Origin: a virus
DNA: 40,097 nt
Virus record (IMG/VR): IMGVR_UViG_3300026512_000032
Span: 1 to 40,097 of that record
Strand: one strand, 5' to 3'
The translations under genes and the position numbers were made by a program. The notes under the pieces were generated by a model. It worked only from the letters and a program-made list of their open reading frames with translations. It did no database searches and had not been told where the DNA came from. Shown here piece by piece: positions 1 through 40,097 of this stretch. Within the stretch, counting starts at the first letter, position 1; each line of letters begins with the position of its first letter.

Positions 1-105
1 GTTAAATATCTTAAGGTTATAAGGAAAATAAACAGTGAAATAGAAAATAAAAATAAAATGGTTAAAGAAACTGTACCAGAACTTTTAATAGTTCAAGATT
101 ATTAA
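1..105 (+). CDS. C-terminal fragment of an unknown protein
   Basis: An open frame runs from the window edge to a TAA at 103-105 and gives 34 residues rich in Lys, Glu and Ile, ending PELLIVQDY. The start lies outside the window and no family can be recognised. It ends just before the promoter and structured leader of the first homing endonuclease, so it may be the gene next to which, or into which, that element inserted. Confidence 0.5.
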   Translation, partial: VKYLKVIRKINSEIENKNKMVKETVPELLIVQDY

Positions 106-117
106 TAAAAATAGTAG

Positions 118-123
118 TATAGT
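118..123 (+). promoter_or_regulatory. Possible -10 box (TATAGT) of the first HEG
   Basis: TATAGT lies within a tract resembling the TAGTATAAT promoters seen downstream of the other two HEGs. Unlike the other two HEG leaders, no TATAAATA late box is found here. Transcription would start close to the first base of the structured leader at 126. Confidence 0.4.
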
Positions 124-125
124 AA

Positions 126-226
126 TATAAGAGAGTGTTTCAACAAGGTTTCTCTTTTCTCTATGTCAAGCGGTAAAGAGAACCTGAATTTTTGTTGAAA
201 CACGCCGTTTGGCGACATCTCTTATA
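126..226 (+). ncRNA. Pseudoknotted leader RNA of the GIY-YIG HEG (copy 1)
   Basis: Outer stem P0 pairs 126-134 with 218-226 (TATAAGAGA/TCTCTTATA). P1 pairs 135-146 with 192-203 (GTGTTTCAACAA/TTGTTGAAACAC). An inner helix pairs 146-150 with 181-185 and 152-157 with 175-180, with one bulged base. The loop 163-173 can pair downstream with 205-218 (168-173 with 205-210 including one G-U, then 163-167 with 214-218 across a bulge; the last base competes with P0). This crosses P1 and makes a pseudoknot inside P0. Copies 2 and 3 have the same topology with unrelated inner sequences. It ends about 25 nt before the HEG start codon. Function unknown. Confidence 0.75.
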
Positions 227-249
227 ATTAAATTTATAGGAACTATATT

Positions 250-942
250 ATGAACACAAATAATCAAGTATGCTTATACATAGCAACACACAACAAAACA
301 GGTCTTAAATATTTTGGTAAAACTACAAGATATTTTACTCAAGAAGACTTACAATCTAAATATCATGGAAGTGGTGTTTATTGGAATAACCACTTAAAAG
401 TTCATGGTGATGATGTTACGATGGAAATATATGGTATATATAACTTAAACGAAGTTGAAGAAATTGCACTTAAATTTTCAAGCGATAACAACATAGTCAA
501 AGCATTAAATGAAAGTGACAAGAAAATATGGGCTAACGAAAAACCTGAAAATGGTAAAGATGGTGGCAATACTCGTTTGGGACATAAAAATTCATTAGAA
601 CATAACGCAAAAATAAGTAAAGCAAACAAATACAGAATATGTTCTGAGGAATCTAATTTAGCACACAGAGTACCCAAATCAGAATTAGGCAAAGAAAACA
701 TTAAATTAGCAAATATACTTAAAGCCACTGATGAGTTTAAGAAAAAAATATCAAATACTTTAATAGGACATAAAAATAATACTTTGAAAGTCAAAAGAAA
801 AATTAGTAATACTATGAAAGCAAAAGAGTTAGTTTGTGTAGAGTGTCCGCATTGCGGCAAAGTAGGTCAAAGAAGAGCAATGGGAAGATGGCATTTTAAT
901 AATTGTAAAAACTTACAAGAAATTAATGCTAAGGTTAAATAA
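250..942 (+). CDS. GIY-YIG homing endonuclease with C-terminal zinc finger
   Basis: Free-standing Seg-like homing endonuclease, expected to cut phage DNA at intergenic or gene targets and spread itself. The N-terminus carries the divergent GIY-YIG block: LYIATHNKTGLKYFGKT at residues 9-25, then YHGSGVYWNNH at 38-48 and a Glu-rich stretch near 68-71. The middle is basic with NUMOD3-like segments (LGHKNSLEHNAKIS, IGHKNNTLKVKRKIS). The C-terminus has C199, C202, H215 and C219 in a zinc-finger arrangement often found at the end of phage homing nucleases. The start follows an AGGAA ribosome site right after the pseudoknot leader. It ends in KVK, as do the other two HEGs here. The target gene is not identifiable. 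Confidence 0.85.
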   Translation: MNTNNQVCLYIATHNKTGLKYFGKTTRYFTQEDLQSKYHGSGVYWNNHLKVHGDDVTMEIYGIYNLNEVEEIALKFSSDNNIVKALNESDKKIWANEKPENGKDGGNTRLGHKNSLEHNAKISKANKYRICSEESNLAHRVPKSELGKENIKLANILKATDEFKKKISNTLIGHKNNTLKVKRKISNTMKAKELVCVECPHCGKVGQRRAMGRWHFNNCKNLQEINAKVK

Positions 943-1174
943 TGAAATATTTATCAGCATTAATAATCACAATATTTAGTGTTTCTACACTAAACGCGGG
1001 TGCTTGGTCAAGTTCTTTAGTATGAAAGAAGTTAAACCAAAAGCGGCATATACATTAGACACTGCAGGGTATAATCCAAGAGTGTATGAGTGGACAACAA
1101 AAGATGGATATAAGTGTATAGCTATTTTTGGTAACGATAAAGCAGCAGTATCAATGCAATGTTTTAAAAAGTAG
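942..1174 (+). pseudogene. Small secreted protein broken by a frameshift
   Basis: A frame from 942 encodes a clear signal peptide (MKYLSALIITIFSVSTLNAG) and stops at 1023-1025. The continuation is in the -1 frame: it is open upstream of the ATG at 1022, where it reads LVKFFS, and runs to 1174 as 50 residues with two cysteines (MKEVKPKAAYTLDT ... YKCIAIFG ... MQCFKK). One base change between about 990 and 1010 would give a single exported protein of about 75 residues. Options are a true frameshift mutation, a sequencing error, programmed frameshifting, or coupled translation through the ATGA overlap. The 942 start overlaps the HEG stop codon. Family unknown. Confidence 0.5.
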
Positions 1175-1189
1175 AAATTACTTTATATT

Positions 1190-1207
1190 CTCCTATGTTT
1201 ATAGGGG
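1190..1207 (+). terminator. Terminator-like hairpin
   Basis: CTCCTAT pairs with ATAGGGG around a GTTT loop (7 bp with one G-U). Only a weak U-rich stretch follows, so it may instead be an mRNA-stabilising or processing hairpin between two small secreted proteins. Confidence 0.35.
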
Positions 1208-1235
1208 GATTGTTAAACTAATTTAAGGATTTAGA

Positions 1236-1394
1236 ATGAAAAACCTGTTATTTGTTATAATGCTAGGAACAACATTATTTAGTGATTGTAGTAATAAATA
1301 CGATATTACTTCATATTATAGTATTCGTGGACAAGAGCATTATTTACAGTACATGGAATGTTCAAAAACAGAAGATTTTGGATCAGGGGACTAA
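1236..1394 (+). CDS. Small exported, possibly lipoprotein-like protein
   Basis: A 52-residue product. The start follows TAAGGATTTAGA, a good ribosome site. Residues 1-16 form a hydrophobic signal segment (MKNLLFVIMLGTTLFS) followed by D-C at 17-18. The sequence before the Cys does not match a strict lipobox, so lipidation is uncertain. The mature part is short, Tyr-rich and has a second Cys. It ends one base before the start of the FliM-like gene, implying coupled translation. No family is recognised. Confidence 0.5.
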   Translation: MKNLLFVIMLGTTLFSDCSNKYDITSYYSIRGQEHYLQYMECSKTEDFGSGD

Positions 1395-1395
1395 A

Positions 1396-1647
1396 ATGGC
1401 AGATATACTAACACAAGAAGAAATAGAAACATTACTTAGTGCTGAAGATTTATTTAGTACAACACACAATGAAAATAAAATACACCGTAAAGTAATTAAA
1501 GTTGAAGAGGATCTAGAATACACAATTCAAGGTGAAATAACTAAAATACTTGAATTTCATAAAATAGATTTAGATACTATTATAAACATAAACGAATACA
1601 AAAGAAATAATTACTATGAAATAGTTATTTACTACAAAGGATTATAG
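1396..1647 (+). CDS. Small protein with FliM-like N-terminal motif
   Basis: An 83-residue protein. A longer frame opens at 1282, but that region codes for the preceding small gene, and ATG 1396 follows its stop codon closely. The first 15 residues, MADILTQEEIETLLS, closely resemble the N-terminus of bacterial FliM (pattern LSQxEIDxLL), the segment known to bind phosphorylated CheY at the flagellar switch. The remaining roughly 65 residues are charged and show no FliM middle or C-terminal domain. The inference is a mimic that could titrate CheY-P or touch the motor and alter host motility. The short motif could be coincidence. The next gene starts immediately after its stop. Confidence 0.55.
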   Translation: MADILTQEEIETLLSAEDLFSTTHNENKIHRKVIKVEEDLEYTIQGEITKILEFHKIDLDTIININEYKRNNYYEIVIYYKGL

Positions 1648-2022
1648 ATGGATAAATGGTTTGAGATGATTGGATCAATCTTCGTTATCGTTATTTTAAG
1701 TATTTTAGTAGTAGTTGCTTTTCCTTCATTTGCAGATGAAAAATTAAACAGAATAGAATTTGAAAAGCCTGTAAAAAAAGTACAAAAAGTATTACAAGAA
1801 TTTAGAAAAGATGTGTGGAATGTTGAAACACAAGAAGAATTAAAACAGATTAAAAAAGAACAAGCAGAGGAAATAACAAAAATTAAAAAAAGTATTAATG
1901 CTTTAGTTCAGGAAACTAAAAGACTTAAAACAGAAGTACAAACATTGAAAAACATGGATTGTGTACAACCTACAACAGAAGTTGAGTCGTATGTGTCTGA
2001 AGATTTTGGTACGGGGTATTAA
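1648..2022 (+). CDS. Membrane-anchored coiled-coil protein
   Basis: A 124-residue protein with one strong hydrophobic segment at about residues 8-28 (IGSIFVIVILSILVVVAFP), followed by FADE, which could be a signal-peptidase site or simply the end of an N-terminal anchor. Residues 35-105 are Lys/Glu-rich with heptad spacing (EELKQIKKEQAEEITKIKKS), typical of a coiled coil. It abuts the FliM-like gene with no gap, so the two are probably co-translated. No family is recognised; an envelope-associated role is only an inference. Confidence 0.55.
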   Translation: MDKWFEMIGSIFVIVILSILVVVAFPSFADEKLNRIEFEKPVKKVQKVLQEFRKDVWNVETQEELKQIKKEQAEEITKIKKSINALVQETKRLKTEVQTLKNMDCVQPTTEVESYVSEDFGTGY

Positions 2023-2031
2023 GGCTAAAAA

Positions 2032-2039
2032 TATAAATA
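2032..2039 (+). promoter_or_regulatory. Late promoter-like box
   Basis: TATAAATA, matching the T4 late consensus recognised by gp55. The next gene starts at 2127, leaving an untranslated leader of about 80 nt in which GTCCT (2100-2104) can pair with the AGGAC of the ribosome site. Confidence 0.5.
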
Positions 2040-2126
2040 ATATACAATAAAGAGATATGGTTAAATGAATAGGATTAGGTTCTTCGTTCAAATAATTTGT
2101 CCTACAATTAAAAAAAGGACTTAAAT

Positions 2127-2321
2127 ATGAAAAATATAGGTAAAGTTACTAAAATAAGTGGTAATTTTATGACAAATAGTAAACAACTACATTTAAACCA
2201 AACAGAATGGAAACTAGGCGGTATCATTATAGACAACGGTACACAATATCAAGAGTACCAAAGTGCTTATCCGGATGTTACTGTATCATTAGAAGTAGAA
2301 CATCTTATAGATATATCTTAA
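2127..2321 (+). CDS. Hypothetical protein
   Basis: A 64-residue product preceded by AAAAAGGAC. No membrane segment, Cys cluster or known motif is visible; the composition is that of a small soluble beta-rich protein (KLGGIIIDNG, VTVSLEVEHL). The ribosome site may be partly masked by a short hairpin in the leader, which would allow delayed translation, but the stem is only 5 bp. It stands alone between a late-type box and the promoter region of the GGDEF gene. Confidence 0.45.
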   Translation: MKNIGKVTKISGNFMTNSKQLHLNQTEWKLGGIIIDNGTQYQEYQSAYPDVTVSLEVEHLIDIS

Positions 2322-2377
2322 ATTTAAGGATAATTTTAGCCTATTATATTATAACATAAATATATAAAGGATATTAA

Positions 2378-2854
2378 ATGAATACAGAAACACTAAAAGT
2401 ACAAGAATTACAACTAAAATTAGAAAAATTAGAATCATTATTAAACATTTATATGCATGATAAATTAACGGGTTTATTAATGCGTAGGGATTTTGATTAT
2501 AAATTTGCTGAATTTTTTGAAAACGAAGAAGAATTTTATCTTACTCTTGTTGATGTAAATGGATTACATGAAATTAATCGTAAAAATGGATATGATGCTG
2601 GTGACGATTTAATTACAAATGTAGCACATAAACTTACCATTATGTGTGATAATGTAGTATATAGAATTGGTGGTGATGAATTTGGTATTTTTTCATATAT
2701 TAAACCATGTTATATAAAAGATAAGAATTTTTGTATGGCTTCTACATCATCAAAAAACTTTAAGAGTATGAGAGATATGTTTAAAACAACAGATACAAAG
2801 TTAACAGAACTTAAAAAAGAATTGTATAAAGGTTCCAAAGATCGTAGAAATTAA
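2378..2854 (+). CDS. GGDEF-domain protein (diguanylate cyclase-like)
   Basis: A 158-residue protein. Residues 1-25 look like a short coiled coil, such as often precedes GGDEF domains. Then come DKLTGLLMRRDF (28-39), a metal-site strand LVDVNGLHEINRKNG (57-71), YDAGDDL (72-78) and the signature RIGGDEFGIF (96-105), so the GGDEF loop is intact. After residue 108 it no longer follows the family and ends early: a normal domain continues about 60 residues past the signature with recognisable strands. It could make c-di-GMP, bind it, or be inactive. There is no sensor domain. A phage enzyme acting on c-di-GMP could influence host motility or biofilm. Preceded by TATAAAGGA. Confidence 0.75.
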   Translation: MNTETLKVQELQLKLEKLESLLNIYMHDKLTGLLMRRDFDYKFAEFFENEEEFYLTLVDVNGLHEINRKNGYDAGDDLITNVAHKLTIMCDNVVYRIGGDEFGIFSYIKPCYIKDKNFCMASTSSKNFKSMRDMFKTTDTKLTELKKELYKGSKDRRN

Positions 2855-2866
2855 TAAAAATTATAG

Positions 2867-2872
2867 TATAAT
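2867..2872 (+). promoter_or_regulatory. Sigma-70-like -10 box upstream of thyX
   Basis: TATAAT within TTATAGTATAATATAAAA, followed by an AAAGGA ribosome site and the 17-codon ORF that precedes thyX. Confidence 0.5.
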
Positions 2873-2890
2873 ATAAAATAAAGGATATAA

Positions 2891-2944
2891 ATGACACAAG
2901 AACAATTAAAGAAATTCTATGAAGTAATTGCGGGGTTAAGATAA
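2891..2944 (+). CDS. 17-residue leader peptide upstream of thyX
   Basis: ATG 2891 follows AAAGGATATAA and opens a 17-codon frame (MTQEQLKKFYEVIAGLR). Its TAA overlaps the thyX ATG as TAATG. The strong ribosome site belongs to this peptide, while thyX has no clear one of its own, which suggests translational coupling. It could be a real micropeptide or merely a device to load ribosomes. Confidence 0.4.
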   Translation: MTQEQLKKFYEVIAGLR

Positions 2945-3792
2945 TGGAATACGGAATAGAATATACAAAACCAAAGGTTTATTTATTACAAGATACAGGA
3001 ATTGGAGTATCAGAATATGCAGCAAGAACTTGTTATGATTCTTTTGATACTTCAGAAAATCAAGCAGTAAAAAATCTTAATCATAGTGTTGAACATGATT
3101 TTGTAGAGCAAGATGAAACTTATGCACTTAATAATATAGAAGATTCTAAATTACTAGATACATTAGCATGGGCACATTTTCATCACAGTATTTTAGAGCA
3201 TGCAAATTTATCATATTTAATTAAAGGAACATCTCGTGGCGTTTTACAAGAGCATGCAAGACATCGTATTCAAGCCATAAGTGTAAGAAGTACTCGTTAT
3301 ACTATGGGTTCGGTTATAAATGCTTTTATAGCAAGTGTTTTTAATACACCAGAAGCATTTAACTCAACAGAATGGTTTATTACTAAAATGTTTGAATTAG
3401 ATTTATTAGTTACAACGGATATAGAATATAACAGAATTGAGTACAGAAGTATCTTTGCTAAATTATTATATCAAATGAATACAATCGGTAGAGAAGAATT
3501 TAAAAAATTAGCTGTTGCCAAATCTTCTTTAAAATTTGTGGATACATTGGATAGACTTGAATTATATGAAGCATTACAATCAGGTAAGAAAAAAAGAAAT
3601 GTGGGTGATGCTTTTAAGCATATTGTTTCAGATAACTGGAAAGTTGATATGGTTGTGACTTTTAATTTAAGAAGTCTTAAAAACTATTTTGATTTAAGAG
3701 ATAGTGGTGCTGCATTTTTCCAAATTCAGTGGCTTGCTAAAGAAATGAAAAAAGTAACTCCTCAAAAATACTTAGACCTTATTATTAAATAA
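2944..3792 (+). CDS. thyX: FAD-dependent thymidylate synthase ThyX
   Basis: Flavin-dependent conversion of dUMP to dTMP, supplying thymidylate for phage DNA synthesis in the cytoplasm. At 282 residues it is slightly longer than the usual 220-250. The ThyX signature is present as RHRIQAISVRSTRY (106-119), matching RHRxxSxxxxSxR with a two-residue shift before the first Ser. Flanking conserved blocks are HFHHSILEHANLSYLI (78-93) and RGVLQEHARHR. The C-terminal part contains FFQIQWLAKEM, typical of the family. Translation is probably coupled to the preceding peptide. Confidence 0.9.
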   Translation: MEYGIEYTKPKVYLLQDTGIGVSEYAARTCYDSFDTSENQAVKNLNHSVEHDFVEQDETYALNNIEDSKLLDTLAWAHFHHSILEHANLSYLIKGTSRGVLQEHARHRIQAISVRSTRYTMGSVINAFIASVFNTPEAFNSTEWFITKMFELDLLVTTDIEYNRIEYRSIFAKLLYQMNTIGREEFKKLAVAKSSLKFVDTLDRLELYEALQSGKKKRNVGDAFKHIVSDNWKVDMVVTFNLRSLKNYFDLRDSGAAFFQIQWLAKEMKKVTPQKYLDLIIK

Positions 3793-3823
3793 CAAAATGT
3801 ATAATTATTCATTTATAAAGTGT

Positions 3824-3831
3824 TATAAATA
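3824..3831 (+). promoter_or_regulatory. Late promoter-like box
   Basis: TATAAATA about 20 nt upstream of the start at 3853, in line with expression of this gene late in infection. Confidence 0.6.
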
Positions 3832-3852
3832 CTTAAAAAATGGGTGATTAAT

Positions 3853-4257
3853 ATGAAATTTAAAGAATTTATACATAAACAAAGTATAATAACAGAAAAA
3901 ATTATAGTTGAAGAGTTATTAACTGATGTAAATGAAGCTAGTCAAATTTTAAATAAATTAAAAACACTTAGTTTTGTTTCTAATGAAATACATAATTTAG
4001 ACATATTAGATATTCTAACAGAAATAAAATCGTTTCTCAAAACACAATTAACTCATATGAAAATAACAGATATAAGTTCATGGAGTAAAGAAATTATACA
4101 TAGTTTAGAAGTGGAAATAAAGTCTTTATTAAAAATAAAAACATCAATTAAAACGGATTATGTTGATAGTTTAATTGTCCAAGCAAAAAAACTTATAGAA
4201 ACTGTTAAAAAATACGCAGAAGTAAAAAAAGAAGAATATGATTCTACTATGAATTAA
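3853..4257 (+). CDS. Late alpha-helical protein with capsid-targeting-like N-terminus
   Basis: A 134-residue helical, Lys/Ile-rich protein. A GTG at 3844 could extend it by three residues, but ATG 3853 gives the N-terminus MKFKEFI, shared in style with three other small proteins in this window (MNFKEYVTE, MTFRELLNE, MKTFRDLFE) and with the T4 internal-protein leader MKTYQEFIAE. In T4 that leader directs proteins into the prohead and is removed by the gp21 protease after (L/I)xE. Here the first possible cleavage site is IITE around residue 15. A late box lies just upstream. The inferred role is an internal head or core protein; no enzyme motif is seen. Confidence 0.55.
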   Translation: MKFKEFIHKQSIITEKIIVEELLTDVNEASQILNKLKTLSFVSNEIHNLDILDILTEIKSFLKTQLTHMKITDISSWSKEIIHSLEVEIKSLLKIKTSIKTDYVDSLIVQAKKLIETVKKYAEVKKEEYDSTMN

Positions 4258-4296
4258 GTATATTAATTCGCTTTAAGTCCTTTTTAATATATAATA

Positions 4297-4305
4297 TGTT
4301 ATAAT
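4297..4305 (+). promoter_or_regulatory. Extended -10 sigma-70-like promoter
   Basis: TGTTATAAT with an upstream CTTTAAGTCCTTTTTAAT tract and no obvious -35 box. The ribosome site AAAGGA and ATG 4328 follow. Confidence 0.6.
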
Positions 4306-4327
4306 ATAGTATATAAAGGATAAGAAG

Positions 4328-4885
4328 ATGAAAACAATTACAAATAGACAAATTATGTTGGATGCACAAGAGTTAGTTCTTAAAGATAGTAAATTAAAAG
4401 TTTACATTAAAGAAGATAATGATAAATGGATTTGTCAAATATTCGAAGGTCGTAAAACTAAACCATCAACATACACAAGATTTCGTTCATTTGAAAATAT
4501 GGAAAATGAAATTAAAAATTATATTAGAAAAGAACAGTCTGATATCAAATACAAAGCAAACCTAAAAGCATCTAGAGCAGAAAAACTTAAAAATTTCAAA
4601 AGAGATTTAATTCCAGGTGTTACTGTTAGGGCGTCGTTCTCATACAATATGACATTTAATTATTTTTACCGTGTTATATCTAATAAAGGTAATACATATA
4701 AATTTGAAATTCTTGAAAAAGAATGGGCTGACGGCAATATAGGATATACAGGTTCTGTTAAAGCAGGGCGTCCAACCGGTAAATTTATTGAAGGTAAGCT
4801 AACACAAACAGGGCTTAAAATCGACAATTTAAATGCTAGTATTTGTAATCCATCAAGTACTTTTTATGAAAATCATCTTGATTAG
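4328..4885 (+). CDS. Hypothetical phage protein
   Basis: A 185-residue, Lys-rich protein. The N-terminal half is mixed alpha/beta (KLKVYIKEDNDKWICQIFEG). The C-terminal half, from about residue 93, has GVTVRASFSYNMTFNYFYRV, IGYTGSVKAGRPTGKFIEGK and other segments that look like a small beta-barrel module, similar in pattern to modules of uncharacterised myovirus proteins. No catalytic motif can be assigned. It has its own promoter and is followed after 9 nt by the next small gene. Confidence 0.5.
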   Translation: MKTITNRQIMLDAQELVLKDSKLKVYIKEDNDKWICQIFEGRKTKPSTYTRFRSFENMENEIKNYIRKEQSDIKYKANLKASRAEKLKNFKRDLIPGVTVRASFSYNMTFNYFYRVISNKGNTYKFEILEKEWADGNIGYTGSVKAGRPTGKFIEGKLTQTGLKIDNLNASICNPSSTFYENHLD

Positions 4886-4894
4886 GATTAAAAA

Positions 4895-5077
4895 ATGAGT
4901 CCTAAAAGAATAAAGATGGTACAATCACTTAAAATACCAGAAGATAAACTAGCGTTAATGCAAATGGAAGTAAAATGGTATAGTAAATTTGAAAAACCAG
5001 AAGTTAAACAAAAACTAAAATTTACTTATAAACGCATAACTAAAATTTTATTTGCAGAATATTTTTTAAGTATATAA
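4895..5077 (+). CDS. Hypothetical protein
   Basis: A 60-residue basic protein (MSPKRIKMVQSLKIPEDK at the start) with an amphipathic C-terminus (ITKILFAEYFLSI). It lies 9 nt downstream of the previous gene and 9 nt upstream of the next, so all are probably on one message. No motif is recognised. Confidence 0.4.
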   Translation: MSPKRIKMVQSLKIPEDKLALMQMEVKWYSKFEKPEVKQKLKFTYKRITKILFAEYFLSI

Positions 5078-5086
5078 GGAGAACAT

Positions 5087-5419
5087 ATGAGTTATGGTGT
5101 TATTATATTAATAGGTTATTTTTTCAATTTTATATGTACTGTACTGTATAGTATTATGATGTTAATATATAAAGTAGATTTAAAATATTTTGAACAAAAA
5201 TCTAAAAAAATAAAACTTCAACAGCAAGCACTTATTAATAAAAGTATTAATCCGTTTCGTTCAGAAGATTTTATAAAGTTACTGCCGTTTGGGTATGGAT
5301 TAATGTTATTACCAAAAATATTTACATCGAAACAAAAATTCATAAAGTACATATATGATTATCTTACAGAAAAATCAGAGTATTATTACTCATTAGAATC
5401 AAAATACAAAGGAAAATAA
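5087..5419 (+). CDS. Inner-membrane protein
   Basis: A 110-residue protein starting after a strong AAGGAG ribosome site. Residues 4-27 form a long hydrophobic segment (VIILIGYFFNFICTVLYSIM), probably a membrane anchor. A second, weaker hydrophobic patch lies around 64-75 (KLLPFGYGLMLLPKIF). The rest is basic and Tyr-rich. Its stop overlaps the start of the next gene by one base. Family unknown. Confidence 0.5.
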   Translation: MSYGVIILIGYFFNFICTVLYSIMMLIYKVDLKYFEQKSKKIKLQQQALINKSINPFRSEDFIKLLPFGYGLMLLPKIFTSKQKFIKYIYDYLTEKSEYYYSLESKYKGK

Positions 5420-5733
5420 TGAAAATTTTAAAAAAGATTAAAAATATGTTTACAAAAGAACACAATGCTACAAAAATTAAAAAATTAACACTTGATGAAA
5501 TGGTAGAGTATATTAATAAAGAATATCATTTTATATTATATGATGAAAATCTTATAAGTGAAATTTACTCAAAATTACTTGACTATGGTAATTTAAGTGT
5601 TATTAAAGAGGATCAATATAAATATATTATAGAACTTCGCATTATAGATAAAGATTTCGGAATAGATGATGTATATAATTATGAAGTAACACAAAAAGGT
5701 ATAAAAAGAATTCAAATTTTAGACGAAGATTAG
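5419..5733 (+). CDS. Hypothetical protein
   Basis: A 104-residue mixed-charge protein whose start overlaps the previous stop (TAATG), implying coupled translation with the membrane protein. The N-terminal 20 residues are very basic, and the remainder is predicted alpha/beta (YKYIIELRIIDKDFGIDD). No motif is known. A hairpin right after the stop separates it from the tmRNA unit. Confidence 0.45.
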   Translation: MKILKKIKNMFTKEHNATKIKKLTLDEMVEYINKEYHFILYDENLISEIYSKLLDYGNLSVIKEDQYKYIIELRIIDKDFGIDDVYNYEVTQKGIKRIQILDED

Positions 5734-5741
5734 TGTAATTT

Positions 5742-5762
5742 AAGTTACTTTTAAGGTAACTT
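5742..5762 (+). terminator. Hairpin after the upstream operon
   Basis: AAGTTAC pairs with GTAACTT (7 bp, 7-nt loop) immediately after the stop codon at 5733. The same bases form the upstream T-rich part of the tmRNA promoter, so terminator and promoter overlap. Confidence 0.45.
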
Positions 5763-5766
5763 TAGT

Positions 5767-5772
5767 TATAAT
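5767..5772 (+). promoter_or_regulatory. Promoter of the tmRNA unit (TATAAT)
   Basis: TATAAT, preceded by TTTAAGTTACTTTTAAGG and TTTAG. The spacing and sequence closely match the promoter at 32839. It would produce a precursor with about 70 nt of leader before the mature tmRNA; the leader contains a TCCGG/CCGGA hairpin at about 5783-5800. Confidence 0.6.
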
Positions 5773-5851
5773 ACAATATAACAAAAGAGGGTTCCGGTGA
5801 AAAGGCCGGATGGTAAATAGGATGTATAAGTCTTTCTTACCTTCTACAAAT

Positions 5852-6200
5852 GGGGATGATTAGGTTTCGACTGGTTATTCGTGTAACTATCTAGACAAGT
5901 AAACAATAAAGTTTTAAAAATAAACAAAGCATAATTGCAAACACAACAAACTACAGACCGGCTCTAGCAGTAGCATAACCGTTCTACAAGGAACTATCCT
6001 TGTTTACCCAAAATAGTATTTCCGCAAGGAATATAGGTTTTTTAATTTTCCTCAAAAATTAAACGCAAAATAAACTTAAGCGTAACAAAGGTTATCGAGG
6101 ATTTAAACACTCTACTCAAACAACGAAACACTATAAACTTGTATAATCGAAATAGCGAAAAATAATTAGGAACTCGGTTCAACTCCGAGCATCTCCACCA
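5852..6200 (+). ncRNA. ssrA: tmRNA (transfer-messenger RNA), phage-encoded
   Basis: About 349 nt. The 5' end GGGGATG pairs with CATCTCC before the encoded 3' ACCA (7-bp acceptor stem with one G-U), and the T-arm reads ACTCGGTTCAACTCCGAG. The conserved 5' block GATTAGGTTTCGAC is intact. The resume codon is GCA at 5937, and the reading frame GCA...TAA (5937-5978) encodes ANTTNYRPALAVA, to which the charged Ala adds one more residue. The tag ends in small hydrophobic residues like known degradation tags, and its TNYxPA core resembles the longer epsilonproteobacterial tags. tmRNA rescues ribosomes stalled on broken messages and marks the product for proteolysis. smpB follows directly. Confidence 0.93.
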
Positions 6201-6209
6201 TTTTTTTAT

Positions 6210-6233
6210 TTAAAAATTATTCGTAATTTTTAA
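6210..6233 (+). terminator. UUCG-capped hairpin after tmRNA
   Basis: A 10-bp A/T stem (TTAAAAATTA/TAATTTTTAA) is closed by a TTCG tetraloop and follows a run of T just after the tmRNA CCA end. It probably ends or attenuates transcription and helps define the tmRNA 3' end. Part of the transcription must continue, or a second promoter exist, for smpB, whose ribosome site is 12 nt further on. Confidence 0.6.
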
Positions 6234-6254
6234 TCAAGACAATAAAGGAAAATT

Positions 6255-6740
6255 GTGAGTACTTCAAAAACATCAAAAACTATAAAAGCACAAAACAAAA
6301 AAGCAAGACATGAATATTTTCTTTCTAATGAAATAGAAGCAGGAATTTGTTTAGCAGGATTTGAAATTAAATCTGTACAAGATAAGAAAATTGATCTTAC
6401 AGGGTCGTATGTAAAAATTATAAACAACGAAGTTTTTTTATTAAATGCTAATATATCAGAATGTAATGCTAATAAATTCTTTGTGAATCACAAAATAGAA
6501 AATTATTCAGCAATAAAAGAAACATTTGAACTAGCAAAAAGACCTAAAAAATTACTTTTACACAAAAAACAAATTAAAAAATTCAGTAAAATGTTGGATC
6601 CTGGTTATACACTTATTGTTACAGAAGTGTATGCTAACGAACATAATAAGATAAAATGTACATTAGCATTAGCTAAAGGGAAAAACACTAGAGATAAGCG
6701 AAATACTATTAAAGAAAGGGATTTAGAAAGAGCAGGCTAA
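6255..6740 (+). CDS. smpB: SmpB, tmRNA-binding protein
   Basis: SmpB binds the tRNA-like part of tmRNA and places it in the empty A site of stalled ribosomes. At 161 residues the protein is of normal length. The family landmarks are in order: NKKARHEYFLSNEIEAGICL (14-33), the strand AGFEIKSVQDKK, VYANEHNKIKCTLALAKGK and the C-terminal basic tail KNTRDKRNTIKERD. The GTG start at 6255 follows AAAGGAAAA. The gene lies 54 nt after the tmRNA, so both partners travel together and may be matched to each other. Confidence 0.93.
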   Translation: MSTSKTSKTIKAQNKKARHEYFLSNEIEAGICLAGFEIKSVQDKKIDLTGSYVKIINNEVFLLNANISECNANKFFVNHKIENYSAIKETFELAKRPKKLLLHKKQIKKFSKMLDPGYTLIVTEVYANEHNKIKCTLALAKGKNTRDKRNTIKERDLERAG

Positions 6741-6793
6741 TTTAATGTTATATTAAGAATAATGTGTTGTAATAAACAAAATAAGGAAGAAAA

Positions 6794-7267
6794 ATGATAA
6801 TATCAGATAACTATGTATTAAGTAACGAAGTAGCAGAAGTAGGTGGAATAGCAATTGCTAATTTCTCAATGTTTAATAATTTATGCGAAACTCATAACAT
6901 TAAAGGTGCTATCGAAAAATATGGTAATTGTACTTTTTTAAATTCAAGATCTATTGATGTACCAAACAACTTCCGTAAAATTATGCAAAATAATAAAATG
7001 ACAGATCTTAAAAATTGTGTTCTTTTACCATATGTAACATCGTACTTACAAACATCAAAGAAAGATTTTATAAAAATTCCAGATGTTAAAAGAGTCTTTA
7101 AAGTAGCAGGAAAAGAGTTTGCAGAAGTATCACCTGAACTTGCAGACATTATGAAAAATAAAGTAGTTACAAATATTAATAAAGAAGATTACGAAGAATG
7201 TACAATAAATGGTGACATTGATGGTAGTATTAAATTGTCAAAAAATAATTACATGGTGTGGTATTAG
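6794..7267 (+). CDS. Hypothetical protein
   Basis: A 157-residue soluble protein with its own AAGGAAG ribosome site. It has a mixed alpha/beta look, several Cys residues and no membrane segment or known catalytic motif. It lies between smpB and a late-expressed tail gene. The function cannot be inferred. Confidence 0.45.
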   Translation: MIISDNYVLSNEVAEVGGIAIANFSMFNNLCETHNIKGAIEKYGNCTFLNSRSIDVPNNFRKIMQNNKMTDLKNCVLLPYVTSYLQTSKKDFIKIPDVKRVFKVAGKEFAEVSPELADIMKNKVVTNINKEDYEECTINGDIDGSIKLSKNNYMVWY

Positions 7268-7284
7268 TCTAATACATTTTAAAG

Positions 7285-7292
7285 TATAAATA
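7285..7292 (+). promoter_or_regulatory. Late promoter of the tail-tube-like gene
   Basis: TATAAATA placed 16 nt before the ATG at 7309, leaving a very short untranslated leader that contains AAAAGGA. Confidence 0.7.
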
Positions 7293-7308
7293 GTCTAAAA
7301 GGACTATT

Positions 7309-7806
7309 ATGAGTACTTTAAACAACATAAACACAAGAAACTATTCCCAAAAGACGAATTATATGTGTGGTACAGAATCTATGGATTTACTTCCATTTTA
7401 TGTTACTACACTAAATATTCCAGGAATAAACACAAATGTACAGGAAATATCAGGAAGAAGCGGTGCTCCTGTACAAATGACACCAGGTAATATGACATTC
7501 AATAGTCTTAGTTTAGAAGTTCTTTTAGACGAAGATTATAAAATATATCGTGATATTATAAAAAATATTAAAATTGATGTAGAAACAGGTACATTTGAAA
7601 GTGCATATTTTGATTTTTGGACATCATTTACAAACGATATGGGCAAAGTTGTTATGAAGATAGAGTATTATAACTGTTTGATTGAAAGTATTGGCGATTT
7701 ATCGCTTGCTACAAATGATGATACTACTGAACAAACTTTTGATTTATCGTTAAAATTTGACTATTTTAAGATAGTAGATAACGAAACTCCTATATTAAGA
7801 CATTAA
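7309..7806 (+). CDS. Tail-tube-like structural protein (gp19/gp54-type)
   Basis: A 165-residue protein. The block LPFYVTTLNIPGINTNVQEI, a central QMTPGNMTFNSLSLEVLLDE and the C-terminal TFDLSLKFDYFKI follow the pattern of T4 gp19 and gp54, where a beta-sandwich forms the tail tube or its initiator and the last strand reads like TFEVTLALDYW. Its length equals T4 gp19 (about 163). A late promoter drives it as a single gene. It could be the major tube protein or a paralogue, and no sheath gene is adjacent to decide this. Confidence 0.6.
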   Translation: MSTLNNINTRNYSQKTNYMCGTESMDLLPFYVTTLNIPGINTNVQEISGRSGAPVQMTPGNMTFNSLSLEVLLDEDYKIYRDIIKNIKIDVETGTFESAYFDFWTSFTNDMGKVVMKIEYYNCLIESIGDLSLATNDDTTEQTFDLSLKFDYFKIVDNETPILRH

Positions 7807-7857
7807 ATTTAAAAACAATTATACATCAAATACTTTAAATATTAAGTATAATTAATG

Positions 7858-7863
7858 TATAAT
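7858..7863 (+). promoter_or_regulatory. Sigma-70-like promoter of the gp55/gp33 pair
   Basis: TATAAT preceded by TG two bases upstream and by T-rich tracts including ACTTTAAATATTAAGT. It makes the late sigma gene itself dependent on an earlier promoter class. Confidence 0.55.
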
Positions 7864-7881
7864 AATATATAAAGGATATTA

Positions 7882-8724
7882 ATGAAACCAAAAAGAACTA
7901 AACATAATTATACTTCGGAATTAGAACTTAAATCATTACTAATTAGATCTAAGAATAAAAGATTGCAAAATAATCCGGAAGATAATCCGGAAAACTCAAA
8001 ACGAAATCGTATAATTAATAGAATGGTTAAAACTTATGTTAAATTAAACAATATGTCTTATCCAAAATTATCAGAAAAATTACAAAAAAGAAAACATCTT
8101 AAAAATAAAATGAAAAAACGAATTGTTACATTATCCGAACAAACATTTATTGATTATATTTCAAATGAAAGATTTGGTAATGTTATTTTATTAATGATTA
8201 AAAGTATTCTTACAAAACCTAACTTTTCTGGATACACTTATCAAACAGAATTTTATTCAGACGCTATTTCAAAAATATTGAAATATTTACATAACTTTGA
8301 CCACACACTTATATCTAAAATTTCAAATACTCATGTAAATTCATTTGCATATATATCGCAAATTATACATAATAGTATTATTTTTGTAATTAACAAAAAG
8401 AAAAAAGAGCAAGATAACATTAATAAACAAGTGTCTAATGAAATATTACAAAATAATTTATCTATTGCCGATCATAGAAAAGAGTTAAATAAAAGTACAA
8501 TATATGATGAAAATCCTAATTTTGGGTTTGAAGAAGTTAAAAAAGTCGAACATTTTATTAATGAAGATGATGATTTAATACCTAGTATTATTAAAATACT
8601 CAAAGATACTCCAGAAGATGTTAAACCTGTTATTCATTATCCTAGTACAAAAATTATTACAATGAACGAATATAATGAACTAAAACCATATCTTAAATCT
8701 GCTGATATAATAAGGGATAATTAA
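7882..8724 (+). CDS. 55: Late sigma factor, T4 gp55-like
   Basis: Phage sigma factor that directs host RNA polymerase to TATAAATA late promoters. The core at residues 113-185 matches gp55: NFSGYTYQTEFYSDAISKIL, LHNFD (137-141), HVNSFAYISQIIHNSIIFVI and a basic KKKKEQ, corresponding to sigma region 2. At 280 residues it is longer than T4 gp55 (185) owing to a basic N-terminal extension of about 80 residues. The many TATAAATA boxes in the window fit its presence. It overlaps the next gene by one base. Confidence 0.85.
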   Translation: MKPKRTKHNYTSELELKSLLIRSKNKRLQNNPEDNPENSKRNRIINRMVKTYVKLNNMSYPKLSEKLQKRKHLKNKMKKRIVTLSEQTFIDYISNERFGNVILLMIKSILTKPNFSGYTYQTEFYSDAISKILKYLHNFDHTLISKISNTHVNSFAYISQIIHNSIIFVINKKKKEQDNINKQVSNEILQNNLSIADHRKELNKSTIYDENPNFGFEEVKKVEHFINEDDDLIPSIIKILKDTPEDVKPVIHYPSTKIITMNEYNELKPYLKSADIIRDN

Positions 8725-8990
8725 TGTTAAATTACAAAGATGAATATTATGATGATTTTTCTAGTTTAAATACTGATAAAATTATGTCAGAATTGATAGA
8801 GTTTATTAACAACAAAGGTGATGGCAGTATAACAGAATATATACTTGATTTTTGTGAAACATACAATTACAGAATCGAAGAAATAGCATATTTGATAGCG
8901 GAAAATAAAACATTTAAAAATATACTTAAACAAGATTGTATTCATCACAGCATTTTTAGAACAGAAAATGCTAATATGGACGAATGGTAA
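8724..8990 (+). CDS. 33: Late transcription coactivator, gp33-like
   Basis: An 88-residue acidic protein with the helical pattern SITEYILDFCETYNYRIEEI then AYLIAENKTFKNIL, matching gp33-type coactivators of T4-like phages (YxDxIxxxCE...IExxAxLI). In T4, gp33 binds the RNA polymerase flap and the sliding clamp and works with gp55. The one-base overlap with the gp55 gene supports this, since the two act together. The C-terminus (FRTENANMDEW) is short and acidic/aromatic, suitable for clamp contact. Assigned from pattern and context. Confidence 0.65.
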   Translation: MLNYKDEYYDDFSSLNTDKIMSELIEFINNKGDGSITEYILDFCETYNYRIEEIAYLIAENKTFKNILKQDCIHHSIFRTENANMDEW

Positions 8991-8998
8991 TATAAATA
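8991..8998 (+). promoter_or_regulatory. Late promoter upstream of a CTS-type protein
   Basis: TATAAATA begins directly after the gp33 stop codon. The leader that follows (AACTAAAAGGATATACAAAT) is almost identical to the leader of the minus-strand gene ending at 14046. Confidence 0.7.
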
Positions 8999-9015
8999 AC
9001 TAAAAGGATATACAA

Positions 9016-9261
9016 ATGAACTTTAAAGAATATGTGACAGAAAAAGTAGATTACATAGAAATACTTATGGATAAAGTTGGAGTTGATAGTAAAATGGACC
9101 AAGCAATGTGGGATTGGTTTATGGATAATTTAGGTGATAGTGATATTTATGCTGGTGATGCAGTACCAGAAGATTACTTAGAAATTATGACAGACAAACA
9201 AGGTAAAGAACTTTATAATTTTCTTAATAAAAAGTTTAAGAAAACTCTTGATAAAAGTTAA
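9016..9261 (+). CDS. Small acidic protein with capsid-targeting-like N-terminus
   Basis: An 81-residue protein beginning MNFKEYVTE, which fits the T4-type capsid-targeting peptide with a VxE cleavage point at residue 9. The remainder is acidic and helical (DQAMWDWFMDNLGDSDIYAG, then a Lys-rich tail). It is expressed from its own late promoter. It is inferred to be packaged in the head and possibly delivered into the host; no enzyme motif is visible. Confidence 0.55.
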   Translation: MNFKEYVTEKVDYIEILMDKVGVDSKMDQAMWDWFMDNLGDSDIYAGDAVPEDYLEIMTDKQGKELYNFLNKKFKKTLDKS

Positions 9262-9286
9262 TAACATACAAAAAGTAATATTTAAT

Positions 9287-9829
9287 TTAATTAAATAACT
9301 CTATTTGATATTTTTTAAATAACTCAATTAAACTAACTGTTGGTTTACCACTTTTAGGATATTCAGGAAAAGGTTTCTTTTTCTGATTTTTCCTTTTTGG
9401 AATAAATTCCTCATTATTATACAACTTTTTCACTTTATTATAATTACTTTTTGACAGTTTTTTAGGTTTGTGTACCTCAGAAGGATGAATATACATATTA
9501 CCATCTTCATCTACATAAGCACCTCTTTCAAAATAATCAGCTGCATTTCTCAAAAAAGTTGGTAAATCAAAATCTTTCTGATAACTTAAAGCAGTTCTTT
9601 TTAAAGCATTTTCTAACTTACCTAAAACAGCATTAGTTCTAAAATCCAAAGCTTCACGAATTACACCTTTTGTTGGTGAGTATTCATCGTCATTTCTTTT
9701 ATGCGCATGATCTAATGCCATTTTTTCAAGAGGTATTTCTTTTCCAAGAACAGGACATTTTTTACCATTCTCTAACCATATTTTTTCTTTAAGCACACGA
9801 ATGTCTTTTTGTTTCATTTCTATATACAT
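9287..9829 (-). CDS. 49: Recombination endonuclease VII-like, gp49 type
   Basis: HNH-type (beta-beta-alpha metal) nuclease of the T4 gp49 family, which resolves branched DNA before packaging. The core is CPVLGKEIPLEKMALDHAHK (25-44) followed by GVIREALDFRTNAVLGKLEN (55-74), matching LDHDH...GxxRGLLCxxCNxxxG with most zinc-binding cysteines missing: only C25 is kept, so the zinc site looks lost or rebuilt. At 180 residues it is close to T4 gp49 (157). The C-terminal 60 residues are very basic. A minus-strand late box lies 20 nt upstream, and the gene faces the opposite way from its neighbours. Confidence 0.8.
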   Translation of the reverse strand: MYIEMKQKDIRVLKEKIWLENGKKCPVLGKEIPLEKMALDHAHKRNDDEYSPTKGVIREALDFRTNAVLGKLENALKRTALSYQKDFDLPTFLRNAADYFERGAYVDEDGNMYIHPSEVHKPKKLSKSNYNKVKKLYNNEEFIPKRKNQKKKPFPEYPKSGKPTVSLIELFKKYQIELFN

Positions 9830-9848
9830 TATTATCCTTTTTATACAT

Positions 9849-9856
9849 TATTTATA
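9849..9856 (-). promoter_or_regulatory. Late promoter of endonuclease VII
   Basis: The minus strand reads TATAAATA, followed by AAAAAGGA and the ATG at 9829. Confidence 0.65.
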
Positions 9857-9921
9857 GGTTTATTAAATAACTCTATATTCTTATATACTATTGGTTTTTA
9901 AGTTTATCTTTATGTATTATA

Positions 9922-9930
9922 TGTTATAAT
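9922..9930 (+). promoter_or_regulatory. Extended -10 promoter of the VWA operon
   Basis: TGTTATAAT with upstream TTTTTAAGTTTATCTTTATG, nearly identical to the promoter at 24814. Confidence 0.65.
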
Positions 9931-9952
9931 ATAATATATAAAGGATAAAAAA

Positions 9953-11284
9953 ATGGATATTAATTCAAAAGAATACAGAAAACCATTAGATGATTGTTTG
10001 GTTAATATGGCAACATCTAGTTATTATCAAAAGAACGCATTATTTTATTTTCATATACTTACTCAAATGAATATAGTAATGTCTCCTACTTTACCAGCAC
10101 CTTGTGGTGTTTCATTTACACACAATCATTTCAACTTATATGTAAATATGGAATTATTTAATGAATATAGTTTAGAGGAGCGTATTTTTATTTTAATACA
10201 CGAATGTTTACATTGTACTATGGGACACCTAGGCGAGGATGGTAGACTTTCTGGTCCAAATATTGATCACGAAAACGCTAATTATGCTGAAGATTGTTCT
10301 ATAAATCAGATGATTAATATGACAATACCGGAAAGTGCTATTGTACCAGATAATCTCCTAAAAGATAAAACAGTATATGTAAAACCAAATATGAACTCCG
10401 AGTTTTATTATAATTTACTTAAAGACAATGAAAAAGATGATTCTAATCAAAATGACAAATCGGATGACGGTGACGGCGATAGTCAAGGTAGTGGTAACCC
10501 TAATAAAAGTCAAGGTAGTGGTAACCCTAATAAAAGTCAAGGTAGTGGTAACCCTAATAAAAGTCAAGGTAAAAGAAAACCAATAGACACACATGACACA
10601 TGGGCAGAAAGCACAGGCGATAAAGATTTACAAAAAGATATAACAGCACAATTAATTGAAAAAGCTATAGAGGAAACCGTTAAAGATCGTGGTACATTAC
10701 CACAAAATATAGAACATATGATGAATATGTTCAAAAGAAAAGTACAAATTGATTGGAAAAAAGTACTTAGAAACATTGTTGGTAACAAAAGAGTAGGTAA
10801 AACACCAACAATTAGAAAACGCTCTAGACGATTTCAAAACCGTGCAGACATAAAAGGATACCAAAAAGACAGAATGTTTGAATTAGTTGTTTTTGTAGAT
10901 ATTTCAGGAAGTATGAATGATAGTGAAGTACTTCAAGGGTTAAACGAAATATCAAGTATTTGTAAAACATTTAATACTACAATGAAACTTATTCAAATAG
11001 ATACGGAAGTACATAAAGTAGAAGAGTTTTCAAAAAGAACTAAACTATTCGATAGAAGAGGTGCAGGTGGTACAATTATGGAAAAAGGTGCAGATTATCT
11101 GTTCAAATCGAAAATACAATATGACGCTATTATTTTTATCAGTGATATGTATGTAGAGGATATCAGACAATGGAAAAAACAACCAAAGTGTAAAGTAATG
11201 TGGTTAGCAACAAGTGATTGTATTCCGGAATGGAATGGATGGGGTAAACATAAAGTATATCCGATAAAAGTAAAAGAGGTATAA
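9953..11284 (+). CDS. Metallopeptidase-like protein with C-terminal VWA domain
   Basis: A 443-residue two-domain protein. The N-terminal domain has a zinc-peptidase-like site, LIHECLHCTMGHL (HECLH at 83-87), followed by NYAEDCSIN, as in the DUF2201 family. Residues 175-205 are a low-complexity hydrophilic linker with three exact copies of SQGSGNPNK. The C-terminal VWA-like domain begins around 310 with VVFVDISGSMNDSE, an intact MIDAS motif (DxSxS). Such proteins usually work with a MoxR-type AAA+ ATPase, and one lies 1.4 kb downstream in the same direction. The substrate is unknown: chaperone or remodelling activity on a protein complex is typical of MoxR-VWA pairs. Confidence 0.8.
   Translation: MDINSKEYRKPLDDCLVNMATSSYYQKNALFYFHILTQMNIVMSPTLPAPCGVSFTHNHFNLYVNMELFNEYSLEERIFILIHECLHCTMGHLGEDGRLSGPNIDHENANYAEDCSINQMINMTIPESAIVPDNLLKDKTVYVKPNMNSEFYYNLLKDNEKDDSNQNDKSDDGDGDSQGSGNPNKSQGSGNPNKSQGSGNPNKSQGKRKPIDTHDTWAESTGDKDLQKDITAQLIEKAIEETVKDRGTLPQNIEHMMNMFKRKVQIDWKKVLRNIVGNKRVGKTPTIRKRSRRFQNRADIKGYQKDRMFELVVFVDISGSMNDSEVLQGLNEISSICKTFNTTMKLIQIDTEVHKVEEFSKRTKLFDRRGAGGTIMEKGADYLFKSKIQYDAIIFISDMYVEDIRQWKKQPKCKVMWLATSDCIPEWNGWGKHKVYPIKVKEV
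10481..10571 (+). repeat. 27-bp tandem repeat in the VWA gene linker
   Basis: Three exact 27-bp units (10481-10507, 10508-10534, 10535-10561) plus a partial fourth. Each encodes SQGSGNPNK. The exact identity at the DNA level suggests recent expansion by slippage. The unit length keeps the reading frame. Confidence 0.95.
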
Positions 11285-11285
11285 T

Positions 11286-11567
11286 ATGAGTAAATGGGCT
11301 TATGTAAATTCATTAGGAATGTTTGAATTAGAAAAAAGAAATAATGAGTATTATATACCAAACACATATCAGGAAGTTAATGACTATTTTGATACTGAAG
11401 AAGAAGCAAAAATACATTATTATAACGAAACAATTAAAAAATATGACTCAGAAAAAAAAGAATTAGAAAAAAGAATTAGAAAATTAGAACAACTTCAAAC
11501 TGAAACAAAACAGTTTTTTAAAATAGACGAACTCAAAAAAAGTCATCCAGAACACTTTTTTGAGTAA
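11286..11567 (+). CDS. Coiled-coil hypothetical protein
   Basis: A 93-residue protein starting one base after the VWA gene stop. Residues 1-45 are mixed (MSKWAYVNSLGMFELEK; EEEAKIHYYNE), and residues 55-80 form a Lys/Glu coiled coil (SEKKELEKRIRKLEQLQTE). No function is known. Tight linkage suggests it is made with the VWA protein. Confidence 0.5.
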   Translation: MSKWAYVNSLGMFELEKRNNEYYIPNTYQEVNDYFDTEEEAKIHYYNETIKKYDSEKKELEKRIRKLEQLQTETKQFFKIDELKKSHPEHFFE

Positions 11568-11585
11568 TGACTAAAAGGATTAAAA

Positions 11586-11747
11586 ATGAACAAATTAGAG
11601 AAATTTAAAATAAACATTATCAGAAATTTTGAAAGATATGATGAAAAGATAGAACATTATAGAAATATTTTAAATATGACTAAATACAAACCCACATATA
11701 GAGATCTGGAGTACACAAATAAACGAAGAAAACAACAAGGAATATAA
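11586..11747 (+). CDS. Small basic hypothetical protein
   Basis: A 53-residue frame starting after AAAAGGATTAAA, with MNKLEKFKINIIRNFERYDE at the start and a very basic end (NKRRKQQGI). Its TAA overlaps the next ATG as TAATG, a layout seen several times in this window, which supports it as a real gene. No family is recognised. Confidence 0.5.
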   Translation: MNKLEKFKINIIRNFERYDEKIEHYRNILNMTKYKPTYRDLEYTNKRRKQQGI

Positions 11748-12592
11748 TGATACCATTTAGTAAATATTTTAAATCAGTATTAATTGAAATAAAAGATTTT
11801 AATTTCTTTGTTGCTGGTGGTAGTGTAAGTGCATTACACTATAATCTTAGAGTGGAACAAGATCTTGATATATTTTTTCGTACTGAAAAAGACTTTTTAA
11901 AACTTAAATCATATTTTGACGAACATTATTTCCTTGCTAATGAATCTGTACACGCATGTTCATATTATGATAATAAAAAGTTTGGCGAAGCTCAAGACAA
12001 AATTATTATACAGTTAGTAAAAACACAATTTGGTACACCCGAAAAAGTTATTTCTAATTTTGATATTAATAAAAGTATGATAGCCCTTGACATTAAAAAT
12101 AAGGATTTAATATATGACCCAAGATTTTGGGAACCTTTACATGCTTGTAATTATAATCACGACACACTTAAACGATTAGCAAAATATAGTGATAGGGTGA
12201 AAGAAACACCAGATTGGTATATGTTAATATCTAAATTTCTTGAAGATTTTGAAGTGAATAATTATTATACAGATAATAAACACAAATCAAAATTAATTCT
12301 TAAAACATTTCTTAAAAATTACCTTGCTACATCATATTCAAATGATGTAACATTAGAAATATCAAAAGCACTTCAAAAATTTATCATTAATACAGAGTGG
12401 GTAAAATTTCTAGAATGTGTGTTTATACCATATGATACTTCTACAGACATATACATTATCCAAGTATTGTATTACAAATACTTTACTTCGATAACAAGTG
12501 ATAATATGTTTAAGAATAATGAAATTAATAAAAGATTACAAATGTATGGTGCACAAATAAAGAAAAAGAACCCAGAATACTTGTTTTTTTAA
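11747..12592 (+). CDS. Nucleotidyltransferase-like protein
   Basis: A 281-residue protein. FFVAGGSVSALHYNLRVEQD (20-39) followed by LDIFF matches the Pol-beta-type nucleotidyltransferase signature GGS...DxD, as in tRNA nucleotidyltransferase and related phage proteins. The C-terminal 140 residues are helical and do not resemble the RNA-binding domains of CCA-adding enzymes, so the substrate is uncertain (a protein, an RNA end or a small molecule). It sits between the VWA and MoxR genes and overlaps the preceding small gene by one base. Confidence 0.65.
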   Translation: MIPFSKYFKSVLIEIKDFNFFVAGGSVSALHYNLRVEQDLDIFFRTEKDFLKLKSYFDEHYFLANESVHACSYYDNKKFGEAQDKIIIQLVKTQFGTPEKVISNFDINKSMIALDIKNKDLIYDPRFWEPLHACNYNHDTLKRLAKYSDRVKETPDWYMLISKFLEDFEVNNYYTDNKHKSKLILKTFLKNYLATSYSNDVTLEISKALQKFIINTEWVKFLECVFIPYDTSTDIYIIQVLYYKYFTSITSDNMFKNNEINKRLQMYGAQIKKKNPEYLFF

Positions 12593-12600
12593 GTATTTTT
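12576..12600 (+). terminator. Terminator at the end of the nucleotidyltransferase gene
   Basis: AATACTT pairs with AAGTATT around a T-rich loop and is followed by a run of T (12596-12600). It overlaps the last codons of the gene. Confidence 0.5.
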
Positions 12601-12633
12601 GGTTTGATTTAAGTGTACTTTTATATAATTTAG

Positions 12634-12641
12634 TGTATAAT
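12634..12641 (+). promoter_or_regulatory. Extended -10 promoter of the MoxR gene
   Basis: TGTATAAT with the upstream tract TTTAAGTGTACTTTTATATA, matching the recurring early-type pattern. Confidence 0.6.
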
Positions 12642-12666
12642 ATAATATATAAAAAGGATAAACAAA

Positions 12667-13788
12667 ATGAAAATTTCAGAAATAGAACCACTATTAACAG
12701 CTTGTCAAGCAGTAAACGATGCGTTATTATTAATCGGTGTTCATGGTATTGGTAAATCAGATGTGGTAGAAACATGGGCAAAGAAAAATGATGTACACTT
12801 AGAAATTTTATTTTTAAGTAACCAAGAAGTGGGCGACCTTGTAGGAATTCCACATAATGTTATTAAAGATGGCAAAACTATTGAAGAATGGTCTGTACCT
12901 AGTTGGTTGGATAGATTAAATACTGCTAGTGCAAATGGTAAAAGAACGGCATTATTTTTGGATGAAATATCGAGAGCACCAAGTGATGTTAAACAAGCAG
13001 CACTTCAATTAGTTCTTGCTAAAAAAATACACGAACATAAACTTCCTACATTAGATGGTACAGATACTTTGATTGTTGCAGCAGACAATCCTGATAATGG
13101 TCACTATCAAGTAGAACCAATGGACCCTGCTTTATTAAATAGGTTTTTAAATGTTACTGTTGATGTAGACCCAGAAGCGTGGTTAGATTGGGCGAGGGAT
13201 AACGGTATTAGTAAAATTGTTAGAGCGTTTATTGCAGATAACCCTAGTAAATTACACTTCATGCCAGAAGAAGGAGATAATGGGGATAACACCTCTGCAA
13301 CTCCTAGATCATGGGCTAAACTAGGTGCTTATGTAGATAATTTTAATAATATAAATTCTAATCTACATTATCCTATTATTAAAGGTAAAATTGGCAGTGC
13401 TATTGCTGCTCAATTTGTTTCATTTATTGAAAACTACGCATCTATTATTAGTGTGGAAGATGTTGAAAACTTAACAAGCAATCTTAAAAAGAAAACATCG
13501 AATATTGAGTTGATTGGTAATGGTGTTCGTGAGTTAATTCAAGATTCTGAAAGTATTCAATTACAAGAAATTACTATGGCTCTTATAAACAAATATATAG
13601 ATAAAGACGCTGAAGAAGCATACCCATTAATGGCAATGTTATATGCATTACACATCGAAATTCTTGTATCAGTGTTTAAAAAAATAGCAAAAGAATCACC
13701 TGCTAATTATAAAAAAATAGTAGATTTTGATACTAAAATAAATAACAAACAATTATTTATTAAAGCAGCAGAAGCAGTTGTTGTTTAG
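12667..13788 (+). CDS. MoxR-type AAA+ ATPase
   Basis: A 373-residue ATPase. The Walker A motif is GVHGIGKS (24-31) and Walker B is TALFLDEI (94-101), followed by SRAPSDVKQAALQLVL, as in MoxR enzymes. NPDNGHYQVEPMDPALLNRF carries the sensor and arginine-finger region. MoxR proteins act with VWA-domain partners to remodel protein complexes; the VWA/metallopeptidase gene upstream is the obvious partner. It has a separate promoter and ends at a strong bidirectional terminator. Confidence 0.88.
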   Translation: MKISEIEPLLTACQAVNDALLLIGVHGIGKSDVVETWAKKNDVHLEILFLSNQEVGDLVGIPHNVIKDGKTIEEWSVPSWLDRLNTASANGKRTALFLDEISRAPSDVKQAALQLVLAKKIHEHKLPTLDGTDTLIVAADNPDNGHYQVEPMDPALLNRFLNVTVDVDPEAWLDWARDNGISKIVRAFIADNPSKLHFMPEEGDNGDNTSATPRSWAKLGAYVDNFNNINSNLHYPIIKGKIGSAIAAQFVSFIENYASIISVEDVENLTSNLKKKTSNIELIGNGVRELIQDSESIQLQEITMALINKYIDKDAEEAYPLMAMLYALHIEILVSVFKKIAKESPANYKKIVDFDTKINNKQLFIKAAEAVVV

Positions 13789-13793
13789 AATAA

Positions 13794-13825
13794 CGATAAA
13801 GGTTTACTGTAAGTAACCTTTATCG
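13794..13825. terminator. Bidirectional terminator between convergent genes
   Basis: A perfect 11-bp stem, CGATAAAGGTT/AACCTTTATCG, with a 10-nt loop. It lies between the MoxR gene (plus) and the converging minus-strand gene, whose last codons it overlaps. Confidence 0.75.
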
Positions 13826-14046
13826 CCTGGTTTAAAATGTCCTTTATTGATATTTTTTTCCCAATATGCTTTCATTTTATCTCCAATAAGTTTACCAGAA
13901 AAATTAAATTTGTCATTATTTCTTTGTATTAATGACACAAATGTAGCATAACCACTATATTTATCCGCATTTTTTAATATTTGATTTAGCTCTTTGTCTG
14001 TTGGTATCTCTTTTTCTTTCTCATTAAGTAATTCTCTAAATGTCAT
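13804..14046 (-). CDS. Small protein with capsid-targeting-like N-terminus
   Basis: An 80-residue protein starting MTFRELLNE, which matches the capsid-targeting pattern with an LxE cleavage point at residue 9. The mature part is Lys/Asn-rich and soluble (KELNQILKNADKYSGYATFV, then a basic tail). Upstream on the minus strand the sequence TTTAAATA with AAAAGGATATACAAATG copies the leader of the gene at 9016, with one change in the late box. Inferred to be an internal head protein. Confidence 0.5.
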   Translation of the reverse strand: MTFRELLNEKEKEIPTDKELNQILKNADKYSGYATFVSLIQRNNDKFNFSGKLIGDKMKAYWEKNINKGHFKPGDKGYLQ

Positions 14047-14062
14047 TTGTATATCCTTTTAG

Positions 14063-14443
14063 TTATTTAAACCAAGAATTGTTAATACTATCAACTTCTT
14101 TGGGTTTCTTTTGATTTTGTTTTTCGTTAATTTCTATAACTTTTTTGTTGAACTTATTTAATTCTTTAAGTAGAACATTATATTTTATACGAAGTTCTTT
14201 CGTGTATTTAATCAATCCTAACATATCGTCTTTATCTGCTACCAAATATGTTTGCGTTGTACCATTAATATCTTCGGTTTCCACCCACATTTCTAATGTA
14301 TAAGGTTTACTTACATTAAATTCTGAAGTATCAAAAGTCGGGTAATATTCCGTTTGTGGAATTAGAATAATTTGCTTCTCTGTACATCCAGTAACACCAA
14401 TACTTAGTAAAATAGTAAGTGTAAGTAATGTTAAGTATTTCAT
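14063..14443 (-). CDS. Lipoprotein, candidate outer-membrane spanin
   Basis: A 126-residue protein with a clean lipoprotein signal, MKYLTLLTLTILLSIGVTGC: the lipobox is VTGC with Cys20 as the lipidation site. The C-terminal half (about 75-126) is helical and Lys/Asn-rich. Its position in the lysis region, close to a single-pass coiled-coil protein, suggests the outer subunit of a two-component spanin that disrupts the outer membrane at lysis. At over 100 mature residues it is larger than classical Rz1, so it could be another surface lipoprotein. Confidence 0.6.
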   Translation of the reverse strand: MKYLTLLTLTILLSIGVTGCTEKQIILIPQTEYYPTFDTSEFNVSKPYTLEMWVETEDINGTTQTYLVADKDDMLGLIKYTKELRIKYNVLLKELNKFNKKVIEINEKQNQKKPKEVDSINNSWFK

Positions 14444-14444
14444 T

Positions 14445-14645
14445 TTATTTGTCCATAAATGATTGTATAAATTTTTTATTTACAGTTGTGTTTGGTGACT
14501 GAGTAATAAATGAATACACTTGTTTTGTTATTGCTCTAACATCATCTTCACTCAAACTACTGTTGATTTTTAGTATCATAGACTTAATTTCTTTAGTACC
14601 TATGTCTTTGCCTTTTACTTCAAATAAATCTCTAAATGTTTTCAT
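14445..14645 (-). CDS. Small protein with capsid-targeting-like N-terminus
   Basis: A 66-residue protein beginning MKTFRDLFE, the closest match in this window to the T4 leader MKTYQEFIAE, with an LFE cleavage candidate at residue 9. The remainder is helical (IKSMILKINSSLSEDDVRAI). It lies one base from the lipoprotein gene and 10 nt after the TM/coiled-coil gene, so it is co-transcribed with lysis genes. Inferred internal head protein; no enzymatic motif. Confidence 0.5.
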   Translation of the reverse strand: MKTFRDLFEVKGKDIGTKEIKSMILKINSSLSEDDVRAITKQVYSFITQSPNTTVNKKFIQSFMDK

Positions 14646-14655
14646 TTTATTTCTC

Positions 14656-15003
14656 CTAAACTGTTACTTTGAATTTTTTCTTTTCTTTTGCTTGAGTAGA
14701 CTTTTTAATATCTGTAGCAATAGTGCTCATTTCTTTTTGAATCTCTTTTGATTCTTTTTTAAGTTCTTTAAGAGTTTCTATGTGTGCATCTGTTTCTGCT
14801 TTTTTACCTTCTGCTTTAGCCTTCGCTTTCGTTTTAGCAACAATAACATTAGTCTTTGCTATTTTTGTTTCAACTTGTTGTAATTTCGATTCTGCTCTAG
14901 CAGCCTTGAATTTTTGTGTTGCAATATATCCTACTCCAAATAATCCTAAAGCAAACATAATTATATTCTTTGTGTTACTAAAGAAATTTATAATAAATCC
15001 CAT
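14656..15003 (-). CDS. Membrane-anchored coiled-coil protein, candidate inner spanin
   Basis: A 115-residue protein. One membrane segment at about residues 13-28 (IIMFALGLFGVGYIAT) is followed by a long Ala/Lys/Glu coiled coil (AESKLQQVETKIAKTNVIVA and beyond) that continues to residue 100, and a basic tail. This single-anchor plus coiled-coil layout is that of inner-membrane spanins (Rz-like). A lipoprotein gene lies two genes downstream, and a holin candidate and the endolysin are nearby. It has a late promoter on the minus strand. Confidence 0.6.
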   Translation of the reverse strand: MGFIINFFSNTKNIIMFALGLFGVGYIATQKFKAARAESKLQQVETKIAKTNVIVAKTKAKAKAEGKKAETDAHIETLKELKKESKEIQKEMSTIATDIKKSTQAKEKKKFKVTV

Positions 15004-15020
15004 AATATATCCTTTTTAAT

Positions 15021-15028
15021 TATTTATA
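15021..15028 (-). promoter_or_regulatory. Late promoter of the minus-strand spanin operon
   Basis: TATAAATA on the minus strand, 17 nt before the ATG at 15003 with AAAAAGGA between. It drives the TM/coiled-coil, CTS-type and lipoprotein genes. Confidence 0.65.
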
Positions 15029-15059
15029 AACATAAAATTACTTAATTTTTTGTAGAAAG

Positions 15060-15067
15060 TATAAATA
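15060..15067 (+). promoter_or_regulatory. Late promoter of the holin candidate
   Basis: TATAAATA, 29 nt before ATG 15097. It lies 30 nt from the divergent late promoter at 15021, so both lysis transcripts start from one short interval. Confidence 0.65.
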
Positions 15068-15096
15068 CAATATATTAACATAAAGGAGTATTATGT

Positions 15097-15375
15097 ATGG
15101 AAAAATTTATAGAATGGTTGGAGAAAGATCCGGCTAGAACTAGAAAAGTAGTATTGTTAAGTACTGTATTTGTATTTTTAATAATAACAGTATTGTTGTT
15201 TGGTGTATCATTTTTTGGTATAGCGATTCAAAATAATATAGTAACTATATTTGGAACATTAGCAGCGTTTATGGTTGGAATCTACGGATTTTTTACAGGT
15301 ACATCATCTGACAAAACAGCTAAATTAGCCGATAAAGCAGCAGATATTATGATGGAAAAATTAGATAAAAAATAG
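15097..15375 (+). CDS. Two-TM membrane protein, candidate holin
   Basis: A 92-residue protein. After a charged N-terminus (MEKFIEWLEKDPARTRK) there are two hydrophobic segments at about residues 18-41 and 47-66, then a Lys/Asp-rich cytoplasmic tail (DKTAKLADKAADIMMEKLDK). Size, topology, late expression and position beside the endolysin and spanin-like genes fit a class II-type holin. ATG 15097 is preferred over ATG 15093, which gives a 13-codon frame. The assignment rests on topology and context. Confidence 0.55.
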   Translation: MEKFIEWLEKDPARTRKVVLLSTVFVFLIITVLLFGVSFFGIAIQNNIVTIFGTLAAFMVGIYGFFTGTSSDKTAKLADKAADIMMEKLDKK

Positions 15376-15393
15376 ACATAAGTCTATTTTTAT
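15368..15393. terminator. Bidirectional terminator between holin and endolysin genes
   Basis: AAAAATAGAC pairs with GTCTATTTTT around ATAA (10 bp), flanked by A and T runs suited to both strands. It overlaps the holin stop codon. Confidence 0.75.
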
Positions 15394-15410
15394 CATTATT
15401 TCAGAGTTAT

Positions 15411-15860
15411 TTATGGGTTAATTAGCTCAAAATGAGGTAGGTCGAAGAAAGAACTATCTGAAAAGAAATCCATATCACTATCCCAATTTCCACCCCATCT
15501 TATTATATGAGAAATTTTACCTTCACTGTATAATTTATGTGCAATTCCTTGTACTAATCCTGCTAAATAATAAAAAGATTTAGGCCCATTTTCTGATTGA
15601 AATGGATTAAACCCTTTGTAATACGGCATAATATCAATAGCATGTGATAGCCCGTCACCTTGGTCTTGGTGTTTAGACAGTTTGTTAATACCATCTAACT
15701 GACTTTTACCATTTTTAAAGTACTCTTGTTGTTTTTCTGTTGTTCTAATGCCCTCTAATACAGAAAAATCATATATTTTTATAACTTCTTCCATAATTTT
15801 TATTATATCTGGGTGACAAGTATCTAATTTTGCTCTTGATGTTTTTCCAAAATTATACAT
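15411..15860 (-). CDS. Endolysin, M15 L-alanyl-D-glutamate peptidase type
   Basis: A 149-residue single-domain zinc peptidase that cuts the peptide stem of peptidoglycan. The order is FGKTSRAKLDTCHPDI (4-19), DFSVLEGIRTTEKQQEYF (31-48), SKHQDQGDGLSHAIDIMP (62-79) and FFDLPHFEL (138-146). Probable zinc ligands are H64, D76 and H143, as in VanY-type enzymes and the T5 endolysin. No signal peptide is present, so a holin is needed for release. It is transcribed from a minus-strand late promoter and converges on the holin gene. Confidence 0.92.
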   Translation of the reverse strand: MYNFGKTSRAKLDTCHPDIIKIMEEVIKIYDFSVLEGIRTTEKQQEYFKNGKSQLDGINKLSKHQDQGDGLSHAIDIMPYYKGFNPFQSENGPKSFYYLAGLVQGIAHKLYSEGKISHIIRWGGNWDSDMDFFSDSSFFDLPHFELINP

Positions 15861-15877
15861 TTATTATCCTTTTTAAT

Positions 15878-15885
15878 TATTTATA
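15878..15885 (-). promoter_or_regulatory. Late promoter of the endolysin gene
   Basis: The minus-strand TATAAATA overlaps the plus-strand late box at 15882-15889 in an ATTATTTATAAATAG arrangement; an AAAAAGGA ribosome site follows on the minus strand. Confidence 0.65.
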
Positions 15886-15889
15886 AATA
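15882..15889 (+). promoter_or_regulatory. Late promoter of the first tail fibre gene
   Basis: TATAAATA sharing four bases with the opposite-strand late box. Only one polymerase could occupy the site at a time, so lysis and tail fibre transcripts compete here. Confidence 0.65.
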
Positions 15890-15928
15890 GTTTTATTAAA
15901 CAATTATGAAAACATATTAGGAGATTAT

Positions 15929-16537
15929 ATGGGAAATATAGAAACCGCAAAAGACTTAGGTCAAGGTATATACACAAAAACAGAAGTAGATAATTCAAAA
16001 GCAAATGTAAATGGTGATATAAATGAGATTTTTAAAGTAGCTAATGCGGTTAATGATGACGAAGCACTTAGTAAAGGACAATTAGATGGGCAAGTTACAA
16101 ACGGAACTTTTACTGCAACATTATATGGTAAGACAGGAAATACGCAGACAGGGACGGAAGTAACAAAAGATGTTACAGGTGAATGGCACAAGGTTATGAA
16201 TAGAGTGTTTATAACAATAAACTATGAAACAAACGGAAATTCACATCTTATAAGTGGAAATATACATGCAGAATTTTCATTACACGAAGTGAGGGGTTTA
16301 CCATTTACAGCAAGTAGTGTAAGTCAAAATACAATTTTTTATGGCAGGGGTCTGCAATTTAGATATAGCACAGCTACAAGAACATCATTTTTTACATCAG
16401 GTTTAATAAAAAGCGGTGAAAACATTATATATTGTAGTGCAGAATCGAAAAATGAAGCTTATAGTGGATATATAACATTAAAAGATAATAGTTCAGGAAC
16501 TTATCTTAAATCAATAACAATAAATTATCAAGTTTAA
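15929..16537 (+). CDS. Tail fibre or baseplate-associated structural protein
   Basis: A 202-residue protein. The N-terminal 50 residues (TKTEVDNSKANVNGDINEIF; ANAVNDDEALSKGQL) resemble the trimeric coiled-coil linkers of phage fibres. The C-terminal 140 residues are rich in beta-strand, Thr, Ser and Gly (TATLYGKTGNTQTGTEV; FYGRGLQFRYSTATRTSFF). It is followed after 16 nt by a tail-fibre-assembly-like gene, the usual order of fibre then chaperone. It may be a short fibre binding host surface glycans. Confidence 0.6.
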   Translation: MGNIETAKDLGQGIYTKTEVDNSKANVNGDINEIFKVANAVNDDEALSKGQLDGQVTNGTFTATLYGKTGNTQTGTEVTKDVTGEWHKVMNRVFITINYETNGNSHLISGNIHAEFSLHEVRGLPFTASSVSQNTIFYGRGLQFRYSTATRTSFFTSGLIKSGENIIYCSAESKNEAYSGYITLKDNSSGTYLKSITINYQV

Positions 16538-16553
16538 TAAAAAGGATAAAAAA

Positions 16554-16952
16554 ATGAAAACACAAGCATATTATGATACAGTTGATTATTTCAATAGTTT
16601 GAGTGTAACACCACCAGAAAGTGAATTTAATGTAAAACTTGCAGAACTTGAAGCACAAGCAAAAGTTGAATTACAACAAAAAGAGTTTAATGATACAATT
16701 CAAAACTACTTAGATACTAAAGCTCAAGAGTATAAATGGGATAATATGCAATCAGCACGAGCAGCAGTAGTTCCTATTAAAGATAGTGACAGTGATGTAG
16801 TTAAAGAAATGAAAAATAACGCAGAAACATTAACAGATTGGTATTTTGAAGTATGGGCAACTGCATCACAAATACAATATGATGTAGAAAATGGTGATAA
16901 GGAAATGCCTAGTGTTAACGAAGTTCTTGTAGAATTGCCTGCTTACGAATAA
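16554..16952 (+). CDS. Tail fibre assembly chaperone-like protein
   Basis: A 132-residue helical protein. The core FNDTIQNYLDTKAQEYKWDN with MQSARAAV and the later ETLTDWYFEVWATASQI, then VNEVLVELPAYE at the end, follow the pattern of proteins encoded next to phage tail fibres (xxLDxxAxExGYDNxxSA ... WRDxVW ... VxELPxF). These are fibre-assembly helpers or small fibre-tip proteins. It follows the fibre gene in the same transcript, which ends at the hairpin just after its stop. Confidence 0.6.
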   Translation: MKTQAYYDTVDYFNSLSVTPPESEFNVKLAELEAQAKVELQQKEFNDTIQNYLDTKAQEYKWDNMQSARAAVVPIKDSDSDVVKEMKNNAETLTDWYFEVWATASQIQYDVENGDKEMPSVNEVLVELPAYE

Positions 16953-16992
16953 TATATAAAAACTAGACTTTTATCGGTTTAGTTTTTATATA
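16953..16992 (+). terminator. Strong terminator hairpin
   Basis: A 13-bp perfect stem TATATAAAAACTA/TAGTTTTTATATA with a 14-nt loop directly after the stop codon at 16952. It separates the first fibre operon from the next late promoter. Confidence 0.7.
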
Positions 16993-17078
16993 GTAGAGTA
17001 TATTCAAAATTTCCTGCTACTTTTAACATTTTTTTTTGATAACAAGTATAATTAATATAAAACTCCGTTTTATATATT

Positions 17079-17086
17079 TATAAATA
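17079..17086 (+). promoter_or_regulatory. Late promoter
   Basis: TATAAATA, 26 nt before the start of the gene at 17113. Confidence 0.65.
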
Positions 17087-17112
17087 CTTTAAATAAGACA
17101 TAAGGCACCAAG

Positions 17113-17508
17113 ATGGAAGAATTCTTAGAAATTGTACGAGTAAAATTAAACGATATTAGTACATTCTTAAACAACTTACAGCACACTATTGGGTTATCAA
17201 ATTCTACTGATGATAGTATTAATGGTAAACTTAACAATTTATCAACAATGTTAGATAATGCTAAAGTTCCCGCATATTATACAGAGAAAAAAACTATACA
17301 AGATAATAGTTTTTATTGTACATATGAACCCATTGACGGATTATGTATGTATGATGAAATAACTTTATACCACCCGGAAGAAGGTACTTTAATATGGGAA
17401 GGTATAACATTTAATCATAAAAAAGGTACTCTTGACGGTGCTTTTCACGCTTACGATGGATGGGAAATGAAGGTTCAGTATTTTTACAATAAAGATTTAG
17501 TATTATAA
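17113..17508 (+). CDS. Tail protein with a shared C-terminal beta domain
   Basis: A 131-residue protein. Residues 1-50 are helical (trimeric coiled-coil-like: LNDISTFLNNLQHTIGLSNS). Residues 55-131 form a beta domain that aligns with the C-terminus of the next gene product: TIxxN...EPxxxxxxxDE...WEGxT...TLxGA...YDGxxxKVxYxY. The pair probably arose by domain duplication and may form part of the same fibre or baseplate appendage. It is transcribed from its own late promoter. Confidence 0.5.
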   Translation: MEEFLEIVRVKLNDISTFLNNLQHTIGLSNSTDDSINGKLNNLSTMLDNAKVPAYYTEKKTIQDNSFYCTYEPIDGLCMYDEITLYHPEEGTLIWEGITFNHKKGTLDGAFHAYDGWEMKVQYFYNKDLVL

Positions 17509-17536
17509 TATCATACCATATTAATATAAACAGATA

Positions 17537-17544
17537 TATAAATA
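17537..17544 (+). promoter_or_regulatory. Late promoter
   Basis: TATAAATA, 29 nt before ATG 17574, with AGGAG as ribosome site. Confidence 0.65.
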
Positions 17545-17573
17545 CATAAACACATAAAACAGGAGTTAACAAA

Positions 17574-18437
17574 ATGGGTAAATTATTAAAAAGAAGAATT
17601 GGTGCTACGCATCAGTTACAAGAAGAACTTAACAAAAGAGTTCACAGAGAACAAGATTTAGTTACAAGTGTAACATCAATTGCAGTAGATGCGTCAGGTG
17701 CGCCAACAGACGATACATTAGATGATTCATATTTAGGTGCTAACGAATTTGCAAGAGCATATCACCAAGATTTAATTGAATATACAGACATTGTAAATGA
17801 TACAACATCAGGTGGGGAAAATGTTCCAGCATCAGCAGAAGCGGTTAAATCACTTCAATTACAAATTGATGGTATGGCAAATGGACTAGAGTATATTGGT
17901 ACTTTTGATCCTTCTGGTGGGACTTGGCCTTCAAATGTTACACAAGGTAACTTTTTCAAAGTAAATGGTTCAGGTACTATTGACGGTGTTGAATTAAATA
18001 CAGGTGATATGATTATTGCCAACAAAATTGTTTCTGGCGATACTGAATTAGCAGATTGGGATATAGTTGATAATACTGAAGCAGCAGATATTTTAAGAGA
18101 CGCAGATGTTATAGATAATAAAGATATGACAGTTAGTCCACTTAAAATTCCAACTAGACAATCTGTTGGTGAAGCTATTACAGATGCATGTGCAGCAATT
18201 ACTATTAAAGTGAAAGTTGAAACTGCAACAATTTCTGGTAATCAAATGACATTAACACACGAACCAGTTTCTAGTGTTGTTTTTAATGACGAAGTAATTG
18301 TGGAAGTTGATTCAGCAAATGGTGTTTATGATACATGGGAAGGTGTTACAGTTTCTGGTAATACAGCTACTTTATCCGGAGCAAGTACTGTTCAATATGA
18401 CGGTCTTTCTGGAAAAGTTACATATCTTTACATATAA
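17574..18437 (+). CDS. Tail fibre/baseplate protein sharing a C-terminal domain with its neighbour
   Basis: A 287-residue structural protein. The N-terminus (LLKRRIGATHQLQEELNKRV) is helical. The middle contains LEYIGTFDPSGGTWPSNVTQ, GNFFKVNGSGTIDGVELNTG and DMIIANK, a pattern widespread in phage tail fibres and adhesins, followed by a linker. The C-terminal 75 residues are the beta domain shared with the product of the preceding gene (WEGVTVSGNTATLSGAS). A terminator follows. Confidence 0.6.
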   Translation: MGKLLKRRIGATHQLQEELNKRVHREQDLVTSVTSIAVDASGAPTDDTLDDSYLGANEFARAYHQDLIEYTDIVNDTTSGGENVPASAEAVKSLQLQIDGMANGLEYIGTFDPSGGTWPSNVTQGNFFKVNGSGTIDGVELNTGDMIIANKIVSGDTELADWDIVDNTEAADILRDADVIDNKDMTVSPLKIPTRQSVGEAITDACAAITIKVKVETATISGNQMTLTHEPVSSVVFNDEVIVEVDSANGVYDTWEGVTVSGNTATLSGASTVQYDGLSGKVTYLYI

Positions 18438-18457
18438 TCTATTTAATAAATAGTAAA

Positions 18458-18485
18458 AAAGGGTAATTAATTTTACCCTTTAATT
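18458..18485 (+). terminator. Terminator hairpin
   Basis: AAAGGGTAA pairs with TTACCCTTT (9 bp, 6-nt loop), preceded by a run of A and followed by TAATTT. It lies between two tail genes, close to the ribosome site of the next one. Confidence 0.65.
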
Positions 18486-18497
18486 TAAGGAAATACT

Positions 18498-19037
18498 ATG
18501 GCAGTAAGAAATAGAAGTGCACAAATAAATTATGTTAATGAGTTAAATGCTGATGGTGTTGCTACACAAAAAGAATTAGACGATGCTATAAATGAGCACT
18601 TAACCGATTATCATAGTGGAGAACATTCTACTAAATTCGAAGATGGTGTTGAATATTTTTATGATGAAGATAACGATCGTTATTTAAGTAAACAATTATT
18701 TATGATGGACTTTTCCGATAATGATACAACAACATCAAACATTTACTTATATCAAAAGAAAAATATTAGATGTAATTACACATATAACACATTACCATTT
18801 GATAAGAATATATTAATTGATAAAGTAGAAGTGTCGTTAAATGCTAAAAAACACGGTGATTTATTTGATATTGAAAATGGAAATGGTGATAGCATTTACA
18901 CTATTAATACACCTAATCAAAAATATACTAAAATAAATAATGTAAATACAATAGTAACTGATGAAGTAAAAGTGTATGTTAATAATACAAAAGTAAGGCG
19001 TCCGGTTGTGAAACTTTGGATGAGATTAATATATTAA
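18498..19037 (+). CDS. Tail-associated structural protein
   Basis: A 179-residue protein. The N-terminus (MAVRNRSAQINYVNELNADG then VATQKELDDAINEHLTDYHS) looks like a fibre linker with a short coiled coil. The rest is beta-rich (NILIDKVEVSLNAKKHGDLF; DEVKVYVNNTKVRRPVVKLW). No catalytic motif is visible. It sits 10 nt before the large lectin-like fibre gene, so it may be an adaptor for it. Confidence 0.5.
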   Translation: MAVRNRSAQINYVNELNADGVATQKELDDAINEHLTDYHSGEHSTKFEDGVEYFYDEDNDRYLSKQLFMMDFSDNDTTTSNIYLYQKKNIRCNYTYNTLPFDKNILIDKVEVSLNAKKHGDLFDIENGNGDSIYTINTPNQKYTKINNVNTIVTDEVKVYVNNTKVRRPVVKLWMRLIY

Positions 19038-19047
19038 GGGTAAATAA

Positions 19048-21177
19048 ATGAAAATAAAAAATATAAGTACTAAAAGAATTATTTTAGCAGGTGTAAAAAT
19101 ACAAAGCGAACAAACATTGTCAATGGAAGCTTTTGGCGAAGGGTTTACATTTGCGGAATATGAAGATGAAATTACTTCATTAGTAAATGATCATATTATT
19201 GTTTTTATTGATGAATCGACAGGTAAATATATTACTGATATGTCTATCATAAAAGCTAATATGGATCTACTTATTGTTAATGATAATGATGTATCGTGTT
19301 TATCAACACAGCAAAAACCAGACTTTTATTATAATTATAAAGTAATAAATTTAGAATATGGTGAAGATTTACAGGTAGAGTTTGTAGGTTATTTAAAAAC
19401 ACTAAATGTTGTAACTAGAGCTGGTGATATCGAAATACAAATAGTCCAACCACTTATGAATAAAGTTTTGGTACAAGAAACAAATAATTATGAAATTGAT
19501 GCTGATTACAAATTATTAAATCCAATTATTAAAATTAAAGCTAAATCAAATTCAAAAGTTGATTTATATATGGATGGTATTTTTAAACACGATACTAAAA
19601 CAAAAAACCAATACCTGAAGGAAATATATTCTAATTCAAAATTTCCTGAAGCTGATGTGTATAAAGGATTGTTAAAATTTAAAGTAAACTTTAAAAGAAC
19701 TATGACTTCTGATGTTTTTAGAGACATTATAGGTAATAATATTGGTAGAACATATCATAATACAACACTTAGAAACTTTAATAAATTTGAAGATGGCGCT
19801 TATGTTAAATTTGGTGATGTATGTACATTGAAAACAGACGAAGATTTTACTATTAACTTTTGGTTTAAATCGTTTGATTCGGTAATGGATAAACAATATT
19901 TGGTTTGCAAAAGTGGTGTATTTGAAATTTATTTTGAAAAAGGTGTTTTAAAAACAGTTATAGATGGATATAAATCAGATATTGTAAAAATAGAACAAAA
20001 TAAATATTATATGTTTACTATATCATACTCTGCAATTGATAAAGTTACTCATTTTTACTTAAATGATGAAATTGTAAAAAACCAAGTTAGAAGATATACA
20101 TTCTACAACAATCGTTCTTTATATTTTGGTTCAAAAAATGGTAGTTATTGTTTAAGAAGTGCGGAATTAGGGGAATTTAATTATTATTCTTATCATATGA
20201 GTGCTGGTATGGTTAGAAATTTATTTGTAAACAATAACCCAGATCACCAATTTAAAGATCTGAATACAAACTGTCAAAAATTAACATATAATTGTGATAC
20301 AGATTTAAATTTAGATGATACATACTCAGCATCTATTATTGCAAAAGAATTTGCTAAATCGGAAAATTTAGTTGAAGGTGTTAAATCTACACTTAATAAC
20401 ACAGATGATAATAATCTTTTAACAATTCATAAAGGTTATGTGTATTTTCCAGAAGATGGTAAATACACATTTGAAGCAACACTTAATAAGTTAATTTTTA
20501 CTATTGACGACAAAGATGTTTTAATTAATGAAGAAACAAATACATTTTTTATAGAAGAAGGATATTATACATTTGAAGCAACTTCATTTGGTGCATTTCA
20601 TATTACTTATGGTAAAAAAGGCACAGATCAAATAGAAATACCAGTCTTTAATGATGATTTAACTGCACCGATAGTGTCTATAGACAACCAAACAGGTGGG
20701 GTATTTACTGGTGTTGTTGATGGTAAATATTATAATTTAGATTACACACGAATAGAAAATATTTCAGACGCTTTCTTTGGAGATGTGTTTACTATTACAT
20801 TAGATGTGAAACTACACGAAAAGGAAGCAGAAATATTTGCAAGTGGTGATGTTTATGACCCATATATAGCTTTATTAGCTCAAGATAATAAAATTATTTT
20901 AATGTTTAGAGGTTTATATCTTCAAACTAAAAAAATAAGTCACGATTATAATAGAGTTGATATTACTGCAGATGGTAATAAAATTTACCTATATTTAAAT
21001 GGACATTTAGAATGTTCTGCTAATTTTTATGAATTTAAATCTGATGCTTCAGATTTATGGTTTGGAAGAAGTGGTGATGGTAAATCAAAAGATTGGTTAT
21101 GTGGTGATTTTGATTTGAAAAATGTTAAATTTTACAAAGATTATTCAACACCATTTAATATACAAGGGAGATTATAA
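19048..21177 (+). CDS. Large adhesin/tail fibre with two LamG-like and one PA14-like domains
   Basis: A 709-residue protein, the largest in the window. Residues 1-240 are beta-rich and probably attach it to the tail. A concanavalin/LamG-like domain spans about 245-410 (DFTINFWFKSFDSVMDKQYL ... HFYLNDEIV ... LYFGSKNG). A PA14-like segment lies near 470-540 (GYVYFPEDGKYTFEATLNKL; IEEGYYTFEATSFG). A second LamG-like domain fills 550-709 (VFTITLDVKLHEKEAEIFAS ... KIYLYLNGHLECSANF ... DLWFGRSGDG). LamG and PA14 folds commonly bind sugars, so this is the best receptor-binding candidate. Confidence 0.7.
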   Translation: MKIKNISTKRIILAGVKIQSEQTLSMEAFGEGFTFAEYEDEITSLVNDHIIVFIDESTGKYITDMSIIKANMDLLIVNDNDVSCLSTQQKPDFYYNYKVINLEYGEDLQVEFVGYLKTLNVVTRAGDIEIQIVQPLMNKVLVQETNNYEIDADYKLLNPIIKIKAKSNSKVDLYMDGIFKHDTKTKNQYLKEIYSNSKFPEADVYKGLLKFKVNFKRTMTSDVFRDIIGNNIGRTYHNTTLRNFNKFEDGAYVKFGDVCTLKTDEDFTINFWFKSFDSVMDKQYLVCKSGVFEIYFEKGVLKTVIDGYKSDIVKIEQNKYYMFTISYSAIDKVTHFYLNDEIVKNQVRRYTFYNNRSLYFGSKNGSYCLRSAELGEFNYYSYHMSAGMVRNLFVNNNPDHQFKDLNTNCQKLTYNCDTDLNLDDTYSASIIAKEFAKSENLVEGVKSTLNNTDDNNLLTIHKGYVYFPEDGKYTFEATLNKLIFTIDDKDVLINEETNTFFIEEGYYTFEATSFGAFHITYGKKGTDQIEIPVFNDDLTAPIVSIDNQTGGVFTGVVDGKYYNLDYTRIENISDAFFGDVFTITLDVKLHEKEAEIFASGDVYDPYIALLAQDNKIILMFRGLYLQTKKISHDYNRVDITADGNKIYLYLNGHLECSANFYEFKSDASDLWFGRSGDGKSKDWLCGDFDLKNVKFYKDYSTPFNIQGRL

Positions 21178-21779
21178 TGGGTATTAGACATAATATTTTA
21201 CACAGAGATGGTACAAAAAAAGTTTACGAAAGTCCTGCAATGTCAGGACAATATATTTATTTTACAAGTCGTGGCGACGATATGGAAAATAAAATTATAG
21301 GAAAAGGTTCTAAATTTTACTTAGATAATGTAGATGGTTTAGAAAGTAAATCAGTTTCAATACAATTTCTTGAAGACACTCAAGTCAAAGATTCATATTT
21401 AATGTGGGAAAATGCTGTTTGGGGGGATACTGTTACTATTGAAGTAATGTTACCAAAAGACACATTAATGTTAAGTCCTACAAATCAAGGAAATGTAAAT
21501 GTTATTAATGGCTCTCCAGAAGCAGTAACAGAGTCACAAGCTCCTGATGAAACTTGGACTGGTACTCATATATATTTTCCTGTAGATGTTTCGTTGGTAA
21601 GATTTGTAAATGAAATAATGATAAATGGTACAAATAATATGGGAATGATATTAGAATCTAAAGGAGTTGCTTTAGTTCAAAAAGAATTACAACTTAAAAT
21701 GACTTTAAAATCAGAAACTAAAAATACAAGCATTAAACTAGGTGTTATTGCTGAATTATATAGAGTGAATACAATATAA
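21177..21779 (+). CDS. Tail-associated structural protein
   Basis: A 200-residue beta-rich protein whose start overlaps the stop of the large adhesin by one base. Segments such as SGQYIYFTSRGDDMENKIIG, DTVTIEVMLPKDTLML and GTHIYFPVDVSLVRFVNEIM suggest beta-sandwich domains. Similar genes in tail clusters encode fibre or baseplate components; no specific family is recognised. It also overlaps the next gene by one base. Confidence 0.5.
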   Translation: MGIRHNILHRDGTKKVYESPAMSGQYIYFTSRGDDMENKIIGKGSKFYLDNVDGLESKSVSIQFLEDTQVKDSYLMWENAVWGDTVTIEVMLPKDTLMLSPTNQGNVNVINGSPEAVTESQAPDETWTGTHIYFPVDVSLVRFVNEIMINGTNNMGMILESKGVALVQKELQLKMTLKSETKNTSIKLGVIAELYRVNTI

Positions 21780-22084
21780 TGTTTCCAAATGAATTAGAAG
21801 AGTTCGAAGAAATTACTATCGAAACATATGAGGATCTTGTGGAGGATGAAATGACTGAATTGAATGATAAATTAGACACTATGCCAGTAGAAATGACTAA
21901 TGCTGTTATAAGTGCTATGTATGGAAAAATGGAAATACATGATGATGTTATGGATATATACAATGCTGAAGGTGAACTTATAAGAACATTTGATTTGTTT
22001 GATCACGCCGGAAATCCAACTACATCGAGTGCAGTTTACAAAAGAGAAATTAAAGTAGCACAAATACCAGAAGGAACAGACTAA
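21779..22084 (+). CDS. Acidic tail-cluster protein
   Basis: A 101-residue, very acidic protein (MFPNELEEFEEITIETYEDL). The middle is helical (EMTELNDKLDTMPVEMTNAV), and the C-terminal part resembles a short linker common in tail proteins (IYNAEGELIRTFDLFDHAGN). It is translationally coupled on both sides by one-base overlaps, so its product is probably needed in a fixed ratio with its neighbours. Confidence 0.5.
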   Translation: MFPNELEEFEEITIETYEDLVEDEMTELNDKLDTMPVEMTNAVISAMYGKMEIHDDVMDIYNAEGELIRTFDLFDHAGNPTTSSAVYKREIKVAQIPEGTD

Positions 22085-22203
22085 TGTTAACATTTGGTAT
22101 GGGTGGTGGCAGCGGTAGTGGTTCCTGTACTGCTATAGATATTAAATGGGTTCTTAAGAAAAAGAAAATTAAGTTTAATACTAAATGCGGTGTTAAAAAA
22201 TAG
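22084..22203 (+). CDS. Tiny Gly-rich protein
   Basis: A 39-residue product starting at the ATG that overlaps the previous TAA. MLTFGMGGGSGSGSC is Gly/Ser-rich, then TAIDIKWVLKKKKIKFNTKC is basic with two cysteines. The overlap and conserved spacing argue for a real gene in the tail operon, perhaps a flexible tip or connector peptide. No family is recognised. Confidence 0.45.
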   Translation: MLTFGMGGGSGSGSCTAIDIKWVLKKKKIKFNTKCGVKK

Positions 22204-22242
22204 TTTTATGTAAACATTTTGTACTTATTGTAAAGATTAAGT

Positions 22243-22250
22243 TATAAATA
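22243..22250 (+). promoter_or_regulatory. Late promoter
   Basis: TATAAATA, 19 nt before ATG 22270, with AAAAAGGA as ribosome site. Confidence 0.65.
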
Positions 22251-22269
22251 CTTAAAAAGGAATAATTAT

Positions 22270-22671
22270 ATGGTATATGAAAGTTTATTAGAAGATTTTG
22301 AATTAGTAGTTGGCGATTCTTCAGAAGTATATATGCTTCTGTCGCCAAGTGTAGATTCATTTAGTAACGAAGATCCATTAAAACCTAGTGAATGGGAATG
22401 TCATATGGCTATTACTGAAGAATTAGAAGACACTAGTCCAGTTTTAGTTAGACCCGTCCCGTTAAATGAAGAATTATTAAATGATAATGGTACAGTAAAA
22501 GAACCAAAAGGCAAATATTTTGTAGTGCAAATTACTCCAGAAGAAAGTTCGTTATTAGAACCCGGTATTAAATATTGGTTTGTAGTACAAGTAAAAAATG
22601 ATGAATTAGGTTACAAACAAGAATTAATTCAATGTAGATTAAAAGCAAAAAAACAAGGAATATTTAGATAA
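22270..22671 (+). CDS. Tail-associated beta-domain protein
   Basis: A 133-residue acidic protein that looks like an immunoglobulin-like or fibronectin-like beta domain (SSEVYMLLSPSVDSF; GKYFVVQITPEESSLLEPGI then KYWFVVQVKND), ending in a basic tail. This pattern occurs in small tail proteins. It overlaps the following peptidase-like gene by one base and is expressed late. Confidence 0.5.
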   Translation: MVYESLLEDFELVVGDSSEVYMLLSPSVDSFSNEDPLKPSEWECHMAITEELEDTSPVLVRPVPLNEELLNDNGTVKEPKGKYFVVQITPEESSLLEPGIKYWFVVQVKNDELGYKQELIQCRLKAKKQGIFR

Positions 22672-23123
22672 TGATTGTAACAATAGCACTAAAAAAGAAA
22701 ACATCTACAAAATTAATAGATAAAATAATAGCAAGTTTAATTAAATGGAAAACAAAGTCAGAATATTTTCATGTTGAAATGATAATAAAAAATAAATGGA
22801 TAAGTACTAATCCAACTGCAAACACGGTTTATATTCACGATTTATTGCCGCTAAATGATCATTATGATTATTTTAATATAAACATACACGGTGCTAAAGT
22901 TAACAAAATGTTAAAATTTGCTGAAAGCCAAGTAGGTAAAAAATATGACTGGAAAGGTATATTTTTATCACAAGCAGTAGATTTTAATATAGATAATAAA
23001 AATAAATGGTTTTGTTCTGAATTTGTTGCGGAAATGTTAAAAATTGGTGGGTATAATACTAATAATAAACCGTCAAACCAATATTCCCCTGAAGATATTT
23101 ATCAATTAGTAAAAACAGTATAA
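22671..23123 (+). CDS. Permuted papain-like (YiiX/NlpC-P60-related) cysteine hydrolase
   Basis: A 150-residue protein with the order His then Cys found in permuted papain-like hydrolases: YFHVEMIIKNKW (His near 34), GKKYDWKGIFLSQA (about 88-101), then NKWFCSEFVAEML with the candidate Cys near 114. YiiX-like enzymes cut amide or ester bonds in peptidoglycan or lipids. At the end of a tail operon it may be a virion-associated hydrolase that assists DNA entry, but no tail-anchoring domain is seen. Confidence 0.65.
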   Translation: MIVTIALKKKTSTKLIDKIIASLIKWKTKSEYFHVEMIIKNKWISTNPTANTVYIHDLLPLNDHYDYFNINIHGAKVNKMLKFAESQVGKKYDWKGIFLSQAVDFNIDNKNKWFCSEFVAEMLKIGGYNTNNKPSNQYSPEDIYQLVKTV

Positions 23124-23137
23124 TTTTACTGTTTTTT
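23111..23137 (+). terminator. Terminator after the tail region
   Basis: AAAAACAGTA pairs with TACTGTTTTT (10 bp, 6-nt loop) and is followed by T residues. It overlaps the stop codon at 23121-23123 and isolates groEL. Confidence 0.75.
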
Positions 23138-23174
23138 ACATAAAAACTCAACTTAAACCCACATAAAAATTAAG

Positions 23175-23182
23175 TATAAATA
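23175..23182 (+). promoter_or_regulatory. Late-type promoter of groEL
   Basis: TATAAATA, 38 nt before the TTG start. A TATAAT (23186-23191) follows within ten bases, so groEL may be read by both promoter classes. Confidence 0.55.
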
Positions 23183-23220
23183 TATTATAATAACACAATA
23201 TAAACACATAAAGGATTAAA

Positions 23221-24780
23221 TTGGAAGATTTAATATTCGCAGAAAACGCTAGAATAAAGATGTTATCTGGTGTAACAAAGCTTACAAGTGCAGTTCAATG
23301 CACAATGGGACCAAAAGGTCGTAATGTACTCATTCAAGAAAAATTTAGAAGTCATCTAACTAAAGATGGTGTAACAGTTGCTAAAAATGTTAAGCTACAA
23401 GATAATATTGAAAGCATTGCAGCAGAATTGGTAAAAGAAGTAGCATCGAAAACTGCAGATGAAGCAGGTGATGGAACAACAACTGCAACAGTTTTAGCAC
23501 ACGAACTTTATTCACTTGGTATTAAAAATGTGACAGCAGGAGCAAATCCACTTGAAATTAAACAAGGTATGGATTTAGCATTAACAGATGTTTTAGATGA
23601 ACTTAAATTGCATACAGTAGATGTTACAGATTATAAAGAAATTGTTAATGTAGCAACTATTAGTGCTAATGGTGATTCAAATATTGGTGAAATTGTTGCT
23701 AAAGCAAATTTTGAAGTAGGTCAAGACGGATTAATTACAGTTGAAACTGGTATGGGTCTTGAAGATGAACTTAAAATTACTAAAGGGTTACAATTCTTTA
23801 ATGGATATCAATCTCCATACTTTGTAAACAATACAGCAAAAATGGAAGTAAATATGGAAAACCCTTATGTATTACTTTATAATGATCGTATTCCAAACTT
23901 AAAAGCAATTTTACCATTTCTAGAAAAAGCACAAAATGAAAAGAAACCATTACTTATTATATGTAATACTATTGACGAAGAAGCTATTAACACTTTAGTT
24001 GTTAATAAAATGCGTGGAAATCTTGATGTATGTGTAGTTAAATCTCCAGGTTTTGGTAATATTACAGATTATCTTGAAGATATTCGAGTAATGACGGGTG
24101 GTAATATTCAAAATCCATCAAAAGGTGTAGTAATTACGGATGTTTCGAAAGATATAGGAAAAGCAACAAGTGTAACAGTAACATCAAAATCATGTTCTAT
24201 TGTTTGTAAAGATGCAAATGAAGATTTAGTTCTTGATAGAGTTAATGAACTAAAAGAATTATTAGAAACAGATACTTTACTTAAAGACCAGATAAGACAA
24301 CGAATTGCTAAATTAGCGGGTGGTGTAGCAGTTATTAAAGTACAAGCACCTTCTGAAGTTGAGATGAAAGAGAAAAAAGACCGTGTTGATGACGCACTAG
24401 GTGCTATTAAAGCTGCACAAGAAGAAGGCATTGTTATTGGTGGTGGTACAGCATTTTTTAAAATTAACTTATCAAAAAATCTTCAAACTATCGATGGCGA
24501 TGTTGCTCTTGGATACAAAATTGTATTAGATGCTATTAAAAGACCGTTTAATCAAATACTTTTAAATGCTGGTTTAAGTCCTGATAAAATTGCTATGGGT
24601 ATTGAGGAAACACCACAAACAGGTTATGATGCAAGAAATGATGTGTATGGTGATCTTTACAAATTAGGTGTTATAGACTCTTATAAAGTTCAAAGAGTAG
24701 CACTTACAAATGCTATTTCTGTTGCTAGTACTTTACTTACTACAGAATGTATTATTCCACTACAAGAAAATACTAAATAA
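23221..24780 (+). CDS. groEL: Chaperonin GroEL (Hsp60), phage-encoded
   Basis: A 519-residue chaperonin subunit. Conserved ATPase blocks are present: [12 protein letters not shown] near 28-39, [17 protein letters not shown] with the nucleotide-site Asp, and [20 protein letters not shown] with the catalytic Asp. The apical and intermediate domains align through [20 protein letters not shown]. It ends [14 protein letters not shown] and lacks the flexible GGM-repeat tail of bacterial GroEL. The TTG start follows AAAGGAT. No GroES is seen in this window, so it must use a host or distant phage co-chaperonin or act alone. It probably folds capsid or other late proteins. Confidence 0.97.
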
Positions 24781-24799
24781 ACTTTTAATTTAAGTTTAT
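24777..24799 (+). terminator. Hairpin after groEL overlapping the next promoter
   Basis: ATAAACTT pairs with AAGTTTAT (8 bp). Its 3' arm is also the TTTAAGTTTAT element of the promoter at 24814, repeating the overlap seen before the tmRNA. Confidence 0.45.
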
Positions 24800-24813
24800 C
24801 TTTATGTACTGTA

Positions 24814-24822
24814 TGTTATAAT
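24814..24822 (+). promoter_or_regulatory. Extended -10 promoter
   Basis: TGTTATAAT. The run from about 24786 matches the promoter upstream of the VWA gene almost base for base. Confidence 0.65.
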
Positions 24823-24844
24823 ATAGTATATAAAGGATAAAAAG

Positions 24845-25054
24845 ATGAAAACTTTAAACTCAACAGTATCAAGATTACAAAAATTAGAAAATAACATGTC
24901 GTTTTTATCAAATGTTACATATGATAAAAATTTAAATCTAGAAGTGTTAAATGAAGATAATACACTTGATGTAAAAAATACAAAATTACTAGATGAATTA
25001 AGAAAATTGAATACTAGAAGAGAAGAATTGTTACAATCTCTTATGGACATGTAA
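24845..25054 (+). CDS. Small coiled-coil hypothetical protein
   Basis: A 69-residue helical protein (STVSRLQKLENNMSFLSNVT; KLLDELRKLNTRREELLQSL). Two amphipathic stretches suggest oligomerisation. It begins after TAAAGGATAAAAAG and is followed after one base by the next gene. Function unknown. Confidence 0.5.
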   Translation: MKTLNSTVSRLQKLENNMSFLSNVTYDKNLNLEVLNEDNTLDVKNTKLLDELRKLNTRREELLQSLMDM

Positions 25055-25055
25055 C

Positions 25056-25448
25056 ATGACTAAACAAGATGTGATAAAGTTAAGAACAGAATTAAACAAG
25101 GTATTAGATAAGTTCAACGAAACTTCAAACATTAAAATGACACTTAAAAGTGCAACATATAGTGACGAAGTTACTTTTAAATTAGTTGGTTCAAAAGTAT
25201 CGGATACAGGTACATTAATTACCAAAAAAAGTTTAGATTTCTCTCGTTATGAACACTTACATGGTATGAAACTTATTGCATTAAATTATAAATTTAAATG
25301 TGGATTTGATACATATGAAGTAGTAGGTTATAACACACGCGCTAAAAAATATCCAATTTCATATTTAATTAATGGTAAACCTTACAAATGTGCTGCATCT
25401 TATATGAAAAACATTATAAAAAATAACGCTCCTGAATTAATGTTTTAA
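25056..25448 (+). CDS. Hypothetical phage protein
   Basis: A 130-residue protein. The C-terminal half has a pattern seen in small uncharacterised phage proteins: YKFKCGFDTYEVVGYNTRAK then KYPISYLINGKPYKCAASYM, a compact beta module preceded by a helical N-terminus. It is tightly linked to the previous gene. A nucleic-acid-binding role is possible but not shown. Confidence 0.5.
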   Translation: MTKQDVIKLRTELNKVLDKFNETSNIKMTLKSATYSDEVTFKLVGSKVSDTGTLITKKSLDFSRYEHLHGMKLIALNYKFKCGFDTYEVVGYNTRAKKYPISYLINGKPYKCAASYMKNIIKNNAPELMF

Positions 25449-25473
25449 AATTACATTTATTAAGTAATATTAA

Positions 25474-25481
25474 TGTATAAT
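25474..25481 (+). promoter_or_regulatory. Extended -10 promoter of the clpP variant
   Basis: TGTATAAT. It lies inside a possible 11-codon upstream extension of the ClpP-like frame, which argues for the start at 25506. Confidence 0.55.
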
Positions 25482-25505
25482 ATAGATAACATAAAAAGGA
25501 AATAT

Positions 25506-26141
25506 ATGACAAAAGACACTGATAAAAATACACACGGAAGAAATCACTCACTATATACAATACCAAAAGTAACAACTACAAATAACTATAAATTGTTTGT
25601 TGATACTTTTTTTGATACTTCAACAGAAATACATAAAATATGGAACACATTACTAAGTGCTACAGAAAATGATACTCTAGAATTAAGAATTCAATCACCA
25701 GGCGGGCTTGTTACAGAATGTCAAATGTTAGTAAACATTATGAAAAATAAATTTAATGGTAGAGTAACAGCATATATTGATTCGCACGCTAGTTCAGCAG
25801 GAGCATTTACATTTTGTGCAGCAGACAAACGAGTTGTATTTGAAAACTCAAGAATAATGTTACATAATTATTCTGGCGGACATCAAGGCACACACCATAA
25901 AATGAAAACAAGATTAGATTTTGATACAGTTCATATTATCGATTTTCTTAAAAGTACACTAAAAATTGGTAAAAAAGGTTACTTAACAAATAAAGAACTT
26001 GATAGAATGATAGAAGGTCATGAATGGTGGTTTACTGCTAAGGAAATGTGTAAAAGAGGAATTGCAACTCATGTAATTGTTAATGGAAAAGAAATTACAG
26101 CAAAACAATACTTAAAATCATTAAAAACATCTAAAAAATAA
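25506..26141 (+). CDS. clpP: ClpP-like serine peptidase, variant catalytic triad
   Basis: A 211-residue ClpP/crotonase-fold protein. An ATG at 25473 would add 11 residues but overlaps the promoter; ATG 25506 has AAAAAGGAAA. RIQSPGGLVTECQMLV (61-76) forms the oxyanion region. SHASSAGAF holds the nucleophile S97, and IMLHNYSGG holds H120. The position of the usual catalytic Asp (RD-x-F-M-S-A in ClpP) reads HE-W-W-F-T-A here, giving E173. Activity could be kept with Glu or reduced. A canonical ClpP lies 2 kb downstream, so a mixed complex is possible. The C-terminus is basic (ITAKQYLKSLKTSKK). The clamp loader gene starts 10 nt downstream. Confidence 0.82.
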   Translation: MTKDTDKNTHGRNHSLYTIPKVTTTNNYKLFVDTFFDTSTEIHKIWNTLLSATENDTLELRIQSPGGLVTECQMLVNIMKNKFNGRVTAYIDSHASSAGAFTFCAADKRVVFENSRIMLHNYSGGHQGTHHKMKTRLDFDTVHIIDFLKSTLKIGKKGYLTNKELDRMIEGHEWWFTAKEMCKRGIATHVIVNGKEITAKQYLKSLKTSKK

Positions 26142-26151
26142 AGGAAAAACA

Positions 26152-27069
26152 ATGAATGTAAACAAAAATCAGAGCATCTGGATGGAGAAATATCGTCCGG
26201 TTGATACAAATGATTTAGTTCTTCCGGAAAGTATTAAACAAAAGTTTAATCAATATGCTAAAAATGAAGATATTCCTAACCTCGGATTATGGTCAAATAA
26301 TCCAGGTACTGGTAAAACTTCTACAGCAACTGCACTTATTAAAGAAATTGGTGGTGAAGCACTATTTATTAATGCATCAATGGATAATGGTATTGATGTT
26401 TTAAGATCACAAATTTCAAATTTTGCAAGTACGGAATCGTTTGATGGTAAACTTAAAATTGTTGTACTAGATGAAGTCGATAACCTTTCGCAATCAGCAC
26501 AATTCGCTTTTAGAAGTCTTATTGAATCGTTTTCAAATAACTGTAGATTTATTCTTACAGGCAACTTCAAAGAAAAAATGCTTGACCCATTACTTGATAG
26601 ATTAGAAAACTACGATTTTAATAACTTCGACAAAAAAGAAATGGTAAAACCTATCTTTGAAAGACTTAAAGCAGTACTTGAAAATGAAAAAATTACATAT
26701 GATCCAAAAGACCTAGTGCCAATTATAAACACTTATTATCCGTCGATTAGAAGTATGATAGGTGCTTTACAAAAGTTCTCAAGTACAGGAACACTTGTTA
26801 TTAATGCTGGTGACTTAGATAACCAAACAGAATATAATGCTATTGTAGATACAGTTAAAGCAAAAGATTTTAATGGTATGGTTAATTTAGTAAATGAACT
26901 AACATCACCAGATAATATGTACACTTATATGTATAAAACAGTATCGACATTTGAAGAAAAAATGCCTCAAGTAGTTATGATACTAGCAAAATATCAATTC
27001 CAAGCAGGATCTGTTAGAGATAAAAATTTAAATCTCGCAGCCGCACTAACGGAAATCATGAACTCATAG
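26152..27069 (+). CDS. 44: Sliding clamp loader large subunit, gp44-like
   Basis: A 305-residue AAA+ ATPase of the RFC/gp44 type that loads the sliding clamp for replication and late transcription. WMEKYRPVDTNDLVLPES opens the protein as in RFC small subunits. The Walker A motif is NNPGTGKTS (49-57) and Walker B is IVVLDEVD (103-110). FASTESFDGKLKIVVLDEVD matches T4 gp44 closely. The SRC motif is altered to DRLENY. Its partner subunit (gp62-like) is at 33220. It starts 10 nt after the ClpP-like gene. Confidence 0.9.
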   Translation: MNVNKNQSIWMEKYRPVDTNDLVLPESIKQKFNQYAKNEDIPNLGLWSNNPGTGKTSTATALIKEIGGEALFINASMDNGIDVLRSQISNFASTESFDGKLKIVVLDEVDNLSQSAQFAFRSLIESFSNNCRFILTGNFKEKMLDPLLDRLENYDFNNFDKKEMVKPIFERLKAVLENEKITYDPKDLVPIINTYYPSIRSMIGALQKFSSTGTLVINAGDLDNQTEYNAIVDTVKAKDFNGMVNLVNELTSPDNMYTYMYKTVSTFEEKMPQVVMILAKYQFQAGSVRDKNLNLAAALTEIMNS

Positions 27070-27100
27070 TATATAAAAACATAAAAATTAAAGGAAAAAA

Positions 27101-28249
27101 ATGATTAAAACTAATTTAGGAATAATGGCTAATGGTGAAAATTTCACCATTGAAACTGCTATTACATATCAAAGAATATTGGAAGCAGGATATATTTATC
27201 CTTTATCAGAAATATGTTTGGAAGCGGAAAATAAAGATAAACTTATTGTTAAACTTAATAAATACGGTTGTAAATCATATGACTTTAATTCAAAAGATGG
27301 TAATTATCAAATATTTGAGTGTGATGATTTTATAATGAATATGATTGTAGACAATAAAAATTTATACATTACATCATATTGTAAAACACTTAAAATATCA
27401 GAAGAACTTCATAAAATTTTAATGTCGCTTGAACCAAAAGCAGCAGATATTGAATTATATATGGATAATTATTATCTTGGCCCACAAGGAACACTAGATC
27501 ATAATCTTAAAGTGTTTAAGTATTCGGATTATGAATATGCAAATAACTTATATTATCCATATATTAAAACGGATGCTATGTTTAAACAACTATACACAAA
27601 TAAAGAAAACATTATGATTTTATGCGGAATACCTGGAACAGGTAAAACATCATTAATTTCACAATTATTTAAGTTCACTTTACAAAATCCTGAATTTCTT
27701 TACACAGAAAATGATATTATGCGTCAAGATGATATGTATGTAAATGTTGCTTATGTAAAATCAACAGAAGTACTTGCTAGTGACGAGTTTTGGAGGACAT
27801 TAAGTGCTAAATCATATGATTTAGTTATTTTAGATGACTTAGATTATTTTTTAACATCAAGGGATCAAGAAATACAAACACAAGAAGATGCAGAAAGAAA
27901 CAAGTTTTTATCACAATTTTTAAGTTTTACAGATGGTATAGAAAAAAATAACACAAACTTTGTTATTACTACTAATCAAATGTTTAACGATATTGACAGT
28001 GCTTTACTAAGAAAAGGTAGATTATTTGATATACTCGAACTTAGAGAACTCACAAACGAGGAAGCACTTACCATATGGGAAGGTTCAGGATTACTTGAAA
28101 AGGACTTTATGTTTGACGGTGATGTGTTACAAGCAGATTTGGGTTCGGAAATTGAAAAACACTTGAATAAAGATGTAGTAATTGAAGAATATTTACTAGA
28201 CAATACAGTTTCAAGACTGAAAAAATATAACAAAAAAATAGGATTTTAA
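27101..28249 (+). CDS. AAA+ ATPase ending in IGF, candidate ClpP partner
   Basis: A 382-residue ATPase. The N-terminal 160 residues are a domain I do not recognise. The Walker A motif is GIPGTGKT (176-183) and Walker B is LVILDDLDYF (241-250). FVITTNQMFNDIDSALLRKG carries sensor 1 and an arginine finger typical of classic AAA proteins. The last three residues are I-G-F (380-382). Clp unfoldases dock onto ClpP through an (I/L/V)-G-(F/L) tripeptide, normally in a loop; here it forms the free C-terminus. The next gene, one base away, is a canonical clpP. The inference is a two-gene ATP-dependent protease. Substrates are unknown; tmRNA-tagged proteins are an attractive guess. Confidence 0.75.
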   Translation: MIKTNLGIMANGENFTIETAITYQRILEAGYIYPLSEICLEAENKDKLIVKLNKYGCKSYDFNSKDGNYQIFECDDFIMNMIVDNKNLYITSYCKTLKISEELHKILMSLEPKAADIELYMDNYYLGPQGTLDHNLKVFKYSDYEYANNLYYPYIKTDAMFKQLYTNKENIMILCGIPGTGKTSLISQLFKFTLQNPEFLYTENDIMRQDDMYVNVAYVKSTEVLASDEFWRTLSAKSYDLVILDDLDYFLTSRDQEIQTQEDAERNKFLSQFLSFTDGIEKNNTNFVITTNQMFNDIDSALLRKGRLFDILELRELTNEEALTIWEGSGLLEKDFMFDGDVLQADLGSEIEKHLNKDVVIEEYLLDNTVSRLKKYNKKIGF

Positions 28250-28250
28250 T

Positions 28251-28826
28251 ATGATATTATTACCAGATATAATTGAGACTGTAGGTCGTAACAAAAAGAT
28301 TTTCTCGATACCAACCAAATTATTTGAACAAAATATAATTACTTTATTCGATGATATTGATGATGATAGTGCATACTCTATTATCACTCAATTAATATAC
28401 GCAGATACTATTAATACACAAGAACCTATTAATTTATATATTAAGTCGGATGGCGGATCTGTCACTGCAGGTCTTGCAATTTTAGATACTATAGAATCTA
28501 TGCAAAGAAAAGTAAACACAGTTGGTATTGGTCAATGTGCTTCGATGGGTCAAGTTATTTTATCGTGTGGTACTGGTGAAAGAAAAGTACTAAAAAATAC
28601 AAGAGTAATGATGCACTCTGTATCATCAGGAACTGGTGGAACTGTTCATGATCAAATTGTGCAATTAGAAGAAACTAAATTTTTACAAGAAAAATTAATG
28701 ACTATTATTACAAATTCTACAAAAGGTAAATTATCTTTAGACGAAATTAAAAAAATGACACAAAGAGATAAGTTTATGAGTGCAGAAGAATGTGTAAAAT
28801 ACGGGTTAGTTGATACTATTGTTTAA
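28251..28826 (+). CDS. clpP: ClpP peptidase, canonical triad
   Basis: A 191-residue ClpP, the normal length without a long propeptide. YIKSDGGSVTAGLAILD forms the oxyanion strand. GQCASMGQVILSCGTG holds S98, RVMMHSVSSG holds H122, and QRDKFMSAEECVKYGLVD holds D173: a complete Ser-His-Asp triad in the same spacing as bacterial ClpP. Alone ClpP cuts only peptides; protein substrates require an AAA+ partner, which the immediately preceding gene is likely to provide. The one-base spacing implies coupled synthesis. Confidence 0.94.
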   Translation: MILLPDIIETVGRNKKIFSIPTKLFEQNIITLFDDIDDDSAYSIITQLIYADTINTQEPINLYIKSDGGSVTAGLAILDTIESMQRKVNTVGIGQCASMGQVILSCGTGERKVLKNTRVMMHSVSSGTGGTVHDQIVQLEETKFLQEKLMTIITNSTKGKLSLDEIKKMTQRDKFMSAEECVKYGLVDTIV

Positions 28827-28850
28827 TAACTTAATTAACGAAAATTATAG

Positions 28851-28856
28851 TATAAT
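28851..28856 (+). promoter_or_regulatory. Promoter of the DNA polymerase N-part
   Basis: TATAAT in AAAATTATAGTATAATAACA, the same short form as the promoters upstream of thyX and after the HEGs. Confidence 0.5.
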
Positions 28857-28875
28857 AACAATATAAAGGAACTAA

Positions 28876-30489
28876 ATGAAACTATTTGAAACAGCATGGT
28901 CTAAAAATTATCAATATTTTGAAAGAGTTTATGACACAGAAACTAAAAAGTCCACAGTACATCCTATTAAATTAACAGCAGAATGGTATGAAGAAGATTC
29001 CCGTGGTGAATATATGAGTATTCTTGATGAAACCGTTAGATTAACAAAAAATCAAGGTAATGCTAAAGATGGTAGAAATCATTGGGGATTTATTGACCCA
29101 ATTTATCGTAATATTAAAGATAATTATTGGAATGAACATCAAAAACATACTTTTAATAAAACACCTAGAGTGTGGTTCTGCGATATAGAGACTAGGGTTG
29201 GACAGAATTCTGTAGGATTTCCAGTACCTACTAAAACACTCGAAGAAATTTCGATGTTTCAAATATTTGATAGTGAATTACAAACTATTATTTTATTTGG
29301 TGTTAGAGAGTGGAAACACCAATCGGATTATAAACTTGATTACGCTGTTAAATATATACAATGTACAGATGAAATTGATATGATTGATAAATTTCTACAA
29401 ACATTTAAGGCATTAAATCCTTTAATTATTTATGCATGGAATGGTAATGGATTTGACTTCCCTTACATTTATAATCGTATGAAATTGCTTGGTATGGATA
29501 CTAACAAATTATCAAATTATGGTGATGTTAAACTTAAAGAAAAAAATATAGGGCATAAAACAGTTTGGGATCTAACTTCACAAGGACATCACTTTATAGA
29601 TTTACTTGAAGTTTATCAAAAGTTTACATTTGGGGAACAAGCATCGTTTAGTCTTGATTTTACTGCAGAATTAGTGCTTGGTAAGAAAAAAGTAGATCAT
29701 AGCGAATATGTAGCGTTTGATGATTTTTACACAGGTAAGTATGTTATTCCAAAAAAACCAACAGAAGAACAAAAAAACTCTAAAATATATAAAGAAGCAA
29801 TAGCAGGTAATTGGGATGAAGTTAGAGAACTTGCTCATTCAGATTTTGTGTATTATGGTGCTATCGATACAGTTTTAACCAAGGAAATAGATGATGCTAG
29901 AAATTTAACATCATTAATGTTTATGATTGCTGAAAAAATGGGGGTTCTTATAAGTGATTCTATGGGTACAGTTAAACCATGGACAAAATATATCACAAAT
30001 AAAGCACTTTTAGATAAAAAAGTTATTCCTAAATTACAAATTGACGAAGAAGTGGATGTAAGTATTAAAGGTGGATTTGTTGCAGACCCACAAGTAGGTA
30101 AACACAAATGGATTATGTCTTCTGATGTTAACTCTATGTACCCGTTACTTGGTATGGTTGGATTTAATATGAGTCCAGAAACATATATACCTATACACAA
30201 ACTTCCGGTAGATATTAGAACAATTATTTTGAAGTATTATAATAACGAAGAAGAATCTGAACGATTTAGTATTCCAGAAGAAGTTAAAGAAAATCTTAAA
30301 GTGTTACTAAATAAATATAATTATTCAATGGGTATAAATGGTGCTATATTTACCAAAGATAAATTAGGTATGGTTCCAGAAATGGTTAGTGATATTTATA
30401 AAACAAGAAAAGTAGACAAACAAACTGCATTTAAATATGAAAAGCGTTCACTAGAAATTAAAGAAATACTAAAAAATAGAGGAGTTTAA
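28876..30489 (+). CDS. 43A: DNA polymerase family B, N-terminal part (exonuclease and palm motif A)
   Basis: The 537-residue N-terminal part of a gp43-type replicative polymerase. Exonuclease motifs are intact: VWFCDIETR (Exo I), IIYAWNGNGFDFPYIYNRM (Exo II) and DFVYYGAIDTVLTKEIDD (Exo III). Polymerase motif A is SSDVNSMYPLLG, followed by MSPETYIPI. The gene ends in the fingers (KRSLEIKEILKNRGV) and the rest is encoded 1.2 kb downstream. There is no intein sequence at the break, so the two chains must assemble non-covalently, as known for split gp43 of some Aeromonas T4-like phages. The next gene starts directly after the stop codon. Confidence 0.92.
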   Translation: MKLFETAWSKNYQYFERVYDTETKKSTVHPIKLTAEWYEEDSRGEYMSILDETVRLTKNQGNAKDGRNHWGFIDPIYRNIKDNYWNEHQKHTFNKTPRVWFCDIETRVGQNSVGFPVPTKTLEEISMFQIFDSELQTIILFGVREWKHQSDYKLDYAVKYIQCTDEIDMIDKFLQTFKALNPLIIYAWNGNGFDFPYIYNRMKLLGMDTNKLSNYGDVKLKEKNIGHKTVWDLTSQGHHFIDLLEVYQKFTFGEQASFSLDFTAELVLGKKKVDHSEYVAFDDFYTGKYVIPKKPTEEQKNSKIYKEAIAGNWDEVRELAHSDFVYYGAIDTVLTKEIDDARNLTSLMFMIAEKMGVLISDSMGTVKPWTKYITNKALLDKKVIPKLQIDEEVDVSIKGGFVADPQVGKHKWIMSSDVNSMYPLLGMVGFNMSPETYIPIHKLPVDIRTIILKYYNNEEESERFSIPEEVKENLKVLLNKYNYSMGINGAIFTKDKLGMVPEMVSDIYKTRKVDKQTAFKYEKRSLEIKEILKNRGV

Positions 30490-30741
30490 ATGAATTCACA
30501 TGAATTACATGAACTTCTTAACAAAAAGCAACATTTTTTCCAAAAAGCAATAGACGCATTAAATAAAAATGATAAACAAACCGCATATAAATTGTTTAAT
30601 ATAGAACAAGGTTTTAGTCAAAGTATTTCTAAATTATTACATTCTTCTGAATATAATACATATACAAAACCAGATATTGATGCTATTAATGACATAGAAA
30701 CATTATATGAGGATACAAAGGAACAGGAGCAAGAATGGTAA
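30490..30741 (+). CDS. Small helical hypothetical protein
   Basis: An 83-residue protein with a TPR-like or helical-hairpin look (FFQKAIDALNKNDKQTAYKL then FNIEQGFSQSISKLL) and an acidic tail (EDTKEQEQEW). It starts directly after the polymerase N-part stop and overlaps the phosphoesterase gene, so all three share a message. Function unknown. Confidence 0.5.
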   Translation: MNSHELHELLNKKQHFFQKAIDALNKNDKQTAYKLFNIEQGFSQSISKLLHSSEYNTYTKPDIDAINDIETLYEDTKEQEQEW

Positions 30742-31400
30742 TTACATTTATTTCAGATACACATAATAAACATCGTAATATAAAAATGCCAAAATTAGAT
30801 AACAATAGAACAAATGTTATAGTTCATAGTGGTGATTTTTCACATTCTCAAAAGCAATTTGACGATTTTTTATTATGGTATTCTGAACTTCCTGGATATG
30901 ATTACCGTATTCTAATTCCTGGTAACCACGAAACTATGGTAGAAAAAGATCCGGAAATGTTTTTTAGAACCTGTAAAGAACTAAATCTTATAGGTTTAAT
31001 TGACCAAGAAGTAGTGATAAATGGTGTTAAATTTTATGGTTCTCCTTGGACACCAATGTTTTATAATTGGGCATTTATGAAAGAGGATTATTTACTAGAT
31101 ATGTATTGGGACAAAATCCCTAAAGATACTAATGTTTTAATAACACATGGTCCAGCACACGGAATTCTTGATGGTGTTATACATTATGGTGTTGGTGAAT
31201 GTGTAGGTTCATACACATTATCAGATGCTATTGACGGTTTAAAAGAACTAAAAATACATACATTCGGACATATTCATTGTGCAGCTGGTGCATATAAAGA
31301 AAATGGTATTTTAAGAATTAATGCAAGTTCTGTGACAGATAGTTATACATTAACAAAACATGGTCCATATATTATAGATTACAATAATATAAAAATTTAA
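30735..31400 (+). CDS. Calcineurin-like metallophosphoesterase
   Basis: A 221-residue enzyme. Metal-binding motifs appear in canonical order: FISDTH (D8, H10), VHSGDFSH (GD), PGNHE (62-66), ITHGPAHG and FGHIH near the end. This set predicts a two-metal phosphatase, phosphodiesterase or nucleotidase; the substrate cannot be read from sequence. Related small phosphoesterases occur in many phages. It lies inside the split polymerase locus and overlaps the upstream small gene by seven bases. Confidence 0.88.
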   Translation: MVITFISDTHNKHRNIKMPKLDNNRTNVIVHSGDFSHSQKQFDDFLLWYSELPGYDYRILIPGNHETMVEKDPEMFFRTCKELNLIGLIDQEVVINGVKFYGSPWTPMFYNWAFMKEDYLLDMYWDKIPKDTNVLITHGPAHGILDGVIHYGVGECVGSYTLSDAIDGLKELKIHTFGHIHCAAGAYKENGILRINASSVTDSYTLTKHGPYIIDYNNIKI

Positions 31401-31412
31401 CAAATATTGTTA

Positions 31413-31418
31413 TATAAT
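31413..31418 (+). promoter_or_regulatory. Sigma-70-like promoter inside the split polymerase locus
   Basis: TATAAT preceded by ATTGTTA. It gives the polymerase C-part a message of its own, with the 82-residue gene first. Confidence 0.5.
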
Positions 31419-31436
31419 ACAAAATAAAGGAAATAA

Positions 31437-31685
31437 ATGTCAAAAGAATCAGAAAAAATACTTAAAAAAACATTAAAAGAAAAATTGTACGAAGCAAATG
31501 TAATGTTAGAAACACAAAAAGCAAGTTATGATTATAATAGTTATATGCATGGAATGTATAATGGTATGGAATTTATTATTTCTATTATAGAAGAAAGAGA
31601 ACCTATGTTTTTGGAGTCACCAGATGTTTGGAGTGAAGATAAATCAATAAGTGCTTTTCCAACAAAGGAAGATACTAATGAGTAA
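31437..31685 (+). CDS. Hypothetical protein upstream of polymerase C-part
   Basis: An 82-residue helical protein (EKILKKTLKEKLYEANVMLE; YMHGMYNGMEFIISIIEE). Its 3' end overlaps the polymerase C-part start by eight bases, and its coding sequence contains the AAAGGAAG used as the ribosome site for that gene. Function unknown. Confidence 0.5.
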   Translation: MSKESEKILKKTLKEKLYEANVMLETQKASYDYNSYMHGMYNGMEFIISIIEEREPMFLESPDVWSEDKSISAFPTKEDTNE

Positions 31686-32799
31686 AGATGTTTTAGAATA
31701 TACACACGAAGAACTGCTCCAAATGAGTGATGACGAACTTATTGCATTACAAAAAGAAGCAAATAATAAAAATTCACTATTTAATACTTCCCAATTAGTC
31801 CAAAAGTTGCTCATAAATTCACTTTATGGTGCACTAGCAAACCGCTATTTTCCACTATTCAACCAAAATATTGCACGAGCAATTACAGGTAATGGTAGAT
31901 ACTTTATTCAAAAAATGTCAAAATATATAGAAGAAGGTTTACAAGCAATGATTCCTTCTAGGATTCCTTATGTATTCTATAATGATACGGACAGCGGATA
32001 TTTTACTGTAGATAAATTTGTAGAAAAAGCATTTCAAAATAAACCAGATGCTACTAAAATCGATAAAGTAGAATTTTGTGATAAATTTTATAATCAAGTA
32101 GTAGATAAATTTGTACAGAAAAGTATTGACGATTTTGGTAAAGAGTATAATGCTTATAATACAGATGTTATAGGTTCAGAAAGAGAAATCATCGCAGATG
32201 CGGGAGTTTGGACTGCTAAGAAAAAATATTTTGCTCGTGTTATAGATTCAGAAGGTGTTAGATACAAAGAACCTAAGCTTAAAGTTATGGGTCTTGACAT
32301 TATTAGGTCTGGGACACCTACATTTGTTAAGAAAAAACTTAAAGAGTCGCTAGATATTATTTTAGATTCTGATGTCGAATCTATGATAAAATGGAAAGAT
32401 AATGTTAAATTAGAATTTATGAAACAAAATTTGAATGATATTGCTAAAGTACAAGGTGTTTCTAATATTGACTATGAACCAGGTGCTAAAGGTGTTCCTA
32501 TTGGTGCTAGAAGTGTTTTAGTACATAACGAATATATTAAAAAACTTAAAATAGAAAACGAAATACAGTTATTAGATGCAGGAAATAAAGTTAAACTTGC
32601 ATATCTTAAAGAACCAAATATATTTAATTCCAATGTAATTGCTTGGAGTGATGATAAATTTGTGGACATATTAAAAGATTCTAATTGTATTGATTATGAA
32701 TTAAATTTTGAAAAGTTTTTTCTGTCACCATTAGAACTTATGACAAATGCACTAAATTGGAATCTTAGAAAAGAAACTGCTAGTCTCGACGATTGGTAG
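31678..32799 (+). CDS. 43B: DNA polymerase family B, C-terminal part (motifs B and C, thumb)
   Basis: 373 residues completing the split gp43. The frame opens at 31651, but ATG 31678 has a proper AAAGGAAG site and is preferred. After a 40-residue acidic helical lead come motif B, QKLLINSLYGAL (KxxxNSxYG), and motif C, FYNDTDSGYF (DTDS), then the thumb with KKKYFARVIDSEGVRYKEPK and KVMGLDIIRSGTP. The C-terminus ends SLDDW, possibly a clamp-binding peptide as at the T4 gp43 tail. It must pair with the product of 28876-30489 to form an active enzyme. Confidence 0.92.
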   Translation: MSKDVLEYTHEELLQMSDDELIALQKEANNKNSLFNTSQLVQKLLINSLYGALANRYFPLFNQNIARAITGNGRYFIQKMSKYIEEGLQAMIPSRIPYVFYNDTDSGYFTVDKFVEKAFQNKPDATKIDKVEFCDKFYNQVVDKFVQKSIDDFGKEYNAYNTDVIGSEREIIADAGVWTAKKKYFARVIDSEGVRYKEPKLKVMGLDIIRSGTPTFVKKKLKESLDIILDSDVESMIKWKDNVKLEFMKQNLNDIAKVQGVSNIDYEPGAKGVPIGARSVLVHNEYIKKLKIENEIQLLDAGNKVKLAYLKEPNIFNSNVIAWSDDKFVDILKDSNCIDYELNFEKFFLSPLELMTNALNWNLRKETASLDDW

Positions 32800-32838
32800 G
32801 TTTTAGTATATTTAAGTTACTTTTAATATACTTTTAGT

Positions 32839-32844
32839 TATAAT
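32839..32844 (+). promoter_or_regulatory. Sigma-70-like promoter
   Basis: TATAAT preceded by TTTAAGTTACTTTTAATATAC, a near copy of the tmRNA promoter region. Confidence 0.6.
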
Positions 32845-32869
32845 ATATAAACATTAAAAGGAACATACA

Positions 32870-33043
32870 ATGAAAAACAAAAAATTTAAACTTACAGGTA
32901 ATACAGTAGTTACAGTCGGATCAAATGGTAAAGAGCAATTTTTAATAGACAATATTTCACCAAATGGTATTAATGTTCAAGCTCAAGCAGAAAATGGTGT
33001 TGATGTTATAGAGTTTATTTCGTGGGATCAGGTTACTAGATAA
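32870..33043 (+). CDS. Small hypothetical protein
   Basis: A 57-residue beta-rich product (KFKLTGNTVVTVGSNGKEQF; VDVIEFISWDQVTR) beginning after AAAAGGAACATACA. Its stop overlaps the next start as TAATG. The look is of a small barrel-like domain; no family is named. Confidence 0.5.
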   Translation: MKNKKFKLTGNTVVTVGSNGKEQFLIDNISPNGINVQAQAENGVDVIEFISWDQVTR

Positions 33044-33207
33044 TGACAAATTATACTATAAAAATTAATGATAAAGAGTACACAAAAGAAGAACTTATTA
33101 ATGAAGTTATTAAGCAAATGGAATGTCTTCCGGAAGGTACTTACAAAAATACGCCAGATGATTTGGACAATTTTTATACAAATTATAGTTTTAAAAAGAT
33201 TAAATAA
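33043..33207 (+). CDS. Small hypothetical protein
   Basis: A 54-residue product (MTNYTIKINDKEYTKEELIN, then CLPEGTYKNTPDDLDNFYTN) coupled by overlap to the previous gene and 12 nt upstream of the gp62-like gene. The shared message supports a real gene; no family is recognised. Confidence 0.45.
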   Translation: MTNYTIKINDKEYTKEELINEVIKQMECLPEGTYKNTPDDLDNFYTNYSFKKIK

Positions 33208-33219
33208 CAAAGGATACAA

Positions 33220-33600
33220 ATGGCAAAAGAAAATTCATTCAACTTAATATTCAAAGTGTTAAAAGGTGGTCCAATACCACCGGATGCTTCACTTGAACAA
33301 ATACCATCTTTTATGTTTTGTCGTTATTTAGGAACACACCCATATACAATAGGTGCTGCAAACGAGTTTAATAAATATCATAAAGAAATACCAATGTCAA
33401 ATCAATACAAAATGATTGCACAAATATTTGCTAAAAAAGGTATTTTTCCTAGAATGTTAAAAAAACAACCTAAAGAAGATCACTTAGATGCATTATGTAA
33501 ACATTATAAAATTTCCCGTGAAAAGGCAAAAGAATACAGAACATTTCTAACAGATGATGAGTTTAAAGCTATTGAAAAAATGTATGAAATTAAAGGGTAA
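33220..33600 (+). CDS. 62: Clamp loader small subunit, gp62-like
   Basis: A 126-residue protein matching the short gp62 form found in many T4-like phages: IPSFMFCRYLGTHPYTIGAA with NEFNKYHKEIP and NQYKMIAQIFAKK, then a C-terminal YKISREKAKEYRTFLTDDEF. In T4, gp62 forms the clamp loader with four gp44 subunits and loads gp45. The partner gp44 gene is about 6 kb upstream rather than adjacent. The assignment rests on the conserved NxFNxY and KAKEY patterns. Confidence 0.72.
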   Translation: MAKENSFNLIFKVLKGGPIPPDASLEQIPSFMFCRYLGTHPYTIGAANEFNKYHKEIPMSNQYKMIAQIFAKKGIFPRMLKKQPKEDHLDALCKHYKISREKAKEYRTFLTDDEFKAIEKMYEIKG

Positions 33601-33603
33601 CCA

Positions 33604-34116
33604 ATGAAATTTTATACGGGTATAGGCTCACGAAATATTCCATCAGAAATATCCTACAAAATGGAAAAAATTGCAAGTAAATTATCAGAATTAGGATATA
33701 CATTAAGAAGTGGTGGCGCAGATGGAGCGGATACTGCTTTTGAAAATGGCGCTACTCTTAAAGAAATTTACCTGCCGTGGAAAGGATTTAATAATAACGA
33801 TAGTGTTAAATATAATATTTCTTATGCTGCACTAGAATTAGCAAGTGAATTACACCCAGGGTGGAAACACTTAACACCTGGTGCTAGAAAATTGATGGCA
33901 CGAAATTGTTATCAAGTTCTTGGTGAAGATTTAAAAACACCCTCGGATTTTGTTGTATGCTGGACTCCAGATGGGTGTGAAAATCATGCTGATAGAAAAC
34001 AAAAAACAGGTGGTACAGGACAAGCAATATCATTAGCCGATCAAAGAAATATAAAAGTGTATAATATTTTTAATAAAAATTCCTTAAATGACTTAGAAAA
34101 TTATTTAGAAAATTAG
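33604..34116 (+). CDS. SLOG-family (DprA/LOG-like) nucleotide-binding protein
   Basis: A 170-residue Rossmann-like protein. TGIGSRNIPSEISYKMEK (5-22) and the phosphate-binding loop LRSGGADGADTAFENGA (34-50) are followed by IYLPWKGFNNND, HPGWKHL, ARNCYQVLGEDLKTPSDFVV and GGTGQAISLA. This is a widespread phage family of the SLOG superfamily, whose members bind nucleotides or nucleotide-derived signals. In defence systems SLOG domains sense NAD-derived messengers, so a phage version might bind such a signal; this is only an inference. It follows the gp62-like gene by 3 nt. Confidence 0.75.
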   Translation: MKFYTGIGSRNIPSEISYKMEKIASKLSELGYTLRSGGADGADTAFENGATLKEIYLPWKGFNNNDSVKYNISYAALELASELHPGWKHLTPGARKLMARNCYQVLGEDLKTPSDFVVCWTPDGCENHADRKQKTGGTGQAISLADQRNIKVYNIFNKNSLNDLENYLEN

Positions 34117-34137
34117 ATAGATTAAGTAAATAAATAG

Positions 34138-34143
34138 TATAAT
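34138..34143 (+). promoter_or_regulatory. Sigma-70-like promoter of the DHH gene
   Basis: TATAAT in AATAGTATAATTACAAAT, followed by AAAGGAAAC and the TTG start. Confidence 0.5.
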
Positions 34144-34161
34144 TACAAATAAAGGAAACAC

Positions 34162-35124
34162 TTGAATCAACTTAAAAAAGAAATAGTACACTTTACTCAC
34201 ACAGATGCTGATGCGTTAGGATGTGCATTAGTTTTAGATTATGCAACTCCAAATACTAAAAAAATAACATACCATACAAACTACCAAAATATTAGAGAAA
34301 AAACACAAGAAGTTCTGGATTATATACATCAATATTCGCCATCGTTGTTAGTAATATCTGATATTAGTTTTGCTAGCGAAAAACACGAACTCTTATTATT
34401 GCAAGAAATTAATAATAAAACAGATACTAAAGTTATTCTTTTCGAACACCATGAATATGATGAAGGATTTTTTAACGATATTACTATAAATTATATACAC
34501 GATAAAAGTAAATGTGCTACTCTTATAATGAGAGATTATTTTAAAGTAGAAAACAAACACCTAAATAATTTATGCCAAATTATAAACTCTTTTGACATAT
34601 GGCAAGAACATAATCCATTATTTCCGGTAGGTTTAGGATTTGATAATTGGTTTTGGAACGAACATAAATCAAAAAACAAAAGTATCGAACAAATTGCACA
34701 CGAAATTGCAGAAAATGGATACACATTACCAAAAGATTTCAAAAATTACTTCCAAGAGTACACAAAAGCATTTACAAATAAATTACAAAATCTTAAAGAT
34801 AGACAGTTATTTATTGATGATGGGTTTATTGCTTTAGTATTTACAGACGAGTATTTTAATGAAGCGTTACACGAATCATTTTCTAAAAATGGAAATAAAG
34901 TAGCACTAATTGTAAATTCATACGGAATTATTCGTATTAGATTTAGTACTGTAGAACCTTTGAGTATAGACACAAAGGAAAAAATTAAGATTGGAATTTT
35001 AGGTAAGTTAGGTCATGGACATCTTAATGCATTTTCAATAAAAATTGATAACTCAAATTTTGAGAAAATAATGGCAAAAGTTCAAGAACTTACTGCTATT
35101 ATTAATAAACACAAACCACAATAA
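34162..35124 (+). CDS. DHH-family phosphoesterase
   Basis: A 320-residue protein; the TTG start at 34162 follows AAAGGAAACAC. Metal-binding motifs of the DHH superfamily are present: FTHTDADALGCALVLD (D15, D17), VISDISFA with the second Asp, and LFEHHEYDEG in place of the DHH triplet. The C-terminal DHHA1-like domain has an altered GKLGHGHLNAFSI glycine motif. Family members cut oligonucleotides, pAp or cyclic dinucleotides. Here it could recycle nucleotides from degraded RNA/DNA or remove a signalling nucleotide. The SLOG gene lies just upstream. Confidence 0.78.
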   Translation: MNQLKKEIVHFTHTDADALGCALVLDYATPNTKKITYHTNYQNIREKTQEVLDYIHQYSPSLLVISDISFASEKHELLLLQEINNKTDTKVILFEHHEYDEGFFNDITINYIHDKSKCATLIMRDYFKVENKHLNNLCQIINSFDIWQEHNPLFPVGLGFDNWFWNEHKSKNKSIEQIAHEIAENGYTLPKDFKNYFQEYTKAFTNKLQNLKDRQLFIDDGFIALVFTDEYFNEALHESFSKNGNKVALIVNSYGIIRIRFSTVEPLSIDTKEKIKIGILGKLGHGHLNAFSIKIDNSNFEKIMAKVQELTAIINKHKPQ

Positions 35125-35143
35125 AATATAAAAGGAAAAAAAT

Positions 35144-35344
35144 ATGAAATTAGAAGAATATATAGACGGAGCTAGACGAACAGAAAGTTCATTATTACCA
35201 CTATCAGATAGTGTTGTTGAGTTAGGTTTAACTAACAGAATGTATCATGGTATTGTAGGTATTTGTACAGAGATGGGTGAAATTGTTGAAGCATATGAAA
35301 GAGATAATGTAGACTTTATTAATGTTGCTGAAGAAAATACATGA
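35144..35344 (+). pseudogene. MazG-like nucleotide pyrophosphohydrolase, C-terminally truncated
   Basis: 66 residues, starting after AAAGGAAAAAAAT. GIVGICTEMGEIVEAYERDN with VDFINVAEEN follows the MazG-like pattern (GxxxExGEixeAxxxx...DxxnvxEExGDixWY) but stops right after the second Glu pair, so the last helices with the ExxD metal ligands are lost. The break coincides with the 5' flank of an HNH homing endonuclease, and no continuation is found in any frame downstream. It was probably truncated by the insertion. It could still fold as part of a larger oligomer, but activity is unlikely. An intact MazG-like gene follows the HEG. Confidence 0.6.
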
Positions 35345-35520
35345 ACATAATAGTAAATATGTCGTCACTCATCATAACAGACCAGATAAACATAAGAAAG
35401 GAACTTAAACCTCATATAATTAAGTTCCTTTCGGAAGTGTTACTTGTTGTAACATTTAATCAAAAGGTAGACGATATTTTACGGAAATACAATATTCTGG
35501 AGTATAAACTTTATAAATAA
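35341..35520 (+). CDS. Small ORF between truncated MazG and HEG
   Basis: A 59-codon frame whose ATG overlaps the truncated gene's TGA (ATGA) and whose TAA lies in the late box just before the HEG leader. The peptide (MNIIVNMSSLIITDQINIRK at the start, NILEYKLYK at the end) matches nothing known. It contains a 12-bp hairpin at 35397-35431. A similar ATGA-overlapping ORF precedes the third HEG. It may be a remnant, part of the mobile cassette, or non-coding. Confidence 0.35.
   Translation: MNIIVNMSSLIITDQINIRKELKPHIIKFLSEVLLVVTFNQKVDDILRKYNILEYKLYK
35397..35431. terminator. Strong terminator-like hairpin upstream of the second HEG
   Basis: AAAGGAACTTAA pairs perfectly with TTAAGTTCCTTT (12 bp, 11-nt loop). 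It could stop transcripts from the DHH/MazG operon before the HEG, making the late promoter at 35512 the main source of HEG message. The U tract is short. Confidence 0.5.
35512..35519 (+). promoter_or_regulatory. Late promoter of the second HEG
   Basis: TATAAATA. With the T4 late geometry (box at -13 to -6), +1 falls on 35525, the first base of the leader's outer stem. Confidence 0.7.
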
Positions 35521-35524
35521 TGTA

Positions 35525-35604
35525 TATAAGAGTGAAAACTGTTATGATATACTCTATCAGGTCTATATCATACCAGTTTTCAGACCTGATAATCAACTCT
35601 TATA
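35525..35604 (+). ncRNA. Pseudoknotted leader RNA of the second HEG (copy 2)
   Basis: P0 pairs 35525-35533 with 35596-35604 (TATAAGAGT/ACTCTTATA). P1 pairs 35534-35541 with 35574-35581 (GAAAACTG/CAGTTTTC). P2 pairs 35543-35551 with 35564-35572 (TATGATATA/TATATCATA). Loop bases 35555-35564 (TATCAGGTCT) pair with 35582-35591 (AGACCTGATA), which lies after the P1 3' strand, creating an H-type pseudoknot within P0. All helices are perfect; one base is shared by P2 and the pseudoknot helix. TATAAATT/AATTTATA just downstream can form an A/U hairpin competing with P0 next to the ribosome site. Confidence 0.85.
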
Positions 35605-35629
35605 AATTAAAATTTATAGGAGTCTACCA

Positions 35630-36622
35630 ATGACTTTACATACACAAATACTTCAAGAGTTTTTAAACTCAAATATCAAAATTATATCACTAGATAAATT
35701 AAAAGAATACATAAACTTCTGTATTGATAAAAATCAATTAAAAAGAATAAAAGGTAAAACTTCTTATCATCATATACTACCAAATGCATTATTTTCAGAA
35801 TATTCAAACTTAAAAAATAATCCGTGGAACGGGTCTTATTTGATGTATTCGGATCACTACTATGCACATTGGTTAATAACTGAAGCAATTAATGATTACG
35901 GTCAGTTATTTGCGTTCTGTAAAATGCATAATTGTGATATAGAACTAGGCAGAATTCGAGAATGCGATCTTATAACTAATAACAAGTTTCAAGAAAAAAT
36001 GGAAGATAGAAAACATAAACAACATCAATGGTGTGAAAATAATCAGGAAAAGGTGGCTATCACTATTAATAAACACAAAAAAACCATAAATTCAAAAGAA
36101 TGGAAAGAAACTGTTGGCAAGGAAAGTACATTAAAAAGACTAGAAACAATAAATTCAAAAGAGTGGAAAGAAACTGTTGGTACATTAAAAAACATTTCTC
36201 ATTCTAATACTCTAAATTCAAAAGAATGGAAGGAGTCTAAAGGTATTATAAAATCAAAGAAAATTAGTACAAAATTCAATTCAAAAGAATGGAAAGAAAC
36301 AAAAGGTAAAGAAGCAGCGGCGAAGCGACACAATACAGTAAATTCAAAAGAATGGAAAGAAACAGTTGGTAAAGAAGCTAAGAGGAAAGCAATAGAAACT
36401 AAAAATTCTAATAGTATTAAAAAATTTGGAATATATGATGTTTATATAAACACTACTAAAATATACACTAATCTAACCAAAAATAAAGTGCTTGAAATAC
36501 AATCTTCTTTATTTAAAACGACTGCAACATTTCCGCTAGGATATACTAGAATGTCTAAATTAGGTTTGAATCGCACTAAAAAACTTAATTTAATGGGCGC
36601 GTATGTTATAAAAGTTAAGTAA
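35630..36622 (+). CDS. HNH homing endonuclease with 21-residue repeats
   Basis: A 330-residue free-standing homing endonuclease. The HNH-type site reads YHHILPNALFSEYSNL (46-61), NPWNGSYLMYSDHYYAHWLI (64-83), with H47/H48, N67, H76 and H80 as likely active-site residues. Residues 154-263 are a repeat array: NSKEWKE recurs at 154, 175, 196, 217 and 238, exactly 21 residues apart, with a degenerate NSNSIKK at 259. Such repeats probably lie along DNA for site recognition. The C-terminal 70 residues resemble a small DNA-binding domain and end IKVK. It sits between truncated and intact MazG-like genes. Leader RNA and a late promoter precede it. Confidence 0.85.
   Translation: MTLHTQILQEFLNSNIKIISLDKLKEYINFCIDKNQLKRIKGKTSYHHILPNALFSEYSNLKNNPWNGSYLMYSDHYYAHWLITEAINDYGQLFAFCKMHNCDIELGRIRECDLITNNKFQEKMEDRKHKQHQWCENNQEKVAITINKHKKTINSKEWKETVGKESTLKRLETINSKEWKETVGTLKNISHSNTLNSKEWKESKGIIKSKKISTKFNSKEWKETKGKEAAAKRHNTVNSKEWKETVGKEAKRKAIETKNSNSIKKFGIYDVYINTTKIYTNLTKNKVLEIQSSLFKTTATFPLGYTRMSKLGLNRTKKLNLMGAYVIKVK
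36089..36403 (+). repeat. Five 63-bp coding repeats in the HEG
   Basis: Five units of 63 bp, each starting with AATTCAAAAGAATGGAAAGA or a close variant and encoding NSKEWKE plus 14 variable residues. The first part of each unit is nearly identical at DNA level while the second varies, as expected if the variable part specifies different DNA contacts. Confidence 0.9.
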
Positions 36623-36630
36623 AAAAGTAG

Positions 36631-36636
36631 TATAAT
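36631..36636 (+). promoter_or_regulatory. Promoter directly after the second HEG
   Basis: TATAAT in AAAAAAGTAGTATAATTAAT, 9 nt after the HEG stop. The third HEG is followed by the same arrangement, so the promoter may belong to the mobile cassette's 3' end. Confidence 0.55.
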
Positions 36637-36657
36637 TAATATATAAAAAGGATAAAA

Positions 36658-37122
36658 ATGGCAAATACAGCATTTAAAGAAATTAAAAAATGGAATGACG
36701 AAAGAGGGTTGATAAATAAAGGATTTGATTTAAAAAATGAAATATCATTTATTGTTGAAGAATTAATAGAAGCGTCAAGTAACATGGAAAGTAAAAAGGC
36801 TAGAAAATGGTCCAAATGGATTACAAAAATTATATTATTTGTACCGGGTGTAAACAGTATTAAAGAAAACATGGTAGATGCTTTTGCAGATATTATTGTT
36901 TTTGCTACTGGTGCTATTTACAAACTAGGATATGACACAGATAAGGTTATGATTGAAGTTCAAAATGAATTAAATGACCGCACTGGTACGCTTATTGATG
37001 GTAAATTTGTTAAGGATAAAAAAATCAATCCTTATAAAGCAAATTTTAATATATGTAAAATAGATGATGCAGAAGTTCGTGATCTTAAAACTGAAAGAGT
37101 AGAGTTAGAAAAATTGGTATAA
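36658..37122 (+). CDS. MazG-like nucleotide pyrophosphohydrolase
   Basis: A 154-residue all-alpha NTP pyrophosphohydrolase-like protein. ISFIVEELIEASSNMESKKA (30-49) carries the first metal-binding EExxE-type motif, and ENMVDAFADIIVFATGAIYK (about 76-95) the second (ExxxDAxxD). The C-terminal 55 residues (ELNDRTGTLIDGKFVKDKKI) are typical of phage members. It hydrolyses non-canonical or excess NTPs to NMP and pyrophosphate, and in phages may also act on alarmones. It starts after its own promoter downstream of the HEG and is not a continuation of the truncated gene upstream, since it has a complete set of motifs. Confidence 0.8.
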   Translation: MANTAFKEIKKWNDERGLINKGFDLKNEISFIVEELIEASSNMESKKARKWSKWITKIILFVPGVNSIKENMVDAFADIIVFATGAIYKLGYDTDKVMIEVQNELNDRTGTLIDGKFVKDKKINPYKANFNICKIDDAEVRDLKTERVELEKLV

Positions 37123-37153
37123 TTTTTAAGTATTATATTAAGTATTATTACAA

Positions 37154-37159
37154 TATAAT
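37154..37159 (+). promoter_or_regulatory. Promoter of the helicase N-part
   Basis: TATAAT in ACAATATAATACAAAAC, preceded by repeated TTAAGTATTAT tracts. Confidence 0.5.
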
Positions 37160-37177
37160 ACAAAACAAAGGAAATAA

Positions 37178-38476
37178 ATGGAAGAACAAATATTAATAAA
37201 ACAATTATTATCTAATGGTAGTGTGTTTACAAAAGTAGCACCTATCATTCAACCTAGCCATTTTTCTTCTCAAGGTTGTGCTAAAATAACATACATGATT
37301 AAGCATTATTATAATGAGTATAAAACTATTCCTACATTATCAGAATTAATTGTGCTCATTAAAAGTGTACCAAATGTTGAGTTAAGAAAAGCAATAGCAG
37401 AAGAACTCAAAACAATTAATCAACAAGAAGTTATAGAAAATACTGAATTTGTTGTTAAAAACTTCATAGATTTTGTAAAAAATGCTATTTTTCAAGAAGC
37501 ACTTATTATGGGTGCTGATGCTTTACAAGAAAAAGACGAAAATAAGATATTAAAATCTAAAGAACTTATGGAAGAAATGTCGAAAATAACAGTTGATATT
37601 GATGCAGGGTTAGATTTTGAAGATATTGAAAAAATGATAGAGTATTATCAAAACAAACTCGTTGGTGTTTTAACTCAACATTTAGAACTTAATAAAAGAT
37701 TAGGTACGGGGTTTTTACCTGGTACATTATCTATTGTTATGGCTGCGTCTGGTATTGGTAAATCGTTACTTATGACGGATTTAGTTTCTGGCAACATTAA
37801 AGAAAGTAAAAATGCATTATTAGTTTCTATGGAAATGGAAGATAAAGAGATTATGAAAAGGGTTCATGCAAATGCATTAAATTTACCTATTAATAAACTA
37901 ACATCTATAAGTCCAGATACTATTCGTATTGCACACGAAAAGTTTTCAAAAGATAATACACTCGGAAAGTTTTTTATTAAAGATTACCCGTCTGGAACAT
38001 TCAGTCCATTAATGTTAGACGCATTACTCGATAATTACAAAACAGAACTAGGTATTGAATTTGATATTGTATATTTAGATTACCTCGGAATTATGAAATC
38101 AGACCTTATTACACCAAATGCAGGGTTGTATTCATATATCAAAAGTATTGTTGAAGAAACTAGAAGTATTGCTAAAAAACACAAAATTCCAATCGTGAGC
38201 GCCAGCCAACTTAACCGATGTTTGGATGAAGATACTGTTCTTAATTTAGAAGACGGTTCTGTTAAACATATCAAGGACGCAGAAGTAAACGATGTTTTAG
38301 ATAACAGCAGAAAAATTGTGGAAGTAATAAATACTGGTAAACAAAAAGTCTATAAACTTAAAACTAAATCTGGTAAAGAACTTATTTGTTCTGAAAACCA
38401 TAAAATACCAACAAACAAGGGTACTATGACAATTAAAGTTGGTTTGAAACTTGGTTTGAAAGTTAATTCTAAATGA
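37178..38476 (+). CDS. 41: Replicative helicase gp41 (DnaB-like), N-extein fused to N-half of a split intein
   Basis: 432 residues. Residues 1-347 are the N-terminal and most of the RecA-like domain of a gp41 helicase: Walker A AASGIGKSLL (about 188-197), then NALLVSMEMEDKEIMKRVHA, IVYLDYLGIM (Walker B) and IPIVSASQLNR, where the family normally runs on without a break. At residue 348 a Cys begins an intein: CLDEDTVLNLEDGSVKHIKD and later TKSGKELICSENHKIPT (splicing blocks A and B with the TxxH-type SENH), ending after 85 intein residues. The C-half lies 1.35 kb downstream. Working helicase needs trans-splicing of the two proteins. Confidence 0.92.
   Translation: MEEQILIKQLLSNGSVFTKVAPIIQPSHFSSQGCAKITYMIKHYYNEYKTIPTLSELIVLIKSVPNVELRKAIAEELKTINQQEVIENTEFVVKNFIDFVKNAIFQEALIMGADALQEKDENKILKSKELMEEMSKITVDIDAGLDFEDIEKMIEYYQNKLVGVLTQHLELNKRLGTGFLPGTLSIVMAASGIGKSLLMTDLVSGNIKESKNALLVSMEMEDKEIMKRVHANALNLPINKLTSISPDTIRIAHEKFSKDNTLGKFFIKDYPSGTFSPLMLDALLDNYKTELGIEFDIVYLDYLGIMKSDLITPNAGLYSYIKSIVEETRSIAKKHKIPIVSASQLNRCLDEDTVLNLEDGSVKHIKDAEVNDVLDNSRKIVEVINTGKQKVYKLKTKSGKELICSENHKIPTNKGTMTIKVGLKLGLKVNSK
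38219..38473 (+). other. N-terminal half of split intein (IntN)
   Basis: 85 residues, from Cys1 (codon 38219-38221) to the stop. Block A is CLDEDTVL and block B is GKELICSENHKIPT. It is similar in length and pattern to the known IntN of gp41-type split inteins (about 88 residues). The insertion follows SASQLNR, a highly conserved sequence of the helicase active site. Confidence 0.9.
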
Positions 38477-38628
38477 AGTTCGTAATTGACAGAAAGACTT
38501 TATCTATTGATTATTCTGATATCGACGGTTTTCTTGAAAAATCGTTGATTTTCAAAACACTAGAAGACCTAGAAAAATACATCATAAATCCTTCAAAAGA
38601 CTTAATATTTAAGGTAAAATTGTACTAA
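38473..38628 (+). CDS. Small ORF overlapping the IntN stop codon
   Basis: A 51-codon frame starting at ATG in ATGA with the IntN stop (MKFVIDRKTLSIDYSDIDGF ... IFKVKLY). It resembles in position, size and ending (KLY) the 59-codon ORF before the second HEG. It matches no intein or endonuclease block. It may be part of the mobile cassette or remnant coding sequence. Confidence 0.4.
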   Translation: MKFVIDRKTLSIDYSDIDGFLEKSLIFKTLEDLEKYIINPSKDLIFKVKLY

Positions 38629-38643
38629 TTTGGAAAGTTTTTG

Positions 38644-38651
38644 TATAAATA
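38644..38651 (+). promoter_or_regulatory. Late promoter of the third HEG
   Basis: TATAAATA. The expected late start site is 38657, the first base of the leader's outer stem, the same register as at the second HEG. Confidence 0.7.
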
Positions 38652-38656
38652 AAGTA

Positions 38657-38742
38657 TATAAGAGTGTTTATTATAATGAAGTGACTCAAGTCCAAACTTC
38701 CACTTCATTATAATAAATGAAGTTTGGACACTAACTCTTATA
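38657..38742 (+). ncRNA. Pseudoknotted leader RNA of the third HEG (copy 3)
   Basis: P0 pairs 38657-38665 with 38734-38742 (TATAAGAGT/ACTCTTATA). One continuous hairpin pairs 38666-38683 with 38701-38718 (18 bp, closing G-U), replacing the P1/P2 pair of copy 2. Loop bases 38690-38700 (GTCCAAACTTC) pair perfectly with 38719-38729 (GAAGTTTGGAC), again crossing the hairpin as an 11-bp pseudoknot helix. The sequence between P0 strands is unrelated to copies 1 and 2. The segment after P0 (AATTAAAAATTATAGGAGTC) is conserved with copy 2. Confidence 0.85.
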
Positions 38743-38767
38743 AATTAAAAATTATAGGAGTCTTCAA

Positions 38768-39793
38768 ATGACTGCAGCAAATTGTGCTAAGCACATAAGA
38801 AAACATTACACACCTGAAAATTTCGATACAGAAACCTTAGATTATGATTTTAGAAGTATTTACAAAATAAAAGGGTATGTTAAACAAACAGAACTAAGTG
38901 AAGTGATTAAAATAAAAATATTCGACAGAGATAGTCAAATAATAAACTTTGTTAATAATTGCAACGATTCTTTTTCCATATTAAGATACAAACTATATAA
39001 GGTTTTTAGACAACATAACAAAAAAGACAGTTCCTCATTATTGTTTTTTAGACTACGATATGGTAGTAAATTATACAAGCAAAAATTTACAGAAAAGTGT
39101 AAAAAATGCATCATATTACCAACACATCCACGATATAAGGAAATTTGTGCGTCAAGAGTTCAAAGTTTGAAAAATATGATTAAACTATACGGTCAAGATG
39201 CTGGTACAAATAAGTGGAACGCATTTTGTGAAAGAAATAAGGGTAATCATACACTTGAAAGAAAAATAGAACTATATGGTGAAATTGTTGGATTAAAGAA
39301 ATATAATGAATCTCAACAAAAACTCAAAGAAAAGAATACTTTATCATATTATATAAAACTTTACGGGCATACAGAAGGTACAAATAAATACAATACAAGA
39401 AATAAAAACAATAGTAATAGTTCTGTAGGTGCGCCTATTGGTTCAAAACTTTATAACCAAATTAGAGAAAAGCAAGAGAAATTAGGTAATTGGATTCCGT
39501 GGGACAATTTAAGTAAATATGAACAATATAGAAGAGAAGTTTGGTCTTACACAAAATTACAAAATTTAGAAGTAATGGATAACTTCCATAAAAGAGGCCA
39601 TCAGCGAGAGAAAGGTACTTACGCAGTCGACCATAAAATTTCAATAAAATACGGATTTATGAATAACATACCAACATCTATTATAGGTAATATAGAAAAC
39701 TTACAAATGTTAGAACATAGTGTAAACTCTTCAAAGTGTGAAAAATGTTTTTCTTACATTGAATCAAACAATCATCTTCGTAAAGTTAAGTAA
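38768..39793 (+). CDS. HNH homing endonuclease between intein halves
   Basis: A 341-residue free-standing endonuclease. The middle has three repeats of I(K/E)LYGxxxGxxK(W/Y)N, with LYG at residues 140, 169 and 198 (29-residue period), likely DNA-contacting modules. The C-terminal HNH site is YAVDHKISIKYGFMNN (285-300), IPTSIIGNIENLQMLEHSVN (301-320) and SSKCEKCF, with D288/H289, N311 and N320 as likely catalytic residues. It sits between the two intein halves, as in the reported fractured genes of T4-like marine phage sequences, and would spread the split-intein locus by cutting uninterrupted helicase genes. It ends RKVK. Confidence 0.85.
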   Translation: MTAANCAKHIRKHYTPENFDTETLDYDFRSIYKIKGYVKQTELSEVIKIKIFDRDSQIINFVNNCNDSFSILRYKLYKVFRQHNKKDSSSLLFFRLRYGSKLYKQKFTEKCKKCIILPTHPRYKEICASRVQSLKNMIKLYGQDAGTNKWNAFCERNKGNHTLERKIELYGEIVGLKKYNESQQKLKEKNTLSYYIKLYGHTEGTNKYNTRNKNNSNSSVGAPIGSKLYNQIREKQEKLGNWIPWDNLSKYEQYRREVWSYTKLQNLEVMDNFHKRGHQREKGTYAVDHKISIKYGFMNNIPTSIIGNIENLQMLEHSVNSSKCEKCFSYIESNNHLRKVK

Positions 39794-39801
39794 AAAAATA
39801 G

Positions 39802-39807
39802 TATAAT
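39802..39807 (+). promoter_or_regulatory. Promoter of the helicase C-part
   Basis: TATAAT in AAAAAAATAGTATAATACAA, 8 nt after the HEG stop codon and followed by AAAGGGAAA. It lets the IntC/C-extein fragment be expressed independently of the HEG. Confidence 0.55.
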
Positions 39808-39826
39808 ACAATATAAAGGGAAATAA

Positions 39827-40018
39827 ATGTATAAAATAGTCGATAGTTCGGAATTTGTAAATATGTTAAATGAAGGTATTTATGAAGACAAAACAGCAGA
39901 TATAGATTTTAATGATGAGATTGTTAGTATTGAATATCTAGATGAAAGACAAACTTATGATATAAATGTAGAAGGTTTAGACCATTTCTTTTACGCTAAT
40001 GATATTTTGACTCATAAT
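39827..40018 (+). other. C-terminal half of split intein (IntC)
   Basis: 64 residues ending His-Asn immediately before Ser+1 (codon 40019-40021). All residues needed for the second splicing step are present. The N-terminal extension (MYKIVDSSEFVNMLNEGIYE, then acidic DKTADIDFNDE) may help association with IntN or be a relic of the sequence from which the endonuclease was separated. Confidence 0.9.
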
Positions 40019-40097
40019 AGTGCAACAGGCGCTAACTTAGACATTAAAAGTGTTGATAATGATTCAGTATCTGACTCAATTGGTACAGTACAGACTG
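39827..40097 (+). CDS. 41: C-half of split intein fused to gp41 helicase C-extein (partial)
   Basis: The visible 90 residues run off the window. Residues 1-64 are IntC: EIVSIEYLDERQTYDINVEG (31-50) is block F and LDHFFYANDILTHN (51-64) contains block F/G with the penultimate His and terminal Asn. The +1 residue is Ser65, the nucleophile for trans-splicing. SATGANLDIKSVDNDSVSDS then IGTVQT continues the gp41 helicase where the upstream part stops at QLNR. IntC is longer than the roughly 37 residues of known gp41-type IntC because of an extra 27 N-terminal residues. Confidence 0.92.
   Translation, partial: MYKIVDSSEFVNMLNEGIYEDKTADIDFNDEIVSIEYLDERQTYDINVEGLDHFFYANDILTHNSATGANLDIKSVDNDSVSDSIGTVQT

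Follow-up and report, generated by a model that had tools for sequence, protein, structure and literature searches.

HslU (ClpY) engages its peptidase by C-terminal tails, which dock between the HslV subunits. HslU belongs to the Clp clade, and HslV is an N-terminal-nucleophile peptidase, not ClpP. To our knowledge, the ClpP partners described so far dock via a loop in Clp-clade ATPases; docking by the C-terminus has been described for the partners of the proteasome and of HslV. The tripeptide (L/I/V)-G-(F/L) is the element by which ClpX and ClpA dock on ClpP (PMC8745299). In mycobacteria, Mpa/ARC and Bpa bind the 20S proteasome through the C-terminal motif GQYL (PMC6017811, PMC8142254, PMC8223512), and Bpa itself was discovered through this signature (PMC8223512).

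We analysed the IMG/VR virus record IMGVR_UViG_3300026512_000032, positions 1 to 40,097 (40,097 nucleotides, hereafter called the window). It encodes an AAA ATPase with the C-terminus NKKIGF, in which IGF is residues 380–382; the stop codon TAA occupies positions 28247–28249, and the ATG of clpP follows one base further on, at 28251 (Table 1). A preliminary description of the locus had pointed out the exact IGF ending and, directly after it, a canonical, triad-complete clpP. Both hold, with Ser, His and Asp of the ClpP at the positions of E. coli S97, H122 and D171. The best reading of the sequences is that a classic-clade, Bcs1/PAN-like phage ATPase docks by a flexible C-terminus on ClpP, either that of the phage or that of the host, or on the 20S proteasome.

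Table 1. Features at and around the ATPase gene, in window coordinates
Feature	Positions	Strand	Remarks
AAA ATPase gene, 382 aa, classic AAA clade	27101..28249	+	PF00004, PHROG 11907 ‘ATPase’
N-terminal alpha/beta domain, approximately residues 1–140, without a known family; candidate for substrate or partner binding	27101..27520	+	
Walker A, GIPGTGKT, residues 176–183	27626..27649	+	G/K invariant in 54 family members
Walker B, LVILDDLD, residues 241–248, Asp replacing the catalytic Glu	27821..27844	+	D246 in 54/54
Sensor 1 and SRH, FVITTN...ALLRKGR, residues 287–307, two arginines	27959..28021	+	N292, R304 and R307 in 54/54
C-terminal tail, predicted flexible, residues 362–382	28184..28246	+	No secondary structure; pLDDT <50 at 377–382
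Terminal IGF tripeptide after KK, proposed motif for ClpP docking	28238..28246	+	Codons ATA GGA TTT
Likely clpP Shine-Dalgarno (AGGA), sharing bases with the IGF codons	28240..28243	+	From the sequence; 7-base spacing
clpP, 191 aa, complete Ser-His-Asp triad	28251..28826	+	PF00574, 5e-49
Divergent second ClpP-like protein of 222 aa with Ser and His, the Asp position being taken by Glu	25473..26141	+	
T4-type clamp loader large subunit, gp44-like	26152..27069	+	Upstream neighbour of the ATPase, conserved in relatives
DNA polymerase family B, N-terminal part	28876..30489	+	Conserved downstream neighbour

Architecture of the window ATPase

The AAA module matches Pfam PF00004 (2e-15), and the PHROG 11907 match spans residues 142–381. 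The N-terminal domain, described earlier as unrecognised, indeed has no Pfam domain in its approximately 140 residues, and the PHROG match begins only behind it. We predicted the structure of the ATPase with 30 related sequences (mean pLDDT 83, pTM 0.66). The model consists of a folded N-domain, confident except for residues 1–13, an AAA module bearing a small lid of helices, and a tail that starts near residue 362. This tail is predicted to be flexible: it has no secondary structure, and the confidence is lowest at residues 377–382. As in the ClpP-docking class, the (L/I/V)-G-(F/L) motif of the window ATPase is located on a segment of predicted flexibility.

Does the protein have the residues of a working motor? 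The Walker motifs had been called intact. This is correct for Walker A, which is invariant in all 54 aligned family members, as are the sensor-1 Asn and both SRH arginines. It is not correct for Walker B, where the position of the catalytic Glu is Asp in every one of the 54 members; the window ATPase has DD and not the DE of motor-type ATPases. The aromatic-hydrophobic-Gly sequence of pore loop 1, characteristic of unfolding motors, is also missing. At the loop position inferred from the predicted secondary structure, there is only a short LASD before Phe230-Trp231, with no aromatic-x-Gly, and the Phe-Trp after this position is kept in most of the family. Because of the Walker B substitution and the missing aromatic in pore loop 1, unfoldase activity of the window ATPase is not assured.

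The homology of the AAA module, Walker B of the form [DE]D, the sensor-1 Asn and the two SRH arginines place the protein in the PHROG 11907/phiKZ gp208-like family. Its direct homologues, namely the PHROG 11907 proteins of Campylobacter and Vibrio phages and the phiKZ gp208-like proteins, are annotated only as ATPase. Among curated families, the proteasome-activating nucleotidases (PAN), FtsH and CDC48 are nearest to the AAA module, and all score far below cut-off (PAN, 32.6 bits against a cut-off of 700). Profile matches in the PDB are Cdc48/p97 and Rpt subunits. With PF00004, PAN/FtsH/CDC48 and Cdc48/Rpt as the only matches, we rejected membership in the Clp clade. An IGF loop of the ClpX type was rejected as well, as only about 8–14 residues separate FVITTN from ALLRKGR and the IGF lies at 380–382. 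PADLOC gave only weak P-loop matches, and an assignment to a defence system was rejected.

The window ATPase resembles ClpX, ClpA and ClpC: it is an AAA+ ATPase, its (L/I/V)-G-(F/L) motif lies on an element predicted to be flexible, and a triad-complete ClpP is encoded beside it. It differs from them in that its motif is C-terminal, whereas theirs lies in a mid-domain loop, and in that it belongs to the classic AAA clade, with both SRH arginines and nothing inserted between these and sensor 1. The Walker B Asp, the lack of an aromatic pore loop 1 and the lack of any Clp-family match further separate it from these enzymes. With PAN, Rpt1–6, Mpa/ARC and Bpa/PafE, it shares a putative docking peptide at the very C-terminus, and the PAN models are its nearest curated relatives. 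In contrast to the proteasomal ATPases, however, most members of the phage family have an IGF-like motif, the PAN cut-off is far from being reached, and the N-domain is unlike a coiled coil in its predicted secondary structure. The use of C-terminal tails, as proposed here, is also the docking mode of HslU on HslV.

The nearest folds are Bcs1 (best; E 4e-10, TM ~0.45), the 26S Rpt subunits and p97. Bcs1 likewise has a single classic AAA domain after an N-domain, while the window ATPase gives no indication of a membrane or Rieske-protein function. As the TM-score is low, the similarity to Bcs1 probably rests mainly on the AAA domain. We know of no docking of Bcs1 on a protease.

Constraint on the C-terminus and its exchange for GQYL

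We gathered the homologues of the ATPase by sequence similarity, without using the C-termini as a criterion. A single-sequence search of the IMG/VR viral contigs gave no matches; alignment queries yielded 13 and then 46 loci in these contigs, and two in GTDB genomes. The closest homologues in cultured phages are those of the Vibrio Va1-like phages (43–44% identity over the full length) and of the Campylobacter Fletcherviruses (approximately 44% over the AAA part). Distant relatives from phiKZ, PS119XW, Phabio, FBKp24, GAP32, XbC2, ME3, PA5oct, FLC9, CM1, D69, BONAISHI, two Vibrio Zobellviridae and others were added, giving a total of 54 proteins.

After removal of sequences more than 80% identical, 25 of 34 homologues end in [ILVM]G[FLIVM] plus at most one residue, as do 11 of 631 other proteins from the same loci. 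When up to four residues after the motif are allowed, the 54-protein set divides into 28 members with the strict [ILV]G[FL], 10 with a looser form, three with GQYL and 13 with none. Within the last seven residues, the strict motif is present in 28 of the 51 non-mycobacterial members (55%) versus 14 of 1730 unrelated tails from the same loci (0.8%), and the loose [ILVMFA]G[FLIVM] in 38 of 51 versus 34 of 1730 (~2%). Only one of 90 other P-loop proteins has the strict motif. Counted by clusters at 45% identity, the motif occurs in 23 of 29 overall.

When the tails are right-justified at the motif, carriers have Lys or Arg at −1 in 82% and at −2 in 68%, and the linker carries little information. 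Most relatives of the window ATPase end in KK-IG-F/L. Tails of the relatives include IGLI in the Campylobacter phages, RVGF in phiKZ gp208 and IGFGN in PA5oct. The glycine is absent from MSL (Va1/pv27 and locus L058), MKL (L048), ISL (L055), ITL (L057) and STF (L077), and the more distant D69, VPMCC5, 177E37 and BONAISHI proteins have no motif-like tail; BONAISHI has a ClpP. Many relatives with the motif are less than 40% identical, and most have no adjoining clpP. Taken together, these comparisons support strong constraint on the C-terminal tripeptide across a divergent ATPase family.

Could the IGF be a functionless by-product, left by shared ancestry or by the Shine-Dalgarno sequence of clpP being read in frame? 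In the window, the AGGA does overlap the IGF codons at ideal spacing. Across the relatives, however, the glycine is encoded by GGA, GGT, GGC and GGG, and the motif is kept where no gene follows closely, sometimes with hundreds of bases to the next gene. The IGF is thus not caused by the Shine-Dalgarno of clpP. Despite a diverging linker, the motif also recurs in 22 of the 28 non-mycobacterial clusters separated at 45% identity, the background is only about 1–2%, and a by-product would not account for the exchange described next. We therefore regard this explanation as scarcely credible.

Four homologues, Myrna gp262, those of Phabba and ScoobyDoobyDoo, and that of the IMG/VR contig L297, end exactly in GQYL (VGQYL). 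The Phabba and ScoobyDoobyDoo proteins are 66% identical to that of Myrna, and the one from the 167-kb IMG/VR contig is 57% identical. The membership of these homologues is based on the family profile, which the Myrna protein matches with an E-value of 2e-17, and from a tblastn search with Myrna gp262, in which all matches were phage ATPases of the same kind as the window ATPase. None of the 1821 other proteins of the collected loci has a G-x-Y-L ending, and the window ATPase itself has no C-terminal GQYL. The mycobacteriophage members thereby have exactly the peptide of Mpa and Bpa. Of the hosts named in this comparison, only Mycobacterium is known to possess such a 20S proteasome.

A single family would thus use the ClpP key in proteobacterial phages and the proteasome key in mycobacteriophages, with the tail tracking the compartmental peptidase of the host. 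It is difficult to account for this swap without docking of the tail on a compartmental peptidase, and the swap is what C-terminal docking in the manner of proteasome activators, as put forward in the preliminary description, predicts. The motif, the constraint on it throughout the family, its exchange for the proteasome key of the host and the active-site residues of the ATPase can be read directly from the sequences. Together with the predicted flexibility of the tail, they make docking on a peptidase a well-supported proposal. The activity of the docked ATPase as an unfoldase stands on less firm ground. As far as sequence tells, the earlier interpretation is partly supported: its central idea appears right, and we extend it beyond the single locus to a family of phage ATPases.

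Candidate partner peptidases

Which peptidase would the tail engage? The preliminary description tied the IGF to the neighbouring clpP and called for conservation of the ending beside clpP. Directly after the ATPase, clpP is found in the window and in loci L034 (59% identical) and L035 (48%), whose tails are IGF, IGF and LGF, respectively. Elsewhere in the same record, clpP occurs in Va1 and pv27, approximately 14–16 kb away, and in all five other IMG/VR records of 111–206 kb. All seven ATPase-bearing records of at least 100 kb in the window's own branch, outside Fletchervirus, encode ClpP. Among clamp-loader-positive, ATPase-negative contigs of at least 75 kb, a small sample, any ClpP-like protein was found in two of six and a high-scoring one in none of six. 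The link is not strict in either direction. Va1/pv27 (MSL), L048 (MKL) and L077 (STF) have ClpP in the same record and lack the exact tripeptide, which counts in part against the earlier proposal by the refuting condition set in the preliminary description. Conversely, Fletchervirus and phiKZ carry the motif without a detectable phage clpP. In the Fletcherviruses (genomes of 132–135 kb, tails IGLI), no ClpP of either type was detectable, nor was a phage ClpP in phiKZ, PS119XW, Phabio, FBKp24, ME3, FLC9 or the Myrna group; GAP32, XbC2, PA5oct and CM1 do encode one. As some of these phages have no detectable ClpP, the partner of the ATPase may be the phage ClpP or a host peptidase. A search started from ClpP (80 loci) yielded L035 again and no further AAA family with a C-terminal IGF next to clpP.

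These findings bear on the main rival to the protease reading, in which the ring docks on host ClpP or 20S by its C-terminal tails, feeds no substrates, and by capping the peptidase blocks ClpX/ClpA/ClpC or Mpa, protecting phage proteins. The evidence for docking fits such a decoy equally well. In phiKZ, Fletchervirus and Myrna, where phage clpP is undetectable, the target must be the host peptidase, and an Asp where the catalytic Glu is expected, like the lack of an aromatic pore loop 1, suits a weak motor. With LASD before Phe-Trp where the canonical aromatic pore loop would be, the case for docking is stronger than that for unfolding, and capping is a serious rival. A mere plug, however, would not need the ATPase residues that are invariant in the family. 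The direct linkage to an intact-triad phage clpP in the window, L034 and L035, and the clpP in seven of seven large non-Fletchervirus records of the window branch, also speak for a productive enzyme. On balance, we consider capping rather unlikely.

The docking pocket of these ClpPs is unusual at one position. Tyr60, Tyr62 and Phe82 (E. coli numbering) correspond to pocket residues of Streptomyces ClpP, in which Ser can stand at position 60; in B. subtilis, ClpP mutants of Y62 and F82 are defective in ADEP binding (PMC11005422). The window ClpP retains Tyr62 in the apical pocket and has Ser in place of Phe82. In the ClpPs of ATPase-bearing records, Tyr62 is present in 15 of 17, and Ser, Asn or Thr occupies position 82 in 12 of 17. 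Position 82 is Phe, Tyr or His in 61 of 66 other phage ClpPs, a set only partly checked for the ATPase and with shared ancestry uncontrolled. PA5oct, with the tail IGFGN, has Tyr there. The polar residue may form a private docking surface, or it may weaken the IGF model for these ClpPs. The same pattern, polar at 82 in many ATPase-bearing phages and aromatic in PA5oct and most others, was noted for L292–L294 with the phage ClpP set.

The second ClpP-like gene of the window sits just upstream of the clamp loader and has relatives in Campylobacter Firehammervirus phages; its product shares 39% identity with the ‘probable phage ClpP protease’ of phage CP220, in which we looked for the ATPase and did not find it.

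Proposed mechanism and gene neighbourhood

We consider it probable that the phage ATPase ring docks on ClpP via its C-terminal IGF tails and, once docked, opens the gate and feeds in proteins chosen by the N-domain, forming a phage-controlled ATP-dependent protease. The steps would be as follows. The ATPase would first assemble as a ring. The terminal I-G-F would enter the hydrophobic clefts between the ClpP subunits, as the C-terminal counterpart of the mid-domain loop of ClpX/ClpA. In the window phage, the ClpP whose gene starts one base further on is the most likely partner; where phage ClpP is absent, the partner would be host ClpP, and in mycobacteriophages the 20S proteasome, engaged through GQYL. 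The docked ATPase would then open the gate of the peptidase, and the N-terminal domain would choose the proteins for delivery. We infer productive degradation by the ATPase–peptidase pair with more reserve than docking, as the absent canonical pore-loop aromatic weakens it.

In its general form, the proposal is that the C-terminal keys are interchangeable on one widespread phage classic-AAA family, with [ILV]G[FL] for ClpP in proteobacterial phages and GQYL for 20S in mycobacteriophages, redirecting a peptidase of the phage or host to chosen targets; we hold the case for it to be evenly balanced. On this view the ring might also fit the sevenfold symmetry of ClpP, since Bcs1, the nearest fold, is heptameric (C7 PDB entries). 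As the tails are the ClpP-docking peptide or, in the mycobacterial-phage members, the proteasome-docking peptide of the host, phages probably use these little-studied ATPases to take over or arm protein-destroying machines. If true, ClpP and 20S keys on one ATPase scaffold would link both classes of AAA+ proteases, would account for ATPases that stand unannotated in phages studied in depth (gp208 of phiKZ, those of Campylobacter Fletchervirus, gp262 of Myrna), and would suggest that phages commonly command their own or host proteolysis. The predictions are directly testable in the laboratory systems P. aeruginosa/phiKZ and M. smegmatis/Myrna. In the former, gp208 (tail RVGF) is reported to sediment in high-molecular-weight complexes during infection, with partners unknown (PMC10914614), which counts towards the docking proposal. 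In the open-access literature (subscription journals and preprints outside), our searches turned up no account of a phage AAA protein ending in IGF, of GQYL in any mycobacteriophage, or of a protease-docking tail of PHROG 11907/phiKZ gp208-like proteins.

The gene order offers another interpretation, in which the ATPase is a replisome factor that belongs with the flanking clamp loader and polymerase genes and binds the phage sliding clamp with its tail. The order gp44–ATPase–polymerase is found in most loci of the window branch, and clamp-binding peptides are often C-terminal, as in T4/RB69. The polymerases of the same loci, however, have acidic/aromatic ends (LDDW or similar), not IGF, whereas the ATPases end in basic KKIG[FL], and we rejected the clamp-binding reading of the motif. 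The Campylobacter (topoisomerase), phiKZ and Myrna (PRPP synthetase/NAMPT) members have other neighbourhoods, and a clamp motif would not predict GQYL in mycobacteriophages. A replisome role is thus very improbable.

Several further features of the neighbourhoods were observed. The family B DNA polymerase of the window (28876–32799) is encoded by two ORFs, which a small ORF and a phosphoesterase gene separate, and the split is also present in Va1-like phages and IMG/VR relatives. Distant ATPase members adjoin NAD-salvage genes, encoding ribose-phosphate pyrophosphokinase and nicotinamide phosphoribosyltransferase, in Vibrio phage D69 (L006:1457–5771) and Mycobacterium phage Myrna (L269:1047–4728). 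A GroEL/TCP-1 family chaperonin gene (window 23221–24780) lies near both clpP-like genes, as well as upstream in L035, and is immediately preceded by a gene for an enoyl-CoA hydratase-like phage protein (phrog_1128; 22671–23123). Finally, window positions 9953–13788 encode a pair of the MoxR–VWA type: a VWA/DUF2201 putative metallopeptidase-like protein comes first, and a MoxR-like AAA_5 ATPase follows at 12667.
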